Assembly: GCA_030697165.1 (NCBI GenBank)
Contig: JAUYQQ010000002.1
Span: 124,001 to 188,000, forward strand
Length of the DNA: 64,000 bases
Source of the DNA: Acidobacteriota bacterium
GTDB taxonomy: Bacteria; Acidobacteriota; Vicinamibacteria; Vicinamibacterales; UBA2999
Direction: 5' to 3'
Made by a program: the position numbers and the translations under genes
In this document: positions 1 through 64,000 of the stretch, piece after piece
Position numbering within the stretch: the stretch's first letter is position 1
How the letters are laid out: each line of letters opens with the position of its first letter
The notes under the pieces: model-generated
Told to the model about the DNA's origin: nothing
What the model saw: the letters and a program-made list of their open reading frames with translations, nothing else
Databases searched by the model: none

Positions 1-138
1 CTCCCGGGCGATGGCCACGGTGTTATCGGTGCTCTGGCTGTCAACGACGATGATCTCGTCGGCCCACGAGAGGGACTCGAGGGCGGCCCGCAGGTTGGCG
101 GCTTCGTTGAGGGTAATGACTGTGGCCGTGACGGGCAC
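1..138 (-). CDS. glycosyltransferase family 2, N-terminal part only (runs off the window)
   Basis: The minus strand from 138 to the window edge reads 46 codons without a stop. The peptide starts PVTATVITLNEAANL and continues to IIVVDSQSTDNT, the N-terminal beta-alpha-beta and nucleotide-binding stretch of GT-A fold family 2 glycosyltransferases (NE, then VDSxSxDxT). Such enzymes move a sugar from a nucleotide donor to lipid or polysaccharide acceptors on the inner face of the membrane; the acceptor cannot be told from this fragment. GTG 138 is chosen over GTG 144 because a TAGACT -10 box (145-150) ends exactly six bases before it, the leaderless spacing seen throughout the window. It lies 23 bases downstream of the TolC-type gene. 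Confidence 0.6.
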   Translation of the reverse strand, partial: MPVTATVITLNEAANLRAALESLSWADEIIVVDSQSTDNTVAIARE

Positions 139-161
139 GGCCACAGTCTATCGGAGAAGGG

Positions 162-1763
162 CTAGAAGAGGGGCGACACCTGGACGGCGGTGTAGTTCAC
201 GACCGACTTGGCGTATTCGATCAGGGCCAGCAGTTCGCTGTTGCGGGCGACGTTCAGGTCGCGCTGGGCCTGCAGCACGAAGAAGCTGCTGGTCATGCCG
301 GCCTGGTATTTCTTCTCTTCCGCTTCGAGGCGGCGCTCGGCGAGCACGCGCGACGACCGGGTGGCGTCCACGCGCTTGGCGTTGGTCTGCACCTGGCGGC
401 CGTACTCGCGGACCTGGGTCGCGACCTGGAGCTCGAGGCTCTGAATCTGCCGCTCGGCCTGCGTGTTCTGCAGCCGCGCCCGTGCCAGCTGCGCCTCCTG
501 CGTCGACTTGCCGATCGGGTAGGCCAGGTCGACCTGCAGCGTCCAGCCCGGGAAATCGCCCGAGAAGGTCTTGCCGAGGGTGTTGAAGTAGCTCTGCTCG
601 ACGCTCGAGATGATGTCGCCGGTGGGAAGGCCGGTGATCGGATCGCGGGCGCGGCTCACCTGCAGACCGCCGGTGGCGCGGGCGTTGTAGTTGACCGACG
701 CGGTCACGTCCGGCAACGCCTGGTTGCGGAAGTAACGGATGTTGACGTCGTTGATCTCGAGGTTCTTTCGGGCGTTAACGACGTCGGTCCGCTGCCCGAG
801 GGCGTTCTTGACCGCGCCCTCGATGTCGACGGTCGTCGGCTGGAAGGTCACCGTCTCGGTCGGTTCGATGCGCGCCGACCAGAAGTCGGCGCTGTCCGGG
901 TTAAAGACCAGCGCGCGCAGCGTGTCCTGGGCGCGGTCGATGGCGGCCTCGGCGAGAATCACCGACTCCTCGCGCGTCGCCACTTCGGCTTCGGCCTGGA
1001 CGATGTCGAGCGGCGCCATGGTGCCAATTTCAACGCGCGCCCGGTTGTCCTTGAGCGACTGCTGCGCGAGGTCGAGTGATTGCCGCTGCACGGCGAGATT
1101 GCCGAGCGCATAGGTCAGGTCGTAGTAGGCATTGCGCACGTTGCGCACCGTCACCGAGACCGACTGCTGCAATTGGACGTCGGAGATCTCCTTGTTCTTC
1201 TGGCTGACCAGCAGTTGCTGGCGGGTGCCGTCGATCTTGAAGTTACGCAACAGCGGCTGGGTGTAGGTCGCGCTGAGCGACGAGTTCAACTGCGGGTTGA
1301 ACGTCGAGAACTGGTTGTTGGTGGTATTGCGGCCGTTGTTCCAGCGGACGTCGTAGCTGCCGCCCCCCCAGTTGGTGAGCGAAGCGACCCCAAAATTGAA
1401 CAGCGACTGGCCGGTCGTGATGCCACTGGCGGTGCCGCCCGAGAGGATGTTGGTAGAGGGCTGTGTCGAGTCCGACGTGCTGACCGTCGACACAAAGTTC
1501 GGCGAGTACGCCGCCTTGAACTGGTCGGTCGACAGGTCCTGCAGCTGCGGGTTGTAGCGCTGGACCTGCAGGTCGAGGTTCTGCTCGATCGCGGTCGCCA
1601 CCGCATCGTCGATGCTCATCCGCCGGACCGGGCCGCCTTGCGCCGGAGGCGTAGTGGCCGTTGTCTGGGCGTGGACAGCCGACAGCCCAAAACCGGACAC
1701 TATCGTCGCCACGAGGCCGGCGGTAACCACAGCCCGGGCGCAAAAACGCTGGTCAAAACGCAT
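162..1763 (-). CDS. TolC-family outer membrane channel protein
   Basis: A 533-aa outer-membrane efflux protein of the TolC family: a trimeric channel that works with an inner-membrane pump and a periplasmic adaptor. A signal peptide (about residues 1-32, ending AVHAQ) precedes a short linker and SIDDAVATAIEQNLDLQVQR, the typical first helix of the family. Two long coiled-coil helical repeats follow, around residues 200-300 and 400-520, with strings such as LAQQSLKDNRARVEIG and RRLEAEEKKYQAGMTSSF. The ATG at 1763 is preferred because the longer reading frame upstream adds 31 unlikely residues before the signal peptide. GGAG lies about ten bases upstream. No pump or adaptor genes are visible in the window, so the partner and substrate are unknown. 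Confidence 0.88.
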   Translation of the reverse strand: MRFDQRFCARAVVTAGLVATIVSGFGLSAVHAQTTATTPPAQGGPVRRMSIDDAVATAIEQNLDLQVQRYNPQLQDLSTDQFKAAYSPNFVSTVSTSDSTQPSTNILSGGTASGITTGQSLFNFGVASLTNWGGGSYDVRWNNGRNTTNNQFSTFNPQLNSSLSATYTQPLLRNFKIDGTRQQLLVSQKNKEISDVQLQQSVSVTVRNVRNAYYDLTYALGNLAVQRQSLDLAQQSLKDNRARVEIGTMAPLDIVQAEAEVATREESVILAEAAIDRAQDTLRALVFNPDSADFWSARIEPTETVTFQPTTVDIEGAVKNALGQRTDVVNARKNLEINDVNIRYFRNQALPDVTASVNYNARATGGLQVSRARDPITGLPTGDIISSVEQSYFNTLGKTFSGDFPGWTLQVDLAYPIGKSTQEAQLARARLQNTQAERQIQSLELQVATQVREYGRQVQTNAKRVDATRSSRVLAERRLEAEEKKYQAGMTSSFFVLQAQRDLNVARNSELLALIEYAKSVVNYTAVQVSPLF

Positions 1764-1963
1764 CACACTGCTACTCCAATCGAAGGTAATTCGCGGGTCT
1801 GGCCATGAGGGGCAGCAAAAGCGGTGCCGCCGGCCGACACGTCCGTCCTCCATCATAGACGTGGCAGGGCCGGGAAGGGTTCGCCGCCTTCGCGCTCCGC
1901 GCTTCGGCGCGCCAAGGGCGGCGAGGGCTGGTCGTTATACTAGATACTAGATACTAGCCTTTC
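1764..1963. other. divergent intergenic region with inverted repeat and short tandem repeat
   Basis: Spacer between the TolC-type gene (minus) and pyrE (plus). About 1879-1925 holds an imperfect inverted repeat (CGCCGCCTTCGCGC against GCGCGCCAAGGGCGGCG). It is followed by a TATACT box at 1936-1941 and a short tandem of TAGATAC units (1941-1957) directly before pyrE. TATACT is a plausible -10 for pyrE with a short leader. No gene is seen here. Confidence 0.45.
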
Positions 1964-2536
1964 ATGACCGAATCCGACCTCCTGACCCTGTTCCGCCGCT
2001 CGGGCGCCCTGCACGACGGCCACTTTCGCCTGTCTTCGGGGCTGCACAGCCCCGGCTACCTCCAGTGCGCCCTGGTCCTGCAGCATCCCGCTGATGCCGA
2101 GGCGCTCGGTGCAGCCCTGGGCAACCTCGTGCGCCCGCTAGGCGCCGTGACGGTGCTGTCGCCGGCCCTGGGCGGCATTGTCATTGGCCAGGAAGTAGGA
2201 CGCACCCTGGGCGTCCGTGCCATCTTTGCCGAGCGCCAGGACGGCGCCCTCTCGCTGCGCCGCGGTTTCGCACTCGAGCCCGGCGAGAAGGTGCTGGTCG
2301 TGGAAGACGTGGTGACCACTGGCGGATCCACCCGCGAGACGATGGAGGTCGCCCGCGCGGCCGGTGCGGTGGTCGTCGGCGCCTGCGCGGTGGTCGACCG
2401 CAGCGGCGGCAAGCAGGGACTCGACGTGCCGTTCCATGCGCTGTTGCCCATGGTCGTGCCGACGTATCAGGCGGATGATTGCCCGCTCTGCAAGCAGGAC
2501 CTTCCCATCATAAAGCCCGGCTCGCGCAGCAAGTAA
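1964..2536 (+). CDS. pyrE: orotate phosphoribosyltransferase
   Basis: A 190-aa phosphoribosyltransferase that joins orotate and PRPP to make OMP, the fifth step of UMP synthesis, in the cytoplasm. The PRPP-binding signature VVEDVVTTGGST is at about residues 112-123. The N-terminal RSGALHDGHFRLSSGLHSPGY (about 12-32) is characteristic of OPRTases that accept orotate, and Lys/Arg-rich loop residues lie near RQDGALSLRRG. Length is normal for the short bacterial form. The C-terminus carries DDCPLCKQDLPI, a two-cysteine extension found in some OPRTases. truA follows after only three bases, suggesting co-transcription. Confidence 0.93.
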   Translation: MTESDLLTLFRRSGALHDGHFRLSSGLHSPGYLQCALVLQHPADAEALGAALGNLVRPLGAVTVLSPALGGIVIGQEVGRTLGVRAIFAERQDGALSLRRGFALEPGEKVLVVEDVVTTGGSTRETMEVARAAGAVVVGACAVVDRSGGKQGLDVPFHALLPMVVPTYQADDCPLCKQDLPIIKPGSRSK

Positions 2537-2539
2537 CTT

Positions 2540-3349
2540 GTGCCTCGCACGCTCAAGCTGACCATCGCGTACGACGGTTCGGCCTATGCCGGTTGGCAGA
2601 GGCAGGCGAACGCGCAAGGCATCCAGGCCGTCCTGGAAGATGAGATTGCGGTCATCGTCGGTGCGCACAACCCCCTGGTCGCGGCGGGGCGCACCGACAC
2701 CGGCGTGCACGCCGCCGCGCAGGTGGCGAGTATCACGATCGATCATCCGATCGCCTGCGACGAGTTGCTGAAGGCCCTCAATGCGCGATTGAAGGCCGGC
2801 GACATCCGCATTCGCGCGATCGAGGAGACCTTCGATCGCTTCGACGCGCGAATTTTCGCGAAAACCAAGACCTATCGCTATGCCATCTGGAATGGCGGCG
2901 TGCCCAACCCCTTCATGCGCCACGTGGTGTGGCACGTGCCGTACGTCCTGGATCTGCCGCGGATGGTTCACGCCACGAGCGCGCTGGTTGGGGAGCAGGA
3001 CTTCGCCGCGTTCCAGGGCCGCGGCAGCGACGTCAAGACCACGGTCCGCCGCGTGCTGTCAGCGGAGCTTCGCGAGATCGCCACCGGCACGGATCAGCCA
3101 ACCGCAGTGTCGCCGCTTGACTCCTCCGCGCCGCAGCGCGATGGACGGCTCCTTCGTCTCGAGATTTCTGGGACCGGGTTCCTCCGGCACATGGTCCGGA
3201 CGATTGCCGGGACCCTGGTCGACATTGGCCGGGGGCAACTGGCGCCAGACGACATGCGCCGGATCATCGATTCGCGCGACCGCGCAGAGGCGGGGCAGAC
3301 GGCGCCGCCGCAGGGGTTGATGTTGTGGAAGGTCTCTTACGAAGCGTGA
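2540..3349 (+). CDS. truA: tRNA pseudouridine(38-40) synthase
   Basis: A 269-aa TruA, which isomerises uridines 38-40 in the anticodon arm of many tRNAs. The catalytic aspartate is D53 in AAGRTDTGVHAAAQV, preceded by the substrate-binding YDGSAYAGWQ (11-20). The C-terminal TGFLRHMVRTIAGTLVDIGRG is the family's second core motif. The start is a GTG three bases after the pyrE stop. Length and motif order are normal, so the enzyme should be functional. No promoter of its own is seen, and it is probably read through from pyrE. Confidence 0.94.
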   Translation: MPRTLKLTIAYDGSAYAGWQRQANAQGIQAVLEDEIAVIVGAHNPLVAAGRTDTGVHAAAQVASITIDHPIACDELLKALNARLKAGDIRIRAIEETFDRFDARIFAKTKTYRYAIWNGGVPNPFMRHVVWHVPYVLDLPRMVHATSALVGEQDFAAFQGRGSDVKTTVRRVLSAELREIATGTDQPTAVSPLDSSAPQRDGRLLRLEISGTGFLRHMVRTIAGTLVDIGRGQLAPDDMRRIIDSRDRAEAGQTAPPQGLMLWKVSYEA

Positions 3350-3366
3350 TTTCGCCGCCGCGGCCT

Positions 3367-3833
3367 TTACCAGGAGGCCAGCCGGCGCATCAGCGTCACT
3401 GGCGTCGAGTCGGTGAAGTGGCACTCGACGACGACGACGGTGCTGTTGAAGCGGGCGGTGTTGGGTTTCAGCAGGTCGAGGAACAACTGCAGGAACGAAC
3501 GCTTCTCGGCGTAGACCACGCCATCGAACGTGTCGTCGAGTCCCGGTAGGGGTACCGCCATGGTATGCACCTGAGGCCCATCCGGCGACGACGTTGATGT
3601 CGGGATTGACCCGGAAATCGAACTGTGCGCTCCGCGATCCGACGTGGCCGTGGGGCGCGTCAACCTGCAGGTTCTCGGCGGCCTCGGCAATGGTGTCAGG
3701 GAACTCGCCCGGCTGGCCTTCGGGACCGCGCTCGAGCAGGCACTACCGCCTGCCCGGCCCTGGCGAGACGCGACGCGGCGATGCCCCCGCCGTAACCGGA
3801 ACCGACGACCACTGCCGTGTAGTGCTCTTTCAT
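3367..3833 (-). pseudogene. decayed GMC-family (cholesterol oxidase-like) FAD oxidoreductase fragment
   Basis: From ATG 3833 the minus strand encodes MKEHYTAVVVGSGYGGGIAA, the FAD dinucleotide-binding Rossmann start (GxGxxG) of cholesterol oxidase-like GMC enzymes. Near 3726 a frameshift breaks the frame. In the next frame the expected CLLERGPEGQPGEFPDT, then FDFRVNPDINVVAG, continues to about 3570. A third frame then carries a fragment with FLQLFLDLLKPNTARFN that I cannot assign, ending at a stop at 3367. A complete enzyme would be about 500 residues or more, so this is a remnant with at least one frameshift and a large internal loss. The order of fragments follows the parent protein. Confidence 0.7.
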
Positions 3834-3910
3834 GGTGCCCGGGGAAGACGAGAGACGCTGCCACATCAGGGAACTCCTTGAGCTGAACGGTTGTAGCATA
3901 CGCGGAACGA

Positions 3911-6900
3911 ATGCTGCCTCCCGAAAGCCCGTTGCTCGAAAGCGACCGGTTTGAGTTGCGGCGCCGCATTGGCGCCGGTGGTTTCGGCGTGGTTTACGAA
4001 GCCTTCGATCGCCAGCGTGGGACGAACGTGGCGCTGAAGATGCTGCATCGGCTCGATGCCAAGGGCCTGTACCGCTTCAAGCAGGAGTTCCGGTCGCTGA
4101 GCGACATCGCCCACGAGAACCTGATCACGCTGCACGAACTGCAGTCGCACGCCGGCCAGTGGTATTTCACGATGGAGTTCGTCGAGGGCGGCACCATTCT
4201 CGACTACGTGTGGAACGTGACCGATCGCCTGGCCGAGGACGCGATTACACCATCGCGCGGGCTGAGCGACGGCCCGACCGAGGCCATCGACCGCGCCGAC
4301 CTGGTGGCGGCGCGGGCGGCCGGCCCGCCGCCGCCAGTGGTGCTCCACCCGTCGATGGCGCCGCAGATGGTGCGGTCCGAGAACATCGATCGGCTGCGCG
4401 ACGCGGTCCGGGGACTGACCGAGGGACTGTCGGCCATCCACCGGCACGGCATCGTCCACCAGGACGTCAAGCCGGGCAACGTCATGGTGACCCCGGCCGG
4501 ACGAGTGGTGCTGCTTGATTTCGGCCTGGCGAAGAACGTCGCGGTCGATGTGACGGCGTCGTTCCAGGTGTCGGGCACGCCGGCGTATATGTCGCCGGAG
4601 CAGGCCGCGGGCCGGCCACTGTCCGACGCCACCGATTGGTACGCGGTGGGTGTCGTGATGTACCAGGCGCTGACTGGACGCCTGCCGCACTCGGGTCCGT
4701 TGCTCGAACTGCTGGCCGCCAAGCAGTCGGTCGATCCGCCGGCGCCATCGGCAATCGCGCCACAGGTGCCTCGCGAGCTCGACGACCTGTGCATGGACCT
4801 GTTGAAGCGCGATCCCACGGCCAGGCCGGGGGTGGCCGAGATCCTGCGGAGGCTCGGCGGGACGCTGCGATCGGCGCGGCCGCAAGCCATGGCCTCCGCG
4901 CCCGCCGTCAACACCCGGCTGGTCGGCCGTGAGCGGCACCTCGGCGTGCTGCGCGACGCCTTCCGTGCCTCGCAAGGCGGCCGCGCCGTGGCGGTGATGG
5001 TGCAAGGCCGCTCGGGCATGGGCAAGAGCGTGCTCGTGGCCGAGCTGATCCGCGAGCTGAACCTGCCGTTGCCCGGCCGTCGCAAACCGGTGATCCTGGC
5101 GGGGCGCTGTTACGAGCGCGAGACCATGCCCTACAAGGCGGTCGACAGCCTGATCGATGCGCTCGTGCGTCACCTGAAGGGCCTGAGCGAGGTGGATGCG
5201 GCGCGGTTGCTGCCTCGCGACATCCAGTCGCTGGCGCGGCTGTTCCCGGTGCTGCACCAGGTTGAGGTCATCGCCAGGACGCCGATTAGAAGCGACGACC
5301 ATGCCGACACCACCGAGATGCGGCGCCGGGCGTTCGTGGCCCTGCGCGGCCTGCTCGGCGCGCTCGCCGACGAGTCGCCGTTACTGGTCTACATCGACGA
5401 CATCCAGTGGGGCGACCTCGACAGCGTCGGGCTGCTGCGCGAGCTGCTGCGGCCGCCGGCGCCGCCGCACATGCTGCTGGTCGTCGCCTTCCGCAGCGAA
5501 GAGCGCGACACCAGCCCGGTGGTCCGCGCGCTGCTGCAGGCCTTCACCGAACTGGGCAGCGAACAGGACGTGCAAACGCTCGAAGTGGGCGAGCTGTCGG
5601 CGGCCGAGGCCCTGGAGCTGGCGCTGTCGCGCCTGGGGTCCGACGCGGTCGAGGAGCGTCGCCGCGCCGAAGCCATTGCCCTCGAATCAGGCGGCAGCCC
5701 GTTCTTCGTCGACGAGCTGGTGCGCTACGCCGAAAGCGGCGGCGAGCATGTCGAGCTGGACGCGGTGATCCGCGAGCGCATTCGCAACCTGCCGGTCGAC
5801 GCCCGCCAGCTGCTGCGGCTGATCGCCGTGAGTGGCAGGCCGGTGGCCCGCGAGGTGGTGCTGCTGGCGGCCGGCGCCGAAGAGCGGCATCACACGACGC
5901 TCGACTTGCTGCGCGTCGAGCACCTGGTGAAGAGTCACACCTCGGCCGACCGCCTCGAACTCGAGCCGTACCACGATCGCATTCGCGAGGTCACGCTGGC
6001 CGGATTGACCGACGCGCAGCTGGTCGGCTGCCACACCGCATTGGTCCAGGCCTGGGAAGCCGACGGCCGGGCCGATCCCGGCACCCTGACCACGCACTAC
6101 CAGGCGATCGGCGATCGCGAACGAACCGCGCACTACGCGGCTCGCGCCGCCGCCGAAGCCGAACGCGGCCTGGCCTTCGAGCGCGCGGCGTACTGCTATC
6201 GCCTCATCCTCGGCCTGGGAGTGCTGCCGGTCGCCGAAGCGCGAAACGTGCGTGCCCAGCTGGCCGAAGCCCTGGCCAATGCCGGCCGCGGTCACGAAGC
6301 CGGCGTGGAGTTCCTGGCGATCGCCGAAGGCCAGCCGCCGGCTGATGCGGTCAGGTGGGAACTGCGGGCGGCGGAACAATTTCTGATGGGCGGGTCACTC
6401 GACGCCGGCCTCGACGCGACCGCCAGGGTCCTCGGCCGTGTCGGCATGAAACTGCCGACCACACCCCACGGCTTGATTCTGAGCGTCCTGGCCAGGCGCG
6501 CGCTCCTCAGGGTGCGGGGCTTCAAGTTCAAGTCACGCCACGAGTCGAGCGTGCCGGCGACCGAACTTCAGCGGCTGGATGTCTGCACGTTGTTGGGTGG
6601 GCCGCTCGGCATGGCGGATCCGTTGCAAGGCTTCGATCTTCAGGTGCGCCAGACACTGCTGGCGCTCAGGGTCGGCGAACCGCACCGGGTCGCCTGGGCG
6701 ATGTCGAACCAGATCTGCAACTTCGCGATCTCGGGCAGCAAGACTCGCGCGTTCACGAGCCGGCTCATCGACGACGCCATCGGGCTCGCGACCCGTCTCG
6801 ACAATCGTCCCGCGCTCGGCCGCATCCTGGTCGCCTCAGGAATGGCGTCCAAGCTGAATGGCGAATTTGCCCAGAGCCTCGCCTTCCTCGATCGCGCCTT

Positions 6901-7717
6901 TGAAACCGTGGAGAACCTGCCCGGCCAGGTCTGGGAGCGGCAGACTGCGCGCATCTTCCAGCTCGAAGGTCTTATGTGGGTGGGCCGATGGGTCGAACTG
7001 TTCGACCGTCTTCCGGGCTTTATCGAGGGCGCCCGGCAGCGTGGCGATCTCTACGCCTCCACCTACATGCGGTCGCGCTACGCGCCGCTCGGCTATCTGG
7101 TGGCGGATGAACCCTCGCGAGCGCGGGAGGAGGCCGACGGTGTCAGCGGCTGGTCGACCCGCGGGTATTCGCTGCCGCGGAAGTTCCAGTTGCACTCACG
7201 AGTCCAGGCCAGCCTGTACGTGGGTGATCCCGGCAGCGGCTGGGAACGGCTGCAGGCCGAATGGCCGACCTTGCTGAAGACGCTGATGCGGTCGATTCAA
7301 TCTCAGCGGATCGACGCCTATCAACTCCGTGGCCGTGCCGCGATCGCGATGATGGCCGCCACCGGCGCGCCGCAATACTTGAAGGTGGCCAGCGAGGTGG
7401 TACGCGCACTCCGACGGCAGCGCGCAGCTTGGGCTGATGCGTTTGCGGACCAGCTGGACGGCACGGTGTCAGCCTGGCGGGGAGACCGCGCAACCGCAAC
7501 GGCGCTACTGGCCTCGGCGGAGCGACGATTCGAGAAGGCGGAGATGAACGGATATCTGGCCGGCACCCGGCGGCGGCGCGGCGAACTTCTAGGCGGAGAC
7601 GAAGGCCGGCGGCTGATCGAAACCGCCGACGCCTGGTTCGCCACGCAACGCGTGAAGAACCCGGCGGCGCTTACCAACTGTTTCGCGCCGAACCTGCCGC
7701 GAACTGATGGTGCCTAG
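3911..7717 (+). CDS. serine/threonine protein kinase with AAA-type ATPase and helical-repeat region
   Basis: A 1268-aa cytoplasmic signalling protein. Residues 14-310 are a Hanks-type kinase: Gly loop GAGGFGVV (21-28), Lys43, HQDVKPGN (183-190), DFG (203-205) and SPE at the end of the activation segment (228-230). A loop of about 50 residues rich in Ala/Pro is inserted before the catalytic helix. Residues about 335-700 are a predicted ATPase with Walker A GRSGMGKS (about 365-372) and Walker B LLVYIDD (about 491-497). The remainder is helical and probably TPR-like. This order (kinase, STAND/AAA ATPase, repeats) is known from large Acidobacteria and Myxococcota regulators. The residue before the catalytic Asp is Gln, not Arg, so activation-loop phosphorylation may not be needed. 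No transmembrane segment is evident. Its stop overlaps the stop of the convergent HupE-type gene in a CTAG palindrome. Confidence 0.9.
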   Translation: MLPPESPLLESDRFELRRRIGAGGFGVVYEAFDRQRGTNVALKMLHRLDAKGLYRFKQEFRSLSDIAHENLITLHELQSHAGQWYFTMEFVEGGTILDYVWNVTDRLAEDAITPSRGLSDGPTEAIDRADLVAARAAGPPPPVVLHPSMAPQMVRSENIDRLRDAVRGLTEGLSAIHRHGIVHQDVKPGNVMVTPAGRVVLLDFGLAKNVAVDVTASFQVSGTPAYMSPEQAAGRPLSDATDWYAVGVVMYQALTGRLPHSGPLLELLAAKQSVDPPAPSAIAPQVPRELDDLCMDLLKRDPTARPGVAEILRRLGGTLRSARPQAMASAPAVNTRLVGRERHLGVLRDAFRASQGGRAVAVMVQGRSGMGKSVLVAELIRELNLPLPGRRKPVILAGRCYERETMPYKAVDSLIDALVRHLKGLSEVDAARLLPRDIQSLARLFPVLHQVEVIARTPIRSDDHADTTEMRRRAFVALRGLLGALADESPLLVYIDDIQWGDLDSVGLLRELLRPPAPPHMLLVVAFRSEERDTSPVVRALLQAFTELGSEQDVQTLEVGELSAAEALELALSRLGSDAVEERRRAEAIALESGGSPFFVDELVRYAESGGEHVELDAVIRERIRNLPVDARQLLRLIAVSGRPVAREVVLLAAGAEERHHTTLDLLRVEHLVKSHTSADRLELEPYHDRIREVTLAGLTDAQLVGCHTALVQAWEADGRADPGTLTTHYQAIGDRERTAHYAARAAAEAERGLAFERAAYCYRLILGLGVLPVAEARNVRAQLAEALANAGRGHEAGVEFLAIAEGQPPADAVRWELRAAEQFLMGGSLDAGLDATARVLGRVGMKLPTTPHGLILSVLARRALLRVRGFKFKSRHESSVPATELQRLDVCTLLGGPLGMADPLQGFDLQVRQTLLALRVGEPHRVAWAMSNQICNFAISGSKTRAFTSRLIDDAIGLATRLDNRPALGRILVASGMASKLNGEFAQSLAFLDRAFETVENLPGQVWERQTARIFQLEGLMWVGRWVELFDRLPGFIEGARQRGDLYASTYMRSRYAPLGYLVADEPSRAREEADGVSGWSTRGYSLPRKFQLHSRVQASLYVGDPGSGWERLQAEWPTLLKTLMRSIQSQRIDAYQLRGRAAIAMMAATGAPQYLKVASEVVRALRRQRAAWADAFADQLDGTVSAWRGDRATATALLASAERRFEKAEMNGYLAGTRRRRGELLGGDEGRRLIETADAWFATQRVKNPAALTNCFAPNLPRTDGA

Positions 7718-9060
7718 GGTGCTTCAGGTGCCTGGGGTGCCGGGGCGGCCGGTTTTCCCATCCACAGCGACAACAGCCACATCACGAACGCAGCGCCGAC
7801 GATCACCATGGCCAGACGCAAGAGCTGTGACAGGTCGGCGGCGGTGAACTCCGGCCAGCGGTAGCCAATCAGCACGCTGCCGCGCTCGGTGGCCCAGTGC
7901 CAGGCTGTGTGCGCGACGAGCGCCGACAGCAGAATGGTGCCGATCCGTTCGGCGACCACGTAGCGGAACGTCAGCGTCAACAGCGGCACGGCGAGGATCA
8001 ACACGAACACCTGGCCGATCTCGACCCCGACGTTGAAGGCAAGCAGTGACGCGACCAGGTGCTCACCCGCGAACTGCATGCGCTCGCGCAACAGGAACGA
8101 GAACCCAAACCCATGGATGAGACCGAAGCCGAAGGTCACCATCCAGCGGCGGCTGAGTTGCGCGCCGACGATGTTCTCGAACGCCATGTACACGATCGAG
8201 ACCGCGATCAGCGTTTCAATGAGCGGCGCAAACCACAGCCCATCGGGCGCCATGCCGTAGGCCGACGCGATCAGCGTCACGGAATGCGCGATCGTGAACG
8301 ACGTGACGACAATCACCAGTCCGCGCAGATGGCGGAACGGAATCACCAGGCACAACAGGAACAGCAGGTGATCGGTGCCGTCGAGGATATGGAAGAACCC
8401 CTCCCGGGCGAACAGGTAGAACGCCTGGTGCCAGCGCGGATCGAGGTGGACGATGCCGGTGTCGGCGTGGATGTCGAACGCGCGCTCGGGCTTGCCGGGT
8501 TGCTGGAAGCGGAGCACGACGTTGACCTGGAGTCCCAGCCGCGACAACCCGGGGCGCACGGCAAAGTCCGACTGCTCGGAGCCGATCGCGTAGTCGAGCG
8601 CGACGTCGAGCATGCCCTGCTCCCAGTAGATCTGGGTCTCCTGGCCGAGGCGAGGGCCGGTCAGGATGTTTTCGAGCGCGGTGTCGTAGGCGTCGAACGA
8701 TCGGTCTCCGGGCAGCGACACCCGCAGCGCCCTGATCCCGGGCGACGCCAGGCGCTGGCCGTTCTCGTAGATCTCGACGTAGTCGCGAATCCACAGGTTG
8801 GTGGCGTCGGTCAGGGCCCGATCGACCCGGCTGAAGTCCAGAAAGCCGTTCGTGTAGGTGGGGATGTCCAAGTCCCGGAGCGACTTCAGGGGCACCCGCA
8901 ACAACAGGGTCAGGGTCTGGGCCTGGGGCCGGACGAAGCCGAACACGGTGACCTCGTTGGGCACATCGTGAGCGCCGGCGCGGGGCGCCAGCAAGACCAG
9001 GAGCAGGGCCACGACGGCCAATCGAGTCAATGAGTTGCTGGGATTGGTTGCGCTCGACAC
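7714..9060 (-). CDS. HupE/UreJ-family membrane protein with large exported N-terminal domain
   Basis: About 448 aa. A signal peptide (LAVVALLLVLLAPRAGAHD) is followed by a soluble region of about 190 residues rich in beta structure. Then come six to seven hydrophobic segments beginning at GFFHILDGTDHLLFLLCLVIPF and including FGLIHGFGFSFLL. The HGxDHLLF and GLIHGFGFS histidine-rich helices are the HupE/UreJ signature, a family linked to nickel/cobalt uptake or hydrogenase/urease accessory roles. This long form is found without those enzymes, and none are nearby, so the substrate is unknown. The longest frame begins at a TTG (9093), but GTG 9060 places the signal peptide sensibly and is preferred. 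The C-terminus is proline/alanine-rich. Confidence 0.78.
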   Translation of the reverse strand: MSSATNPSNSLTRLAVVALLLVLLAPRAGAHDVPNEVTVFGFVRPQAQTLTLLLRVPLKSLRDLDIPTYTNGFLDFSRVDRALTDATNLWIRDYVEIYENGQRLASPGIRALRVSLPGDRSFDAYDTALENILTGPRLGQETQIYWEQGMLDVALDYAIGSEQSDFAVRPGLSRLGLQVNVVLRFQQPGKPERAFDIHADTGIVHLDPRWHQAFYLFAREGFFHILDGTDHLLFLLCLVIPFRHLRGLVIVVTSFTIAHSVTLIASAYGMAPDGLWFAPLIETLIAVSIVYMAFENIVGAQLSRRWMVTFGFGLIHGFGFSFLLRERMQFAGEHLVASLLAFNVGVEIGQVFVLILAVPLLTLTFRYVVAERIGTILLSALVAHTAWHWATERGSVLIGYRWPEFTAADLSQLLRLAMVIVGAAFVMWLLSLWMGKPAAPAPQAPEAP

Positions 9061-9123
9061 GGTAATCGGTCCCAAGTATACTGGCGCCCGCAAAGACAGG
9101 CACTTCTTGAGAGGGGAGCCACG

Positions 9124-10362
9124 ATGGACCGGGTTAAGAGAAACAGCAAGCTTTATGTCGGCGCGGCGTTTGTCGCGATTCTGCTCGCACTCGGTGCGGG
9201 CCAGGCCCTGCTCGAGAACACATCCGCCCAGGCCAAGCAGGCCCCGAGGTTCGAAGTCGATCCGTTCTGGCCGAAGGCCATGCCCAACAACTGGGTCATG
9301 GGCATGACCATCGGTCTTGGCGTGTCAGCCGATGACCATGTGTGGGTGATTCACCGCGGCAACGATCCGGGCAATCTCGATCGCACGGAACTCGCCGTGG
9401 TCAAGGAAGGCGCGCCGCGGGTCGGCGAGTGCTGCAACCCGGCCCCGCCGGTGCTCGAGTTCGACGCGGCCGGCAACCTGGTCGGCAGCTGGGGCGGTCA
9501 GCCCAAGGATAATTCGTACGACTGGCCCGAGAGCAACCACGGCATCGTCGTGGACCACAAGGGCTTCGTGTGGATCGGCGGCAACGGCGGTCCCGACGCG
9601 CACATCCTGAAGTTCACGCGCGACGGCAAGTTCGTGGCGCAGTACGGCAAGAAGAACGCCCGCCTGAAGGAAGGCGCGGCCGGCGCGAAGCCGACGTTCG
9701 TGCCCAACAGCATGGACATGAACAACTTCGGCCGGGTCGCTAAGATCTTCATCGATCCCAAGGCGAACGAAGGCTACGTGGCCGACGGCTACTTCAACAA
9801 GCGCGTCGCGGTGATCGACCTCGACAGCGGCAAGATCAAGCGGTTCTGGGGCGCCTACGGCGAGCCGCCCGATGACGCGCCGCTTGGCCCGTATGACCCG
9901 GCCGCGCCGGTGGCCAAGCAGTTCCGCACCCCGGTGCACTGTGCCGAGATGTCAAACGACGGCTTTGTGTATGTCTGCGACCGTCCCAACGACCGCCTCC
10001 AGATCTTCACGCGGGAAGGCAAGTTCGTGAAGGAAGTGTTCGTGGCGAAGGAAACCCGCGCCGACGGCTCGGTGTGGGACGTGGCCTTCTCGAAGGACCC
10101 CGCCCAGAAGTACCTCTACATGGCTGACGGCGTGAACGAGCACGTGCGCGTGTTCGACCGTCAGTCGATGGAAGAGCTCTATAACTTCGGCTACGGTGGC
10201 CGCCAGCCCGGCATGTTCCTGGGCGTGCACAGCATTGCCACCGACTCGAAGGGCAACATCTACACGACCGAAACCTACACCGGCAAGCGCCTGCAGAAGT
10301 TCACGCTCAAGGGTGAAGGCGCGATTCCGAAGTCGGGCGTGCCACCCTGGCCGGGGATGTAA
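9124..10362 (+). CDS. NHL-repeat six-bladed beta-propeller protein, membrane-anchored or exported
   Basis: A 412-aa protein with an N-terminal hydrophobic segment (about residues 10-30, signal peptide or anchor) and a C-terminal six-bladed propeller. Repeats are seen as LEFDAAGNLVGSWGG, VDHKGFVWIGGNGG, LKFTRDGKFVAQYGK, VYVCDRPNDRLQIFTREGK and GNIYTTETYTGKRLQKF. The fold resembles the peptidyl-amidating lyase/NHL family. Many Acidobacteria carry secreted homologues of unknown function, and I make no enzymatic claim. Start support is strong: GAGAGGGGAGCC sits just upstream of ATG 9124. A strong hairpin terminator follows at 10432-10466, so it is probably monocistronic. Confidence 0.8.
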   Translation: MDRVKRNSKLYVGAAFVAILLALGAGQALLENTSAQAKQAPRFEVDPFWPKAMPNNWVMGMTIGLGVSADDHVWVIHRGNDPGNLDRTELAVVKEGAPRVGECCNPAPPVLEFDAAGNLVGSWGGQPKDNSYDWPESNHGIVVDHKGFVWIGGNGGPDAHILKFTRDGKFVAQYGKKNARLKEGAAGAKPTFVPNSMDMNNFGRVAKIFIDPKANEGYVADGYFNKRVAVIDLDSGKIKRFWGAYGEPPDDAPLGPYDPAAPVAKQFRTPVHCAEMSNDGFVYVCDRPNDRLQIFTREGKFVKEVFVAKETRADGSVWDVAFSKDPAQKYLYMADGVNEHVRVFDRQSMEELYNFGYGGRQPGMFLGVHSIATDSKGNIYTTETYTGKRLQKFTLKGEGAIPKSGVPPWPGM

Positions 10363-10380
10363 ATAGACAGGGGCGGCAGG

Positions 10381-10400
10381 GGCAGCACTAAAGTGCTGCC
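10381..10400. repeat. palindromic intergenic repeat, CACTAAAGTG core
   Basis: GGCAGCACTAAAGTGCTGCC is a perfect 8-bp stem around TAAA, followed by CCTCCTGGCA. The identical 20-mer with the same suffix recurs at 44018-44037, and a sister form with GGGCGCAC arms lies at 37705-37724. Confidence 0.8.
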
Positions 10401-10431
10401 CTCCTGGCAACCTTCTGGCACCAAGCTCAAG

Positions 10432-10466
10432 CGCCGGTTCGGACCACGTCCGAGCCGGCGTTTTCG
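10432..10466 (+). terminator. Rho-independent terminator after the NHL-repeat gene
   Basis: CGCCGGTTCGGA and TCCGAGCCGGCG form a 12-bp stem with one G-T wobble around a CCACG loop, followed by TTTTCGTT. It lies between the NHL-repeat gene and uppS on the plus strand. Confidence 0.8.
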
Positions 10467-10489
10467 TTGTACTATCGAAGACCGACTCC

Positions 10490-11278
10490 ATGAGCCTGGA
10501 TCAATTGTTGGAGTGGATACCGCAAGGCGGGGCTGAAGAGGCCCTGGCCCGCCAAGTCGAGATGGACCGCCTGCCGCGGCACGTCGCGATCATCATGGAC
10601 GGCAACGGCCGCTGGGCTGGCCAGCGACACCTGCCGCGGGTGGAAGGCCACCGTGCCGGCATCGACTCGGTCCGAGACGTCGTCGAAACCTCGGCCCGCC
10701 TGGGCCTCGACGTCCTGACGCTCTACGCGTTCTCGGTCGAGAACTGGAAGCGGCCGGCCTCCGAGGTCAGCACCCTGATGATGCTGCTCAAGCGCTACCT
10801 GCGGCTCGAGTTGTCGACGCTGCTGCGCAACAACATCCGCTTCAAGGTGATCGGCCGCACCGAGGCGCTGGCGCCCGACGTGCTCGAAGAGCTGTACGCC
10901 GCCGAGGCGAAGACCTCGACCAACACCGGCATGCTGTTCAACATCGCGCTCAACTACGGCGGCCGCACCGAGATCGTCGACGCCGCGCGGCGCGCCATGG
11001 CCTCGGGTCTCGGCCCACAGGACCTCGACGAGGACCGCTTCGCGAGTTTCCTCTACACGGCGGGCCAGCCCGATCCCGATCTGCTGATTCGCACGAGCGG
11101 CGAGATGCGCGTGAGCAATTTCCTGCTGTGGCAGATTGCCTACGCCGAAATCTGGGTCACCGACACGCTGTGGCCCGACTTCCGCTGCCGGCACCTGCTC
11201 GAAGGCGTGCTGGCCTACCAGAAGCGCGACCGCCGCTTCGGCGGCATTGCGCCGCCGGTTGCTGCAGGAGTGAAGTAG
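10490..11278 (+). CDS. uppS: isoprenyl transferase (undecaprenyl diphosphate synthase)
   Basis: A 262-aa cis-prenyltransferase that extends farnesyl diphosphate with isopentenyl units to give undecaprenyl diphosphate, the lipid carrier for peptidoglycan and other envelope polymers. HVAIIMDGNGRWA (31-43) carries the catalytic Asp37. Further family motifs are YAFSVENWKRP, ALNYGGRTEIVDA and DPDLLIRTSGEMRVSNFLLW. Length is typical. It opens an operon with cdsA (seven bases on), dxr and rseP, a common bacterial cluster for envelope lipid synthesis. A TACTAT -10 box about 14 bases upstream gives a short leader. Confidence 0.95.
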   Translation: MSLDQLLEWIPQGGAEEALARQVEMDRLPRHVAIIMDGNGRWAGQRHLPRVEGHRAGIDSVRDVVETSARLGLDVLTLYAFSVENWKRPASEVSTLMMLLKRYLRLELSTLLRNNIRFKVIGRTEALAPDVLEELYAAEAKTSTNTGMLFNIALNYGGRTEIVDAARRAMASGLGPQDLDEDRFASFLYTAGQPDPDLLIRTSGEMRVSNFLLWQIAYAEIWVTDTLWPDFRCRHLLEGVLAYQKRDRRFGGIAPPVAAGVK

Positions 11279-11285
11279 TCCCGGC

Positions 11286-12068
11286 ATGACCCGTGTCCTG
11301 AGCGGTGTCGTCCTCGGCGCCGTGGCCCTGGCGCTGATCTGGTTCTCGAGCTCAATCGTCTTGCTGGGCGTGGCCCTGGCCGTGGCGGCGCTGGCCTTCA
11401 CGGAATACGAGAAGATCGTCGATGCGATTGGCGCGAAGGTGCCGTTCTGGACGGCGCTACTCGCCACGTTGCTGGCCTGTGCGATGGTGCCGTTCCAGTG
11501 GGTCGACATCGAATCGGTGCTCGCGGCTTCGCTGCTGCTGGTCGCCTTCAATGTGCTGGTGTCGGATCGCGTCGGGACGCCGCTGCTCGCCGACACGACT
11601 GCCGCGGTGCTGGCGCCCATCTACCTCGGCCTGCCGCTCGGCTCGCTGGTCGGAGTCCACGCCATTGCGGGACGCGAAGCCGTGCTGCTGTTGATTGCCA
11701 CGGTCGCGGTGAGCGACACGGCACAGTACTACGCGGGCCGCACCTTCGGCCGCACGCCGCTGGCGCCGCTACGCAGCCCGAAAAAGACACGCGAGGGCGC
11801 TATTGGCGGCTTCATCGTCGCGCCGATCTTTCTGGCGGTGGCGGGCTCGTACTGGCTGCCGATCGCCCCGGCGTGGTGGCTGGCGGCCCTCGGCGTGGGC
11901 GTCGTGATTGCCGGCATCATCGGCGACCTGTTCGAGTCGATGCTGAAGCGCGCCGCCAACATCAAGGACAGCGGCACGCTGATCCCCGGCCACGGCGGCA
12001 TCCTGGATCGTATCGACGCCCTGCTCTTCGCCGCGCCGGTGTTTTACTTCTTCCTGCGTACGCTGTGA
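11286..12068 (+). CDS. cdsA: phosphatidate cytidylyltransferase
   Basis: A 260-aa integral membrane enzyme that makes CDP-diacylglycerol from phosphatidate and CTP, feeding all phospholipid head-group pathways. About seven hydrophobic segments are visible. The C-terminal signature SMLKRAANIKDSGTLIPGHG followed by GILDRID matches the CDP-DAG synthase pattern (SxxKRxxxxKDxxxxxPxHGGxxDRxD). SDTAQYYAGRTFGRTP upstream is the second conserved block. It follows uppS after seven bases and belongs to the same operon. An inverted-repeat region separates it from dxr. Confidence 0.93.
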   Translation: MTRVLSGVVLGAVALALIWFSSSIVLLGVALAVAALAFTEYEKIVDAIGAKVPFWTALLATLLACAMVPFQWVDIESVLAASLLLVAFNVLVSDRVGTPLLADTTAAVLAPIYLGLPLGSLVGVHAIAGREAVLLLIATVAVSDTAQYYAGRTFGRTPLAPLRSPKKTREGAIGGFIVAPIFLAVAGSYWLPIAPAWWLAALGVGVVIAGIIGDLFESMLKRAANIKDSGTLIPGHGGILDRIDALLFAAPVFYFFLRTL

Positions 12069-12327
12069 TCAAAATGCGGCCACAGATTACGCCGATTACA
12101 CAGATTCAATGCCTGCCCGCGCGTCGAACGCATTTCGGTGCCGACTCGACCCGGCCCGACCTGCGGTCGGGCGCGGCAGTGATCAGGTCGCGATCGAAAG
12201 AGCCCCAGCCATACCGAGGGTCTTTCGATCGCGACCTGACCACTGCCGCATACGCCGGGCAATGCCCGGCCGTCGGGTCGAGTGTGCATCTGCGAAATCT
12301 GTGGAATCTGCGGCTGCCTTTAAACGC
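12069..12327. repeat. intergenic inverted-repeat element between cdsA and dxr
   Basis: A 259-bp gap inside an otherwise tight operon. Its core is a 27-bp inverted repeat (12174-12200 and 12222-12248, one mismatch, 21-base loop). Around it are smaller hairpins, CCCGAC/GTCGGG near 12155-12170 and GCCGGGC-AAT-GCCCGGC (12254-12270). At both outer edges are tracts of ACAGATT (12083 onward) and AATCTGTGGAATCTG (about 12296-12311) that face each other. It looks like a small foldback element. No gene is supported; the open frame upstream of dxr here is only the repeat read through. Confidence 0.7.
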
Positions 12328-13500
12328 ATGACGCGCGTCGCCATACTCGGCTCAACGGGATCGATCGGCACTAGCGCGTTGGACGTGGCGCGCACGCATG
12401 CCGATCGCATCGAGGTCGTCGGCATCGCGGCCGCCACTAACGTCGCCCTCATGGCGAAGCAGGTGCTCGAGTTCCGTCCGCGCGCCGTGGGCATGGCCAG
12501 CGGCGCCGCCATGGACAAGCTGCGCGCCGTGCTCGGCGGATCGCCTGCCGAGATCTGCGGCGTCGGCAACGACGGCCTGATCGAGCTGGCAACGCATCCC
12601 GACGTGGATGTCGTGTTGTGTGCCTCGTCTGGCACGGCCGCGCTCGACGCCGTGCTGGCCGCGATCGAAGCGGGGAAGACGATTGCCCTGGCTAACAAGG
12701 AAGTGCTGGTCATGGCCGGCGGGATCGTCATGGACGCGGCGCGGCGCAAGGGCGTGTCGGTGTTGCCGGTTGATAGCGAGCACAACGCGATTCATCAGTG
12801 CCTGCACGGCCGCGAAGCCGGGGCGTTCCGCCGGCTCATTCTTACGGCGTCGGGCGGCCCGTTCCGCGGCCGCTCGCGCGAGGCGCTGGCCACCGTCACG
12901 GCGGCCGACGCCCTGAAGCATCCCACGTGGCAGATGGGCCAGAAGATCACCATCGACTCGGCCACGCTGATGAACAAGGGTCTCGAGGTGATCGAGGCGC
13001 ACTGGCTGTTCGGCGCCCCCGCGGCGCAGATCGGCGTGGTCGTGCATCCGCAGTCGATCGTCCACTCCATGGTCGAGCTGAAGGACGGCTCGATCATCGC
13101 GCAGATGGGCATCACCGACATGCGGCTGCCCATCCAGTATGCCTTTGCTTACCCGGAGCGTTGGGACGCGCCGGTGCCGTTCCTGGACCTCACCGCCGTG
13201 GGGCCGCTGGAGTTTCAGGAACCTCGCTGGGACGACTTTCCTTGCTTGCGGCTGGCTTACCGAGCTCTCGAGGCCGAGCGGAGCCTGCCGATCGTGTTGA
13301 ACGCGGCCAACGAGGTCGCCGTATCGTCCTTCTTAGAGGGCCGCCTGGCGTTCACCAGCATTCCGGTGGTGATCGAACAAGCGATGAATGCCCACACTCC
13401 CGAGGCCGCTGCCACACTGGCCGAGGTCCGGCGGGTCGACGCCTGGGCCCGGCAACATGCCGCGGAAACGGCGCGAGAGTTAGAATCGAGTTTGCAATGA
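12328..13500 (+). CDS. dxr: 1-deoxy-D-xylulose 5-phosphate reductoisomerase
   Basis: A 390-aa NADPH-dependent enzyme that makes 2-C-methyl-D-erythritol 4-phosphate, the committed step of the MEP isoprenoid pathway. GSTGSIG (8-14) is the NADPH-binding loop. ANKEVLVMAGG, PVDSEHNAIHQCL and LTASGGPFRG bind metal and substrate, and HPTWQMGQKITIDSATLMNK is the flexible active-site loop. The frame is open for 73 codons upstream, but that part reads intergenic repeat DNA. MTRVAILGSTGSIG at 12328 is the natural N-terminus. Its TGA overlaps the rseP ATG (ATGA), implying translational coupling. Confidence 0.95.
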   Translation: MTRVAILGSTGSIGTSALDVARTHADRIEVVGIAAATNVALMAKQVLEFRPRAVGMASGAAMDKLRAVLGGSPAEICGVGNDGLIELATHPDVDVVLCASSGTAALDAVLAAIEAGKTIALANKEVLVMAGGIVMDAARRKGVSVLPVDSEHNAIHQCLHGREAGAFRRLILTASGGPFRGRSREALATVTAADALKHPTWQMGQKITIDSATLMNKGLEVIEAHWLFGAPAAQIGVVVHPQSIVHSMVELKDGSIIAQMGITDMRLPIQYAFAYPERWDAPVPFLDLTAVGPLEFQEPRWDDFPCLRLAYRALEAERSLPIVLNAANEVAVSSFLEGRLAFTSIPVVIEQAMNAHTPEAAATLAEVRRVDAWARQHAAETARELESSLQ

Positions 13501-14834
13501 CGACGTTATTGGCGTTCCTGTTCGTGCTCGGTGTGCTCGTGTTCATACACGAGCTGGGTCATTTCCTGCTTGCCCGCTACAACGGCGTAAAGGTCCTGAC
13601 GTTCTCGCTCGGCTTTGGCCCGAAGATCCTCAAGTTCCAGCGGGGCGATACCGAGTACTGCATCAGCATCATCCCGCTCGGCGGCTACGTAAAGATGGCC
13701 GGGGAGAACCCGGACGATCCGAAGACCGGCGCGGACGACGAGTTCATGTCGAAGTCGAAGTGGCAGCGCTTCCAGATCCTGATCGCCGGCCCGGCGATGA
13801 ACCTGATTCTGGCCGTCGTCCTGCTGGCCATTGTCCTGATGCAGGGGGCCGACGTGCTGGCGTACCTCGACCGGCCGGCCGTCGTCGGCGCGGTGCAGGA
13901 AGGTTCGCCGGCCGACCGGGCGGGCATCCGTCCCGGCGACACGATCATCAAGATGGGCTCCGCCGACGTTCGCACCTGGGAACACCTCGACATGGCGGTC
14001 GCGGCTCGCCCGGAACGCGAAATCGAAGCGGTCGTGATTCGGGACGGCCGCGAAGAGCGGCTCACGATCACTCCCGATCTCACCGAATTGCGGACGCGCG
14101 GCAACGCGCGGTTCGAGGTCGGCACCATCGGCGTGCTGCCAGACGTGAACCCCAGCGTCCAGTCGCTGCAGGCGGGCTCACCGGCTGAAGCGGCCGGCTT
14201 CAAGCCCGGCGACCTGATCCTCGCCGTCGATGACCGGCGCATGGTGTTCAGCTCGATGGTGATCGAGGCGATCACCGTCAAGAAGGGGGAGCCGGTCGAG
14301 TTCCGGCTCCGGCGCGACGGCGTCGAGCAGACGATCAGCGTGACGCCGCGGATGGAAGGCGACTCGCCGCGCATCGGCATGTTCATGAGCAACGCGACGG
14401 TTCCGTTCACGCCGACCCCGATCGAAGCCATTGGCCTCAGCTTCGAGCGCAACTGGGAGATGGCCGGCCAGATCCTGGCCACGCTGCGCGACCTGGTCAC
14501 CGGTGAAGCGTCGCCCAAGCAGCTGATGGGGCCGGTCGGCATTGCCCAACTGTCGGGTGAGTCCGCGCAGCAGGGCTGGATTTCACTGCTCATGCTGATG
14601 GCCGGCATCAGCCTGAACCTCGGCCTGCTCAACCTGCTGCCAATCCCGATTCTCGACGGCGGCCACATCTTCATCATGGGCATCGAGACGATCTCGCGCC
14701 GCGACTTCAGCCTTCAGGTGAAGGAGAAGATGCTGTTCGTGGGCTTCGTCCTGCTGATGACGCTGATGGTGACGGTGATCTACAACGACCTCACGCGCAT
14801 CACGTGGATCGAAAACCTGATGCCCTGGCGTTAA
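13497..14834 (+). CDS. rseP: RIP metalloprotease RseP (site-2 protease)
   Basis: A 445-aa intramembrane zinc protease that cuts anti-sigma factors and remnant signal peptides within the inner membrane. HELGH at residues 18-22 gives the zinc-binding histidines and catalytic Glu19 in the first membrane helix. Two PDZ domains follow (about 115-200 with SPADRAGIRPGD, and about 210-290 with SPAEAAGFKPGD). The third zinc ligand is in LLPIPILDGG (about 381-390). It overlaps dxr by four bases. No anti-sigma gene lies nearby, so its main substrate is not evident from context. Confidence 0.94.
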   Translation: MTTLLAFLFVLGVLVFIHELGHFLLARYNGVKVLTFSLGFGPKILKFQRGDTEYCISIIPLGGYVKMAGENPDDPKTGADDEFMSKSKWQRFQILIAGPAMNLILAVVLLAIVLMQGADVLAYLDRPAVVGAVQEGSPADRAGIRPGDTIIKMGSADVRTWEHLDMAVAARPEREIEAVVIRDGREERLTITPDLTELRTRGNARFEVGTIGVLPDVNPSVQSLQAGSPAEAAGFKPGDLILAVDDRRMVFSSMVIEAITVKKGEPVEFRLRRDGVEQTISVTPRMEGDSPRIGMFMSNATVPFTPTPIEAIGLSFERNWEMAGQILATLRDLVTGEASPKQLMGPVGIAQLSGESAQQGWISLLMLMAGISLNLGLLNLLPIPILDGGHIFIMGIETISRRDFSLQVKEKMLFVGFVLLMTLMVTVIYNDLTRITWIENLMPWR

Positions 14835-14838
14835 AGAG

Positions 14839-15954
14839 CTAGGGTGCCTTAGGTGCGAAGTGCGCTGCAATCGCGTCGGCGAATGCCGTAAGCGAACCAC
14901 CCGGCAACTGAATCGCCGGCGTCACATTGGCCCGGGTCACGGCGTCCGCCGCCGCGGGTCCCAGTGTCGCCACCACCGTGTGGGCGAGCAGATCCGACGC
15001 CTGGTCGGCGCCCACGCTGGCCAGGAACCCCAGCACCGCCGAGGCGCTCGTGAACGTGACGACGTCGACCTTCCGATCGAGTAGCTGGCGGTACACGTCG
15101 ATGCCGGCGTCCGTATCGAGCAACACGGCGGCGCCCTGCTGTTCGAGCAGCGCCGCCACATCGTCGGGCTGCTCCTTCGAGTGCATGACGAGGGCGCGGC
15201 GCCCGAACAGCGGCCGTGAATCGAACCAGCGCAGGTGTTCGCGGAAGTTGACGACGCGTCCGACGATCAGGATGGCCGCCCCGACCGGATTCTCCTCAAC
15301 CGCCTTGGCGAGCTCGGCCAGCGTGCCGGTAATGGTGCGCTGCGACGGCAGGGTGCCATTGACGATGATGGCCGCCGACTCGTCGGCGGGACGGCCGTGC
15401 GCGACGAGCGCCTCGATCATCTTCGGCAGCTGCTTCGGGCCGGCGTTGCAGACCATGGTGCCGCCGAGGCCGGCGAGGTGGTCCCAGTCAAGCCGCGTCC
15501 GCTCGCGGCCGTCGTCGTCGAAGCCGCGCACGAAGGTGACGGTATCGCCGCCGCCGGGATAGGTGATGGGAATGCCCGCATACGCCGAGGCGCCAATCGC
15601 GGATGGAACGCCAGGCACGACCTCGAAGGGGATGCCCTGCTCGTGCAGAAACAGCGCCTCTTCACCACCGTGGTCGAACAGGAACGAGTCGCCGCGCTTG
15701 AGACGGGCTACGACTTTGCCCTCGCGCGCCTTTTCGGCGATCAGATAGCAGATGGCATCCTGCGCGCTGGCATCGGGCGCGGCGCCGCCCACGTCGATTC
15801 GTTCGGCCTGGGCGGGCGCGTACTGCAGCACGTCGGCGTGGACACGGTGGTCGTAGATCACCACGCTGGCCTGCTGCAGGCAGTGAAAGCCGCGCAGCGT
15901 GATCAGATCAGGCGCGCCCGGGCCGGCGCCAATCAGGTAGACGATGGATCGCAC
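14839..15954 (-). CDS. cobA: uroporphyrinogen-III C-methyltransferase fused to a short uroporphyrinogen-III synthase-like domain
   Basis: About 371 aa. Residues 1-240 are the SAM-dependent methyltransferase fold of Cob[22 protein letters not shown] (6-22), then [17 protein letters not shown] (canonical RxKGGDPxxFGRGGEE) and [17 protein letters not shown]. It makes precorrin-2 for siroheme or cobalamin. Residues about 250-371 resemble HemD ([45 protein letters not shown]), but this half is only about 120 residues against about 240 usually, so part of the synthase fold seems lost. GTG 15954 is fixed by TACTAT (15961-15966) six bases upstream; the longer frame reads a repeat. No other tetrapyrrole genes are adjacent. 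Confidence 0.83.
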
Positions 15955-15966
15955 GGGGTGATAGTA

Positions 15967-16020
15967 GCAGGCTTGGGACTTGGGACTTGGGCATCTCACG
16001 CCCCAAGCCTCGAGTCCCAG
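15967..16020. repeat. imperfect inverted repeat with CTTGGGA tandem units
   Basis: Tandem CTTGGGA units (from about 15972) face a matching run, CCCCAAGCCTCGAGTCCCAG, around 16000-16020. Together they form a long imperfect hairpin between the VWA gene and the methyltransferase gene, both on the minus strand. It may end transcription from the VWA pair, though there is no T-run on either strand. Confidence 0.5.
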
Positions 16021-16022
16021 GC

Positions 16023-17018
16023 CTAGTCTGACGTGGGACCGTAGTAACCGCGCTTGGTGCGGGCGGTGACGTTGGGCCGGCTGATCTGGACGACCAGGCG
16101 GCGGAAGGCGCCGTCGCGCCGCGGGTTGCGCGACGAATAGCCCATTGAGTACTGGCTCGACAACTCGTCGGCAATCTGGCCGTAGACGTCCTTCAGGTCT
16201 TCGACTCTCTGTGCAAAAAACGCCCGCCCGCCGGTTTCCTGCGCCAGCTGGCGCAACACGAACTCGGCTTCGCGGAACCCGCGCAACGCCGTGGTTTCCC
16301 TCGGCTGCAGACCAATGGTGTAGATCGCCGTCTCGGACCGCTTCGCCAGCTCCAGCACTTCCTCAAAGCTGACCAGGCTCGAGGTGTCTTCGCCGTCTGA
16401 CAGCACGACAATGGCCTGGCGCCGCACCTCGTCCGTGTTCTTCGCCTTGATCTTGGCCAGTTCCTTCAGCGAGATGTAGACGGCGTTGTGCAGCGCGGTC
16501 GAGCCGCCCGGCGAGGTGTTGCGAATGGCGCGCTCGAGCTCGTCGAGCTTGTTTGAAAACGTCTGGCGAATCTCGACCCGGCTGTCGAAGTCGATGACCT
16601 GGGCGAGGTCTTGCGGCCGGATCTTCCGGGCGAAGCCGATCGCGGCCTCCTGCGCATGCTCCATCCGCTGTTCCATGCTCGCGCTCGAATCGATCAGCAA
16701 CGAGAGGGCAATCGGCAGGTTGGTGCGGTTGAAGTACGACAAGTCCTGCTTGGCGCCGTCCTCGAACACACTGAAGGCGTCCTGCTCGAGATCGGTGACA
16801 TAGCGCCCCTGGCTGTCGACGACGGTGACGTTGAGCGACACCATCTCGACGCCGGCGCGGAAGACCTGGTTCTTGTCCTGTTGGGCGGGCCCGACTTCGC
16901 GGCCGTAGGCCGCTTCGTCTAGGTCTCGCCGAAGCTCGCCCGAGTCCTCGCGAGCGTAGGCGGATGGGGCGGTGAACCCGACCGCACAGACAACGGCAAC
17001 GCGGAGCGCAGTGCGCAT
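16023..17018 (-). CDS. VWFA-related protein of the acidobacterial type, secreted
   Basis: 331 aa. A signal peptide (1-22, ending APSAYA) is followed by VFRAGVEMVSLNVTVVDSQG and VTDLEQDAFSVFEDGAKQ, the N-terminal beta module of the acidobacterial VWFA-related family. A von Willebrand A domain begins about residue 103. Its metal-ion-dependent adhesion site is intact: D110, S112, S114 in LLIDSSASM, with the DGEDTSS loop later. VWA domains bind protein partners through a divalent metal. The C-terminus ends in a short beta strand rich in Arg/Tyr. It lies three bases after another VWA gene on the same strand, so the two are probably one transcript. Function of the family is unknown. Confidence 0.85.
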   Translation of the reverse strand: MRTALRVAVVCAVGFTAPSAYAREDSGELRRDLDEAAYGREVGPAQQDKNQVFRAGVEMVSLNVTVVDSQGRYVTDLEQDAFSVFEDGAKQDLSYFNRTNLPIALSLLIDSSASMEQRMEHAQEAAIGFARKIRPQDLAQVIDFDSRVEIRQTFSNKLDELERAIRNTSPGGSTALHNAVYISLKELAKIKAKNTDEVRRQAIVVLSDGEDTSSLVSFEEVLELAKRSETAIYTIGLQPRETTALRGFREAEFVLRQLAQETGGRAFFAQRVEDLKDVYGQIADELSSQYSMGYSSRNPRRDGAFRRLVVQISRPNVTARTKRGYYGPTSD

Positions 17019-17021
17019 GGC

Positions 17022-17912
17022 TTACCGGGTGGCCTGCCCTCGGGCCGGCGCCCCGCTGGCGACCTGGCCCGGCTTGGTCGCCGAGACCTCGACCTTCTCG
17101 GGCGGAATCAGCGTTTGCGGACGGGCGTAGACCACGCGGTGCTGGCTCTTGAGAATGGCCGCCAGTTCCTGCAGCTTCACTTCGAACGCCTGGCTGGTCA
17201 GGATGTCCTCGCGCGTGCCGCCGCTGGCCTTGGGGCCGAGGTCGAGCACCGACGCGCGATTGCGCGCCTCGTCATTGAGCGCCGTGCTGCCGGGTCCGCT
17301 GAGCACCAGCGCATGCATCATCGCGCCGCCCTTGGCGAGCTCTTCGAGCACATCGCGGTAGTGCCGGTTGCTGAACTCGCGATTCTCGCCGGTGACGATC
17401 ACCATCGCCGCGCGATCGGTCTCGCGCTTGGCCAGGCCCTTGCTCACCTCGACGACGGCGTCGAGCAGGGTGGCGCCCGAACCGGGCATCGCGAAGACGC
17501 GGCCCACGGCATCCTGGAGCTGCGTCTGATCGGTGGTGTAGTCGCGCAGGATTGTCGGCCGGTCAGCGACGCTGACGAGGGCGACCGGTCCGATGCCGTC
17601 GATCGACTTGACGAAGGCCGACAGGGCCTTGCGCAGGTCGGCAATGGTGGGTGTGGCGGCCTGCGAGTTGTCGACGACGATTGCAATCGACATTGGCGAG
17701 GTCGCGGGCGTGACGCGCAGCACTTCGCGGGCCAGCCCATCTTCGCGGACGGCGAACGCGTCGGTGCCGAGGCCGGTGATGGGGGCGCGGGACTTCTCGT
17801 CCCACACGCTGACGTAGAGCACGCGCTCCGCCGACTGGGCGAGCACGGCCACGGAAATGAAGAGGGCGACGGCGCCCCCGGCTGCGAGACGAACGATCGG
17901 ATGTCGACTCAT
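17022..17912 (-). CDS. VWFA-related protein with incomplete metal site, secreted
   Basis: 296 aa, upstream partner of the adjacent VWA gene. A signal peptide (about 1-26, AVLAQS) precedes a beta module, VLYVSVWDEKSRAPITGLGT, and a VWA-like fold. The adhesion-site motif is DNSQA (81-85) in place of DxSxS, so the last serine is lost and metal binding may be weakened. VTGENREFSN replaces the usual DGxD loop. The C-terminal tail (EKVEVSATKPGQVASGAPAR) is low-complexity. GTGAGGATCTC just before the ATG gives a good ribosome site. The pair, one intact and one degenerate, suggests heteromeric or accessory roles; this is inference. Confidence 0.8.
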   Translation of the reverse strand: MSRHPIVRLAAGGAVALFISVAVLAQSAERVLYVSVWDEKSRAPITGLGTDAFAVREDGLAREVLRVTPATSPMSIAIVVDNSQAATPTIADLRKALSAFVKSIDGIGPVALVSVADRPTILRDYTTDQTQLQDAVGRVFAMPGSGATLLDAVVEVSKGLAKRETDRAAMVIVTGENREFSNRHYRDVLEELAKGGAMMHALVLSGPGSTALNDEARNRASVLDLGPKASGGTREDILTSQAFEVKLQELAAILKSQHRVVYARPQTLIPPEKVEVSATKPGQVASGAPARGQATR

Positions 17913-17963
17913 GAGATCCTCACCGCACTGCAGCCGAGGCGCATCGGGCAGCTAACTGCAGCT

Positions 17964-17975
17964 TACACTAGACCT
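17964..17975 (+). promoter_or_regulatory. leaderless promoter -10 box for atpZ
   Basis: TACACT at 17964-17969 is followed by six bases and then ATG 17976, so transcription would begin at or next to the start codon. No Shine-Dalgarno sequence is present. Confidence 0.55.
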
Positions 17976-18197
17976 ATGGCGCCCACGTCCCCGTCCACCT
18001 GGCAGCTCATCGGTCAACTGAGCACGATCGGGATGTCGTTCGTGTTCGCGTTGGTGCTCGGCTTCGGTGGCGGTTACTGGCTGGATGGCTGGCTGGGAAC
18101 CACGCCCTGGTTGTCCTTTCTGGGATTCTTCCTGGGGCTCGCCGCCGGCATCTTGAACGTCTATCGTGTGATGCAGCTCGCTAACCGAAAGCCGTGA
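17976..18197 (+). CDS. atpZ: AtpZ/AtpI-family ATP synthase accessory membrane protein
   Basis: A 73-aa two-helix membrane protein. GQLSTIGMSFVFALVLGFGGGYWLDGWLG and WLSFLGFFLGLAAGILNVYR form the hairpin typical of AtpZ/AtpI proteins found at the head of F-type ATP synthase operons, where they help assemble the c-ring or supply magnesium or calcium. The frame is open far upstream, but ATG 17976 fits the family length and sits six bases after a TACACT -10 box. A tandem-repeat block of about 110 bp separates it from the next gene of the same operon. Confidence 0.75.
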   Translation: MAPTSPSTWQLIGQLSTIGMSFVFALVLGFGGGYWLDGWLGTTPWLSFLGFFLGLAAGILNVYRVMQLANRKP

Positions 18198-18306
18198 CGG
18201 GAGGGCACTTCTTGTCGGGAGGGAATCTCTTGTCGGGAAGGCATTTCCCGTCGGGAGGTGCGATCCCGTTAAGCCGTGCCGTCCCGACAAGAGGTTCCCT
18301 TCCGTC
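18198..18306. repeat. tandem repeat block, GGGAGGG / CCCGACAAG family
   Basis: About four imperfect 18-bp units of the type CTTGTCGGGAGGGCACTT run through 18198-18260. An inverted partner, CCCGACAAGAGGTTCCCTTCC, lies at about 18282-18302, so the block can fold back. Related blocks lie at 23205-23288, 57159-57250 and 58247-58310. It interrupts the atpZ-atpI operon. Confidence 0.8.
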
Positions 18307-18684
18307 ATGATCGGGCGCATCGCCCGTGACACTGCGCTTGTGTGCGCCCTGTTTGCACTGGTCGCGGCGCTGTGGTTCCGCAGTGCCGCGGTGCCCTTCG
18401 GGGTGCTTGGAGGCGGGTTGCTGATTGGGCTGTCGTTCTGGGCCATCCGGGGGAGTATCGAGGCCTTCGTGGGTGTTCGACCTGGCGGCGAAACCGGTCG
18501 AAAACCGGCACGTTTCCACTTAGTGAAGTTTTTCACAAGGCATGCTATGCTGGCTTTCGCAGCCTACGGTATGATGGTGCGTTTGCAGCTCGACCCGGTG
18601 GCCATGCTGGTAGGTGTGACGTCGCTAGGCGTCGCCGTTGCCGTAGAAGCGGTGAGAAGTCTGAGATGGAGGCGTTTTCCGTGA
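18307..18684 (+). CDS. ATP synthase subunit I-like membrane protein
   Basis: A 125-aa protein with four hydrophobic stretches: TALVCALFALVAALWF (about 9-24), VLGGGLLIGLSFWAI, HAMLAFAAYGMMVRLQ and MLVGVTSLGVAVAVEAV. This size and topology, together with its place between atpZ and atpE, match the loosely conserved AtpI proteins that assist c-ring assembly. Sequence identity to the family is low, so the call leans on context. Its TGA overlaps the GTG of atpE (GTGA). The gene for subunit a (atpB), normally found here, is absent. Confidence 0.6.
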   Translation: MIGRIARDTALVCALFALVAALWFRSAAVPFGVLGGGLLIGLSFWAIRGSIEAFVGVRPGGETGRKPARFHLVKFFTRHAMLAFAAYGMMVRLQLDPVAMLVGVTSLGVAVAVEAVRSLRWRRFP

Positions 18685-19025
18685 GAACAAGTCGGTTTGT
18701 GCTGTCGTTGATGTTCGGGTTCGTGGTCCTCGGTCTGGCCTCACCGGTCTATGCCCAGGAGGCCGCTGCGAATGCGGCGAATTCCGGGTTGGTCCAGTGG
18801 TCGATCATCACCGCCGGTTTCGCGCTGGCCATCGCCGCGTTCGGCGCTGCGCTCGGCCAGGGCAAGGCGGTCGCCTCGGCCGCTGAGGCCATTGCGCGCA
18901 ACCCCGGCGCCGCCGGCGAAATCCGCGGCTCGCTGATTCTCGGTCTCGTGCTGATCGAGTCGCTGGTCATTTACGTGCTCCTCATCTCGCTGATCCTGTT
19001 TTTCCTCAAGCCCTTCGGCGGCTGA
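18681..19025 (+). CDS. atpE: ATP synthase F0 subunit c
   Basis: 114 aa from GTG 18681, which has GGAGG at 18668-18672 eight bases upstream. A signal-like N-terminal helix (VLSLMFGFVVLGLASPVYAQ) precedes the usual two-helix hairpin, an extended form known from some Acidobacteria and other phyla. The ion-carrying carboxylate is Glu93 in LIESLVIY. Gln60 in ALGQGK, Ser94 and Tyr98 also match positions used for sodium binding in Ilyobacter-type c-rings. The neighbouring threonine is Leu95 and the upstream proline is Ala, so ion choice is open. The polar loop ARNPGAAGEI contacts the central stalk. A strong terminator follows, with no further ATP synthase genes. Confidence 0.9.
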   Translation: MRTSRFVLSLMFGFVVLGLASPVYAQEAAANAANSGLVQWSIITAGFALAIAAFGAALGQGKAVASAAEAIARNPGAAGEIRGSLILGLVLIESLVIYVLLISLILFFLKPFGG

Positions 19026-19061
19026 GGACGCGGCTCAGGTTTACGAGCTTGAAGTGTTCTG

Positions 19062-19101
19062 ACGGGGGCGCGCCTCACGGCGCTGCCCCCGTTTTCGTTT
19101 T
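19062..19101 (+). terminator. Rho-independent terminator after atpE
   Basis: ACGGGGGCGCGCC and GGCGCTGCCCCCGT form a strong GC stem with a TCAC loop, followed by TTTCGTTTT. It ends the atpZ-atpI-atpE unit. Confidence 0.82.
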
Positions 19102-19109
19102 GGCGCGGA

Positions 19110-19122
19110 TACAATTCCCCCG
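19110..19122 (+). promoter_or_regulatory. leaderless promoter -10 box for the EamA transporter
   Basis: GATACAAT (TACAAT at 19110-19115) lies seven bases before TTG 19123, with no ribosome-binding sequence between. Confidence 0.5.
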
Positions 19123-20004
19123 TTGGCCCTGACCCTCCTCGACGCCGCGCTGCTGCTGATGGTGCTCATCTGGGGCAGCAACTTCTCGGTCGTCAAGGTG
19201 GCGCTGCGCGACTTTCCCGAGATCCCGTTCAATGCCATGCGGCTGCTGATTGGCAGCGCCGTGTTCCTGGGCGTGCTCTGGTGGCATCGCGACAGCGAGC
19301 GGCAGCAGGCGCCGCTGACGCGCGCCGACTGGCTGCAGCTGCTGTTCCTCGGTGCGGTCGGCACCTTCCTCTATCAGCTGTGCTTCGTGGGCGGTGTGCG
19401 CCGCACCAGCGTCGCCAACGGCTCGCTGATTGTCGGCTGCTCGCCGATCGTGATTGCGCTCTTGTCGGCGTGGGCGGGGCACGAGCGCATCAAGCCGGTG
19501 CGCTGGGTTGGCGTGTTCCTCGCGCTTGGCGGCCTGTACCTGGTGGTCGGCCGTGGCGCGGAGCTGTCGTCGCAAACGCTGTACGGCGACGCGCTGATGA
19601 TCGCCGCCGTGTTGTGCTGGGCGGTGTACTCGGTGGCGTCGCAGCCGATCCTCAAGCGGCACTCGGCGCTCACGGTGATTGGGCTGACGTTCTCGATCGG
19701 CGCCGCGCTTTACGTGGTGATGATGATTCCCGTGCTGCTGCGGGTTGACTGGTCGTCGATCTCGGCGCAGAGCTGGGGCCTGATGGTGGGGTCGGCGCTG
19801 CTGGCACTGAACCTTTCCTATTACATCTGGTACACCGGCCTGAAGAAGCTGGGCGGCTCCCGCACGTCCGTTTACAGCTACCTGACGCCGGTCGTCGCCA
19901 TGGTCGTGGCCGCGGTGTGGCTTTCGGAGCCGATCTCGGCGAACCAGGTGGCCGGTGCGGGCGCAATCTTCACGGGCCTGCTCATCACGCGCTTCGTCAA
20001 CTGA
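19123..20004 (+). CDS. EamA/DMT-superfamily permease
   Basis: 293 aa with ten hydrophobic segments arranged as two EamA repeats (about 5-140 and 150-290). LLLMVLIWGSNFSVVKVALRDFP is the typical first helix, and SVYSYLTPVVAMVVAAVWLSEP is the conserved C-terminal end. Proteins of this drug/metabolite transporter family export amino acids, metabolites or drugs; the substrate cannot be read from sequence. The start is a TTG, supported by TACAAT seven bases upstream and by the position of the first helix. It stands alone between the atpE terminator and the TonB receptor. Confidence 0.85.
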   Translation: MALTLLDAALLLMVLIWGSNFSVVKVALRDFPEIPFNAMRLLIGSAVFLGVLWWHRDSERQQAPLTRADWLQLLFLGAVGTFLYQLCFVGGVRRTSVANGSLIVGCSPIVIALLSAWAGHERIKPVRWVGVFLALGGLYLVVGRGAELSSQTLYGDALMIAAVLCWAVYSVASQPILKRHSALTVIGLTFSIGAALYVVMMIPVLLRVDWSSISAQSWGLMVGSALLALNLSYYIWYTGLKKLGGSRTSVYSYLTPVVAMVVAAVWLSEPISANQVAGAGAIFTGLLITRFVN

Positions 20005-20047
20005 CGAATCACCCGTCACTACTAAACGATCGTTCAACCCTTAAAAG

Positions 20048-20077
20048 TTGCAATTCGTCCCACGCTCCCTGTATTGT
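20048..20077 (+). promoter_or_regulatory. sigma70-like promoter for the TonB-dependent receptor
   Basis: TTGCAA (20048-20053), an 18-bp spacer and TATTGT (20072-20077) lie about 150 bases before the receptor ATG, giving a long leader of unknown function. The frame opens upstream through this leader but is not coding. Confidence 0.4.
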
Positions 20078-20221
20078 TCCCGTTACCTCTGGTTACATTG
20101 GACGGTCGGCAGGCTCTGCCTGTCAGCCGTCTTGTGTGGCCGGTCGTGTTGTTTGTTGGAATGCTTTCGTTTTGGGACGGCCGCGAGGCCAACCCCCACT
20201 GATTTGAGGAGGAGAGAACTT

Positions 20222-23053
20222 ATGAGGCGTTGGACTACGGGCGTTTTCGCCCTGCTGATGGCGTTGTCGATCAGCACATCAGTCTTCGCGCAGGGCGGCG
20301 GTGCCAGCAGCACGGGCACCATCCAGGGCCGCGTTAGCGACTCGCAGGGCGCGGTTCTGCCGGGCGTTACGGTGACGGCGACCAGTCCGTCCATGCCCGG
20401 TGTGCAGACGGCCGTGTCGTCGGAGAACGGCAACTATCGTTTCCCCGCCGTGCCGCCGGGCAGCTACACGCTGGCGTTTGAGCTGGCGGGATTCAACACC
20501 CTGCGGCGTGAGGGCATCCAGATTTCGTTGGGATTCACGGCGAACGTGAATGTGGAACTGGCCCTGGCGACCTTGCAGGAGACGGTCACGGTCAGTGGCC
20601 AGTCACCGGTCATCGACACCACCGCGACCAGGACGGTTCAGGCGTTCAAGCTGGACCAGTTGCAGTCGTTGCCGAACGGCCGCGACATGTGGTCGCTGCT
20701 GGCGGTGACACCGTCCGTGCAGATGGGTCGTATCGACGTCGGCGGCAACCGTGCCGGCACGCAGACCGGTTACACCGCCTATGGCTTTTCCGGCCAGGTT
20801 CGCGTGCTGATTGAAGGTATCAACACCACCGAGGGAACGGGCGGCGCGGGCTTCTACTTCGACTACTCGTCGCTCGAAGAAGTGTTCCTCGGCACCTCGG
20901 GCCAGTCGGCCGAAATGCCCAACCCCGGTGTGCAGAGCCAGTTCATCGCGAAGTCCGGCGGCAACCAGTTCTCGGGCGAAGGCTACGTCGACTGGTACAA
21001 CAACTCGCTGCAGGGTTCGAATATCCCGGAGTCGGTGATTGCCCGCGGCATTCGCCCGCACTCGAACGAGATCGACCGCTACTACGATGCGGCGATCAAC
21101 GTCGGCGGACCGATCGTCAAGGACAAGGTTTGGTACTTCGGAACCTACCGGACCCAGTTCAACTCCGTCGCCCAGCCGCAGTTCCGGTTCGACCAGACCT
21201 TTGATACCACGCTCTGGAATCCGGTGGTCAAGGGCACGTGGCAGGTGAATCAGAAGAACAAGGTCATCGGCTACTACCAGTACGGTCAAAAGATTCAGCC
21301 CTTCCGCACGCCGTTCGCCACCTACGTGTACGAATCACCCGATCAAACGTGGCGCCAGGATTCGGGCAGCTGGGTGTACAAAGGCGAGTGGAACTCCACG
21401 GTCAGCGACAAACTGTACCTCGAGGCCCGCGCCGGCGACTTCGGCTATTACTTCCCGCTGCTTGGCAACGGCACGCAGGACTTCAGCTTCCGCGATAGCG
21501 GCCTGCAGACCATCGACGGCACCGGTCGTCGCTGGCAGACGGACCGGGATCGCAAGCAGCTGACGCTCGCCTCCACCTACTTCCTGGACAGCGGCTCGGG
21601 CAGCCACACGCTCAAGGCCGGCCTTGAGTTCTTTGACGAGACGCAGTGGGAGGGCTATGAACAGTTCCTCGGCGGCAATCGCGACCTGATCTACACCAAC
21701 GGTGTCTCGAACCAGGTCGTCTTCGGGTTCCCGACGGCCTCCGGTCCGGTTGGCAGCATGGGCGCGCGCAAGGACTTGATGTCGATCGCCAAGCTCGGCG
21801 TGCTTGGCCTGTTTGTCAACGACACGTGGTCGGTCGGTAAGACCACCGTGAACGCGGGCGTCCGCTACGACCGCTACACCGGGACCACGCCCGAGCAGCA
21901 GCAGCTGGGGGGCACCAACGGCCCGGTCACGATTGCCGCCCAGACCTTCGCTGAAAGGGAATACTTCACGTGGTCGTCGTTTGCTCCGCGCGTCGGCGTC
22001 GTGTACGACCTGTCGGGCGACGGCCGGTCCGTGATCAAAGCCAACTACGGGCTCTACTGGCACAACCCGGGCCCGGGCCTCGCCGGCTCGTCCAACGCCA
22101 ATCAGGCTGCCAAGTCGGCCACCTACGGTTGGAACGATGCGAACGGCGACCGCCGCTTCCAGATGGGCGAACAGGGCAATCTCCTGGCGTCTGCCCTGGC
22201 CGGCGCCGTCAGCATTGACCCGGGCATCAAGCAGCCCTTCACGCACGAATTCGGTACGTTCTTCGAACAGCAGCTGACCGACACCATGGGTGCTCGCGTC
22301 GGCTTCGTCTACAAGACGGAGGATGACCTCTGGGCGACGTACCGTCCGGGCCGGCCGATCAGTGCCTATACCGTGCCCTTTACGTTTGTCGACATCGGCG
22401 TCGACGGCACGCGTGGTACGGGCGACGACCGCACGTTGACGCTGCTCGGCCTGCCGGCATCGCAGTCGGCCAACTTCCCCGTCAACGCGGTCATCCAGAA
22501 CGTGGAGAGCTTTTCGCGCTACAAGACGGTGGAGGCGCAGCTGAACCGCCGGTACAGCAACCGGTGGTCGGCGTCGATCGGTGGCGGCTTCACGTGGCTG
22601 AATGACTTCCCGGAGGGCTTTCCGAACAACCCGAATGAGCCGTTCGATGAAGAGCGGACGACCTGGAACCTGAAGGCGTCGGGCAGCTACGACGCGATGT
22701 GGGGCATTCGTGTGTCGCCGGTCCTGCGGCACCAGTCCGGCTCCAACTTCGCCCGCACGATCTCGGTCCCGGCCTCGGCCGCGTCGGCCAACGGCTTGAT
22801 CTACAGCGGTACGATCTACGCTGAGCCCGCCAACGCCAACCGCGAGGACAACATCTGGGTGTTCGACGTGCGCGGCGAGAAGACCGTGAACTTCGGCGCG
22901 CGGACGCGGGCGCGGCTGTTTGTTGACTTCTTCAACATCACCAACAGCGCCGCCTCAGAGGCCATCACCCGCTCGACGGGGTCGAACTACCTGCGGCCCG
23001 CGGCGATTCTGGCGCCGCGAACCGCCCGATTGGGTCTCCGCTTCCTCTGGTAG
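20222..23053 (+). CDS. TonB-dependent receptor with carboxypeptidase-regulatory N-terminal domain (Oar-like)
   Basis: 943 aa. A signal peptide (MRRWTTGVFALLMALSISTS, ending VFAQ) precedes a carboxypeptidase-regulatory beta sandwich (about 30-115: GTIQGRVSDSQGAVLPGVTV, then GNYRFPAVPPGSYTL). A plug domain (about 125-260) and a 22-strand barrel ending LGLRFLW follow. Oar-like receptors of Acidobacteria import large or unknown ligands, or act in surface functions. No classic TonB box is obvious. ATG 20222 has GAGGAGGAGAG at the right distance, a very strong ribosome site that overrules the longer frame from 20048. A strong terminator follows at 23092. Confidence 0.9.
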   Translation: MRRWTTGVFALLMALSISTSVFAQGGGASSTGTIQGRVSDSQGAVLPGVTVTATSPSMPGVQTAVSSENGNYRFPAVPPGSYTLAFELAGFNTLRREGIQISLGFTANVNVELALATLQETVTVSGQSPVIDTTATRTVQAFKLDQLQSLPNGRDMWSLLAVTPSVQMGRIDVGGNRAGTQTGYTAYGFSGQVRVLIEGINTTEGTGGAGFYFDYSSLEEVFLGTSGQSAEMPNPGVQSQFIAKSGGNQFSGEGYVDWYNNSLQGSNIPESVIARGIRPHSNEIDRYYDAAINVGGPIVKDKVWYFGTYRTQFNSVAQPQFRFDQTFDTTLWNPVVKGTWQVNQKNKVIGYYQYGQKIQPFRTPFATYVYESPDQTWRQDSGSWVYKGEWNSTVSDKLYLEARAGDFGYYFPLLGNGTQDFSFRDSGLQTIDGTGRRWQTDRDRKQLTLASTYFLDSGSGSHTLKAGLEFFDETQWEGYEQFLGGNRDLIYTNGVSNQVVFGFPTASGPVGSMGARKDLMSIAKLGVLGLFVNDTWSVGKTTVNAGVRYDRYTGTTPEQQQLGGTNGPVTIAAQTFAEREYFTWSSFAPRVGVVYDLSGDGRSVIKANYGLYWHNPGPGLAGSSNANQAAKSATYGWNDANGDRRFQMGEQGNLLASALAGAVSIDPGIKQPFTHEFGTFFEQQLTDTMGARVGFVYKTEDDLWATYRPGRPISAYTVPFTFVDIGVDGTRGTGDDRTLTLLGLPASQSANFPVNAVIQNVESFSRYKTVEAQLNRRYSNRWSASIGGGFTWLNDFPEGFPNNPNEPFDEERTTWNLKASGSYDAMWGIRVSPVLRHQSGSNFARTISVPASAASANGLIYSGTIYAEPANANREDNIWVFDVRGEKTVNFGARTRARLFVDFFNITNSAASEAITRSTGSNYLRPAAILAPRTARLGLRFLW

Positions 23054-23091
23054 GACGCTAACGAACTCGACTCCTGTGGGGGAGTCGTCTT

Positions 23092-23130
23092 GGCGGGAGG
23101 GCGCTACGCCGGCGCCCTCCCGCCTTTTTT
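23092..23130 (+). terminator. Rho-independent terminator after the TonB receptor
   Basis: GGCGGGAGGGCGC pairs with GCGCCCTCCCGCC around a TACGCCG loop, followed by TTTTTT. It is one of the two strongest terminators in the window. Confidence 0.92.
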
Positions 23131-23308
23131 CTTTCCCGCCCATGACACAAACAAACCAGGGCCGCAGATGAAACCAATGACGCAGATCTGATCTGCGTGA
23201 TTTCATTCCCGACGTGTAGTGCCCTCCCGACACGCGATGCCCTCCCGACACGCGTCACCCTCCTGACCCGCAGTGCCCTCCCGACCGGAACTGCCGTAAG
23301 CTGTCGAC
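23131..23308. repeat. intergenic region with ACGCAGATCTGATCTGCGT palindrome and CCCTCCCGAC tandem block
   Basis: A palindrome, ACGCAGATCTGATCTGCGT, lies near 23180-23198. It is followed by a tract of imperfect units of the type GTGCCCTCCCGACACGC (23205-23288), a relative of the blocks at 18198, 57159 and 58247. The tract ends just before a TAAGCT -10 box (23297-23302) that lies six bases before the tryptophan dioxygenase ATG. No gene is seen. Confidence 0.7.
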
Positions 23309-24100
23309 ATGCCTGATGAAGCTGTGACCTATGGCAACTACCTCGCGGTTGATGAGTTGCTGGCCCTGCAGCGGCCACGCTCCGCGGGGCCCGAGCACGA
23401 CGAGATGCTCTTCATCGTCATTCACCAGGTCTACGAGCTCTGGTTCAAACAGGTCCTGCACGAGATCGACCACGTGATGGCGCTACTCGACGCGCGCGAC
23501 CCGTTCCGGGCGCAGCATTCGCTCAAGCGCATCCTGACCATCCTCAAGGTGATGGTGGCGCAACTCGACATTCTCGAAACCATGACGCCGCTGGAGTTCC
23601 AGTCGTTTCGTACGCGCCTCGAGGCGGCCAGCGGATTCCAGTCGGATCAGTTCAGGCAACTCGAGTTCGTGCTGGGACAGAAGTCGCGCCCGGCGGTGGA
23701 TCGCTTTCCGGCCGGCAGCCGCGCGCGGGCCGCGCTGTTGCGCCGCTTCGAACAGGGCACGTTGTGGGACGCGTTCTTGCGTTACCTGGCACACGAGGGC
23801 TACGCGGTACCGGCGGCACTGCTGGCGCGCGACGTCACGGCGAAGGTCGAGGCGTCTGAACAACTGCAGGCAACGTTGATCGAGGTGTATCGCCGCGACC
23901 CCATGCGTGCCGAAATGTGCGAGCGGCTGGTGGATCTGGACGAAGGCATCCAGGAATGGCGTTACCGCCACGTCAAGATGGTGCAGCGGACCATTGGCGC
24001 CAAGATCGGCACCGGAGGATCGGCCGGAGCGCAGTACCTGGTCACTACGTTGATGACGCCAGTGTTTCCCGATCTCTGGGCCATCCGTTCGGCGCTGTGA
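23309..24100 (+). CDS. kynA: tryptophan 2,3-dioxygenase
   Basis: A 263-aa heme enzyme that opens the indole ring of L-tryptophan to N-formylkynurenine, the first step of the kynurenine pathway. Family motifs are MLFIVIHQVYELWFKQ (active-site region near the N-terminus), TPLEFQSFRTRLEAASGFQS and WRYRHVKMVQRTIG, with the likely proximal heme ligand His221. They are followed by GTGGSAGAQYLVTTL, which binds the substrate carboxylate and amine. Length is normal for the bacterial form. The start is supported by TAAGCT exactly six bases upstream (leaderless). No kynureninase or formamidase gene is nearby. Confidence 0.95.
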   Translation: MPDEAVTYGNYLAVDELLALQRPRSAGPEHDEMLFIVIHQVYELWFKQVLHEIDHVMALLDARDPFRAQHSLKRILTILKVMVAQLDILETMTPLEFQSFRTRLEAASGFQSDQFRQLEFVLGQKSRPAVDRFPAGSRARAALLRRFEQGTLWDAFLRYLAHEGYAVPAALLARDVTAKVEASEQLQATLIEVYRRDPMRAEMCERLVDLDEGIQEWRYRHVKMVQRTIGAKIGTGGSAGAQYLVTTLMTPVFPDLWAIRSAL

Positions 24101-24203
24101 TCCAGAGCGCTGGAGTCCCGTTTTTCAATCCGTTGGATTCGTCAGTTCCCTTAGCCTGACGTCCTTCGACTTTTGGCCTGTTTTTGCCAGATCGGCGGCG
24201 CCG
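24101..24203 (+). other. spacer with weak hairpin after kynA
   Basis: TCCAG-AGCG-CTGGA (24101-24114) followed by GTCCCGTTTTT could end kynA transcription, but the stem is short. The rest is unremarkable up to the promoter of the small RNA. Confidence 0.35.
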
Positions 24204-24232
24204 TTGCCCCGGCACGGCGCTTGCTTTATACC
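24204..24232 (+). promoter_or_regulatory. sigma70-like promoter of the candidate small RNA
   Basis: TTGCCC (24204-24209) and TATACC (24227-24232) are separated by exactly 17 bases. Transcription would begin near 24239. Confidence 0.6.
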
Positions 24233-24238
24233 GGGTGA

Positions 24239-24362
24239 AAGTTTGACGTCCCCCACAGGAAGTCATACCTTGTCCCGCCGCAGCCTCCGGGCACAGGCGG
24301 AAGTTTGAGTCAGGCTGACTAGGCCACTGACTCGCGGGGCCCTTATGAGGGCCCTTTTTTTT
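24239..24362 (+). ncRNA. candidate structured small RNA of about 124 nt, family unknown
   Basis: A stand-alone unit: promoter at 24204-24232, three hairpins, then a classic terminator. Hairpin 1 (24244-24265) pairs TGAC and TCC with GGA and GTCA, each side having one bulged base, around CCCACA. Hairpin 2 (24275-24300) pairs CCGCC with GGCGG and encloses a GCC-TCCG-GGC mini-stem. Hairpin 3 (24307-24333) pairs GAGTCAG with CTGACTC. The terminator is GGGCCC-TTATGA-GGGCCC (24337-24354) followed by eight T. AAGTTTGA occurs both at the 5' end and between hairpins 2 and 3. There is no downstream gene on this strand, so it is not a leader. I do not recognise a known RNA family. Confidence 0.6.
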
Positions 24363-24435
24363 GCTCCGCCAAGCAGTGCACGGAGCAATCCACCATAGCT
24401 CGCAGCACCGAGCGACGGTGGATGCCCCCGAGCCT

Positions 24436-25386
24436 CTACCCCTTCTTCAGCTGCGCAATCAGGCCCTTGGCCTGGGCCGCTTCAGGCGAGTTGGGATCGA
24501 CGGCGATCACCTTCTCCATGATCTCGAGCGCGCCGGCCATGTCGGCCTTCTGCAGCTTGGCGAGGCCGATCTTGAACAGCGGCTTGCCCCAGGTGCCGTC
24601 CATGTCAACGGCGCGCTGGTAGTACGTCACGGCCTCGTCGGTCTCACCCTTCGCGAACTTCACCTCGCCGAGGTTGTAGAACACCTCGCGGTTCGCGCTG
24701 GTTGAGGTCGCGACTTCGAGCAGGTGCTTCTCGGCGTTGGCGAAGTCGCCCTTCTCGAGATAGGTCATGCCGATCTCGATCTTCGACTTGTCGTTGTTCG
24801 GGTCGGCCGCGAGCACCTTCTGGTACGACTCGATGGCGCCGTCGAAGTCCTTCTTCAGCCGCTTGACCTGGGCGATCTGACCGTTGATCATCGTCAGCGC
24901 CGGGGTCTTGACGAGAATGGCCTCGTAGGCGGCGATGGCCGCGTCATGCTGGCCGCCGTTGGCGAGGTCGATGGCGGCTTGCAGTTCACCTTGGAGTTCC
25001 TTGGTGTTGACCCCGGCCAGCGCGCCAGCCGGACCGGCGGCACCGGGAGCCAGCACGAAGTCGACCGGTGGATTGGGCGAGCCCAGTGAACGGATCGGCA
25101 CATTGCCCGACGAAGCCGCGAAGCCCGGGGCCACCGCCGTCACCTTCCACGTACCGGTCTTGAGGCCGATCATCGAGTAGCGGCCCTTGTCGTCGGTCGT
25201 TGCCGTGAAAGACGAGGGCGACGCCGCCGGATTCTCAGCCGTAACCGTGGCGCCCTTTAGGGGCTGGCCCTGAGGGTCCTTGATGGTGCCGCCAACCCGG
25301 CCCGTCTGCGCGGCGGCCGGGAGGGCCGAGACCACGAGCGCCACGACCAGAGCCGCCGCCGAAAAGATTGTCTTCAAGTCACGCAT
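24436..25386 (-). CDS. exported TPR-repeat protein with carboxypeptidase-regulatory domain
   Basis: 316 aa. A signal peptide (about 1-27, ending ALPAAAQ) is followed by a carboxypeptidase-regulatory-like beta sandwich (GRVGGTIKDPQGQPLKGATV, then DKGRYSMIGLKTGTWKVTAV; about 30-105). Five or more TPR units follow from about residue 130, for example IESYQKVLAADPNNDKSKIE and AVTYYQRAVDMDGTWGKPLF. The protein is probably periplasmic and acts in protein-protein contacts; its partner is unknown. ATG 25386 is supported by GGGAGAA upstream. It diverges from the serine hydrolase/NamZ gene, whose -10 box lies in the shared spacer. Confidence 0.82.
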   Translation of the reverse strand: MRDLKTIFSAAALVVALVVSALPAAAQTGRVGGTIKDPQGQPLKGATVTAENPAASPSSFTATTDDKGRYSMIGLKTGTWKVTAVAPGFAASSGNVPIRSLGSPNPPVDFVLAPGAAGPAGALAGVNTKELQGELQAAIDLANGGQHDAAIAAYEAILVKTPALTMINGQIAQVKRLKKDFDGAIESYQKVLAADPNNDKSKIEIGMTYLEKGDFANAEKHLLEVATSTSANREVFYNLGEVKFAKGETDEAVTYYQRAVDMDGTWGKPLFKIGLAKLQKADMAGALEIMEKVIAVDPNSPEAAQAKGLIAQLKKG

Positions 25387-25424
25387 TTCTAGCTTCTCCC
25401 TTAAAGGAACCACAACCGAATCAG

Positions 25425-25436
25425 TATATTAGCCCC
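25425..25436 (+). promoter_or_regulatory. leaderless promoter -10 box for the serine hydrolase/NamZ fusion
   Basis: TATATT (25425-25430) lies six bases before ATG 25437. The same AT-rich patch can serve the divergent TPR gene as TATACT on the other strand. Confidence 0.55.
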
Positions 25437-27866
25437 ATGCGTCGAACGCTATATCTCGCCGCCCTGGCCGTTGTGGCGGCCACCCCTGTCCAGTTCGACG
25501 CCCTGAGCGAGGGAAAGGCCGGTCAGCGGACCGGGCTTCCCCGAGTCGAATGGGCCCGAATCGACGAATTGGTGGCCGACGGAATCACCGCCAAAGCTGC
25601 CCCCGGCGTCGTGGTCCTGGTCGGGCGTGGCGACCAGACCGTGTACGAAAAGGCCTTTGGCGCCCGGGCCACGGTTCCTTCACACGAGCCGATGACTCTG
25701 GATACGATTTTCGACCTGGCATCGTTGACCAAGGTGGTGGCCACCACCACGGCCGTGATGACACTGGTTGAGCAGGGCCGGCTCCGGCTCAACGACCCGG
25801 TGGCCGCGTTCGTGCCTGGGTTCGAGCGCTACGGCAAGGGCGGCATTACCATCCGGCACCTGCTGACGCACGTGTCGGGGCTACGTCCCGACGTCGACCT
25901 GCACCCGTGGACCGGCTACGACGCGGCGATTGCCCTGGCCGTGGACGAGGTGCCGACGATGCCGCCCGGCGCGCAGTTTGTGTACAGCGACATCAACTTC
26001 TTCCTGCTTGGCGACATCGTGGCCCGTGTCACGGGCGAATCACTGGACGGCTACCTGCAGCGCGCGGTCTTCGCGCCGCTTGGGATGCGCGACACCGGCT
26101 TCCGCCCGGCGACGGCGTTGCTGCCACGCATGGCCCCGACCGAACGGTGCGCCGAACAGGATGCCTGGCCTTGCAAGCGTCCCGATGCGGCGCCGCTGCG
26201 CGGCGTCGTCCACGACCCCACGGCGCGGCGCATGGGCGGTGTCGCCGGGCACGCCGGGCTATTCGGCACCGCGCGGGATCTGCAGCGGTTTGCCCGCATG
26301 TTGATCAACGGCGGCGAACTCGACGGGGTGCGCGTGCTGTCGGCTGCCACCGTCGCGCGGATGATTGCGCCGGTGCCCATGCCGGCCAATGCCGGCACGC
26401 GCGGCCTCGGCTGGGACATCGACACCTCGTTCTCGTCGAATCGCGGCGACCTGTTTCCGATTGGCTCGTTCGGGCACACCGGGTTTACCGGTACCAGCCT
26501 CTGGATCGATCCCGCGTCGAAGTCGTACGTGATCTTCCTGTCGAGTCGTCTTCATCCCGACGGCGTGGGCGATGTCGGAGTCTTGAGGAGTCGCATCGCG
26601 ACGGTTGCCGCGGCTTTGCTCAGTGGCGGCGGTACGGTCCGCCTAAAGGCGGACGCTACATTGACACCCAATGAGGTCCGGCTAAAGCCGGACACCACAT
26701 CGGCGACCTCTGTGGGGTCCGGATTTTGCGGGACCACTCCTGTGCTGAACGGCATCGACGTCCTCGCCCGCGATGGTTTCGCGAAGCTCAAAGGCAAGCG
26801 CGTCGGCCTGATCACCAACCACACCGGCGTCGCGCGCGACGGCCGGTCCACCATCGACCTGCTGCACGCCGCGCCCGGGGTGCAGTTGGTGTCGCTGTTC
26901 GCGCCCGAGCACGGCATCCGCGGCGTGCTCGATGCCGACGTGCCTGCAGAGAAGGATCAGAAGACGGGCCTGACCATCCATTCGCTGTACGGCGAAACGC
27001 GGCGTCCGACCGACGCGATGCTGGCCGGCATCGACACGCTCGTAATCGACCTGCAGGATATCGGCGCCCGTTTCTACACCTATCCCGCCACGACCGGCTA
27101 CGTGCTGGAGGAGGCGGCGAAGCGCAAGATCGCCGTGATGGTGCTGGACCGGCCGAACCCGGTGAACGGCTGGCAGATCGAAGGGCCGAACCAGAGCGAG
27201 CCGATCCGCGAGTTCATTGCGTACTTCCCCATGCCGGTCCGTCACGGCCTGACGCTGGGCGAGCTGGCCCGGGTGTTCAACGACGAGAAGAAGATCAATG
27301 CCGACCTCACCGTGATTCCGGCAGAGAACTGGCGGCGCGACTACTGGTTCGACGACACCGGCCTGGCGTGGATCAATCCGTCGCCCAATATGCGCAACCT
27401 CAACCAGGCGGCGCTCTATCCCGGCATCGGCGCGATTGAGTACTCGAACGTGTCGGTGGGACGCGGCACCGACCAACCCTTCGAGCAGTTCGGTGCGCCG
27501 TGGATCGACGGCCCGCGCCTGGCGGCCGCCTTGAACGCGCGCCAGCTGCCGGGCGTGCGCTTCTACCCGGTCGCGTTCACGCCGGCCTCCAGCAAGTACG
27601 CCGGACAGGCCTGCCAGGGCGTGTTCATGGTGATCACGAATCGATCAGCGCTACGGCCGGTGCGCGTCGGACTCGAGATTGCCGGCGCGTTGTTTGCGTT
27701 GTTTGGCGAGAAGTACCAACTGGAGAACACCGACCTGCTGCTCGGATCGCGCGACAGCCTCGAGCGGGTCAAGCGCGGCGAGGACCCGGCGGTGGTCGCG
27801 GCGCGCTGGGGAGATGACGAGGCGCGCTGGCGCCGGTTGCGCGCGCAGTACCTCCTCTATCGCTGA
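25437..27866 (+). CDS. fusion of a class C beta-lactamase-like serine hydrolase and a DUF1343/NamZ exo-N-acetylmuramidase
   Basis: 809 aa, exported by a short N-terminal hydrophobic segment. Residues about 40-395 are a serine beta-lactamase/transpeptidase-like fold: SLTK (96-99), YSD (183-185, canonical YxN) and HTG (347-349). Residues about 436-809 are DUF1343, the GH171 NamZ family that removes terminal MurNAc: LITNHTGVARDGRSTIDLL, FAPEHGIRG, IDLQDIGARFYTYP and NPSPNMRNLNQA. Together they point to peptidoglycan or muropeptide trimming in the periplasm. The linker (about 400-420) is encoded by two palindromic repeats and reads VRLKADA and VRLKPDTT. The ATG sits six bases after TATATT (leaderless); the frame upstream of it is not part of the gene. 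Confidence 0.88.
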   Translation: MRRTLYLAALAVVAATPVQFDALSEGKAGQRTGLPRVEWARIDELVADGITAKAAPGVVVLVGRGDQTVYEKAFGARATVPSHEPMTLDTIFDLASLTKVVATTTAVMTLVEQGRLRLNDPVAAFVPGFERYGKGGITIRHLLTHVSGLRPDVDLHPWTGYDAAIALAVDEVPTMPPGAQFVYSDINFFLLGDIVARVTGESLDGYLQRAVFAPLGMRDTGFRPATALLPRMAPTERCAEQDAWPCKRPDAAPLRGVVHDPTARRMGGVAGHAGLFGTARDLQRFARMLINGGELDGVRVLSAATVARMIAPVPMPANAGTRGLGWDIDTSFSSNRGDLFPIGSFGHTGFTGTSLWIDPASKSYVIFLSSRLHPDGVGDVGVLRSRIATVAAALLSGGGTVRLKADATLTPNEVRLKPDTTSATSVGSGFCGTTPVLNGIDVLARDGFAKLKGKRVGLITNHTGVARDGRSTIDLLHAAPGVQLVSLFAPEHGIRGVLDADVPAEKDQKTGLTIHSLYGETRRPTDAMLAGIDTLVIDLQDIGARFYTYPATTGYVLEEAAKRKIAVMVLDRPNPVNGWQIEGPNQSEPIREFIAYFPMPVRHGLTLGELARVFNDEKKINADLTVIPAENWRRDYWFDDTGLAWINPSPNMRNLNQAALYPGIGAIEYSNVSVGRGTDQPFEQFGAPWIDGPRLAAALNARQLPGVRFYPVAFTPASSKYAGQACQGVFMVITNRSALRPVRVGLEIAGALFALFGEKYQLENTDLLLGSRDSLERVKRGEDPAVVAARWGDDEARWRRLRAQYLLYR
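26637..26700. repeat. two palindromic repeats inside the NamZ fusion linker
   Basis: GTCCGCC-TAAA-GGCGGAC (26637-26654) with suffix GCTACAT and GTCCGGC-TAAA-GCCGGAC (26676-26693) with suffix ACCACAT are in frame within the coding sequence. Another copy, CTCCGGC-TAAA-GCCGGAG plus GCTACAT, follows the gene at 27868-27885. A diverged copy lies in the FAD subunit gene at 53683-53736. Confidence 0.85.
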
Positions 27867-27867
27867 A

Positions 27868-27892
27868 CTCCGGCTAAAGCCGGAGGCTACAT
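27868..27892. repeat. palindromic repeat between convergent genes
   Basis: CTCCGGC-TAAA-GCCGGAG followed by GCTACATC fills the 29-bp gap between the NamZ fusion and the convergent TonB receptor. It could act as a two-way transcription stop, though no T-run is present. Confidence 0.75.
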
Positions 27893-27895
27893 CGC

Positions 27896-30367
27896 TCAGA
27901 ACCGGAAGCGAATTCCCACGGTGGGCAAGAGGGGAATCGACTGATCGGCTTCCTCGACAATGCGCGGCTGGTCGGCGTTCGGATCGTGTTCGAGGCGGGC
28001 GTCAAGCGCACCGGCGTTCTGGCGGTTCAACAGGTTGATGATCTCCGCGTACAGTTCCCACCGGCCCGCGGCGCCCCTCGGACGCCACGTGGCGCGCAAA
28101 TCGACGCGGGCAAACACCGGCAGGCGCGCCTCGTTGATGTTGACGGTGTTGCCGAAGTCCACTTCGTAGATCAGGCGCCCGCTCGCATCCCGACCGGGGA
28201 GCAGCTCGTCGGTCACACCATCGTTGTCACGATCTTCGGTGTCCTCGGCCGCGGCCACCCGTACGCCGAGCGGCGCCGTGCGCGGGAAACCCGAGGCGAT
28301 CCTGATCGTCGACGCGAGCTCCCAGCGCGGCGTGAACCGATAGGCCCCCACCATGGTGAACGCGTGCCGGCGGTCGTATTCGAAGTCGTAGCGACGGCCA
28401 TAAGCATCGCGCGTGGTTCGGCCCCAGGTGTAACTCGCCCAGCCGCTGACCCTCGCCCCGGCGGGCGGGCTCGTGCGTGAAACGAACACATCGAAACCGT
28501 ACGACCGGCCGCGGCCATCGTTGGACGGAAGCGTGGTGATCAGGGGATCAACCGGGATGTTGGACCGCAGGTTGATGGGGAAGTCATACCGCGCTACGCG
28601 GGCGAGCCGCGCCTCGTCGGTTTCGAGCCGACCGATCAACAGGTCGGTGAAGTGCTTGTGGTAGACCTCGGCCTTGAGCGTCACGCGGCCGGGCAGATCG
28701 CGCTCGACGCCGGCCGATACCTGCGCGGAGCGCTCGCTCCGCAGCCGCGCGTCGGTGGAGAAGTCGAGCACGTAGTCGCTTTGCGCCAGCTTTTCGTACC
28801 CCGGGCTCTGCGTGTAGAGCCCGGCCGCCGCTCGCAGACGGGTCGCGTCGCCGACGCCCAGCAGGCCCGACAGGCGCGGCGAGAACAGCGTTTCGCCGGT
28901 GGCCCCCGGACGGTCCCAGCGCAGTCCGGCCTGGAGCGACCCGCGCGAGCCCACCGGGAACGTATCCTGGATCCACGCGCCCGCGCGCGTCGATTGCTGC
29001 GACGAGTCGAGCAGGTCGGGCAGCCCGGCGCCGCCCCGGACGCTCGAGCCGTTCGCCGCACTCGGATTGCGATCGCCGTCGATCTCGAACCGCAGCGCGG
29101 TTGACAGGCGGTGCGCCTCGAAGCCGGTTGCGAGCACGTGCGAGCCGAGCGCGAAGGCGAACTCCTGTCGCAGCGAAACGTCCTTGACCGACAGCGCGCG
29201 ATTGAACGCGACGTTGGCGGTGTCGAAGCTGTCCTCGGGCGGCGCGTTCGAGCGCCGGCTGGTGTTCTCGAAGCTGGCATCCACGCCGAAGGTCGACCGG
29301 GTGTCCGAGTACCCGGCCACCGTGTGCGATTGTCCGCGCGTGCCGATCGACGCGTCGAACCTTACCCACGCCAGGTCGTTCTCGGTATCGTCCTGGAACT
29401 CGCCCCGCGCATCGTCTTCATCAATCGCGATGGCGGCGTCCTGGCGGCTGCGCAGGCCGAACACGGTGAGCGTGCGGCCGGGCGCGGCTTCCCACACGCC
29501 CTTGGCCTGCAGGTCGGCAAAGGCGGGGAACTCCTGGCCGGTCAGCGGTGACGCCACCAGGTCGTAGTAGGTGCGGCGTCCGGTCACCAGCCACGAACCG
29601 GTGGCCCGGCCCGGCAACCGGCCTTCGAGCACGAGGTTGGCGTCGGTGATGCTGAGCGACGCCGAGCCGGCGAGGGTCTCGGCCCGCGTCCCCTCGCGGT
29701 TCTCCACCATCAACAGGGACGACAGCCGGTCGCCGTAGAGGGCGCTGAAGCCGCCGGTGGACAGCTCGAAGCGTTCGATGGTTTCGGGATTGAACGCGCT
29801 GGTGAGACCGAACAGCCGATAGGGGTCGTGAATCTCAACACCGTCCATCACGGTGAGGTTCTGATCGGGCGACCCGCCACGCACCGCGATGCGGCTGCCG
29901 AACTCCTCGGTGGCCGCCACACCTGGCAGCGTCTGGAGGGTGCGATAGACATTGTCGAGCGCCCCCGGCGTGCGCAGGACTTCCACCGGGGCAATGACCT
30001 CGGTCGCGGGCGCCGCCGCGGGCCGCGTCGCGGTTACCGCGACGCTGGTGGCGAAGCCGGTGTCAGGCGCGAGCGCCAGCTCAACGGCGGCCAGGCCGCT
30101 TTCGGGAACGTCCAGATCAGCCGCCAGGGGGAAATAACCCGTCGCTGCGACCAGTAAGGCAATTTGCCCCGCCGGCACGGCCAGCGAGAACCGCCCGGCC
30201 GCGTCGGTGGTCGCAAGCAGTTGATTCAGTGAGAGGCGAGCGTTCGAGATCGGAGCGCGCGATTCGGCATCAACGACGGTCCCAGAGACGGTTCTGGACG
30301 GCGACTGTGCCAGGGCGGGCTCGGCCAGGAACGCAATGGCCAGTGCCAGGGCCAGCCGGTTAAACAT
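27896..30367 (-). CDS. TonB-dependent receptor with carboxypeptidase-regulatory domain
   Basis: 823 aa. A signal peptide (MFNRLALALAIAFLAEPALA) leads to a carboxypeptidase-regulatory sandwich (about 25-110: TVSGTVVDAESRAPISNARL). The plug domain has TPGALDNVYRTLQTLPGVAA and GGSPDQNLTVMDGVEIHDPY (about 125-235). The barrel ends in GIRFRF with the terminal Phe needed for outer-membrane assembly. Bacteroidota/Acidobacteria receptors of this type import glycans, siderophores or vitamins; the substrate is unknown. ATG 30367 is chosen because it opens the signal peptide; the frame continues far upstream without coding value. It converges on the NamZ fusion. Confidence 0.88.
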   Translation of the reverse strand: MFNRLALALAIAFLAEPALAQSPSRTVSGTVVDAESRAPISNARLSLNQLLATTDAAGRFSLAVPAGQIALLVAATGYFPLAADLDVPESGLAAVELALAPDTGFATSVAVTATRPAAAPATEVIAPVEVLRTPGALDNVYRTLQTLPGVAATEEFGSRIAVRGGSPDQNLTVMDGVEIHDPYRLFGLTSAFNPETIERFELSTGGFSALYGDRLSSLLMVENREGTRAETLAGSASLSITDANLVLEGRLPGRATGSWLVTGRRTYYDLVASPLTGQEFPAFADLQAKGVWEAAPGRTLTVFGLRSRQDAAIAIDEDDARGEFQDDTENDLAWVRFDASIGTRGQSHTVAGYSDTRSTFGVDASFENTSRRSNAPPEDSFDTANVAFNRALSVKDVSLRQEFAFALGSHVLATGFEAHRLSTALRFEIDGDRNPSAANGSSVRGGAGLPDLLDSSQQSTRAGAWIQDTFPVGSRGSLQAGLRWDRPGATGETLFSPRLSGLLGVGDATRLRAAAGLYTQSPGYEKLAQSDYVLDFSTDARLRSERSAQVSAGVERDLPGRVTLKAEVYHKHFTDLLIGRLETDEARLARVARYDFPINLRSNIPVDPLITTLPSNDGRGRSYGFDVFVSRTSPPAGARVSGWASYTWGRTTRDAYGRRYDFEYDRRHAFTMVGAYRFTPRWELASTIRIASGFPRTAPLGVRVAAAEDTEDRDNDGVTDELLPGRDASGRLIYEVDFGNTVNINEARLPVFARVDLRATWRPRGAAGRWELYAEIINLLNRQNAGALDARLEHDPNADQPRIVEEADQSIPLLPTVGIRFRF

Positions 30368-30475
30368 CTGCCGTGTGAGACGCCGGGGCGCGGCGTTTGG
30401 TTCCCAGGTCTGCGCTTTGGCCGTGGCTCCGCGCCTAAGCTTGTAAATTAGAAGTGACAGTTCTAATATACACAG
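30368..30475. promoter_or_regulatory. divergent promoter region with TTAGAA/TTCTAA inverted repeat
   Basis: For the DUF4143 ATPase, TTGTAA (30441-30446) and TAATAT (30464-30469) form a 17-bp-spaced promoter whose -10 box ends six bases before GTG 30476. An inverted repeat, TTAGAA-GTGACAG-TTCTAA (30448-30466), covers the spacer and the edge of the -10 box. That is the position of an operator for a repressor, possibly self-regulation. The rest of the spacer is GC-rich. Confidence 0.6.
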
Positions 30476-31657
30476 GTGATAAACCGGCGCTACGCCGCGA
30501 CCCTGCACGGGCTGGTCCGCCGCTGGCCGGCGGTGACGATGCTCGGCCCGCGCCAGTGCGGCAAGACCACCTTCAGCCGACACGCCCTGCCTGGCTGGAC
30601 CTACGTCGACCTCGAGCGGCCGTCCGACGCCGCGCCACTGCTGGCTGATCCCGAGGCCCGGCTCGCGCAGCTCGGCGACCACGTCATCTTCGATGAGGCG
30701 CAGCGGGTCCCCGAGCTGTTCGCCGTGCTGCGCAGCACCATCGACGAGCGACGGTCCCGGAATGGCCGCTTCCTGTTGCTTGGCTCGGCGTCGCCGCAGC
30801 TGGTCACCGGCGTGGCCGAGTCCCTCGCCGGCCGCACGGCCTTTTTGGACTTGCCGGCCTTCCGATGGGACGAGGTCCAGGGCGCCGGCCGCAAAGAAAG
30901 CTTGTCCGACCTGTGGCTGCGCGGCGGCTTTCCCGGCGCCTTTCTCGCGCGCGGCGACCGGGCCAGGGCCGAGTGGCTCGACGCCTACACCCGCGCGTTC
31001 ATCGAACGCGATCTCCCGGCTCTGGGTGTCGACGTCTCGGCCGCCCGAATGCGTCAATTATGGACGATGCTCGCGCACAGCAATGGCGGGCTGTGGAACG
31101 CCTCGCAGCTCGCCGCCTCGCTCGGCGTCAGCTATCACACGGTCAATCGCTACGTCGACGTGCTCGAGCAGACCTTTCTCGTCAGGAGGTTGCCGCCATT
31201 CTTCGCCAACATCAAGAAACGTCTCGTCAAGAGTCCCAAGATTTACTTTCGAGACAGCGGACTGTTGCATGCGTTTCTCGGTATCGACACGGGGGCTTCG
31301 CTTCACGGGCATCCTGCCCGCGGACTCAGCTGGGAGGCGTTTGTCATCGACCAGCTGATTGCGGCGTTCCAACGGGTGCGGCCGGCGTACCGGCCCTACT
31401 TCTGGCGCACGGCGACTGGCCAGGAGGTCGACTTGCTGATGGATGACGGCCGGCGGCAAGTGCCCTTCGAGATCAAGCTGCACTCGGCGCCAACCATTGA
31501 TGACGCGCGCGGGGTGCTGACCTGCATGAAGGACCTGGGACTGCAACGTGGCTACGTGATCTATCCGGGCCGCGAGGCGTACTCGCTCGGTCATCAGGTG
31601 ACGGCTCTTCCCGCCGGCCAACTCCTCAGCCGGCCGCAGGACATCGCCAGGCTCTGA
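30476..31657 (+). CDS. AAA-family ATPase with DUF4143 domain
   Basis: 393 aa. An N-terminal P-loop ATPase has Walker A GPRQCGKT (24-31) and Walker B HVIFDEAQ (about 72-79). A C-terminal DUF4143 region follows (about 190-370), with a winged-helix-like SQLAASLGVSYHTVNRYVDVLEQTFLVRRLPPF and the nuclease-like TGQEVDLLMDDGRRQVPFEIK. Such proteins are widespread, often mobile and under tight control, and their function is unresolved; a helix-turn-helix plus restriction-endonuclease-like tail suggests DNA work. The GTG start is fixed by TAATAT six bases upstream. The gene stands alone. Confidence 0.88.
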   Translation: MINRRYAATLHGLVRRWPAVTMLGPRQCGKTTFSRHALPGWTYVDLERPSDAAPLLADPEARLAQLGDHVIFDEAQRVPELFAVLRSTIDERRSRNGRFLLLGSASPQLVTGVAESLAGRTAFLDLPAFRWDEVQGAGRKESLSDLWLRGGFPGAFLARGDRARAEWLDAYTRAFIERDLPALGVDVSAARMRQLWTMLAHSNGGLWNASQLAASLGVSYHTVNRYVDVLEQTFLVRRLPPFFANIKKRLVKSPKIYFRDSGLLHAFLGIDTGASLHGHPARGLSWEAFVIDQLIAAFQRVRPAYRPYFWRTATGQEVDLLMDDGRRQVPFEIKLHSAPTIDDARGVLTCMKDLGLQRGYVIYPGREAYSLGHQVTALPAGQLLSRPQDIARL

Positions 31658-31662
31658 CGGCC

Positions 31663-31734
31663 GGGGTCGGCGGCTCTCGCCGCCTCCTGGGGCTCGCGCC
31701 TTACGGCGCTCGTCGGGTGGATGGAAATGGGCTG
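31663..31734. other. intergenic hairpins between the DUF4143 gene and the DUF420 gene
   Basis: GGCGGCTCTCGCCGCC and a second stem, CTCGCGCC-TTAC-GGCGCTCG, lie in tandem in this convergent gap. No T-run follows, so terminator function is only possible. The second hairpin resembles the TTCGCGCTCCGCGCTTCGG spacer sequence near 1890. Confidence 0.5.
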
Positions 31735-32148
31735 CTACATCTGATACAGCATCAGGTACACGATCACGCCCGTGACCGACACGTAGAGCCACAGGGGCAG
31801 GGTGATCCGCGCGATCTGCTTGTGCTGGTCGAAGCGGCTCGACAGCGCTCGCGACACCGTGATCAGTACCATCGGCACGATCGCCGCCGCCAGGATGATG
31901 TGTGGGATCAGCACCGCGAAATACACCGTGCGAATCCACCCAGTTCCCTTGAAGGGCACCGACCCGACGTTGAGGTGATAGATCACGTACGAGGTCAGGA
32001 ACATGGCCGACACGGCCAGGGCGCCGATCATGCACCACTTGTGCGCCTGCCGGCGGCCGCTCTTGATCAGGAACCAGCCCGTGGTCAGCAGCACGAACGA
32101 GGTGGCGTTGAGTGACGCGTTCAGCGCCGGAAGATCAGTCACGGTCAT
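31735..32148 (-). CDS. DUF420 membrane protein (cytochrome oxidase assembly-associated)
   Basis: 137 aa with four hydrophobic helices: ALNASLNATSFVLLTTGWFLI, MIGALAVSAMFLTSYVIYHL, TVYFAVLIPHIILAAAIVPM and ITLPLWLYVSVTGVIVYLML. Conserved histidines are in HKWCM, YHLNVG and IPHIIL. DUF420 proteins, including the CtaM group, are needed for heme-copper oxidase maturation in some bacteria and sit beside ctaB, as here. The ATG overlaps the stop of the ABC permease (ATGA). It is the last gene of the five-gene minus-strand cluster. Confidence 0.85.
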   Translation of the reverse strand: MTVTDLPALNASLNATSFVLLTTGWFLIKSGRRQAHKWCMIGALAVSAMFLTSYVIYHLNVGSVPFKGTGWIRTVYFAVLIPHIILAAAIVPMVLITVSRALSSRFDQHKQIARITLPLWLYVSVTGVIVYLMLYQM

Positions 32149-32894
32149 TGGGATGGACGGCTCACAAGCAGGGTGCTGATTGACAGGGTGACGATGGCGA
32201 ACACCGCCACCGTGCCGGCGGCAGAGGCCAGGTTGGCAGCGGGCACGCCGGTCAGGAACGCGCGGAGCATCTCGACGGCGGGCGTGAGCGGGTTCACGCG
32301 CATCAGCGCCTGCACCCAGCCGGATGCGCCGGTGGCGGGGAACAACGCCCCCGACAGCAGCCACATCGGCATCAGCACCGCGTTCATGATGCCGTGAAAG
32401 CCCTGCGTCGATCGCATCGGCCACGCGATCATGATGCCCAGTCCGCCCAGGGCCAGTCCGAGCAGCGCGACCGACGCCATGGCCGCCAGGATATCGCCGG
32501 CGCCCGGTGACAGGCCGGACACCGGCAACAGCAGCATGAAGACCGCACCGTTGATGAGGGCCAGTGTCATGCTGCCGAGCGCCTTGCCCAACACGATCGA
32601 CGCGCGCGGCGCCGGCGACGCCAGCACGCCCTGCAGAAAGCCCTCCTGGCGATCCTCGATGATCGAGATGGTCGAGAACAGGGCCGTGAAGAGAACGATC
32701 AGCGCCAGCGAGCCCGGGAAGTAGTACGGCAGAAAGCCGGCCTCGCCCGTGGCCGATTGAAACGACGTGCCGAGGCCCGATCCAATCACGAACCAGAAGA
32801 TCACCGGCGTCAGCAACGCGCCGACAATGCGGCTCGGCTGGCGGAGGAACCGCAGGACGTCGCGCCGCCAGAGCGAATATGTCGCAAGGATCAT
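32145..32894 (-). CDS. ABC-2 type transporter permease
   Basis: A 249-aa integral membrane protein with six helices of the ABC-2 fold. GFLPYYFPGSLALIVLFTALFS and STISIIEDRQEGFLQGVLASPAPR carry the family's conserved cytoplasmic region (EDRxxGFLxxxLxSP), and NPLTPAVEMLRAFLTG is the second signature. It forms an exporter with the ATPase encoded immediately upstream (four-base overlap at each end). In this setting the substrate may be heme, a copper cofactor or a lipid used in oxidase assembly, but that is inference from neighbours only. Confidence 0.88.
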   Translation of the reverse strand: MILATYSLWRRDVLRFLRQPSRIVGALLTPVIFWFVIGSGLGTSFQSATGEAGFLPYYFPGSLALIVLFTALFSTISIIEDRQEGFLQGVLASPAPRASIVLGKALGSMTLALINGAVFMLLLPVSGLSPGAGDILAAMASVALLGLALGGLGIMIAWPMRSTQGFHGIMNAVLMPMWLLSGALFPATGASGWVQALMRVNPLTPAVEMLRAFLTGVPAANLASAAGTVAVFAIVTLSISTLLVSRPSQ

Positions 32895-33637
32895 GACGAG
32901 AGGCCGGTTCCCGTGTGATGGGTGAAGACGTCGTCCAGCGTCGGCGCGCGGGCCGGGAGGTTGGCGACCAGGTCTGCCGGCGCGCCGATGGCCACCAGCT
33001 GGCCCTCATGAAGAATGCCGACACGGTCGGCCACCGCCGCCTCCTCGATCAGGTGCGTCGTCAGCACAATGGTGGTGCCCTCATCGTCGCGCAGGCGGCG
33101 CAGCTCCTGCAGCAGGTCGCGGCGCGCCGCCGGGTCGAGGCCGCTGCTTGGTTCGTCGAGCACCAGCAGCGGCGGTTCCGGCAGTAATGCCTTCGCCAGT
33201 TCCACGCGGCGGCGCAGGCCGCCGCTGAGCGTGCCGACGCGGTCGCCGGCCCGGGGCGTCAGGCCGAAGCGTTCGAGGCCGCGTTCGATGCCGCGCGCGA
33301 GGGCCGGCCCAGACAGGCCATACAGGTAGCCGTGGTGACGAAGGTTCTCGAGCACGGTCAGCCACGGGTCGATGGCCGCGGATTGGAACACGACGCCAAG
33401 CTGCCGGCGGGCGGCCGCGGGCTGGCGAACGACGTCGGTCCCGAACACTTCGACCGTGCCCGACGTGGGTGCAATCAGCGTGCTGATGATCCGGAACAGC
33501 GTGGTTTTGCCGCCGCCGTTGGGACCGAGCAGCGCGAACAGATCGCCGCGGGGCACCGAGAAGCTGAGTCCGCGCAGCGACTCACGCTCTCCGTAGCGAT
33601 GCTTGAGGTCGGTTACTTCGAGTGCCGAGCTGGTCAT
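32891..33637 (-). CDS. ABC transporter ATP-binding protein
   Basis: A 248-aa nucleotide-binding subunit. Walker A is GPNGGGKT (38-45), followed by the Q-loop VVFQSAA, signature LSGGLRRRVELAKAL, Walker B LLVLDEPSSGLDP and switch His in LTTHLIEEA. It powers the ABC-2 permease encoded next, with which it overlaps by four bases. The closest common family is the CcmA/NatA-like drug or heme exporter group. The 77-bp gap to ctaB upstream contains an imperfect inverted repeat (CAGGAGATAAGGAGG against CTCTTGATCTCCTTT) and a TTATCT box about 14 bases before the ATG. Confidence 0.92.
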   Translation of the reverse strand: MTSSALEVTDLKHRYGERESLRGLSFSVPRGDLFALLGPNGGGKTTLFRIISTLIAPTSGTVEVFGTDVVRQPAAARRQLGVVFQSAAIDPWLTVLENLRHHGYLYGLSGPALARGIERGLERFGLTPRAGDRVGTLSGGLRRRVELAKALLPEPPLLVLDEPSSGLDPAARRDLLQELRRLRDDEGTTIVLTTHLIEEAAVADRVGILHEGQLVAIGAPADLVANLPARAPTLDDVFTHHTGTGLSS

Positions 33638-33714
33638 GACAGGAGTTCAGGAGATAAGGAGGCTAATTATGGCTTTTCAACAACCCAAAGTTGCTCCTGA
33701 TCTCTTGATCTCCT
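33638..33714. other. spacer with inverted repeat between ctaB and the ABC ATPase gene
   Basis: TTCAGGAGATAAGGAGG (about 33647-33663) faces TCTCTTGATCTCCTTTAAA (about 33700-33719), forming a long imperfect hairpin whose right edge reaches the ctaB stop. It may attenuate read-through or carry the promoter of the ABC genes. Confidence 0.4.
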
Positions 33715-34635
33715 TTAAAAGTGGGCTCGGTGGTCGAAGACGAGCAGCGCCCAGAGGATGGGCAGGTACAAGATCGATCCGAAAAACAAACGCCTGGCCG
33801 TGGCGAGGGTGCGCTTGGCCGAGAATTCGAGCGCCATCATCATCAGGATCGCTCCCAGTGTCATTGCGCCCACCATGTACCACGGCGAGGCCAGGCCAAC
33901 GCCGGTCGGCATCATGCTGAGCGGAATCAGGGCCGCGGTGTAGATCACGGCCTGGCGTCCGGTCGAGCGGCCGTCGGGCTGGATCACCGGCAGCAGCGGC
34001 ATGCCGGCGCGGGCGTATTCGTCGCGATACATCCAGGCGATGGCGAGAAAGTGCGGCATCTGCCACATGAACACGATCCCAAACAGGACCCAGCCCTCGA
34101 TCGAGAGGGTGTTGGTGGCGGCGGCCCAGCCGATCACGGCCGGCAGCGCGCCGGGCAGCGCGCCGACGATGGTCGAGAGCGAGGTGCGGGTCTTGAGCGG
34201 CGTGTAGAACAGCACGTAGCTGGCCGCGGTGAAGAGCGCCACCCCCGAGGTGAGCGGGTTGAGAAAGTACGCCAGTTCGGTGGCGCCGAGCACCGTCAGG
34301 GACAGGCCGAAGACGATGCCGGCCGACGGCGGCATCCGCAAGTCGGCGATCGGGCGCATGCGCGTGCGCCGCATCAGCCGATCGGTGTCGCGCTCCCAGG
34401 CCTGGTTTAGCGCCGAGGCACCGCCGGCCACCAGGAACGTGCCGAGCAGCGTGTGGGCGAACGCCGCCAGCGTGGCGCCGGGCCCCGCGCCGAGCGAGTA
34501 GGCCGCGGCCGTGGTCAGCAGGACCAGGAAGTTCAGCCGCGGCTTGGTCAGCGTGACAAAGTCGGCCGCCCGCGACGGCGTCGCCTTCGCCTGCTCCATG
34601 TGACTGTCTTCAGCGTGCGAATGTGAAACTGACAT
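33715..34635 (-). CDS. ctaB: protoheme IX farnesyltransferase (heme O synthase)
   Basis: A 306-aa UbiA-family prenyltransferase in the inner membrane that adds a farnesyl chain to heme B, giving heme O for terminal oxidases. The first Asp-rich motif is NQAWERDTDRLMRRTRMRP, the second region is YTPLKTRTSLSTIVGALPGA, and nine hydrophobic helices are visible. ATG 34635 overlaps the end of the upstream lipoprotein gene by 26 bases. A second ATG at 34599 just after that stop is an equally good start and would remove 12 His/Ser-rich residues. Neighbours (cupredoxin-like lipoprotein, DUF420) agree with oxidase biogenesis, although no oxidase subunit is in the window. Confidence 0.92.
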   Translation of the reverse strand: MSVSHSHAEDSHMEQAKATPSRAADFVTLTKPRLNFLVLLTTAAAYSLGAGPGATLAAFAHTLLGTFLVAGGASALNQAWERDTDRLMRRTRMRPIADLRMPPSAGIVFGLSLTVLGATELAYFLNPLTSGVALFTAASYVLFYTPLKTRTSLSTIVGALPGALPAVIGWAAATNTLSIEGWVLFGIVFMWQMPHFLAIAWMYRDEYARAGMPLLPVIQPDGRSTGRQAVIYTAALIPLSMMPTGVGLASPWYMVGAMTLGAILMMMALEFSAKRTLATARRLFFGSILYLPILWALLVFDHRAHF

Positions 34636-35365
34636 CTTTCATTTCTTTCGAGCCGACCGTGATCTGCTGCGTCTTGACGCCAAGTTGTTCGTGCCAGGCC
34701 TCGATCGTGTACGTGCCGGGCGGTAGGTTGTTGAGGGCGACGCGGCCGTCCTGGCCGGTGGTGCCGAAGTACGGATGTTCGAGCACACCGACAAACGCGC
34801 GCATCCAGGCGTGGACATCGCAGCGGATGTCGACCATGACCTCGCGGGTCGCGAAGGTGCGGTCGAACTTCATGCCCTCGACCGGCGTCGACATGTTGAA
34901 GGGCTGGTTGATCTGGCCCTCGGAGCGCACGTTGTGCAGCAGCGGGTCGCTGTTGCGAATGGACAGCGGCTGGCCGACGCGCACACCGAGCACGCGCGGC
35001 GTGTAGCGGCACTGGACCTGGTCGAGCACCACGGGCTCGGTCGGGATTGGAAAGGCGCGGCCGGCCAGGCCGTCCTTGACGTAGACGAACACGTTCTGGA
35101 GCGCGGTGCCGGTGCCGAGCAGGACGCTTTCGTCGGCCCGTTGATCGGATCCCACTTCGGCCACGCAGCGCTTGTCGCCGTCGAGCCGCATCATGACGGG
35201 CGCCGGTGCCGCGCCTTCGAAGTTCACCGTCACGGTCACCGCTGCCGCCGTGGCCGGATCCACCACGGGCGCCGCCGCTGGAGGCGGCGCGGTCGGCGTG
35301 GAACCGCCGCACGCGAGCGTTGCAGCCAGCAGGACCAGGCCAGCCGACCGGCGGAAAAATGGCAT
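34610..35365 (-). CDS. lipoprotein with cupredoxin-like copper-binding domain
   Basis: 251 aa. The N-terminus MPFFRRSAGLVLLAATLACG ends in a probable lipidated Cys19 followed by a Pro/Ala linker. The domain has a plastocyanin-like ligand set: His144 in LLHNV, Cys182, His185 and Met188 in CDVHAWM. A short C-terminal sandwich (GRVALNNLPPGTYTIEAWHE) resembles carboxypeptidase-regulatory modules. It may carry copper or electrons to an oxidase at the membrane surface; this is inference from the ligand set and the adjacent ctaB. GATAAT (35372-35377) lies six bases before the ATG, indicating a leaderless transcript that heads the cluster. Confidence 0.78.
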   Translation of the reverse strand: MPFFRRSAGLVLLAATLACGGSTPTAPPPAAAPVVDPATAAAVTVTVNFEGAAPAPVMMRLDGDKRCVAEVGSDQRADESVLLGTGTALQNVFVYVKDGLAGRAFPIPTEPVVLDQVQCRYTPRVLGVRVGQPLSIRNSDPLLHNVRSEGQINQPFNMSTPVEGMKFDRTFATREVMVDIRCDVHAWMRAFVGVLEHPYFGTTGQDGRVALNNLPPGTYTIEAWHEQLGVKTQQITVGSKEMKDVSFTFAR

Positions 35366-35391
35366 CCCGCCATTATCTCATCCGGCGACCC

Positions 35392-35420
35392 TTGACCCCT
35401 GCCTCTTGGGTCAATAGAAT
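35392..35420 (+). promoter_or_regulatory. sigma70 promoter for tRNA-Glu
   Basis: TTGACC (35392-35397) and TAGAAT (35415-35420) with a 17-bp spacer. Transcription would begin near 35427, fifteen bases before the mature tRNA. Confidence 0.75.
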
Positions 35421-35441
35421 TAGAAGTTCGTAGTCCCTAGT

Positions 35442-35516
35442 GCCGCTATCGTCTAGGGGTCAGGACGCCAGATTCTCAGTCTGGACACCGGGGTTCGAAT
35501 CCCCGTAGCGGTACCA
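35442..35516 (+). tRNA. tRNA-Glu (anticodon CTC)
   Basis: A complete cloverleaf. The acceptor stem is GCCGCTA with TAGCGGT, the first pair being G-T. The D-arm region is CGTCTAGGGGTCAGGACG. The anticodon stem CCAGA/TCTGG encloses loop TTCTCAG with anticodon CTC. The T-arm is CCGGGGTTCGAATCCCCG. The CCA end is encoded (35514-35516). It reads GAG codons. Confidence 0.97.
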
Positions 35517-35691
35517 TTCGACTCACCTTCATCTTGCCTGCGGCAAGCCGAAGGTTCGCTCATGGCAAGCCATTCGACAGGTCGAATGTCCTGAGTAAGC
35601 TGACGGCAGGCCGAAGGCCTGACGTTAACGCATCGAAGGACCCACAGCTATGGCCAGCCGTCACGGCAACCCCCTCGCATAAACTAGGCGC
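35517..35691. other. intergenic region with diverged TTCGACAGG / GGCAAGCCGAAGG repeats
   Basis: Contains two related units, GGCAAGCCGAAGGTTCGCT and GGCAGGCCGAAGGCCTGACG, and CATTCGACAGGTCGAATGTCCT with a TTCGACAGGTCGAA palindrome. No gene is supported. A TAAACT box at 35680-35685 lies six bases before an in-frame ATC at 35692 of the cyclase gene. Confidence 0.5.
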
Positions 35692-35760
35692 ATCGAACCC
35701 GCACACTCACGCCGTCGCGCTCGCTGGCTATCGTTCCTCGGTATCGGCACCCTGGCGGCC

Positions 35761-37632
35761 GTGCTCGCCGGCGCCTTCGGCCTGCTTCCGCTCGTCCGGA
35801 CCATTGAACTCAAGACCTACGACCTGCGCGTCGCGGCGACGGCGCGCCCGGCTGCGCCGGCCGAAGGCATCGTCATGGTCTGGATAGACGACGACAGCAT
35901 TCGGCGCATGGAGCCGCTGTTTGGCCGATGGCCGTGGCCACGCCTCGTGCATGCCACCGTGATCGACTACCTCTCGGCCGCCGGCGCGAAGGTGATTGCC
36001 TACGACATCCTGTTTCCCGAACGCGACCTGCGCAAGTTCATGATCGAGGATGTCGAGTGGACCGGCGAAGAGTCGGACGCCGAGCTCGTCGCCGCGACTC
36101 GCAAAGCGGGCAACGTCGTCCACGCAGCAGAGGCTTCCAGCACCGAGTTGATTGATCCCTCGCGTGCCCTCGCGGAGAATCTCGACGCACCGGCGCTCAA
36201 CCTGCAGATCCCGTCGCCCGGCTGCGTACAGGCGCGGCCGCTGCTGCGGCCGCCTTTTCCGGCGTTGGCAGAGGCGTCGCGCGCGATCGGTCACACGCTC
36301 TTCATTCTCGATCCCGATGGACCGGTTCGTCGCATTGCGCCGGTGGTGCAGGTCGGCGAGCGGACGATCCCGTCGCTGGCCCTGGCCACGACCATGGCGG
36401 CGGGTGCGACGGTGAATGCCGAGGCGCGCGTCGATGCCGGGCAGTGTGCGTCGCTGGTGGCGTGGCGTGGGCCGGCCGAGAACGCGGCCGGTCATCCGAC
36501 GTTCAGTTCCTATTCCTTTTACGACCTCTACTACTCCCAGCTGCAGCTCCTGGAAGGGGTGAAGCCGGACGTCGACCCGGCGGCGTTCAAGGGTGCCATC
36601 GTCGTCGTCGGCGGCAGTGGCGAGGGGTTGAAGGAGGCGTTCACGACGCCCTTCCCAGCCGGGGCGATCGATGGCCCCGAAGTCCACGCCAACGTCATTG
36701 ATGGCCTGCTGGCGGGACGGTCGATGACACCCGTGGCATCGTGGGTCGGTGTCGCGCTCACCGTGGGACTGGCGTTCGTGGTCGCCGCCATCGGGCTTGG
36801 TGCCAATGCCTGGGTCACCGGCGTGGCGTCGCTCGCAGTCCTTCTCGTGCTGGCGGGGGTGTCGGTGATGCGTTTCGCGAGCGGATCCTGGATTCCGATT
36901 GCCGTGCCCAGTCTCGCCATCGTCTTTGCGTTTGTCGGCGATCTCGCGTGGAAGTACGTGGTCGAGGGGCGCGAGAAGCGGCAGGTCAAGAAGCTGTTCT
37001 CACGCTACGTCTCGAAGGACGTCTACGACCAACTGGTAGCGGATCCGTCACTGGCGGCACTAGGCGGCGCGCGGCGGAGCATGACCGTGCTGTTCTCCGA
37101 CGTGCGTGGCTTCACGGCGATGTCGGAGAAGGGATCGCCTGAAGAGGTGGTCGCGCAGCTCAATGAGTACTTCTCGCGCATGGTCGAGGTGGTGTTCGAC
37201 CATCGCGGCACCGTCGACAAGTTCGTCGGCGACATGGTGATGGCGCTGTACGGCGCGCCGCTCGACGATGACGACCACGCCGAGCACGCCGTGCAGACGG
37301 CGCTGGCCATGGCCGTGGCGCTTGGCGAGCTGAACACCCGTTGGCAGGCCGAGGGGCGCACCACCCTCGACATCGGCATCGGCATCAATACCGGCGACAT
37401 GGTCGCCGGCAACATCGGGTCCGACACGATCATGAGCTACACCGTGATTGGCGACGCCGTGAACCTGGGGGCCCGGCTCGAGTCCCTGAACAAGGACTAC
37501 GGCACCCGGATCATCATCAGCGAGGCCACCCGTTCCCGCCTGAAGGGGCGGTATGATATCCATCCCCTCGGCGACGTGGTCGTAAAAGGCAAGAGTAAAC
37601 CGGTCGCGATTTTTGAGGTCAAAACACCATGA
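35761..37632 (+). CDS. class III adenylate/guanylate cyclase with extracytoplasmic CHASE2 sensor
   Basis: At least 623 aa. An N-terminal membrane anchor and CHASE2 sensor (about residues 25-315, with DDDSIRRM, GRWPWPR and AYDILFPERD) are followed by three membrane helices (about 325-400). A class III cyclase domain (about 430-620) has the metal-binding Asp447 in FSDVRGFT and Asp491 in KFVGDMVMALYGAP. It makes cAMP (or cGMP) from the triphosphate in response to an external cue. GTG 35761 is the first ordinary start, but it cuts the first membrane helix. The frame is open to 35683, and TAAACT (35680-35685) points to an ATC at 35692 six bases on. The stop overlaps the next ATG. Confidence 0.88.
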   Translation: MLAGAFGLLPLVRTIELKTYDLRVAATARPAAPAEGIVMVWIDDDSIRRMEPLFGRWPWPRLVHATVIDYLSAAGAKVIAYDILFPERDLRKFMIEDVEWTGEESDAELVAATRKAGNVVHAAEASSTELIDPSRALAENLDAPALNLQIPSPGCVQARPLLRPPFPALAEASRAIGHTLFILDPDGPVRRIAPVVQVGERTIPSLALATTMAAGATVNAEARVDAGQCASLVAWRGPAENAAGHPTFSSYSFYDLYYSQLQLLEGVKPDVDPAAFKGAIVVVGGSGEGLKEAFTTPFPAGAIDGPEVHANVIDGLLAGRSMTPVASWVGVALTVGLAFVVAAIGLGANAWVTGVASLAVLLVLAGVSVMRFASGSWIPIAVPSLAIVFAFVGDLAWKYVVEGREKRQVKKLFSRYVSKDVYDQLVADPSLAALGGARRSMTVLFSDVRGFTAMSEKGSPEEVVAQLNEYFSRMVEVVFDHRGTVDKFVGDMVMALYGAPLDDDDHAEHAVQTALAMAVALGELNTRWQAEGRTTLDIGIGINTGDMVAGNIGSDTIMSYTVIGDAVNLGARLESLNKDYGTRIIISEATRSRLKGRYDIHPLGDVVVKGKSKPVAIFEVKTP

Positions 37633-38801
37633 TGCGTTCAGTGATGTTCGGAATGGCGTTGGCTTGCTCGTCAGTGGGACTGGCCGAGGCCGGTCCGAAC
37701 GTAGGGGCGCACTTTAGTGCGCCCGACGGTCAGCTCGGACAGATCACCAGGGGCGTCGAGGTCGCCAAGAAGGCGAACGAGGTTCGCGACCTGGCGATGA
37801 CCGACGCCGAAGAGGCCGAGCTCGGCGCCAACGTCAGCGAGCGGATTCGCACCCGCTACGGCGTGGTGCAGGACGCGGCCGTGCATCGCTACCTGGCCCT
37901 GGTCGGCACGACCCTGGCCCAGGGCAGCACGCGGCCGGCGCTGCCGTGGACCTTCATCGTGCTCGACACCGACGGCGTCAACGCGTTTGCCGCGCCGGGC
38001 GGCTACGTGCACATCACGCGCGGGGCGTTGGCGTTGATCAAGAACGAGGCCGAACTGGCCGGCGTGCTGGGACACGAGATCATCCACATCACCGAGAAGC
38101 ACACCATTCGCGCCATCCAGAAGAGCAAGGCGGTGCAGATGGGCGCCGCCGAAACCCTCTCGGGATCCTCCGGATTGATGGAGCGGGCCGTCACCGCCAC
38201 CTACGACAACATCGTCGAACGCGGCTTCGGCCGCGCTGAAGAGAACGAGTCTGACGAGATGGGCGTGACGCTGGCCAACAAGATCGGCTACGCGCCGAAC
38301 GGCCTCAACGGCTTCCTGACGACACTGAAGGATCGGAACAAGGCGTCAACCGAGAAGCGCGGCTTGTTCGCGTCGCATCCAGAGATGCAGGATCGCCTCG
38401 ACCGCATCACCAAGCTGATCGCGTCGAGGAAACTGACGGCGACGGCGACCGTGCAACCGCGCTATGCCAAGAACATCACCTACACGCCGGTGGCCGTGAC
38501 GGCCATTGCCACCGTCGATCCGGGCGCGGCCGGATTGACGGGCGGCGACAAGAAGGCCGAAGAGGCGAAGGCGGCAGAGAAGAAGGAAGCCGAGGAACCC
38601 AAGAAGCGGGGGTTCGGGCTGAGCCGCATGCTGCCGACTGGCGGCGGCGAGAAGAAGTCGGCACAGGTCACCGCCTCGGGCGGCGCGCGAGGAGTGGACC
38701 CCGAGAAGGACTCGAAGGGCGGCTCGAACCCGAAGGTGGTTCCGGTCAAGCTCGTCGCGGCTGACATTGCCGCGTTCAAGAAAGACGGAGGCCTGCCGTA
38801 G
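37629..38801 (+). CDS. M48-family zinc metalloprotease, exported
   Basis: 390 aa with an N-terminal signal peptide (MMRSVMFGMALACSSVGLAE). The catalytic domain (about 60-270) has HEIIH (149-153), giving zinc ligands His149 and His153 with catalytic Glu150. The downstream ENESDEMGV carries the third ligand, as in BepA/LoiP-type periplasmic M48 proteases that clear misfolded envelope proteins. The C-terminal 110 residues are Lys/Ala-rich and likely disordered. Residues about 26-33 (VGAHFSAP) are encoded by a GGGCGCAC-TTTA-GTGCGCCC palindrome that seems to have inserted into the gene. It overlaps the cyclase by four bases (ATGA). Confidence 0.87.
   Translation: MMRSVMFGMALACSSVGLAEAGPNVGAHFSAPDGQLGQITRGVEVAKKANEVRDLAMTDAEEAELGANVSERIRTRYGVVQDAAVHRYLALVGTTLAQGSTRPALPWTFIVLDTDGVNAFAAPGGYVHITRGALALIKNEAELAGVLGHEIIHITEKHTIRAIQKSKAVQMGAAETLSGSSGLMERAVTATYDNIVERGFGRAEENESDEMGVTLANKIGYAPNGLNGFLTTLKDRNKASTEKRGLFASHPEMQDRLDRITKLIASRKLTATATVQPRYAKNITYTPVAVTAIATVDPGAAGLTGGDKKAEEAKAAEKKEAEEPKKRGFGLSRMLPTGGGEKKSAQVTASGGARGVDPEKDSKGGSNPKVVPVKLVAADIAAFKKDGGLP
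37705..37724. repeat. palindromic repeat within the M48 protease signal-peptide region
   Basis: GGGCGCACTTTAGTGCGCCC is a perfect 8-bp stem around TTTA. It is related to the CACTAAAGTG palindromes at 10381 and 44018, but here it is in frame inside a gene. Confidence 0.75.
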
Positions 38802-38902
38802 GCCGCTACGTCCGCGGCCGGCTGCAGTTCGCGGCCTGGCTGCTGATCGGGTACGTCCTGCTCGAGGTCGCGGCCCGCCAGGGGCTGGGCGACGTCGCCT
38901 GG

Positions 38903-40153
38903 TTGTCGGCGATTGCCCGGCTCCTCCTGGTGCTGGCGGTGGTCACGGCCGCCGTCGCCCTGGCCGCCAACAAGTGGCGTGACGATCGGCCGAGCGATCG
39001 CTTCCCGGGGATCGTGCAGGACGTCGCCGTGATCGCGCTGTTCATGGCGATCGGGACGATGCTGCTGCGCGAGCAACTCCTCGCCACCTCCGCCGTCGGC
39101 GCGGTCGTGGTCGGCTTCGCGCTGCAAGACACGCTGGGCAACCTGTTTGCCGGCCTCGCCATTCAGATCGAGAAGCCGTTTCGTGTCGGCCACTGGATCC
39201 GCGTGGGCGAACGCGAGGGACAGGTGCAGGAAGTGACGTGGCGCGCCACCAAGCTGCGCACGAAGGACGGCGAGTTCCTGATCGTGCCCAACAGCCTGAT
39301 GGCGAAGGACCCGGTCCTGAACTACTCGGAACCGTCGGTTGCGAACATCGTCAGCGTCGAGGTCGGGACCGGCTACGAGACGCCGCCGAACGACGCCAAG
39401 CGCGCGATTCTCGAGGCCATCGACAACGCGCCGCTGGCCCTGAAGGCGCCGGCGCCGCAGGTGCTGGTGCGGGGCTTTGGTGCGTCAGCCGTCGAATACC
39501 AGGCCTTGTTCTGGGTTGACGACTACGGCAAAGAGCGTGAGGCCAGGGACCAGGTGCGGGTCAACCTCTGGTACACGCTGCGGCGGCACGGCATCGAGAT
39601 TCCGTGGCCGATCCAGATCGAGTACTCACGTGAGGAGAAGCCGGCGCGAACCGAGGAGCAGTTGCTCGAGGCCGCCGAGGGGCTGGGCCGCGTCGACTTG
39701 TTTGCCACCCAAAGCGCTGAAGCGCGCCATCGGCTGGCGGCCGCATCGAGGCCGAGACTGTTCGCGGCCGGCGAGGCGGTGGTGAGGCAAGGCGCGGCGG
39801 GCGATTCGATGTTCGTCGTGCTGGGCGGCGCCGCGCGGGTCACGCTCGAGCCGTCGGGCCAGGAGATCGCGGTGCTTCCGGCTGGCGGGTTCTTTGGCGA
39901 GATGTCGATGCTGACCGGCGATCGCCGCACCGCGACGGTGCGGGCGATCGAGGATGTGCGGGCCCTGGAGATTTCAGCGGCGGACTTTCGAGAGCTGGCG
40001 GTGGCCGACCCGGCGCTGCTCGATCACATCTCCAGCGTCGTCACGGCGCGCCGCACCGGCCTGGACGAAGCGCGCGCGTCAGCCGCGTCGGCCGGCCCCC
40101 CTGAAGCGAAGCAGACGTTCGTGGCGCGGATGCGCAAGTTTCTTCACGTATAG
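38903..40153 (+). CDS. MscS-family ion channel with C-terminal cyclic-nucleotide-binding domain
   Basis: At least 416 aa. Two to three membrane helices lead to the pore and upper beta domain of MscS (GAVVVGFALQDTLGNLFAGLAIQIEKPFRVGHWI; IVPNSLMAKDPVLNYS). An alpha/beta domain follows, then a cyclic-nucleotide-binding domain (about 290-400) whose phosphate cassette reads GGFFGEMSMLTGDRRTATV, keeping the Glu and Arg that hold the cyclic phosphate. Such bCNG channels open on cNMP binding. The first standard start is TTG 38903, but the open frame reaches further upstream and encodes another helix (FAAWLLIGYVLLEV). A GGAGG (38787-38791) lies six bases before a GTA at 38798 that overlaps the protease stop, so the true N-terminus is uncertain. 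Confidence 0.87.
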   Translation: MSAIARLLLVLAVVTAAVALAANKWRDDRPSDRFPGIVQDVAVIALFMAIGTMLLREQLLATSAVGAVVVGFALQDTLGNLFAGLAIQIEKPFRVGHWIRVGEREGQVQEVTWRATKLRTKDGEFLIVPNSLMAKDPVLNYSEPSVANIVSVEVGTGYETPPNDAKRAILEAIDNAPLALKAPAPQVLVRGFGASAVEYQALFWVDDYGKEREARDQVRVNLWYTLRRHGIEIPWPIQIEYSREEKPARTEEQLLEAAEGLGRVDLFATQSAEARHRLAAASRPRLFAAGEAVVRQGAAGDSMFVVLGGAARVTLEPSGQEIAVLPAGGFFGEMSMLTGDRRTATVRAIEDVRALEISAADFRELAVADPALLDHISSVVTARRTGLDEARASAASAGPPEAKQTFVARMRKFLHV

Positions 40154-40675
40154 CTACTCAGCCCAAATCAAGACGCGTCCTTCCGTGGGGTGATCGAGGT
40201 CGAGCACAATTCCTGGTCCCCGCCGCTCGAGATCCTCCACTCTCAGCCGCACGCGTTCGTCGTCGAACCCGCTGGCGTACGAGCTGAAGGCAATCGGCCC
40301 GGACTTCAGCCGCAGCAACCAGAACGGCACGGCCATCTTCACCATGCGCCCCTCGCCGTCATCGAACGCGATGATGTGGAGCGTGGTGAGCTTGACCGAC
40401 GAGGCGGTGGTCGCCTGGTTGGTAGTGACGTTGCCGCGGTCGCCGTTGACGAACTCGATCAGTGGCCGCTGTCCGGGGAACTTCGCTCGCACCTCGTCAA
40501 AGGCCCTGGCCGCCTCCGGCGCCGGAGTTTCGACGAACTCCATGTTCGAGGTGACCCAGTAGGCAGTGAAGGCGGCGCCGCCCACGGCCATGACAAAGAG
40601 GAACGCGAAAACGCCGAGCAGGATCCACAGCCAGGTGCGTTTGGGCTTGCGCGGTTCGACATAGGCATCGGTCAT
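40154..40675 (-). CDS. hypothetical single-pass membrane protein
   Basis: 173 aa. A basic N-terminus (EPRKPKRTW) is followed by one hydrophobic helix (LWILLGVFAFLFVMAVGGAAFTAYW, about 16-40) and a soluble domain of about 130 residues, probably outside, with mixed beta structure. I do not recognise a family. Its ATG overlaps the stop of the upstream ornithine-cyclodeaminase-family gene (ATGA), so the two are likely co-translated. Its stop abuts the stop of the convergent MscS gene. Much longer frames reading through this region are not supported. Confidence 0.6.
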   Translation of the reverse strand: MTDAYVEPRKPKRTWLWILLGVFAFLFVMAVGGAAFTAYWVTSNMEFVETPAPEAARAFDEVRAKFPGQRPLIEFVNGDRGNVTTNQATTASSVKLTTLHIIAFDDGEGRMVKMAVPFWLLRLKSGPIAFSSYASGFDDERVRLRVEDLERRGPGIVLDLDHPTEGRVLIWAE

Positions 40676-41661
40676 AGCGTCAGCTCCGTTCCGGCGCCGG
40701 TTTCCACGGCGCGCCGCAACACCAGGTCGGCGGCGACGACATCCTCCACCGCCATGCCCAGCGACTTGAATACCGTCACGTCGGCATCGCTCGTGCGGCC
40801 GTTCACGCGACCGAGCACGACCTCGCCGAGCTCGCCGCAAATGTGCGTGGCGCTGAACAATCCGGAGGCGATGCCCATCACGATATCGCCCGACTCGACG
40901 ACCGCAGCGGCCCGCGAGTCGACAAAGAGCCGCGCGCGCGCGACCAGGGCCGGGTCCATCTCGCGCTGGGTGGGACGGCAGGCGCCGACCGACACCACGT
41001 GAGCGCCGGCGCCAACCCACTCGTTCTGGATCACCGGCGTTTCCGACGAAGTGACGAGCACGATGAGGTCGGCTTCCCGGACGGCGGCTTCGGCCGTGTT
41101 GGTCGCGCGCACCGGCACGGGGACGTGGCCCGTCATCTCGCCGACGAACCGCTCGCGGCTGGCGGCTTTCGGCGACCAGACCCGAACCTCTTTCAGCTGC
41201 CGGACCTCGGCGAACGCCTCCAGGTGGCTGCGCGCCTGCACGCCGCTGCCGATGATCGCCAGCGTCGCGGCGTCGCGCCTGGCGAGAAACCGCGCGGACA
41301 CTGCGGACACCGCGGCGGTCCGGGCCTCGGTGATGTAGCGGCCGTCCATCAGCGCCTGCAGCGAGCCGGTCTCCGGATCGAGCAGCAGGATCGTCGCCAG
41401 GTGGGAGGGCAGTTGCTTCGACGGGTTGTCACTGAACACCGTCACCAGCTTGGCGCCGAGGCTGCCCGGGTTCGGCACGTATGCCGGCATCAATCCGAAG
41501 TACGCCTTCGTCGGGCCGACGGTCAACACCGACCTGACCGGCTGCAACACCTCGCCGGCCGAGAAGCGCGCGAGCGCCGCCTCCATGGCGGCGATTAGGT
41601 CGCTCATGGGCAAGAGCGACTGGACTTGCTGTTCGGTCAGGAGGCGAAAACGTTGGGCCAT
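40672..41661 (-). CDS. ornithine cyclodeaminase / mu-crystallin family NAD(P)-dependent enzyme
   Basis: About 329 aa. The Rossmann motif IIGSGVQARSHLEAF (about 136-150) binds NAD(P). YITEARTAAVSAVSARFLAR and GSLGAKLVTVFSDNP are family-conserved substrate-side segments. Members include ornithine cyclodeaminase, alanine dehydrogenase and pyrroline-2-carboxylate reductase. A proline racemase-family gene lies about 1.3 kb away, so a role in hydroxyproline or pyrroline-2-carboxylate metabolism is a fair guess but unproven. ATG 41661 is supported by TAATCT (41668-41673) six bases upstream, inside a CACAGATTA repeat. A GTG six bases further upstream is less likely. Confidence 0.85.
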   Translation of the reverse strand: MAQRFRLLTEQQVQSLLPMSDLIAAMEAALARFSAGEVLQPVRSVLTVGPTKAYFGLMPAYVPNPGSLGAKLVTVFSDNPSKQLPSHLATILLLDPETGSLQALMDGRYITEARTAAVSAVSARFLARRDAATLAIIGSGVQARSHLEAFAEVRQLKEVRVWSPKAASRERFVGEMTGHVPVPVRATNTAEAAVREADLIVLVTSSETPVIQNEWVGAGAHVVSVGACRPTQREMDPALVARARLFVDSRAAAVVESGDIVMGIASGLFSATHICGELGEVVLGRVNGRTSDADVTVFKSLGMAVEDVVAADLVLRRAVETGAGTELTL

Positions 41662-41663
41662 GG

Positions 41664-41722
41664 CCACAGATTAAACACCGAAGGGCCACAGATTAGACAC
41701 AGATTAGACACCGATTAGAAAG
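41664..41722. repeat. CACAGATTA tandem tract between two minus-strand genes
   Basis: Units CCACAGATTAAACACC, CCACAGATTAGACA, CACAGATTAGACACC and a final GATTAGA run in tandem. Read on the minus strand the tract supplies the last codons and TAA stop of the deacetylase-like gene and the TAATCT -10 box of the cyclodeaminase-like gene. Related ACAGATT tracts lie at 12083 and 12296. Confidence 0.75.
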
Positions 41723-42609
41723 TTAACAGCCGACCGGATCGTGTTGGCGTGAATGGTCACGATGGCGTCGATGTCGGAAGCGTAGCCGCCGCTCATGGAG
41801 ATGGCAAGCGGCAAGCCGGCGGCCCGGCAGGCGCCCATCACTATTTCGTCGCGCTGGCGGAGGCCGTCGATGGTGAGCTTGAGCCGTCCCAGCCGATCCC
41901 CTTCATACGGATCCGCGCCCGCAAGATAGAAGACGAAATCCGGTTGATGGCTGTTCAACACCGACGGGAGGTGCGCCTGCAGCAACTCCAGATACTCCAC
42001 GTCACCCGTGCCGTCGGCGAGCGGCACGTCGAGGTCGCTCACTTCCTTCCGGAACGGGAAGTTCTGGGCGCCGTGCATCGAGAACGTGAACACCGATGGA
42101 TCGCCGGTAAAGATCGCGGCGCTGCCGTTGCCCTGGTGCACGTCGAGATCGACGATCGCGATGCGGCGGGCATGGTGGTCGCGCTGCAAGACGCGTGACG
42201 CGACGGCGACGTCATTGAACACGCAGAAGCCCTCGCCGCGATCGGCAAACGCGTGGTGCGTGCCGCCGGCGAGGTTGGCGGCGGTGCCGTCATCAAGCGC
42301 CGCCCGCGCCGCGGCGATGGTCGCGCCAACGGAGCGGCGGGCGCGCTCGACCATCTGCGGCGACCACGGGAAGCCGATGCGCCGCTGGATGTCCGGTGGC
42401 ACGGTGCCATTCGCGACGGCATCCACGTAGGCCGCGTCGTGCACCAGCCGCAGGTCGTCCCAATCGGCAGCCGGCGCCTCGTGCAGTCGATCGGCCGCGA
42501 TGATGCCTTCGGCCAGGATGCGTTCGCGCAAGCGCGAGTACTTCGCCATGGGGAACTTGTGGCCGTCAGGCAGCGGCAGGACGAAGTGGTCGGAGTAGAA
42601 CGCGCGCAT
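41704..42609 (-). CDS. histone deacetylase-family (AcuC/acetylpolyamine amidohydrolase-like) zinc hydrolase
   Basis: 301 aa of the arginase-deacetylase fold. The active site is complete: paired histidines H118-H119 in GGTHHAF, zinc ligands D156 and H158 in VDLDVHQGNG, and the later Asp in YLAGADPYEGD. A substrate-tyrosine-like position is in MSGGYA. Bacterial members remove acetyl groups from lysines of acetyl-CoA synthetase, from polyamines or from small amides. The ATG at 42609 follows family length; a longer frame adds seven residues. The C-terminal few residues (LIGV) and the stop are encoded by the CACAGATTA repeat, so the native end may have been replaced. Confidence 0.9.
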   Translation of the reverse strand: MRAFYSDHFVLPLPDGHKFPMAKYSRLRERILAEGIIAADRLHEAPAADWDDLRLVHDAAYVDAVANGTVPPDIQRRIGFPWSPQMVERARRSVGATIAAARAALDDGTAANLAGGTHHAFADRGEGFCVFNDVAVASRVLQRDHHARRIAIVDLDVHQGNGSAAIFTGDPSVFTFSMHGAQNFPFRKEVSDLDVPLADGTGDVEYLELLQAHLPSVLNSHQPDFVFYLAGADPYEGDRLGRLKLTIDGLRQRDEIVMGACRAAGLPLAISMSGGYASDIDAIVTIHANTIRSAVNFLIGV

Positions 42610-42636
42610 ACAGGCGACTAACGATATCAACGTTCA

Positions 42637-42942
42637 ATCCCGATGGTTCAATCCCGATGGTTCAACCACAATGGTTCTCAGAACCCTCGTGCTGGAACCC
42701 TCGTGCTAGAACCCCCGTGTTTGAACCCCCGCGTTTGAACCTCCGTGTTTGAACCTCCGTGTTTGAACCCCCCGTGTTTGAATCCCCGTGTTTGAACCCT
42801 CGTGTTTGAACCCTCGTGTTTGCACCCCCGTGTTTGCACCCCCGCGTTTGAACCTCCGTGTTTGAACCCTCGTGCTAGAACCCCCGTGATTGAACCCCCG
42901 TGTTTGAACCCCTGTGTTTGAACCCCTGTGTTTGAACCTTGG
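42637..42942. repeat. tandem array of about twenty 15-bp units, GTGTTTGAACCCCCG type
   Basis: Between the divergent deacetylase-like and epimerase genes lies an array with a period of 15 bp. Its unit is close to GTGTTTGAACCCCCG, with variants CGTTTGAACCTCC, GTGCTAGAACCC and GTTTGCACCC. The left edge (42637-42690) grades into GGTTCAATCCCGAT units. There are no spacers, so it is not CRISPR. The right edge meets TAAACT (42945-42950), the likely -10 box of the epimerase. Because 15 is a multiple of three, open frames run through it, but they are not genes. Confidence 0.88.
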
Positions 42943-42957
42943 GATAAACTCTCGTCG

Positions 42958-43977
42958 TTGATTCATCGCATTAAGACCATCGACTCGCACACGGCCGGCG
43001 AGCCGCTCCGCCTGGTCATCGACGGCCTTCCCAGCCCGGAAGGCCGCACCATGCTCGACAAGCGCGCGTGGGCCACCAAGCGGCTCGACCACCTGCGCAA
43101 GGCGATCATGCTCGAGCCGCGCGGGCACACCGACATGTACGGCGCGCTGCTGACCGAGCCGGTCACGCGCGATGGCCATGCCGGGATCCTGTTCATGCAC
43201 AACGAAGGCTGGAGCACGATGTGCGGTCACGGCATTATTGCCGTCAGCACGATTGCCATCGAGCGCGGGCTGATCTGGTCACAGCAGGAAGGCCGGCCGT
43301 CGACCGTGCAGTTGCGCTACGACACCCCGGCCGGACGCGTCGAAGCGCGGGCCCAAGTGAGCTATCGCGGCGACGCCGTCCGCGTCGAGTCCGTCGCCTT
43401 CCGCAACGTACCCTCGTTCGTGTTCGAGCCGTCGCTGCTGGTGCCGGTCGGCGGCCGCAAGATCCCGGTTGATGTCGCCTTCGGCGGCGCGTTCTACGCG
43501 ATTGTCGATGCCGAAGCCGCCGGCGTGCCGATTGATGCTGCGCACCTGCCCGAGCTGCGCAAGCTGGGCATGGTGATCGCGCGCGAGGTGGAGAAGTTGC
43601 GCCAGGTCGTGCACCCCGACGATCCGGGCCTGGCCGGCATCTACGGCACCATCTTCACCGCGCCCGCGCAGCTGCCCGACGCCCACCTGCGCAACGTCAC
43701 GGTCTTCGCCGACGCCGAGGTCGATCGCTCACCGTGCGGGACCGGTACCGCGGCGGTGATGGCCGTGCTGAACGACATGGGCCTGCTCCTGGACGATGTG
43801 CCGTTCATTCACGAGAGCATTGTCGGCACGACGTTCACGGGACGCGTCGCCGAGCGGCTGCAGGTCGGCGAGCGGCCGGCGATTGTTCCCGAGATCGAGG
43901 GCTCGGCGTGGATTACCGGCGAGCACACGTTCCTGATCGATGGGGATGATCCGTTGAAGGCGGGATTCAGGTTGTAG
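42958..43977 (+). CDS. proline racemase-family protein, probable 4-hydroxyproline 2-epimerase
   Basis: About 339 aa. The fold has two catalytic positions: Cys89 in NEGWSTMCGHG and Cys260 in DRSPCGTGTAAVMA. A Cys-Cys pair is the racemase/epimerase arrangement, whereas trans-3-hydroxyproline dehydratases have Thr at the second site, so epimerase or racemase is favoured. DSHTAGEPLRLV opens the domain. TTG 42958 is preferred: the family begins just before IxTIDSHTAGEP, and TAAACT lies seven bases upstream. The longest frame begins at GTG 42928 inside the tandem array. The cyclodeaminase-family gene nearby could reduce a pyrroline product. Confidence 0.85.
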   Translation: MIHRIKTIDSHTAGEPLRLVIDGLPSPEGRTMLDKRAWATKRLDHLRKAIMLEPRGHTDMYGALLTEPVTRDGHAGILFMHNEGWSTMCGHGIIAVSTIAIERGLIWSQQEGRPSTVQLRYDTPAGRVEARAQVSYRGDAVRVESVAFRNVPSFVFEPSLLVPVGGRKIPVDVAFGGAFYAIVDAEAAGVPIDAAHLPELRKLGMVIAREVEKLRQVVHPDDPGLAGIYGTIFTAPAQLPDAHLRNVTVFADAEVDRSPCGTGTAAVMAVLNDMGLLLDDVPFIHESIVGTTFTGRVAERLQVGERPAIVPEIEGSAWITGEHTFLIDGDDPLKAGFRL

Positions 43978-44071
43978 CAGAAAGCCGGTGGGGCAGGTCG
44001 GGCGGGTTGGCAGGTGGGGCAGCACTAAAGTGCTGCCCTCCTGGCACTCCTTGACTGCGGCCCTCCTGGCA
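43978..44071. repeat. repeat-rich spacer with CACTAAAGTG palindrome and CCTCCTGGCAC tandem
   Basis: GGGCAGGTCGGGCGGGTTGG units precede GGCAGCACTAAAGTGCTGCC (44018-44037). Two CCCTCCTGGCACT copies follow, the last reaching the stop of the minus-strand lipoprotein gene. It is the same palindrome and suffix as at 10381. It lies between convergent genes and may end transcription both ways. Confidence 0.75.
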
Positions 44072-44740
44072 CTACTTCAAGGCGGCGATCTTGTCGAAAT
44101 CCATCTGCGACGCGAACTCGTGCAGCACCTTGGTGTCGGCGAGGTCGCTGCCCTCGAGCGACACCATGAAGCGCTTGTTGACGAAGATGTTCAGCTCGCC
44201 GCGCTTTGAGCCGTTGTCGAACTTCTCGAATCCGGGATTACCGCCGATCGAGATCGACTTTTCGTAGCCGTCGCCGGTTTCGCGGCTGTAGCCGGACGCC
44301 AGGAACATCGACCACGGCGCGATCAGCATTTGCGCGTAGCCGGTGTCGATTACGCGCAACTCGATCTCCGAATCGCCCTTCTTGTAGGTGGTCTCGACCT
44401 GCGAATACGCAATGGGCGACGTCATCCGCTCGGCGTCGGGTGCGTCCATCGTCCAGCCGCTGACCGACGGGAGCGTGGCCTTGAGCGCGTCGGTCGCGAC
44501 CGGCTCGACCGGCTTGCCGTCCGCGCCGCCGCCAACGGCCGCGGCCATGCCTTGCATGGCCTTCGCCATGTCGGCCATGCCCTTGGCGGTGTCGCCGCCC
44601 TGCTGTTGGGCTTGCGTGATGGCCTCAGCGGCCTTGTTGATGTCTTCCGCTGCCTGCTCGGCTTGCTTCTCGGCGTCGGATTTGCCACAAGCGAACGAGG
44701 CGACCAGAGCAATTGCGATTACGAGTCTTGATGAATGCAT
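44072..44740 (-). CDS. lipoprotein of unknown function
   Basis: 222 aa. The signal MHSSRLVIAIALVASFACGK ends in a probable lipidated Cys18. An Ala/Gln-rich coiled-coil stretch follows (KQAEQAAEDINKAAEAITQA, about 25-60), then a Gly/Met-rich linker and a C-terminal domain (about 80-222) with YKKGDSEIELRVIDTGYAQM and GNPGFEKFDNGSKRGELNIF. I do not recognise the family. GGGGGAAACGCA before ATG 44740 gives a good ribosome site. It follows the ggt gene on the same strand after a short repeat spacer and may be co-transcribed. Confidence 0.7.
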   Translation of the reverse strand: MHSSRLVIAIALVASFACGKSDAEKQAEQAAEDINKAAEAITQAQQQGGDTAKGMADMAKAMQGMAAAVGGGADGKPVEPVATDALKATLPSVSGWTMDAPDAERMTSPIAYSQVETTYKKGDSEIELRVIDTGYAQMLIAPWSMFLASGYSRETGDGYEKSISIGGNPGFEKFDNGSKRGELNIFVNKRFMVSLEGSDLADTKVLHEFASQMDFDKIAALK

Positions 44741-44793
44741 TGCGTTTCCCCCTAGGCACCTTAGGCACCCCAGGCACCTTAGGCACCCTGTTC
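44741..44793. repeat. short tandem repeat, TTAGGCACC units
   Basis: Four units of about ten bases (CTTAGGCACC, CCAGGCACC and variants) at about 44752-44789 separate ggt from the lipoprotein gene. Confidence 0.65.
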
Positions 44794-46506
44794 CTACCAC
44801 CCTATCGCGAGTCCGTCTTTTCGTAGATCGGAGCCGCCAAGTAGAACGCCTGTTCGCGGGTCGATGAAAATCGCCTGGTAGCCGCCCATCTGCCCGCGGC
44901 CCTCGGCCACCGTGTGGCCTTTCGCCTCGAGCGCCTTGCGCACGTCGGCGCCAATGCCGCTTTCGAGCCCCAGCCGGCTGCCCATGTGCCGCATGCGGGC
45001 GGCATCGCCGGCTTCCTGCACGTGCATGCCGAAGTCCACGAAGTTGGCGACCACTTGCGCGTGCGCCTGCGCCTGGTTGTCGCCGCCCATCACGCCGAAC
45101 GACACCCACGGCTTGCCGTCCTTCATGATCATTGCCGGCACCAGGGTGTGCAACGGCCGCTTGTGCGGGCCGATCTGGTTGGGATGCCCCGGCGTGAGCA
45201 CGAAGCCGGAGCCGCGGTTGTGCAGGGTGATGCCGGTCTCGCCGGCCACGAATCCCGCGCCGAACGACCCGAACAGTGACTGGATGAACGAGACCACGTT
45301 GCCGTGGCTGTCGGCGGCCGCCAGGTAAATGGTGTCGCCGAGATCGCGGCCGGCAAAATCCTGCGTCGGTCGCCCTGCGCCGGCGGACGTGCCTGCCGCG
45401 TAGCTTTTCGCGGCCTTGGCCATGTCAATCTCCTTGCGCCGCGCCGCCGCGTACTCTTTCGACAGCAGCGTCTTCAGGATGTCCTTGGCCATGTGGTCGC
45501 GGTCGGCCAGGTAGGCGCCGCGATCCGCAAAGGCAATCCGCTTGGCTTCGGTGACGACGTGCAGGTAGTCGGCCGAGTTGTGGCCGAGCGCCTTGAGGTC
45601 GAACCCTTCCATGATGTTCAGCATCTCGAGCGCGACGAAGCCCTGCGTGCTGGGTGGCATTTCGAGCACGTCGTAGCCGCGATAGTTGGTGCCGATCGGC
45701 TCGACCCACTCGGCCTTGTGATCGGCGAAGTCCTTCATCTCGAGCAGGCCGTCGCGCGCCTTCAGGTCGGCGACGATCGCGCGGGCGAGCGCGCCCTTGT
45801 AGAACGCATCGCGGCCTTCCTTGGCGATCATCTCGAGGCTGCGTGCCAGGCGGGGGTTGGCGAAGATGTCGCCTTGCATCATCGGCCTGCCGGCCGGCAG
45901 GAAGGTGGCGGCTGTTGCCGGATCGCTCGCCAGGCGCTTCTCATTTGACTGCCACTCGCTGGCCATCAGTTCCGCCACAGGAAAGCCGTCGCGCGCGTGC
46001 GTGATGGCCGGCGCCAGGGCCTTGGCGATCGAGATGGTGCCGAACCGCGTCAGCAGCTGGTGCCAGCCTTCGACCACCCCCGGCACATCCACCGTCAACG
46101 GGCCGTTGCCCGGCATCTCCTTCAGTCCACGCTTCGCGAACTCTTCGGGCGTGGCGGCGTAGGCCGAGCGGCCGGTGGAGTCGAGCCCGTAGACCTTCTT
46201 CGTCTTCGCGTCGAAGACGAGCGCCAGCAGGTCGCCGCCAATGCCGTTCATGCTCGGCTCGATGACGGCAAGGACCGCGGCCGCCGTGACGGCGGCGTCG
46301 ATGGCGTTGCCGCCATCCTGCAGCACCTTCAGGCCCGCGGCCGAGGCCAGCGACTGGCTGGTGGCAATCATGCCGTGGCGTCCCACCGCCGGCGAGCGGG
46401 TCCCGCGGAGGTTGCCCGACGGGCGGTCGCCAGGCTGAATCTGTTGTGCGGACGAGGTGGTCATGATCAGGAAGGCTCCGGTCAGAGCGAACAGAAGATT
46501 TCTCAC
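44794..46506 (-). CDS. ggt: gamma-glutamyltransferase
   Basis: A 570-aa periplasmic Ntn-hydrolase that self-cleaves into two subunits and transfers or hydrolyses the gamma-glutamyl group of glutathione and related peptides. A signal peptide (1-21, ending TSSAQ) opens the protein. The large subunit has LQDGGNAIDAAVTAAAVLAV and GIGGDLLALVFD. The nucleophile and new N-terminus is Thr392 in GDTIYLAAADSHGNVVSF. Later motifs are GSGFVLTPGHPN and GGDNQAQAHAQVVANFVDFG. GTG 46506 has GAGG upstream. It follows the alpha/beta hydrolase gene by seven bases, probably in one operon. Confidence 0.93.
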   Translation of the reverse strand: MRNLLFALTGAFLIMTTSSAQQIQPGDRPSGNLRGTRSPAVGRHGMIATSQSLASAAGLKVLQDGGNAIDAAVTAAAVLAVIEPSMNGIGGDLLALVFDAKTKKVYGLDSTGRSAYAATPEEFAKRGLKEMPGNGPLTVDVPGVVEGWHQLLTRFGTISIAKALAPAITHARDGFPVAELMASEWQSNEKRLASDPATAATFLPAGRPMMQGDIFANPRLARSLEMIAKEGRDAFYKGALARAIVADLKARDGLLEMKDFADHKAEWVEPIGTNYRGYDVLEMPPSTQGFVALEMLNIMEGFDLKALGHNSADYLHVVTEAKRIAFADRGAYLADRDHMAKDILKTLLSKEYAAARRKEIDMAKAAKSYAAGTSAGAGRPTQDFAGRDLGDTIYLAAADSHGNVVSFIQSLFGSFGAGFVAGETGITLHNRGSGFVLTPGHPNQIGPHKRPLHTLVPAMIMKDGKPWVSFGVMGGDNQAQAHAQVVANFVDFGMHVQEAGDAARMRHMGSRLGLESGIGADVRKALEAKGHTVAEGRGQMGGYQAIFIDPRTGVLLGGSDLRKDGLAIGW

Positions 46507-46513
46507 AATGCCT

Positions 46514-47431
46514 CTACTTGAGGAAGTCGAGCAGCAGCCGATTCAACTCCGCGGGTTTATCGAGCATGATCCAGTGCCCGGCGCCGGTCACCTTCTCATA
46601 ACGCCACGGACCGGACAGCCGCTCCGTCGATCGCGTCACCTGCTCTTCGGTGAGGAACGGATCGCCATCACCCCAGACGCCCATGGCGGGCATTGCCATT
46701 TTCGGCAGCGGGAACGCATTGGGCGCGGGCATCTGCGGCCGCACGTTGGCGCGATACCAGTTCAACGCGGCGGTCAACGCGCCTGGCCGGGCGAGATCCT
46801 TCAGATTGCGCTCCTGATCGCCCTGGCCGCGCGCGAATTGCTTGAAGAACGCCCAGTCGTTGGCCATCAAGGTCGCCTCGGCAATCCCTTCGAACTGAAA
46901 GAATAGGAAGTACCACGACTTCTCGCGCTGGGCCAGGGTGCTGGATCCCGAATTGCCAATGGCGCCCACCGACAACGCGGCGATGCGCTCCACGCGCGCC
47001 GGCTGCGTCATGGCCAGGAACCACGCCAGCGCCGCGCCCCAATCGTGACCGACCACGCGCGCCTGCTTCACGCCGAGCGCATCCAGGATGCCGATCACAT
47101 CAGGCGCGATGACCTGCAGCCGGTAATCCTCAACGGCGGCCGGCTTCGGCGCGTCGCCGAACCCTCGCAGGTCGGGAGCGATGACCCGGAAGCCGGCATC
47201 GACCAGCGGCGTGATCTGGTGGCGCCACAGGAATCGCGAATCGGGAAAGCCGTGCAGAAGAAGCACGGCGGGACCGGTGCCGTGATCGATCACCGGGAAC
47301 GCCATGCCGTTCGCGGTGATGGTTTGGGTGATGGCGTTGAGGTCCAGCGCGCCTTCCGGCTGCCGGGCTTCAGCTGGTGAGGCGGCCGCAAGGCACACCG
47401 CGCAGAGCACCGAGACGGCAAAGAAGTTCAC
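46514..47431 (-). CDS. alpha/beta hydrolase, epoxide hydrolase-like, exported
   Basis: 305 aa with a signal peptide (about 1-22). The fold has the oxyanion segment LLLHGFPDSRFLWRHQ, nucleophile Asp130 in VVGHDWGAALAW, and a C-terminal His in GAGHWIML. An Asp nucleophile with HGFP marks the epoxide hydrolase/haloalkane dehalogenase branch; the substrate is unknown. GTG 47431 lies six bases after TAGAAT (47438-47443), so the mRNA is probably leaderless. The gene diverges from the aldehyde:ferredoxin oxidoreductase with only 45 bases between starts, and leads into ggt. Confidence 0.88.
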   Translation of the reverse strand: MNFFAVSVLCAVCLAAASPAEARQPEGALDLNAITQTITANGMAFPVIDHGTGPAVLLLHGFPDSRFLWRHQITPLVDAGFRVIAPDLRGFGDAPKPAAVEDYRLQVIAPDVIGILDALGVKQARVVGHDWGAALAWFLAMTQPARVERIAALSVGAIGNSGSSTLAQREKSWYFLFFQFEGIAEATLMANDWAFFKQFARGQGDQERNLKDLARPGALTAALNWYRANVRPQMPAPNAFPLPKMAMPAMGVWGDGDPFLTEEQVTRSTERLSGPWRYEKVTGAGHWIMLDKPAELNRLLLDFLK

Positions 47432-47476
47432 AGGGGCATTCTACCCCCCGGGAGTGCGCACTCGTATACTGGATGC
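47432..47476. promoter_or_regulatory. compact divergent promoter pair, both leaderless
   Basis: In this 45-bp gap TAGAAT (47438-47443, minus) and TATACT (47465-47470, plus) each end six bases before their start codons. The two -10 boxes are 21 bases apart, so polymerases may compete. Confidence 0.6.
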
Positions 47477-49432
47477 ATGGCCATTCGTGACCGGGTTGCT
47501 CGTCTCCTTGACGAGATGCCGCGTGAAGCGCAATTCCCCTCACAAGGCGCCACCCTGTTCGTTGACCTCGAGCGTCGCGAGCTGCACACCGCGTTCACGC
47601 CGCTGGCGGTGACGCGCACCGTGCTCGGCGGCCGCGGCGCCAACATGTACTACCTCCACCGGCTGCTCGACGAAACGCTGACGCCGCTCGATCCCGGTAT
47701 CCCGCTGATCTTCGGCTCTGGCCTGTTGACCGGACTCGTGCCCAGCGCCGCGCGTGGCAACTGCACGTCGTGGTCGCCGGAGTCGGGGGTCCTGCTCGAC
47801 TCCAACGCCGGCGACTACTTCCCGTCGTTCCTCCGCATGAACGGTTTCGATCACCTCGTTCTCTACGGCCAGGCGGCGGCCTGGACGATGGTGATGATTC
47901 GCGAGGGTGTGGTGACGTTCGAGGATGCCGCGCCGTATGTCGGCATGGACAACCTCGACCTGCGCGAGGCCGTGGCGCGAGACGTCGGCGGCAAGTGGGC
48001 CCGCAACATGGCGATGGTGAACATTACCCGCGCCGGCGAGAATCAGGTACTGACCAGCGGGATCATGGGCGGCCCGAAAGCAATCTACGCCCGCGGCGGC
48101 CCCGGCGCCAAGATGGGCGCGCTGCGGTTGAAGGGCATTGTCACGGTGGCGCAGACGCGCGAGTTCGTCACCGCACAACCGTACAAGCCCTATAACCGGA
48201 CCATTGCGCAGAAGCTGCTGGCGACGTCGGTGGTCAAGAATGCGCTGTCGAAGACCGGCACGCCGTTTCTGTACAAGCCCAGCCGGCTGCTCGGCGCGAT
48301 GGGCACGAAGAACAACCAGGAAACGACCTGGACCGACGGGCTCGACGCCGAGCATTTCGATGCATATCGCCCCGGAATGGAGGGCTGCTTCCGCTGCCCG
48401 GTGAACTGCCGGCCGCTGAACGACCTGCACAGCGAGTCGCCCGACAAGTACGACCAGGGCGATGGTCCGGAGTACGTGACGCTCGGCAAGTTCGGTCCCA
48501 ACCTCGGCATCGACAGCGTCGTCTCGGTAATTCGCCTGAACAACATCTGTAACGACCTGGGGCTCGATACGGCCTCGACCGGATCAGCCCTCGCCTGGGC
48601 GTTCGAGTTGTTCCAGCGCGGCATCATCACGACGGCACACACCGGCGGCATCCCGCTCACCTGGGGTGACGCGGACACGATCGAGAAGCTGCTGTTCATG
48701 ATGGCGGCGCGCGAGGGCTTTGGCGCGGCGCTGGCCGACAGCACGCGCGCGGTGGAGCAGGGGCATTACCCGGCCGAGGCGTTGAAGTACCGGATGGCCG
48801 TGAAGGGCCTGGGTCAGAGCGATCCGCACGATGCGCGCATCCTGAAGGCGTTCGCGCTGGGCCTGGCCGTGGCGACGCGCGGCATGGATCACCTGCGCAA
48901 TCGCGCCACGCTCGAGATCAACGCCCGCATCAACGACAACCCGGCCTTCAAGTCGGAGTTGTATGGCGGGGCGGTGAGCGCTGAGCCCAACAGCTACGTG
49001 GACAAGGAACGCGCCGTGCGCGCCTGCGAGAACATCTACGCGGTGGGCGATTCCGTCGGCATGTGCCGCTTCACGACCAAGCTGTTCAATAGCCCGTCGT
49101 TGCCTGGCATCCAGGAGTTCCGCGAGCAGCTCGCGAATGTCACCGGGCTGGTGTTCACGGACGAGGCGCTCGAGCAGTGCGGCTTGAACGTGATGGGCGT
49201 GGAACGCCTAATCAACCATCGCCTCGGCGTGCGCCGCAAGGATGACACGCTGCCGGATCGCTGGTTCGACGAGCCGAATCCCGACGGCCCCTACAAGGGC
49301 GAGAAGATCGATCGCCAGGAGTTCGACGCCATGCTGTCGCGCTTCTACGCGATTTCGCGGCTCACAAGCGAGGGCGCGCCCGAGGATGCGTGGCGCAAGG
49401 AACTGGTGGGCGCCCTTGGTGGTGACCGTTAA
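47477..49432 (+). CDS. aldehyde:ferredoxin oxidoreductase (tungstopterin enzyme)
   Basis: 651 aa. The N-terminal domain binds the bis-pterin cofactor (LGGRGANMYYLHRLLD; GSGLLTGLVPSAARGN; RAGENQVLTSGIMGGPKAI). The cluster ligands are Cys304, Cys307 and Cys311 in GCFRCPVNC and a distant Cys530 in SVGMCRF, as in archaeal AOR. It oxidises aldehydes to acids with ferredoxin as electron acceptor, using tungsten or molybdenum. A MoaD-like gene overlaps the end, as in other AOR operons, and may serve cofactor sulfur transfer. TATACT lies six bases before ATG 47477 (leaderless). No ferredoxin gene is adjacent. Confidence 0.93.
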   Translation: MAIRDRVARLLDEMPREAQFPSQGATLFVDLERRELHTAFTPLAVTRTVLGGRGANMYYLHRLLDETLTPLDPGIPLIFGSGLLTGLVPSAARGNCTSWSPESGVLLDSNAGDYFPSFLRMNGFDHLVLYGQAAAWTMVMIREGVVTFEDAAPYVGMDNLDLREAVARDVGGKWARNMAMVNITRAGENQVLTSGIMGGPKAIYARGGPGAKMGALRLKGIVTVAQTREFVTAQPYKPYNRTIAQKLLATSVVKNALSKTGTPFLYKPSRLLGAMGTKNNQETTWTDGLDAEHFDAYRPGMEGCFRCPVNCRPLNDLHSESPDKYDQGDGPEYVTLGKFGPNLGIDSVVSVIRLNNICNDLGLDTASTGSALAWAFELFQRGIITTAHTGGIPLTWGDADTIEKLLFMMAAREGFGAALADSTRAVEQGHYPAEALKYRMAVKGLGQSDPHDARILKAFALGLAVATRGMDHLRNRATLEINARINDNPAFKSELYGGAVSAEPNSYVDKERAVRACENIYAVGDSVGMCRFTTKLFNSPSLPGIQEFREQLANVTGLVFTDEALEQCGLNVMGVERLINHRLGVRRKDDTLPDRWFDEPNPDGPYKGEKIDRQEFDAMLSRFYAISRLTSEGAPEDAWRKELVGALGGDR

Positions 49433-49673
49433 CTTTCCGGCGGCGCTGCAACCCATTGCCGGCGGCACGTCACTCGTCGTCCACGAGAGCGTGTCGACGG
49501 TCGGCCAACTGCTGCAGGCGCTCGAACGCCTGGCCCCGGGACTAGGCGAGCAACTCGATGATCCCCTCTATAACTTCGCCGTAAATGACGAGCTACTGCT
49601 GCACGCGGTCGACCAGAGGCCGATTGCCGATGGCGATGTCGTCGAAGTGATTCCGACGATGGCTGGTGGCTGA
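49422..49673 (+). CDS. MoaD/ThiS-family sulfur-carrier protein
   Basis: 83 aa from GTG 49422 (another GTG is at 49419). A beta-grasp protein, VTVNFPAALQPIAGGTSLVV to the C-terminal IPTMAGG, whose Gly-Gly end is thiocarboxylated to hand sulfur to the pterin cofactor. It overlaps the AOR gene by 11 bases, so the two are coupled; MoaD-like proteins beside AOR genes are common. The frame is open for 60 codons upstream inside AOR, but this is a shadow. It ends the AOR transcription unit. Confidence 0.82.
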   Translation: MTVNFPAALQPIAGGTSLVVHESVSTVGQLLQALERLAPGLGEQLDDPLYNFAVNDELLLHAVDQRPIADGDVVEVIPTMAGG

Positions 49674-49942
49674 CTCGGGCACCTATCTCGGACAACGAAC
49701 TGTACGAGGAGGAGGGCGCTGATGGATGAGGGCGCCTTCGACCGCAATCGTCCCGCTTGCCGCCGCAGTGACTTTGAACAACCAAAGCCGCGCGCCAGCG
49801 CTGTTGTCAGAAGTGTTCGAACAGCTTGGAGCGCGTGACCGTGCCGTCGAAATGGGGCGTCTCGCGCTCGAGCGTAGCGGTGTCAACAAGCGCGCTCAAG
49901 CCGTCATAGACCGTCTCGAACCCAGGTAGGCGGCGTGGAATC
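49674..49942. other. spacer with possible gene remnant, no confident gene
   Basis: A strong GAGGAGGAGGG (about 49710-49720) precedes an ATG that opens only 38 codons. Another plus frame ends at 49929 with LLSEVFEQLGARDRAVEMGRLALERS, which looks like the tail of a helical-repeat protein. Neither is convincing, and I read the region as a decayed gene end. Confidence 0.35.
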
Positions 49943-50155
49943 TTAGAGGTCTGTTGGCTGAAGGCCTGTCCGTTTAGCGATTCGCGCAAGCATGGCAGGT
50001 CCGATTTCCTCGTCGTCGTGAAACGCGAACACGAAGTCCGCCCACCCGTCGCGCGCGAGCGTCCGATGGGAGCCCGACTGTCGTTTGATCCGCCAACCGA
50101 TGCGCAGTAGCGCGGCGAGGACGCGCCGTGCCTTCGCGGCAGGCCAGTTGCTCAC
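49943..50155 (-). CDS. hicA: HicA-family toxin (mRNA interferase)
   Basis: A 70-aa double-stranded-RNA-binding-fold protein. LLRIGWRIKRQSGSHRTLAR contains the catalytic His30 in the GSH motif, and the C-terminal IGPAMLARIAKRTGL matches the HicA end. It cleaves mRNA unless bound by HicB. It overlaps the antitoxin gene by four bases (ATGA), antitoxin first. It is isolated between the AOR and molybdenum-hydroxylase operons, consistent with a module acquired on its own. Confidence 0.85.
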   Translation of the reverse strand: MSNWPAAKARRVLAALLRIGWRIKRQSGSHRTLARDGWADFVFAFHDDEEIGPAMLARIAKRTGLQPTDL

Positions 50156-50358
50156 GCAGCTTGAAAGGAAACGTTCAGGAGTTCACCCGGAGCCTCCTGG
50201 TGTTCGAGGCGCTCGGCCAGCACCCGCAGGGCGAGGGCCTGGACCTTCGCCACTGCCTCTGGCCGATCTGCCCCATAACAGAGCACTCCGGCGAGGTCAG
50301 GAATCTCGGCGATCCACCGGCCGTCCTGTTCACGTTCGAGCTCAATCTTGAAGATCAC
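50152..50358 (-). CDS. hicB: HicB-family antitoxin
   Basis: A 68-aa partner of the HicA-type toxin. IELEREQDGRWIAEIPDLAG followed by VLCYGADRPEAVAKVQALAL is the HicB partial-RNase-H-like fold (DUF1902/UPF0150 type). No DNA-binding domain is present after it, so regulation may be limited to toxin binding. GTG 50358 is fixed by TAGAGT (50365-50370) six bases upstream. The divergent molybdenum subunit gene has a similar TAGAGT box, and the two starts are 54 bases apart. Confidence 0.8.
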   Translation of the reverse strand: MIFKIELEREQDGRWIAEIPDLAGVLCYGADRPEAVAKVQALALRVLAERLEHQEAPGELLNVSFQAA

Positions 50359-50412
50359 AATGGCACTCTAGCACCCGGACCTCCCCTCAGCAAGATAGGC
50401 TAGAGTCTGGCT

Positions 50413-52551
50413 ATGGGGCGCGCGGTAGGGGCCAATGTTCGTCGTAAGGACGGTGACGCCAAAGTCACCGGCGCCGCCAAGTACATCGACGACCTGGCGT
50501 TCCCCGGCATGCTGTTCGGGGCGACCATTCGCTCCACCATTCCTCGTGGCGAGATCGTCAACACCCACCTCGCGCTCTCTCCCGACTTCATCGTTGCCGA
50601 CTACCGTGATGTCCCGGGCCAGAATTACATCGCGCTGATCGATCCCGATCAGCCGTGCCTCAGCGAAGGCGAGATCCGGCACGTGGCGGAGCCGGTCCTG
50701 CTGGTGGCGCATGCCGATCGCCGCGCGCTGTTTGGCATCGAGCAGCGCGTGCGGTTCGACTACACAGCGCTGGCCCCGAATTACGATCCCGAGTCGTCTG
50801 ACACCTGCTTCAAGAAGATCAACATCGACAAGGGCGACCTCGACCAGGGCTTTCGCGAGGCTGAGATCGTCGTTGAAGGCGAATACCGCACCGGCCACCA
50901 GGAACAGCTCTACATCGAGACCAACGGCGTGATTGCCGTGCCGGGCGACGGCCACATCACCGTCTACGGATCGTTGCAGTGCCCGTACTACGTGCACAAG
51001 GCGTTGGTCGGGGTCACCGGCCTGCCCGGCCACCGGGTGCGCGTTGTCCAGGCCGAGACCGGCGGCGGCTTTGGCGGCAAGGAAGAGTACCCCTCGGTGC
51101 TGGCATGCCACGCGGCGGTGCTGGCCATGAAGGCCGGCCGGCCCGTCAAGATGATCTACGACCGGGTCGAGGACCTGCTGGCGACGACCAAGCGGCATCC
51201 GGCGATCGTTCGGCACCGGACGGGCCTGACCCGCGATGGGCGGATAACCGCCATGGACATCGAAGTGGTGTTGGACGGCGGCGCCTATGCGACGTTGAGC
51301 GGCGTGGTGCTGTCTCGCGGCGTGATTCACGCCGCCGGTCCCTATCGCTGCGATCACGTCCGCATTCGCGGCCGGGCGATGATGACGCACACGCCGCCCA
51401 ACGGCGCCTTCCGCGGCTTCGGCGCGCCGCAGACGCAGTTCGGCGTGGAAGCCCACATGGATCGGGTGGCCGACGCGCTCGGTCTCGAGCCCGTGCGCCT
51501 GCGGGAAATCAACGCGCTTCGTCCGGGCGATACCACCGCGACCGGACAGAAGCTGGGCAAGGACGCGAGCGCGTTGCCGGTGCTGCGCGAGGCGGTCAAG
51601 CGATCGGGATTCAAGCAGAAGCGCCGCCAGTGGCGCGGCACCAATCGCGGCATCGGCCTGTCGCTGTTCTTTCACGGCTCTGGCTTCACCGGTGCCGGCG
51701 AGGTCAAGCTGGCCTCGAAGGCGTCGCTCGAGCTGACCGCCACCGGCGCCCGCATCCTGGTGGCCAGCACGGAGATTGGCCAGGGCACGCGGACCATGCT
51801 CGCGCAGATCGTGGCCGACGCGCTGGGCGTGCCGTTTGCGGCGATCACGGTGCACGTCCCCGATACCGACGCGGTGCCCGACAGTGGGCCGACGGTGGCA
51901 TCGCGCACCTGCATGATCGTCGGCAAGCTGCTGGAGCGGTGCGCGCGCGGCATGCGGCGCAAGCTCGGCCGGCTGACGCCGCCGCAGTACTTCAAGAAGC
52001 ACGGGCCGTTCACCGTGACCATGCAGTACGAGCCACCGGCCGGCCAGCTGTGGGACGACGTCCGGTATGCCGGCGACGCGTATGGCAGCTATGCCTGGGG
52101 CTGCAACGTGGTGGAGATCGAAGTGGACCCGGTGACGTTCGAGGTGACGCCGACGCACGTGACGGCGGTCGCCGAGATTGGCAAGGCGATTCACCCGGTG
52201 ATGGCCGAGGGCCAGATCCAGGGCGGCACTGCGCAGGGCCTGGGCTGGGCGCTGCTCGAAGAGGTCGTGATGCGCGACGGCCGCATGGCCAATGCGCAAC
52301 TCACCAACTACATCATCCCGACGCCCATGGATGCGCCGCCGATTGACGTCGTCGTGCTCGAGCGTCCCTACGCGCACGGTCCGTTCGGCGCCAAGGGCGT
52401 GGGCGAGATGCCGATCGACGGACCGGCGCCGGCGGTGATCAATGCGCTCAGGCACTGCGGGTTCGACGTGCGCTCCCTCCCCGCCACGCCCGAACGGCTG
52501 ATGAAGGGCAAGTTGAAAGTTGAAGAGTTGAAAGTTGGTAGTTTCAGTTGA
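50413..52551 (+). CDS. molybdenum-binding subunit of a xanthine dehydrogenase-family hydroxylase
   Basis: 712 aa. Cofactor and active-site motifs of the CoxL/XdhA group are [33 protein letters not shown] and [10 protein letters not shown], with the base-catalyst Glu665. The substrate may be a purine, N-heterocycle, aldehyde or CO; the CO-dehydrogenase signature loop (AYRCSFR) is not seen, so CO is unlikely. TAGAGT (50401-50406) lies six bases before the ATG (leaderless). The last residues ([11 protein letters not shown]) are read from a GTTGAAAG tandem repeat, so the natural C-terminus ended earlier. It is followed by 2Fe-2S and FAD subunits. Confidence 0.92.
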
Positions 52552-52594
52552 AAGTTGCAGTTTCAGTTTCAGTTTCAGTTGCAGTTACAAGTTC
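52510..52594. repeat. GTTGAAAG / GTTTCA tandem tract
   Basis: Imperfect units of AGTTGAAAGTTG and CAGTTT run from the last codons of the molybdenum subunit gene to the start of the 2Fe-2S subunit gene. Because the two motifs are complementary, the tract can fold on itself. Confidence 0.7.
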
Positions 52595-53068
52595 ATGGCG
52601 ATGATGGTCACGATCAACGGAAAGAGGCGCCGGCTCGACGTGCCGCCGATGACCCGGCTGCTCGATGTGCTGCGCGAGCACTGCGGGCTGACCGGCACCA
52701 AGGAGGGCTGCGGGGAGGGCGAGTGCGGGGCCTGCACCGTGCTGGTTGACGGCGTCGCCGTGGATTCGTGCCTGGTTCCGGTGGCGCAGGTCGAGGGGTG
52801 CCGCGTGGTGACCATCGAGGGCGCGGCGGTGGCGAAGAAGAATGCCAAGGCGCTGCAGGATGCCTTTGTCGAGCACGGCGGCGCGCAGTGCGGCATCTGC
52901 ACCCCTGGCATGATCATGGCCGCGTGCACGTTGAAGGCGGGCTGCTCGCGCGACGAGATTAAGACCGCGCTTGCCGGAAACCTGTGCCGCTGCACGGGCT
53001 ACATCAGCATCTTCAACTCGGTTGAAGCGGGATTCCGGAAGAAGGGTCCGCGTGCCGGTCGACGCTAG
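52595..53068 (+). CDS. 2Fe-2S subunit of the molybdenum hydroxylase
   Basis: 157 aa. A ferredoxin-like N-terminal cluster site, [16 protein letters not shown], with a fourth Cys in DSCLVP, and a C-terminal four-helix cluster domain, [16 protein letters not shown], with LCRCTGY. All eight Cys are present. It passes electrons from the molybdenum site to FAD. Starts at 52595, 52601 or 52604 are all possible; MAMMVTING is used. The 3' end overlaps the FAD subunit gene. Confidence 0.93.
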
Positions 53069-53954
53069 GACGCTCACGCTGCACCGGCCGCGCAACCTGA
53101 AGGCGGCGCTGGCGATGCTCGCCAGCGAGCCCACGCTGACGCCGATCGCCGGCTGCACGGACGTGATGGTCGGCCTGCACTTCGGTACGAGCGACCAGCG
53201 CCGGTTCATCGACTTGTGGCCGCTCGACGAACTGCGGGGGATTACGGCCGGTCGGGCGGGTAGGGCGGGTAGGGCTGGTCAGGGAGTGCGGATTGGCGCG
53301 CTCACGACCTACAGCGAGATCATCGCGTCGCCGATCATCAGGAAACGGGTGCCGATGCTGGTCGCGGCGGCCAGGGAGATTGGTGGCGCGCAGATCCAGA
53401 ACCGCGGCACGCTTGGCGGCAACATCGCGAACGGTTCGCCGGCCGGCGATACGTTGCCGGTGCTGGCAGCCGCTGACGCGCGGATCGTGTTGCGCAGCAC
53501 CGGGGGGGAACGGCGTGTGCCCTTCAACGAGTTCTATACGGGCTATCGCACGAGCGTGCGGCGCCCCGACGAGCTGATCACGGCGGTCGAGATTCCGGCC
53601 ATCGAAGGACGCCAGTGGTGGCGCAAGGTCGGCACGCGTCGCGCCCAGGCGATCTCGAAGATCACGATGGCGGGGGTTCATGGTCCGGCTAACCACCTTC
53701 GCCGAGGCTACGGCGGTCAAGAAGCCGGACGCCACATTGGCAGTGTGCGTATGGCCTTTGGGTCGGTCGGACCGACCGTGGTGCTCGCGCAGAAGACGGC
53801 GCGGTTGCTCGCGGCCGGCGGCTCGCTGGCGGCCGCGCAAGTGTTGTTGCGCGAAGAGATTGCCCCGATTGACGATGTGCGGTCGACGGGGGAGTATCGC
53901 TCGCAGGTGGCCGCCAACCTGCTCGCGCAATTCTGGAAGGAAACTCATGAATAA
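53052..53954 (+). CDS. FAD-binding subunit of the molybdenum hydroxylase
   Basis: About 300 aa of the CoxM/XdhB type. FAD-binding motifs are [15 protein letters not shown] and [20 protein letters not shown] (about 115-135). Two stretches look foreign: [13 protein letters not shown] near residue 75 is read from a GGTCGGGCGGGTAGGGCGG tract, and [18 protein letters not shown] near residues 212-230 is read from a palindromic repeat (53683-53736). Both keep the frame, so function may be preserved. GTG 53052 overlaps the 2Fe-2S subunit; its TAA overlaps the next ATG (ATGAATAA). Confidence 0.87.
53683..53736. repeat. palindromic repeat within the FAD subunit gene
   Basis: GTCCGGC (53683-53689) and GCCGGAC (53724-53730) flank an inner hairpin, TTCGCCGAGGCTACGGCGG. 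The suffix GCCACATTGG matches the GCTACAT suffix of the copies at 26637 and 27868. In the next frame it reads VRLTTFAEA. Confidence 0.7.
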
Positions 53955-54774
53955 GTGCCAGGGTGCCAGGGTGCTCCTCGCGGTGCTCGTATTGGCGTAC
54001 CCGGTTCATGCGCAGGCCCAGGGCACGGCCGCCGGGGATCGCGTGATGGCGGTCGTGCGCGCGGCGGTGGCGCCGGCGCTGCCGTATCCCGACACCGACG
54101 ATACCGGTTCGATGCCGGCCAACAACTCGCCGGTCCCGTTGTGGATGGTGCGTCCGCTGCAGCCGGGCGAGCGCATCATCGAGGTGCTGGCCAATCCGCT
54201 GAACGAGGTCAACCAGACGCGGGCCGCGAGGGCCATGGCCCTGATCGGCGCCGCCGTCGAGGTCGCGCAGCGGCGCGCCGAACTGCAGTACGAGCACGCC
54301 GTAGCGGAAGCGAAGCGGACGGGCCGCTCGCAGGACGTGGACGGCGTGAGCCTGTCGGACGAGGGCGTGGCCGGGGCCCGCATCGACGCCGAAGCCCACG
54401 TCACCATCGACGTTGACTTCAATCAGCCCGCCTATGCGTTTGGCATCGATTCGGGGGTCGCGCCAGCGCCGTCGCGCCAGGTGGCGATTGCCGGTGCGGT
54501 GGCGGTGATCACGACGCCATCGAACGTGTTTCGGACCAAGGGCGTGGAACGAACCGAGGAGAAGTACTGCGCGGCGGAAGCCCTGGTCTATTTCGGCGCG
54601 GTGTCGGCCCCAGAGGTACGGGAGCGGTCAGAGCACGCCTATCAGGTCACGGCCACGGCGGTCCCGGGCGGCACGTCGCAATCCGTGATCGTGCGGTTGC
54701 GCGGCAACGAGGCCCTGATCAGCGAGATTCTTGTCAAAACCGACTGGCACCGGGTGCAGGAACTTCTGAAGTAG
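53947..54774 (+). CDS. secreted protein of unknown function following the molybdenum hydroxylase
   Basis: 275 aa. A signal peptide (about 1-24: VLLAVLVLAYPVHAQAQG) is followed by an acidic domain without recognised family: PLWMVRPLQPGERIIEVLAN, QRRAELQYEHAVAEAKRTGR and an internal beta-rich part (AEAHVTIDVDFNQPAYAFGI). The ATG overlaps the FAD subunit stop, so it belongs to the same transcript and may serve the hydroxylase, for example in substrate handling. That is inference from position only. Confidence 0.65.
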   Translation: MNKCQGARVLLAVLVLAYPVHAQAQGTAAGDRVMAVVRAAVAPALPYPDTDDTGSMPANNSPVPLWMVRPLQPGERIIEVLANPLNEVNQTRAARAMALIGAAVEVAQRRAELQYEHAVAEAKRTGRSQDVDGVSLSDEGVAGARIDAEAHVTIDVDFNQPAYAFGIDSGVAPAPSRQVAIAGAVAVITTPSNVFRTKGVERTEEKYCAAEALVYFGAVSAPEVRERSEHAYQVTATAVPGGTSQSVIVRLRGNEALISEILVKTDWHRVQELLK

Positions 54775-54783
54775 CGCCGCCGT

Positions 54784-54820
54784 CCTACCTAGTGGCCCCT
54801 CTTACACAGGCCAAGGTAGG
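54784..54820 (+). promoter_or_regulatory. hairpin covering the ribosome site of a small gene
   Basis: CCTACCT (54784-54790) pairs with AGGTAGG (54814-54820), which is also the ribosome-binding sequence of the 34-aa gene at 54825. An inner GGCC/GGCC adds to the stem. It could also weakly end the upstream operon. Confidence 0.45.
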
Positions 54821-54824
54821 AAGT

Positions 54825-54929
54825 ATGTTCAGAATCATCGATTGGAATTTCTCGGGAACCATCCACGTGGTCGTTCCCGCACTGCTCGCAGGTTCGATGC
54901 TCGCCGCCGGCGTGCTGTCGTTCTTCTAG
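54825..54929 (+). CDS. small membrane protein of 34 aa
   Basis: ATG 54825 to TAG 54929 encodes MFRIIDWNFSGTIHVVVPAL followed by LAGSMLAAGVLSFF, one hydrophobic helix with a short polar N-terminus. AGGTAGGAAGT just upstream is a good ribosome site. It ends three bases before the stop of the convergent VWA gene. Too short for family assignment; the ribosome site and single-helix character are the evidence. Confidence 0.5.
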   Translation: MFRIIDWNFSGTIHVVVPALLAGSMLAAGVLSFF

Positions 54930-54932
54930 CGC

Positions 54933-55844
54933 TTACGACTTCGGGTTGTCGGGCGCGGCGAGGTAACTGCGGCGCGCCCGCACCGTCATGCCGGGCCGGT
55001 TCACCTTCACCTCGAGCTTGTGGATCTTGCCGTCGAGGTTCACCGGCGCAAAGCCGATCAGGTACTGGCTCCGCAGTTCTTGCGCGACGCGCGTGAACGT
55101 CGGCGCCAGGTCGACCGTCTTGACGAGTTCGAAGTAGCCGCCGCCGGTTTCGTCGGCAATCTTCCGCAAGTCGCGCGATGGCCGGGTCTTGGTGACGCGC
55201 ACGCCGTTGAAGTACTCCGACTCCAGGCCTATCGCATAGACCATCACTTCTTCGTCGCGGGCCTGCTCCATGACGCTCTTGAAGCTGGCGCGGCTGGCGG
55301 TGTCTTCGCCGTCGGTGAACACCAGCACGACCCGCCGGCCGTCGATGCCTTTGAGCGCGTCAAGGCTGGCGGCAATGCCGTCGTTCAGGCGGGTGGGGTT
55401 GCCAAAGTAGAGATCGTTCAGCGCGCCGATCAGCTCGTCGCGGTCGTTGGTGAACGTGCCGCTCAACTGGATCTTGTCGTTGAACGCGCCGACCTGCGCG
55501 CGGTCCACCGGCATCAACCGAAGCAGGAACTGTTCCGCGGCGCGGTTGAGCAGCTTCAGGTTGGCCGTCATGCTGGCGCTCGTGTCGAGCATGACGACCG
55601 CCGTGAAGGGCTGCGACTCGTTCGAGAACAGCGAGACCTCGACGGGCTTGCCGTTGTCAGCAATGGAGAAGTCGGTGCGCTCGAGATCGGGCACCAGGCG
55701 GCCGGTTGAGTCCACGACGGTGGCGTAAATGGGGACGGTGCGAACAGACGACTTGAAAATCGGCTGATCTTGCGCCGACGCCGCCAGCACAGCGGTTCCC
55801 GCCAGCAGGACGCCGGCGCACACAATCGAGGACAACCTGTTCAT
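54933..55844 (-). CDS. VWFA-related protein of the acidobacterial type, secreted
   Basis: 303 aa. A signal peptide (about 1-24, AVLAASAQ) is followed by the family's N-terminal module, VPIYATVVDSTGRLVPDLERTDFSI, and a VWA domain with an intact adhesion site, D87-S89-S91 in MLDTSASM, and FTDGEDTASRAS. The C-terminal HKLEVKVNRPGMTVRARRSY matches the family's last strand (an Arg/Tyr-rich end, as in the gene at 16023). It stands alone, with a TAAAGT box nine bases before the ATG. Confidence 0.86.
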   Translation of the reverse strand: MNRLSSIVCAGVLLAGTAVLAASAQDQPIFKSSVRTVPIYATVVDSTGRLVPDLERTDFSIADNGKPVEVSLFSNESQPFTAVVMLDTSASMTANLKLLNRAAEQFLLRLMPVDRAQVGAFNDKIQLSGTFTNDRDELIGALNDLYFGNPTRLNDGIAASLDALKGIDGRRVVLVFTDGEDTASRASFKSVMEQARDEEVMVYAIGLESEYFNGVRVTKTRPSRDLRKIADETGGGYFELVKTVDLAPTFTRVAQELRSQYLIGFAPVNLDGKIHKLEVKVNRPGMTVRARRSYLAAPDNPKS

Positions 55845-55899
55845 GACACCCCAACTTTAGCAAAGGTCGTGCCCTGGCCGCCTACACTAAAGGCAGCCC

Positions 55900-56094
55900 A
55901 TGCCTGCCGTACTTCCCGGCCTGTGCGGTGATTGCGCCCACGCCCGGCTCATCGATAGTGGCCGGTCCACCTTCTACCTGTGCCAGCTCGCGCAGACCGA
56001 TCCGCGTTTCTACCGGTATCCGGTCCTGCCCGTGATGACGTGCCCGGGCTACCAGCCGTCCCGGCCCGGGCCCGATGATAAGCTGACCGGATGA
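55900..56094 (+). CDS. small cysteine-rich protein, possible zinc-binding
   Basis: 64 aa with four cysteines: CGDC near the N-terminus, then STFYLCQLAQTD and LPVMTCPGY. The spacing (CxxC...C...C) suggests a zinc knuckle. Tyr/Pro-rich strings, FYRYPVLPV, lie between. The family is not recognised. The TGA overlaps the ATG of the DsbA-like gene (ATGA), so the two are coupled. TACACT lies about 11 bases before the start. Confidence 0.6.
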   Translation: MPAVLPGLCGDCAHARLIDSGRSTFYLCQLAQTDPRFYRYPVLPVMTCPGYQPSRPGPDDKLTG

Positions 56095-57158
56095 CGTTTT
56101 CAGGATTCCTCCGAAGCACGGCCATGGCCAGCCTGGCCGTCCTGACGGTGACCGCCTGCTCCGAGTCGTCCAGCGCGGCAGGACAAGCGCTGCCGGCCCC
56201 CGCCGGCAACCCCGACCAGGTCGTGGCCGAAGTCGCCGGGCGCCAGGTGACGCTGCGCGAGGTTGACGCCAAGTGGGAAGAGTTCGATGCGGCCGAGCGC
56301 GCGCGCGTCACCCAGTTGATGTATCAGAACCGCCGCAACATGCTCGACCAGGTGGTCGGCGAGATCCTGATCGAAGACGCCGCGAAGGCCGCCGGCATGC
56401 CGGTCGCGACCTATCTGTCACAGGACGCCGCCAAGCGCGCGCTGCCCGTGACCGATCAGGAGGTCGCGCAGTTCTTCGAGGCCAACAAAGATCGCACGCA
56501 AGGCCGCACGTTCGAACAGCTCAGCCCGCAGATCAAGGACTTCCTGGCCAGCCAGCGCACGCAGCAGGCGCGCGCGCAACTGGTGGAAGAGCTCAAGGCC
56601 AAGAGCACCGGCGTGAAAGTGATGCTCGACCCGCCCCGTTACACCGTGGCGACGACCGCGGCGGACCCGGTGCGCGGCCCGGCCTCGGCGCCGATCACCA
56701 TCGTCGAGTTCTCCGACTACGAGTGCCCGTTCTGCGCCCGCGTCAACCCGACCCTCGACCAGGTCCGCAAGGCCTACGGCGACAAGGTGAAGATCGTGTT
56801 CAAGGATTTCCCGCTGCCCAATCATCCGCAGGCGCCGAAGGCCTCCGAGGCGGGGCACTGTGCCAACGAACAGGGCAAGTACTGGGAGTTGCACGACCTG
56901 ATGTTCGCCAACCAGCGGGCGCTGACGGTACCCGCGCTCAAGCAGTACGCGACGACGCTCGGCCTGGACATGACGGCGTTCAACCAGTGCCTGGACTCGG
57001 GCAAGCACGCCGGCCTGGTCGCGGCCGGCCTGAGGCAGGGCGAGAGCATGGGCGTGAACTCGACGCCGACGCTGTACATCAACGGCCGCGCCCTGATTGG
57101 CGCGCAGCCGTTCGAGGCGTTCAAGCAGATCATCGACGAAGAACTCGCCAGGAAGTGA
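56091..57158 (+). CDS. DsbA-family thioredoxin-fold lipoprotein with SurA-like N-terminal region
   Basis: 355 aa. A lipoprotein signal ends at Cys23 (VLTVTACSES). Residues about 40-170 are helical and resemble the SurA/peptidyl-prolyl isomerase N-terminal chaperone part (EVAGRQVTLREVDAKWEEFD). Residues about 190-350 are a DsbA-like thioredoxin fold with active site Cys212-Pro-Phe-Cys215 and the cis-proline loop VNSTPTLYING. It probably makes or reshuffles disulfides in the periplasm, anchored to a membrane. It is coupled to the cysteine-rich small protein upstream. Confidence 0.85.
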   Translation: MTFSGFLRSTAMASLAVLTVTACSESSSAAGQALPAPAGNPDQVVAEVAGRQVTLREVDAKWEEFDAAERARVTQLMYQNRRNMLDQVVGEILIEDAAKAAGMPVATYLSQDAAKRALPVTDQEVAQFFEANKDRTQGRTFEQLSPQIKDFLASQRTQQARAQLVEELKAKSTGVKVMLDPPRYTVATTAADPVRGPASAPITIVEFSDYECPFCARVNPTLDQVRKAYGDKVKIVFKDFPLPNHPQAPKASEAGHCANEQGKYWELHDLMFANQRALTVPALKQYATTLGLDMTAFNQCLDSGKHAGLVAAGLRQGESMGVNSTPTLYINGRALIGAQPFEAFKQIIDEELARK

Positions 57159-57250
57159 TTCTTGCCGGGAGGGCACTTCTTGACGGGAGGGAACCTCTTG
57201 TCGGGAGGGCACTGCTTGTCGGGAGGCACTCCTTGTCGGGACCGATTCCC
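57159..57250. repeat. tandem repeat block, CTTGTCGGGAGGGCACT units
   Basis: Five imperfect units of about 18 bp (CTTGCCGGGAGGGCACTT and variants) fill the gap between the DsbA-like and quinone oxidoreductase genes. The reverse-complement form of the same unit lies on the other side of the oxidoreductase gene at 58247. Confidence 0.85.
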
Positions 57251-57270
57251 TTTCACAGCAGACGAATCCC

Positions 57271-58245
57271 ATGAAAGCGATTCTCGCGCACGAGTTCGGC
57301 GGTCCTGATGTCCTGAAGCTGGAGGACGTCCCGGACCCCGTGGCTGGCAAGGGGCAGGTCCGGGTTCGCATTCACGCCGTCGGCGTGAACCCCTACGACA
57401 CCTACATGCGCGCGGGCGGCTATGCGATCCAGCCCGCGCTGCCGTACACCCCTGGTGCGGACGCAGCGGGCGTGCTCGACCAGGTCGGTAACGGCGTGTC
57501 GGGTTGGAGCTCCGGCGACCGCGTCTACATCAGCGGTACCGCGCTCGGCAAGGCGCACGGCGCGTACGCCGAACTCGCCGTGTGCGAGGCCGCGCAAGTT
57601 CATCGCCTCCCGGCGCGCATCACCTTCGCACAAGGGGCCGGGTTGTTCGTGCCCTACGTGACTGCGTGGCGTGCGCTCTTTGGGAGGGCCAACGCCCGCG
57701 CCGGCGACACGGTGCTGATTCATGGCGCCAGCGGCGGCGTCGGCATCGCGGCGACGCAGTTTGCGGTGGCGGCGGGGTTGACCGTGATCGGCACAGCCGG
57801 AACGGACGAGGGACTGGCCGAGGTCGCGAAGCAGGGCGCGCACCACGCCTTCAATCACCGTCTCGAGGGTTACCTCGCACGGATCACCGCGGCGACTGGC
57901 GGCCGCGGGCCGGATCTCATTCTGGAGATGCTCGCAAACGTGAACCTAGATCACGACCTGACTGTCGTGGCGCCCGGCGGCAGAATAGTCGTGATCGGCA
58001 ATCGCGGCCGGGTCGAGATCGACGCCCGTAAGATTATGACCAAGGATTGTGCGGTTTACGGTCTGGCGTTATGGGGTATTCCCGCGGACGAAGTGCGCCG
58101 GGCGCACCAGGCAATCGTCGCCGGCCTGGAAAGCGGTGCGCTCAACCCTGTGGTCGGGAAGGAAATGCCATTGGGAGACGCCGCCCGGGCGCACGTGGCG
58201 GTGATGGAGCCCGGCGCCCGCGGCAAGATCGTGCTCATCCCTTGA
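57271..58245 (+). CDS. NAD(P)H:quinone oxidoreductase of the MDR (zeta-crystallin-like) family
   Basis: 324 aa. An N-terminal GroES-like fold (DVPDPVAGKGQVRVRIHAVG) and a Rossmann domain with GASGGVGIAATQFAVAAGL (about 150-168) that binds NADPH. The zinc ligands of alcohol dehydrogenases are absent, as in the QOR subfamily. It reduces quinones or activated enones; the exact substrate is not known. It stands between two tandem-repeat blocks of opposite orientation. Confidence 0.9.
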   Translation: MKAILAHEFGGPDVLKLEDVPDPVAGKGQVRVRIHAVGVNPYDTYMRAGGYAIQPALPYTPGADAAGVLDQVGNGVSGWSSGDRVYISGTALGKAHGAYAELAVCEAAQVHRLPARITFAQGAGLFVPYVTAWRALFGRANARAGDTVLIHGASGGVGIAATQFAVAAGLTVIGTAGTDEGLAEVAKQGAHHAFNHRLEGYLARITAATGGRGPDLILEMLANVNLDHDLTVVAPGGRIVVIGNRGRVEIDARKIMTKDCAVYGLALWGIPADEVRRAHQAIVAGLESGALNPVVGKEMPLGDAARAHVAVMEPGARGKIVLIP

Positions 58246-58246
58246 T

Positions 58247-58310
58247 CCCGACAAGAGGTTCCCTCCCGACGAGAGGCTCCCTCCCGACAAGCATTTCCCT
58301 CCCGGCAGGC
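58247..58310. repeat. tandem repeat block, CCCGACAAGAGGTTCCCTC units
   Basis: Three to four units (CCCGACAAGAGGTTCCCTC, CCCGACGAGAGGCTCCCTC, CCCGACAAGCATTTCCCTC) of about 19 bp. They are the inverse of the block at 57159, so the oxidoreductase gene is flanked by inverted arrays. TAGACT (58313-58318) follows directly and serves the next gene. Confidence 0.85.
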
Positions 58311-58324
58311 ATTAGACTGTCCCC

Positions 58325-58891
58325 ATGGACTGGCTCACGCGGCTCGAGGCTCCCCAGAACGCACTCGCCATCCTGACGGCGATGATCACGCCGGCGGTGC
58401 TGATCTCGGCCTGCGGCGCGCTGATCTTCTCCACCAGCACGCGGCTCGGGCGGGTCATCGACCGCGTGCGCGTGCTGTCGGAGCGGTTCGAGACGGTGGC
58501 GCTCCATCCCGAGAAGGACGAGCTGTTCGCGGAGCGGCGCGAGCTGATCTTCTCGCAGCTCGATCGACAGACCTCGCGCGCGCGGCTGATCCAGCGGGCG
58601 ATGACGGCCTTCTACACCGCGCTCGGCGTGTTCGTCGCGTCCAGCGTCGCCATTGCCGTCGTCTCGGCCGCGGCCCGCAACTTCACCTGGATTGCCGTGG
58701 TCCTGGGCCTGCTCGGGTCGCTGTTCATGCTCTACGGCTCGGTCCTGCTGATCGTCGAAAGCCGCATGGCCCTCGGCGCCATTCACAGCGAGATGGACTT
58801 CGTTTGGAAGGTCAGCACGAAGATGGCGGGCAAGGAGCTGGCGAGTAAGCCCACCGGCGGCCCCTTCACCTGGCTGGGGCGGAAGATCTAG
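58325..58891 (+). CDS. DUF2721 membrane protein
   Basis: 188 aa with three hydrophobic helices: LAILTAMITPAVLISACGALIF (about 14-35), MTAFYTALGVFVASSVAIAV and FTWIAVVLGLLGSLFMLYGS. Between them is a basic/acidic cytoplasmic segment (STRLGRVIDRVRVLSERFET; RRELIFSQLDRQTSRARLIQ) conserved in DUF2721. Function is unknown. TAGACT (58313-58318) ends six bases before ATG 58325 (leaderless), at the edge of a tandem-repeat block. Confidence 0.85.
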   Translation: MDWLTRLEAPQNALAILTAMITPAVLISACGALIFSTSTRLGRVIDRVRVLSERFETVALHPEKDELFAERRELIFSQLDRQTSRARLIQRAMTAFYTALGVFVASSVAIAVVSAAARNFTWIAVVLGLLGSLFMLYGSVLLIVESRMALGAIHSEMDFVWKVSTKMAGKELASKPTGGPFTWLGRKI

Positions 58892-58961
58892 CGGCTCTCA
58901 GCCGCGCCGGTGCCCGCCAGGGCGAATGGCGCTCGTGGGGAGTAGAATCCCCTCCACCACT

Positions 58962-60275
58962 ATGAAAACTGCCGTGCTTGCCGTCGCGCTGTTGCTGTCG
59001 CTGCCGTCCCCAATGCCGGCCCAGACGGCTCCAAATCCGTTAGCAGGGGAAGCAGACCGGCTGTCGGTTGAGCTCAACCCGCAAGTCGTGGCGTGGCGTC
59101 GCGACTTTCACAAGAACCCCGAACTGGGAAATCGCGAGACCCGAACCGCCAAGGTCATCGCCGACGAACTGCGAAAGCTCGGCTTCGAGGTGACCACCGG
59201 CGTGGCCACCACCGGTGTCGTCGGGGTGCTCAAGGGCGCCCTTCCGGGCCCGGTCGTGGCGCTGCGCGCCGACATGGACGGCTTGCCCGTGACCGAGCAG
59301 GGCGACCTGCCGTTCAAGTCCACCGTCAAGACCCAGTGGAACGGACAGGAAGTTGGCGTGATGCACGCGTGTGGTCACGACAACCACATGGCGATTCTCC
59401 TTGGCACCGCCACCGCCCTCGCGCGCATGAAGGACCGCCTGCCGGGGACCGTGAAGGTGATCTTTCAGCCGGCCGAAGAAGGTCCGCCGCCAGGTGAGAC
59501 CGGCGGCGCCGAGCAGATGGTGAAAGAGAACGTGCTCGAGAATCCGAAGGTGGATGCCGTCTTCGGGCTGCACGTGTTTCCCTATCCCGCCGGCACGATC
59601 GTCTACCGGTCCGGGCCATTGATGGCGAGTGCCGAATCGTTCCTGATTCGGATCAAGGGCCGCCAGACCCATGGCGCCGTGCCGTGGGGCGGCATCGACC
59701 CCATCGTGATCGGCTCGCAAGTCGTGATGGGCTTGCAAACGATCATCAGCCGCACCGTCAACATCACTGAAGCGCCCGCGGTCGTCACCGTCGGCCGCTT
59801 CACCGGCGGCAACCGCTCGAACATCGTGCCCGAGATGGTGGAGCTGGAAGGGACGATCCGCACGTTCGACGAAGGTGTGCGCAAGGACATCCACGCGCGC
59901 ATTCGCTCGATCGCCACCCACTACGCCGAAGCGGCAGGTGCGACCGCGACGGTGGACATCGGCTTCGGCGCGAACTACCCGGTGACCATCAACAACCCGG
60001 CGCTGACCGAACGCATGCTGCCCACGTTGCGGCGGGCCGCCGGTGCCGAGAACGTGAGGCTTGGCCCCCTGACCGGAACGGCCGAGGACTTCTCGTTCTT
60101 TCAACAGAAGGTGCCGGGACTGTTCTTCTTTCTGGGCGTGACACCGCGTGACCAGGACCACACGAAAGTACCGCAGAATCACTCACCGCTGTTCTTCGCC
60201 GACGAGTCGGCATTGCCCGTCGGCGTAAAGGCGATGACCAACCTCGCGCTCGACTATTTGTTTGGAGGAAAGTAA
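58962..60275 (+). CDS. M20-family amidohydrolase (hippurate hydrolase/N-acyl-amino-acid type), exported
   Basis: 437 aa with a signal peptide (MKTAVLAVALLLSLPSPMPA). The metal site is of the M20D/amidohydrolase type: HACGHD with Cys137, His139 and Asp140, Glu172-Glu173 in QPAEEG, and a later His in GLHVFPYPAG. It removes acyl groups from amino acids or peptides. ATG 58962 is preferred over 58926 as it opens the signal peptide; a TAGAAT box lies 13 bases upstream. Its TAA overlaps the ATG of the next gene (TAATG), so the two are coupled. Confidence 0.9.
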   Translation: MKTAVLAVALLLSLPSPMPAQTAPNPLAGEADRLSVELNPQVVAWRRDFHKNPELGNRETRTAKVIADELRKLGFEVTTGVATTGVVGVLKGALPGPVVALRADMDGLPVTEQGDLPFKSTVKTQWNGQEVGVMHACGHDNHMAILLGTATALARMKDRLPGTVKVIFQPAEEGPPPGETGGAEQMVKENVLENPKVDAVFGLHVFPYPAGTIVYRSGPLMASAESFLIRIKGRQTHGAVPWGGIDPIVIGSQVVMGLQTIISRTVNITEAPAVVTVGRFTGGNRSNIVPEMVELEGTIRTFDEGVRKDIHARIRSIATHYAEAAGATATVDIGFGANYPVTINNPALTERMLPTLRRAAGAENVRLGPLTGTAEDFSFFQQKVPGLFFFLGVTPRDQDHTKVPQNHSPLFFADESALPVGVKAMTNLALDYLFGGK

Positions 60276-61183
60276 TGAACCGTAGAGCCTTTATTTCGAC
60301 CACCGCCGCCGGCGTCGCCGGCTTGGCCGTTGCTGATTCCGCATTTGCCTTTCAGCCCGCTGCGGCCGCTCCGCCCGTCACCTCGTTCACCGAACTGCGG
60401 CGGGGCGTCGGCATGTTCATGGGTTCCGGAGGCACGATTGGCTATCTTGTCAACGCTGACGGAGCCGTCGCGGTCGACAGCCAGTTCATGAACACCGCCG
60501 AGATCTGCGCGGCGGGCCTGAAGCAGCGCGCGCCCAAGGGCATTGCCATGCTGCTCAACACGCATCACCACGGCGACCACACCGGCGGCAACAAGGCCTA
60601 CGGCGTCAGCAAGATCGTGGCTCATGCCAACTGCCTGAAGTCGCACAAAGAGGTGACCGAGGCGGCCAAGACGGTTGACCAGCAGGCGTACGCCACGGCG
60701 ACGTTCACCGACACCTGGACGGAGAAATTTGGCGACGAGACCATCGAAGCCCGTTACTACGGCGCCGCCCACACCAACGGCGACGCGGTGATTCACTTCC
60801 AGCGCGCCAACGTCATGCACATGGGCGACCTGCTGTTCAACCGTGCGCACCCAAACATCGACCGACCACAGGGCGCCAGCGTCGCCAACTGGATCAAGGT
60901 GCTCGAAGCGGTCAGCAACCGTGCCTCAAACGACACCATCTTCATTGCCGGCCACGCCAAGGACAACGTGGTTCGCAACACCAAGGCCGAGGTGATGCAC
61001 TTCCGCAACTACCTGACCGCTGTGCTGGAGCACGCGCGCGCCGGCGCCAAGGCCGGCCAGTCGAAAGAAGAAGTTCAGAAGTTGCCGGTGCTCAAGGGCT
61101 TTGAAGACAACGTCTCGCCCAACGCGCGCCTCACCCTCGCCTTCGTGCTCGGCATCTGCTACGACGAGGTCACCGGTAAGTAA
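60275..61183 (+). CDS. metallo-beta-lactamase-fold hydrolase, Tat-exported
   Basis: 302 aa. The N-terminus MNRRAFISTTAAGVAGLAVA carries the twin-arginine motif (RRAFI), so the enzyme is likely folded and metal-loaded before export. HHHGDH (97-102) is the zinc-binding signature, with later ligands in YYGAAHTNGDAVIHF and FIAGHAKD. The family includes lactonases and other hydrolases; the substrate is unknown. It is coupled to the M20 amidohydrolase and may act on the same peptide or acyl-amide pool. Confidence 0.88.
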   Translation: MNRRAFISTTAAGVAGLAVADSAFAFQPAAAAPPVTSFTELRRGVGMFMGSGGTIGYLVNADGAVAVDSQFMNTAEICAAGLKQRAPKGIAMLLNTHHHGDHTGGNKAYGVSKIVAHANCLKSHKEVTEAAKTVDQQAYATATFTDTWTEKFGDETIEARYYGAAHTNGDAVIHFQRANVMHMGDLLFNRAHPNIDRPQGASVANWIKVLEAVSNRASNDTIFIAGHAKDNVVRNTKAEVMHFRNYLTAVLEHARAGAKAGQSKEEVQKLPVLKGFEDNVSPNARLTLAFVLGICYDEVTGK

Positions 61184-61186
61184 GTC

Positions 61187-61236
61187 AGGGATCAGGGATC
61201 AGGGATCAGGGATCAGGGATCGGGGATCAGGGACTG
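61187..61236. repeat. AGGGATC heptamer tandem repeat
   Basis: Six to seven copies of AGGGATC (one variant with CGGGGATC) fill the gap between the metallo-hydrolase and the BNR-repeat gene, ending six bases before ATG 61239. Confidence 0.8.
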
Positions 61237-61238
61237 AT

Positions 61239-64000
61239 ATGACACGGATTCGACTTGCTCTTGCCTTGTTCTCGTTGTGTTTCACCACCGTTGCGCTCGT
61301 CGCCCAGGCGCCGCCGCCGGTCACGCCGATCATGACCACCAACTCGACCGGCACCGGGCCGCTCGATCGGCTGTACTTCCGATCGATCGGGCCGGCCACG
61401 CCGTCGGGCCGCGTCGATGACCTGGCGGTGCTCGAAAGCGATCCGGCGACGTTTTACGTCGCGATGGCGACCTCGGGAATCTACAAGACGACCAACGCCG
61501 GCACGACGTTCACGCCGGTGTTCGACAACTACGGCAGCGGCTCGATCGGCGCCATCGCCATTTCGCAAACCGATCCGAACCTGGTGTGGGCCGGCACCGG
61601 CGAGGCCAACAACCGCCAGAGTTCGTCGTGGGGCGACGGCGTCTACAAGACCACCGACGGCGGCCGCACCTGGAAGAACATGGGCCTCGCCACCAGCAAG
61701 CAGGTGGCGCGCATCATCATCGACCCGATCGACTTCAACGTCGTCTATGTCGCCGCCACCGGCGACCTGTGGGGCCCTGGCGGCGATCGTGGCGTGTTCA
61801 AGACCGCCGACGGCGGCCAGACGTGGACCCGCGTGCTGCACGTGGACGACGATACCGGCGCCACCGACCTGGTGATCGATCCGCTGAACAACAAGACGCT
61901 CTACGCCGCCACCTATCAGCGGCGCCGCCAGCAGTGGGGCATGAACGGCGGCGGCCCGGGCAGCGGCATCTGGAAGTCCACCGACGCGGGCCTGACCTGG
62001 GCGCGCGTCGAAGGCGGCCTGCCGGCCGGTCCCAAGGGCCGCATCGGTCTGGCGATCTACCGCGCCAATCCGAACGTGCTCTACGCGGTGGCCGAAATCC
62101 CCGGCGAGAACGGCGTCTACCGGACCGACGATGCGGGCGGGAGCTGGCGCAAGCTGAGCGACGTCAACCCGCGGCCGATGTACTTCAGCCAGATCCGCAT
62201 CGACCCGCAGACCGACTCGCGCATTTACGTCTTGGGTGTACAGCTCCACATCTCGGACGATGGCGGGCGGACCTTCCGAAATGACGGCGCGGCGCGCATC
62301 CACGTGGATCACCATGCCATGTGGATCAACCCGGCCAACCCGAAGCACATCGTGATCGGCAACGACGGGGGCGTCAGCATTTCGTACGACCGCTCGGCGA
62401 CCTGGGGCTGGATGCCCAACCTGCTCGGCGCGCAGTCGTACCACGTCGAGTTCGACATGCAGACGCCGTATCACGTGTGCACCGGCCTGCAGGACAACAA
62501 CACCTGGTGTGGGCCGAGCGCGGTGCGCACCAACAGCGGCATCCACAACGACAACTGGTACGTCATCAACGGCGGCGACGGCTTCCAGCCCTTGATGGAC
62601 CCCACCGATGCACGCATCGTCTATGCCGAGTCGCAGGACGGCCGCATGAGCCGCGTGGACCGCCAGACCAACGAGCGGCAGGTGATTCGGCCCGAGCCGG
62701 CGGAACTGAAGCCGGGTGAGGCGCCGTACCGGTTCAACTGGGACACCGCGATGCAATTGTCGCCGTTTGACGCCTCGACCATCTACATCGGCGCCAACAT
62801 GGTGCTGAAGTCCACCGATCGCGGGCGCTCGTACCAGCCGATCAGTCCCGACCTGACGACCAACACCGATCGCGAGACCCTGTCGATCATGGGTGTCGCG
62901 GGTCCCGATGTTCGCATTGCCAAGAACGACGGCGTCGGCTCGTTCGGCAACATCGTCACCCTCGAGGAATCGGCCGCGCGGCAGGGCGTGGTGTGGGTGG
63001 GCAGTGACGACGGTGTGGTGAGCGTCACGCAGGATGCCGGCAAGACCTGGACCAACGTCACGTCAAAGATCTCCGGCGTGCCGAAGTGGACCTACGTGTC
63101 CGACGTCGTGCCCTCGCGCTCGGCCCCGGCCACCGCGTACGTGTCGTTCGACGGCCACCGTGGTGGCGACTTCAACACCTATGTCTTCGCCACCACCGAT
63201 TACGGCGCCACGTGGCGCTCGATTGTCAGCAACCTGCCGAAGGGCGAGGTCGTCCGCGGCCTGGCCGAGGATCGCAAGAACGCCGACATTCTGTATCTCG
63301 GCACCGAAACCGGCCTGTGGGTGTCACTCAACCGGGGCGGCCAGTGGACGCGCATCAAGGCCAACCTGCCGACGATGCCGATCTATGAAATCAAGCAGCA
63401 TCCGCGCGACAACGACCTGATTCTGGGCAGCCACGCGCGTGGCATCTGGATTCTCGATGACGTCACGCCGATCCAGCAGTGGGCGAAGTCGGAAGGCGCC
63501 GACGCGTTCCTGTTCGACGCCGAGCCGGCGGCGATCATGAATCCCGCGAACGATCAGATGAAAGGCTTCGAAGGCGATCGACTGTTCCTCGGTCAGAACC
63601 CGGTGGCGGGCGCGACGCTGGCCTACCGGCTCAAGGGCGATGCGAAGGACGTCAAGTTCATCATCAAGGATGGCCGCGGCGACGTCGTGCGCGAACTGTC
63701 GGGCGAGGTCGTGCGAGATGCCAACAAGGCGGGCCTCAACATCCTGAAATGGGATCTGCGGGTGCAGCCGCTGGTGCCGGTGCCGCCGCCTCCTGGGGCT
63801 GGTGGGGCTGGTGGGGCGGGTGGGGGTGGTGGGGGATTCGGTGGCGGCGGCAACAACGGTCCGTACGTGCTGCCGGGCACCTACAAGGCGACGCTGAACG
63901 TGAACGGCCGCGACGCCCAGACGATCGACGTGGTGGTGAAGGGCGACCCCGAGATCCAGATCACCGACGCCGATCGCCGGATGTGGTTCGACACCGCGAG
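61239..64000 (+). CDS. secreted BNR/sortilin-like beta-propeller protein (continues past the window)
   Basis: The open frame runs 920 codons to the window edge without a stop. A signal peptide (about 1-23: LALALFSLCFTTVALVAQ) is followed by a long set of Asp-box repeats: TTDGGRTW, TADGGQTW, STDAGLTW, SDDGGRTF, STDRGRSY, TQDAGKTW and TTDYGATW. These build one or two seven- to ten-bladed propellers, as in sortilin/VPS10 and xyloglucanase-like proteins. Acidobacteria have many such secreted copies of unknown activity. Residues about 850-870 are a Gly-rich run, GAGGAGGAGGGGGGFGGGG, read from a GGGGCTGGT tandem repeat. The C-terminus is missing. Confidence 0.85.
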   Translation, partial: MTRIRLALALFSLCFTTVALVAQAPPPVTPIMTTNSTGTGPLDRLYFRSIGPATPSGRVDDLAVLESDPATFYVAMATSGIYKTTNAGTTFTPVFDNYGSGSIGAIAISQTDPNLVWAGTGEANNRQSSSWGDGVYKTTDGGRTWKNMGLATSKQVARIIIDPIDFNVVYVAATGDLWGPGGDRGVFKTADGGQTWTRVLHVDDDTGATDLVIDPLNNKTLYAATYQRRRQQWGMNGGGPGSGIWKSTDAGLTWARVEGGLPAGPKGRIGLAIYRANPNVLYAVAEIPGENGVYRTDDAGGSWRKLSDVNPRPMYFSQIRIDPQTDSRIYVLGVQLHISDDGGRTFRNDGAARIHVDHHAMWINPANPKHIVIGNDGGVSISYDRSATWGWMPNLLGAQSYHVEFDMQTPYHVCTGLQDNNTWCGPSAVRTNSGIHNDNWYVINGGDGFQPLMDPTDARIVYAESQDGRMSRVDRQTNERQVIRPEPAELKPGEAPYRFNWDTAMQLSPFDASTIYIGANMVLKSTDRGRSYQPISPDLTTNTDRETLSIMGVAGPDVRIAKNDGVGSFGNIVTLEESAARQGVVWVGSDDGVVSVTQDAGKTWTNVTSKISGVPKWTYVSDVVPSRSAPATAYVSFDGHRGGDFNTYVFATTDYGATWRSIVSNLPKGEVVRGLAEDRKNADILYLGTETGLWVSLNRGGQWTRIKANLPTMPIYEIKQHPRDNDLILGSHARGIWILDDVTPIQQWAKSEGADAFLFDAEPAAIMNPANDQMKGFEGDRLFLGQNPVAGATLAYRLKGDAKDVKFIIKDGRGDVVRELSGEVVRDANKAGLNILKWDLRVQPLVPVPPPPGAGGAGGAGGGGGGFGGGGNNGPYVLPGTYKATLNVNGRDAQTIDVVVKGDPEIQITDADRRMWFDTA

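Follow-up and report, generated by a model that had tools for sequence, protein, structure and literature searches.

A conserved small RNA with a sigma-54-type promoter in one Acidobacteriota family and its predicted pairing with a second small-RNA-like element

In Caulobacter crescentus, the RNA CrfA is described as induced by carbon starvation and as carrying a second stem-loop complementary to the small RNAs SisA-D, in which a single-stranded anti-Shine-Dalgarno stretch, CCUCC, comes after a weak hairpin (PMC12559287). The accounts of Vibrio cholerae report the LuxO-activated RNAs Qrr1-4, which share a conserved core, and a sponge, QrrX, under the control of a LysR protein (PMC9732341, PMC4211561). 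CrcZ and CrcY of Pseudomonas are reported to have an RpoN promoter and to depend on CbrB, and the RNA sequesters a regulator (PMC8657755). For Acidobacteria, Acido-1 and Acido-Lenti-1 (RF01686, RF01687) are presented as candidate non-coding RNAs from comparative genomics (PMC2864571), and Table 1 of a 2022 survey gives four distinct annotated small RNAs for Acidobacteriota (PMC9029176).

The RNA analysed here is encoded in a window of 64,000 nucleotides, the whole stretch of DNA under study, which comes from the genome designated G000; its relatives are numbered G001 onward. The RNA follows kynA and is convergent with the next annotated gene. Its 5' start was placed by inference 12 nt past the C of the -12 GC of the promoter described below, and its 3' end at the T run of the terminator. 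The locus and the parts of the RNA are:

23309 to 24100, plus strand: kynA, tryptophan 2,3-dioxygenase (Pfam PF03301), the upstream neighbour, outside the RNA
about 24236 to 24362, plus strand: the small RNA, ~127 nt, with homologues accepted in 16 genomes
24244 to 24265, plus strand: hairpin 1, whose stem varies and whose C-rich tip, CCCCCACAGGA at 24250-24260, is conserved
24275 to 24300, plus strand: middle hairpin, a lineage-specific insertion found in G000, G002, and G008 only, among the 11 first homologues
24304 to 24333, plus strand: near-invariant block of 30 nt with hairpin 2, TTTGAGYCAGGCTGACTAGGCCRCTGRCTC
24336 to 24362, plus strand: intrinsic terminator, called by a scan, whose stem is preserved among relatives, the alignment showing one double change
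24436 to 25413, minus strand: gene of a TPR / carboxypeptidase-regulatory-like protein, the convergent neighbour, used for synteny

The next plus-strand gene with a family match begins at 25368. The single reading frame from 25368 to 27866 joins a beta-lactamase-type domain to the N- and C-terminal domains of NamZ (exo-N-acetylmuramidase). On the 3' side of the terminator, an inverted repeat (ATCCACC...GGTGGAT) occupies window positions 24388-24423; G003 and G001 have similar units at about this position, and the repeat is perhaps a dispersed palindromic element.

Folding of positions 24230-24362 recovered the three hairpins of the original prediction (24244-24265, 24275-24300, and 24307-24333), and the terminator at 24336-24362 was confirmed as GGGGCCCTTATGAGGGCCCT followed by eight T. 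The fold has an energy of -56.5 kcal/mol against a mean of -45.8 kcal/mol for dinucleotide shuffles (z -2.65), and 3 of the 200 shuffles were as good, which is a modest result by itself. The motif AAGTTTGA, previously assigned twice to single-stranded positions, does occur in two copies, but both run into stems, and the conservation of the second copy is limited to TTTGAG. The block at 24304-24333 has, among the nine genomes of the genus, a mean pairwise identity of 95% against 42% for the spacer between enhancer and promoter. It is shortened in G024 and G027, which retain GGCTGACTAGGC. The loop of hairpin 2 is changed in G042, where it reads GGCCGAUUAGGCC (a matching partner would read GGCCUAAUCGGCC), and in G041.

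In the alignment of relatives that had been proposed as a check, compensating changes within the RNA are few: covariation is thin because the block hardly varies. One pair of hairpin 2 is changed on both sides, from C-G to U-A, and two of five covariation measures, the pairs changed on both sides and the further pair types, did not rise above shuffles. The stem of hairpin 1 re-forms with other letters in relatives. When its arms were permuted among nine representatives, 379 of 20000 permutations were as good, a result that is suggestive only. The C-rich tip motif, CCCCCACAGGAG, carries a single-A insertion in G000 and G006, is shorter in G024 and G027, and is altered in G003, G031, G041, and G042.

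When 43 family genomes were searched at the DNA level, the stretch was recovered in all eight other genomes of the genus, with E-values from 2.8e-30 to 4.8e-5, and strong matches also appeared in G039, G040, and G031. The conservation of the stretch is more than chance. A covariance model, R1, built from 11 sequences and run at E <= 0.5 against 162 genomes from the order, returned 18 matches, 15 of which were accepted; the matches in G081, G093, and G129 were rejected after their DNA had been read. The sixteenth locus, in G024, was noticed by eye upstream of a cytochrome gene. A second model, R2, built from 15 loci with G024 and without G031, was run against 193 genomes of the class at E <= 0.1, and its 19 matches comprised the 16 accepted genomes and three (G093, G104, and G189) that were rejected on reading their DNA. 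The rejected stretch in G104, which belongs to another family of the order (L208 544-675, minus strand), has a good match to a sigma-54 promoter with CTGCACAGCC shortly downstream, and lacks the hairpin-2 motif. Run against 396 genomes sampled across the phylum at E <= 0.01, R2 gave seven matches: six genomes of the genus and G347 (E 0.005). Within the reach of R1 and R2 and their stricter filters, the RNA seems restricted to a single family. Its carriers among the relatives are metagenome-assembled Acidobacteria, and a contig of ND5_Bin_50 holds a kynA 84% identical to that of the window together with the same RNA core. No match to the exact 19-nt core pattern was found in viral contigs.

The covariance-model search that the original prediction had put forward assigned the RNA to no Rfam family at the gathering threshold: the sole match at that threshold in the whole window is a tRNA elsewhere. 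Between positions 24090 and 24430, seven matches appeared at E up to 10, the best at E 0.2 and all far below gathering, and none of the models for 6S, SRP, tmRNA, RNase P, Qrr, Acido-1, or Acido-Lenti-1 matched the RNA at gathering. Divergence from one of the housekeeping RNAs (6S, SRP, RNase P, or tmRNA) is hardly a credible origin. The size of the RNA is of the same order as that of 6S or SRP RNA; the weak Rfam matches, none reaching gathering, and its acceptance in only 16 of the 193 genomes searched in the class speak against a housekeeping role, since housekeeping RNAs are, to our knowledge, general across genomes. Of the earlier description as a regulatory or housekeeping RNA, the first half is supported, that of a free-standing structured regulatory RNA. 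In the open-access papers searched on small RNAs of Acidobacteria and Vicinamibacter, sigma-54 RNAs, and sponges, the titles, abstracts, and passages contained no recognised description of it.

The RNA had been predicted to possess its own promoter and terminator, and both are supported, with the promoter of a different class. Neither hexamer of the proposed sigma-70 promoter, TTGCCC-17-TATACC, is kept in relatives as judged by eye, and a consensus scan made no call there. The conserved control elements are:

24100 to 24115, plus strand: enhancer-like site 1, an ATCCAG-N4-CTGGAG dyad that begins on the final base of the kynA stop codon
24123 to 24138, plus strand: enhancer-like site 2, a TTTCAA-N4-TTGGAT dyad
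24210 to 24224, plus strand: sigma-54 type promoter, CGGCAC (-24 region), N5, TTGC (-12 region), present at 16 of 16 homologous loci

All 16 loci carry CGGCAY-N5-TTGC at the expected place ahead of the predicted non-coding transcript, a pattern that we assign to the sigma-54 class on its -24/-12 consensus. The second half of enhancer-like site 1 is loosely conserved. The pair ATCCA-N28-TTGGAT occurs with fixed spacing at each of the 15 loci with enough upstream DNA, a count that omits G041, where the end of the contig cuts the locus; the first element reads AACCA in G005, and the pair is inverted at the same spacing in G024. When the nine genus genomes were searched for the paired enhancer sites in tandem, allowing one mismatch, the RNA locus was found in all nine, along with three other matches in one genome each; the reversed-pattern control gave no match. 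The pattern of enhancer-promoter spacing found the RNA locus in eight of nine genomes, the gap being shorter in G005; it had nine further matches, in one genome each, against 10 for the reversed control. The gene rpoN (PF04552) is present in all nine. Across the window, three matches to a sigma-54-like promoter, the RNA's own among them, stand against 0.56 expected; the other two lie at 1814-1828 and 55859-55873, both on the minus strand.

Downstream of the RNA and on the same strand, 11 of the 16 RNA-bearing genomes have a multiheme cytochrome c gene with HEAT/TPR repeats. The argument that the RNA is not a riboswitch leader for want of a protein gene downstream on its strand holds for this genome and is not general. 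The RNA might accordingly be read as a 5' leader to the cytochrome gene, begun by sigma-54 transcription and with its terminator serving as a regulated attenuator, and as a relic in this genome after loss of the gene. We consider this improbable. At E <= 1e-30 the cytochrome gene was present in 17 of the 43 family genomes and was not found anywhere in G000, G003, G008, G031, and G041, five genomes that each carry the RNA (completeness is 85% for G003 and 80% for G008). Two of these five behave as a leader without its gene might: the RNA of G041 is altered at otherwise invariant places, and a long insertion in G031 separates the promoter from hairpin 2, changes that fit decay after loss of the cytochrome gene. 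The other three, G000, G003, and G008, argue the opposite, each retaining enhancer, promoter, hairpins, and terminator. In G008 (L002 / L148), a decayed cytochrome gene follows the RNA as a 47-residue remnant of 85% identity, and the loss beside an intact RNA is apparently recent. Three separate losses are the simplest count because a tree of two neighbouring proteins separates the three genomes (support is 79 at the node joining G000 with G002 and G008, and 97 and 99 at the other relevant nodes). The losses in G000 and G003 may not be wholly independent, since the two genomes share, by eye, a similar stretch past the terminator.

Further observations weigh against the leader. Six genomes (G009-G013 and G016) have a homologue of the cytochrome with no RNA detected, and inspection by eye found no such leader before the gene. 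Several cytochrome genes have, again by eye, a -10-like box just past the terminator and a short distance ahead of the start codon, which suggests that they possess promoters of their own, and no alternative antiterminator fold was visible by eye in single-sequence folds. Because G000, G003, and G008 keep the RNA and its control region without the cytochrome gene, the RNA probably acts in trans. It is probably not a mere leader, and it may have a cis role besides the trans role.

Candidate partners were sought as exact 11-nt complements of the hairpin-2 loop in the nine genus genomes. The 11-mer has 10 non-self copies against 21 for the reversed pattern, which is no excess over chance, and all 10 sit in two orthologous loci, A in seven genomes and B in three. 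Locus A is the spacer between the genes of YqeY and MurJ (PF09424 and PF03023, with Pfam tested in G000):

1460 to 1564 of L226 (contig C9 about 263650-263750), on the yqeY/murJ strand: element A, with orthologues in L213, L217, L221, L223, L225, and L227

On the strand of yqeY and murJ, element A has promoter-like blocks, then TGAAAGGCCTAGTCAGCCTCTCACCATCCTCCT, invariant in all seven genomes, and then a hairpin and a T run. The 33 nt of its 5' part are invariant in the seven genomes, and its terminator hairpin shows compensating changes. The layout, a weak hairpin, then ACCAUCCUCC with a CCUCC anti-Shine-Dalgarno stretch, and then a terminator, is that of a small RNA, and we regard element A as a putative second small RNA. 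It has no match in Rfam, the best below-threshold E-value being 1.7.

Locus B (L230, L224, and L216, at ~position 1501) lies past a ribonucleotide reductase gene (PF02867; of nrdJ type by eye) in three genomes. It carries AGAGGCTGACTAGG, which has the sense of the RNA itself and not that of its complement, directly ahead of a terminator-like hairpin, and could be a second sponge site.

G003 and G004 carry the RNA, and a search of their genomes did not find the exact 11-mer partner. No homologue of the YqeY or MurJ gene and no partner RNA were found in the 1.09 Mb of G042 and 0.38 Mb of G004 that were covered; on contig C41 of G042, a block syntenic to the G000 region ends before the place of yqeY-murJ. 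A search for the partner RNA recovered the known partner of G000 at E 5e-32 and its terminator read backwards at E 0.012. It also gave four weak matches at E 0.03-0.35 (L143, L151, L153, and L154), in stretches holding the sigma-54 RNA, which were taken as likeness of hairpin and terminator. A second R2 match in G008 (E 0.067) overlaps the yqeY-murJ partner locus.

The predicted contact on the RNA falls within the near-invariant block:

24306 to 24325, plus strand: predicted pairing site, with TGAG at 24306-24309, a 2-nt bulge, and AGGCTGACTAGGCC at 24312-24325

The RNA and element A share a gapless complement of 14 nt in seven of the nine genus genomes, with four more pairs (TGAG/CTCA) past the 2-nt bulge, and the variable Y of the block falls inside the unpaired bulge. 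Each 14-mer can fold into a small hairpin, and the two loops, GACUA and CUAGUCA, complement each other, as would be usual for the start of a kissing contact. The 14-nt complement arose in 0 of 1000 shuffled partners in six genomes and in 2 of 1000 in G005, and shuffling the first 33 nt of element A lowered the mean gain to -1.8 to -4.6 kcal/mol, with 0 of 100 shuffles as good in each of four genomes, figures that overstate the surprise because element A was found via the 11-mer. The predicted gain of the real pairing is -11.6 to -15.8 kcal/mol in the seven genomes, and -15.8 kcal/mol in G000. The whole-length energy from RNAduplex is unimpressive and does not single out the real partner: in five of seven genomes at least one of 500 mononucleotide-shuffled partners had a lower energy than the real one. 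The search did not select for the 3 nt by which the match exceeds the 11-mer, the 4 nt past the bulge, the position of Y, or the location of the predicted site in an invariant small-RNA-like element. A possible second contact, of AGGAG in hairpin 1 with CUCCU, fits in five of the seven genomes and is broken by the inserted A in G000 and G006.

Qrr-type RNAs have a comparable promoter architecture and depend on sigma-54, and this resemblance raises the alternative that the RNA pairs directly with mRNAs in the Qrr manner, the yqeY-murJ match being a side relation, either a regulator or incidental. The near-invariant core and the conserved C-rich tip could meet ribosome-binding sites, hfq is present in all nine genus genomes, and the partner matches are no more than chance. 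We hold direct pairing with mRNAs to be rather unlikely, as the non-self 11-nt sites, being exact complements of the hairpin-2 loop in nine genomes, resolve into the small-RNA-like element A and the same-sense locus B. The complement of the partner's own anti-ribosome-site stretch has three matches in the window, with two mismatches, against 1.7 expected.

The same complementarity bears on the idea that the RNA acts by titrating a protein, as CrcZ and CsrB-type RNAs do. It explains the conserved block better than titration does, and the short conserved motif CACAGGA, which would speak for titration, has one conserved copy per RNA and forms no array. Titration thus appears very improbable, even though CrcZ is likewise reported to have a sigma-54 promoter (PMC8657755).

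The reading that we favour, with modest confidence, is that the RNA is a trans-acting decoy, or sponge, driven by sigma-54 and an enhancer, which would capture the yqeY-murJ RNA through a loop-loop contact. It builds on what can be read from the DNA, namely conservation, the promoter and enhancer-like elements, the structure, persistence without the cytochrome gene, and complementarity. From these we infer transcription, the pairing itself, the direction of the effect, the targets, and the signal. A signal would activate an enhancer-binding protein at the two dyad sites, which in this genome lie ~70-110 bp ahead of the promoter, and sigma-54 polymerase would transcribe the RNA until its own terminator ended the transcript. 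The RNA would display hairpin 2 with the inner loop GACUA, which would contact the UAGUC loop of the yqeY-murJ small RNA, and the contact would zip into a duplex of 14 bp with 4 bp more past the 2-nt bulge. Hfq would perhaps assist in the capture of element A. The second RNA would be sequestered, its CCUCC anti-ribosome-site stretch would be kept off ribosome-binding sites, and its mRNA targets would be released. We tentatively propose, as quite possible though short of probable, that the two elements form a two-RNA switch, not recorded before, of a single Acidobacteriota family, in which an enhancer-activated sigma-54 decoy captures a yqeY-murJ hub RNA by way of a kissing loop that extends to an interrupted duplex of 18 bp. 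The hub RNA may be under more than one sponge, with locus B as a capture site in three genomes.

If the decoy reading is right, it adds two new small RNA families in Acidobacteriota, a phylum common in soils whose small RNA regulation is little charted, and it supplies a full control region, consisting of enhancer, sigma-54 promoter, and terminator, together with an RNA partner and an exact pairing site. It would also suggest that sponges against anti-Shine-Dalgarno small RNAs exist outside Proteobacteria too, and that a regulatory RNA can outlast an adjacent gene together with which it may have arisen.

Compared with the described RNAs of its own phylum, the RNA is absent among the matches to the Acido-1 and Acido-Lenti-1 models, also at a permissive threshold, and the Qrr family is missing from its Rfam matches both at gathering and with E relaxed to 10. 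As far as the published description of CrcZ and CrcY goes, the likeness lies in an RpoN-dependent promoter and an enhancer-binding protein that drive a sequestering non-coding RNA; CrcZ captures a protein complex, whereas the predicted partner here is a second RNA. The accounts of Qrr1-4 and QrrX share with the present locus two small RNAs that pair with each other, and the roles are exchanged: the LuxO-controlled RNA of Vibrio is the regulator, whereas at this locus the role of sponge would fall to the RNA under sigma-54 control. In layout, the closest established case, judged from the passages on CrfA and SisA-D, is the pair from Caulobacter, which belongs to another phylum and whose sequence relation to the present RNAs was compared through Rfam only. 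The pairing of CrfA with SisA-D is experimentally shown, and that of the present RNAs is predicted from sequence. Both systems have in common the layout of the captured RNA, which in element A is a weak hairpin, ACCAUCCUCC, and a terminator. They differ in that the pairing is centred here on the 5' hairpin of the partner and in CrfA/SisA-D on the anti-Shine-Dalgarno stretch, and in that the RNA described here, unlike CrfA, has sigma-54-type control with enhancer-like sites.
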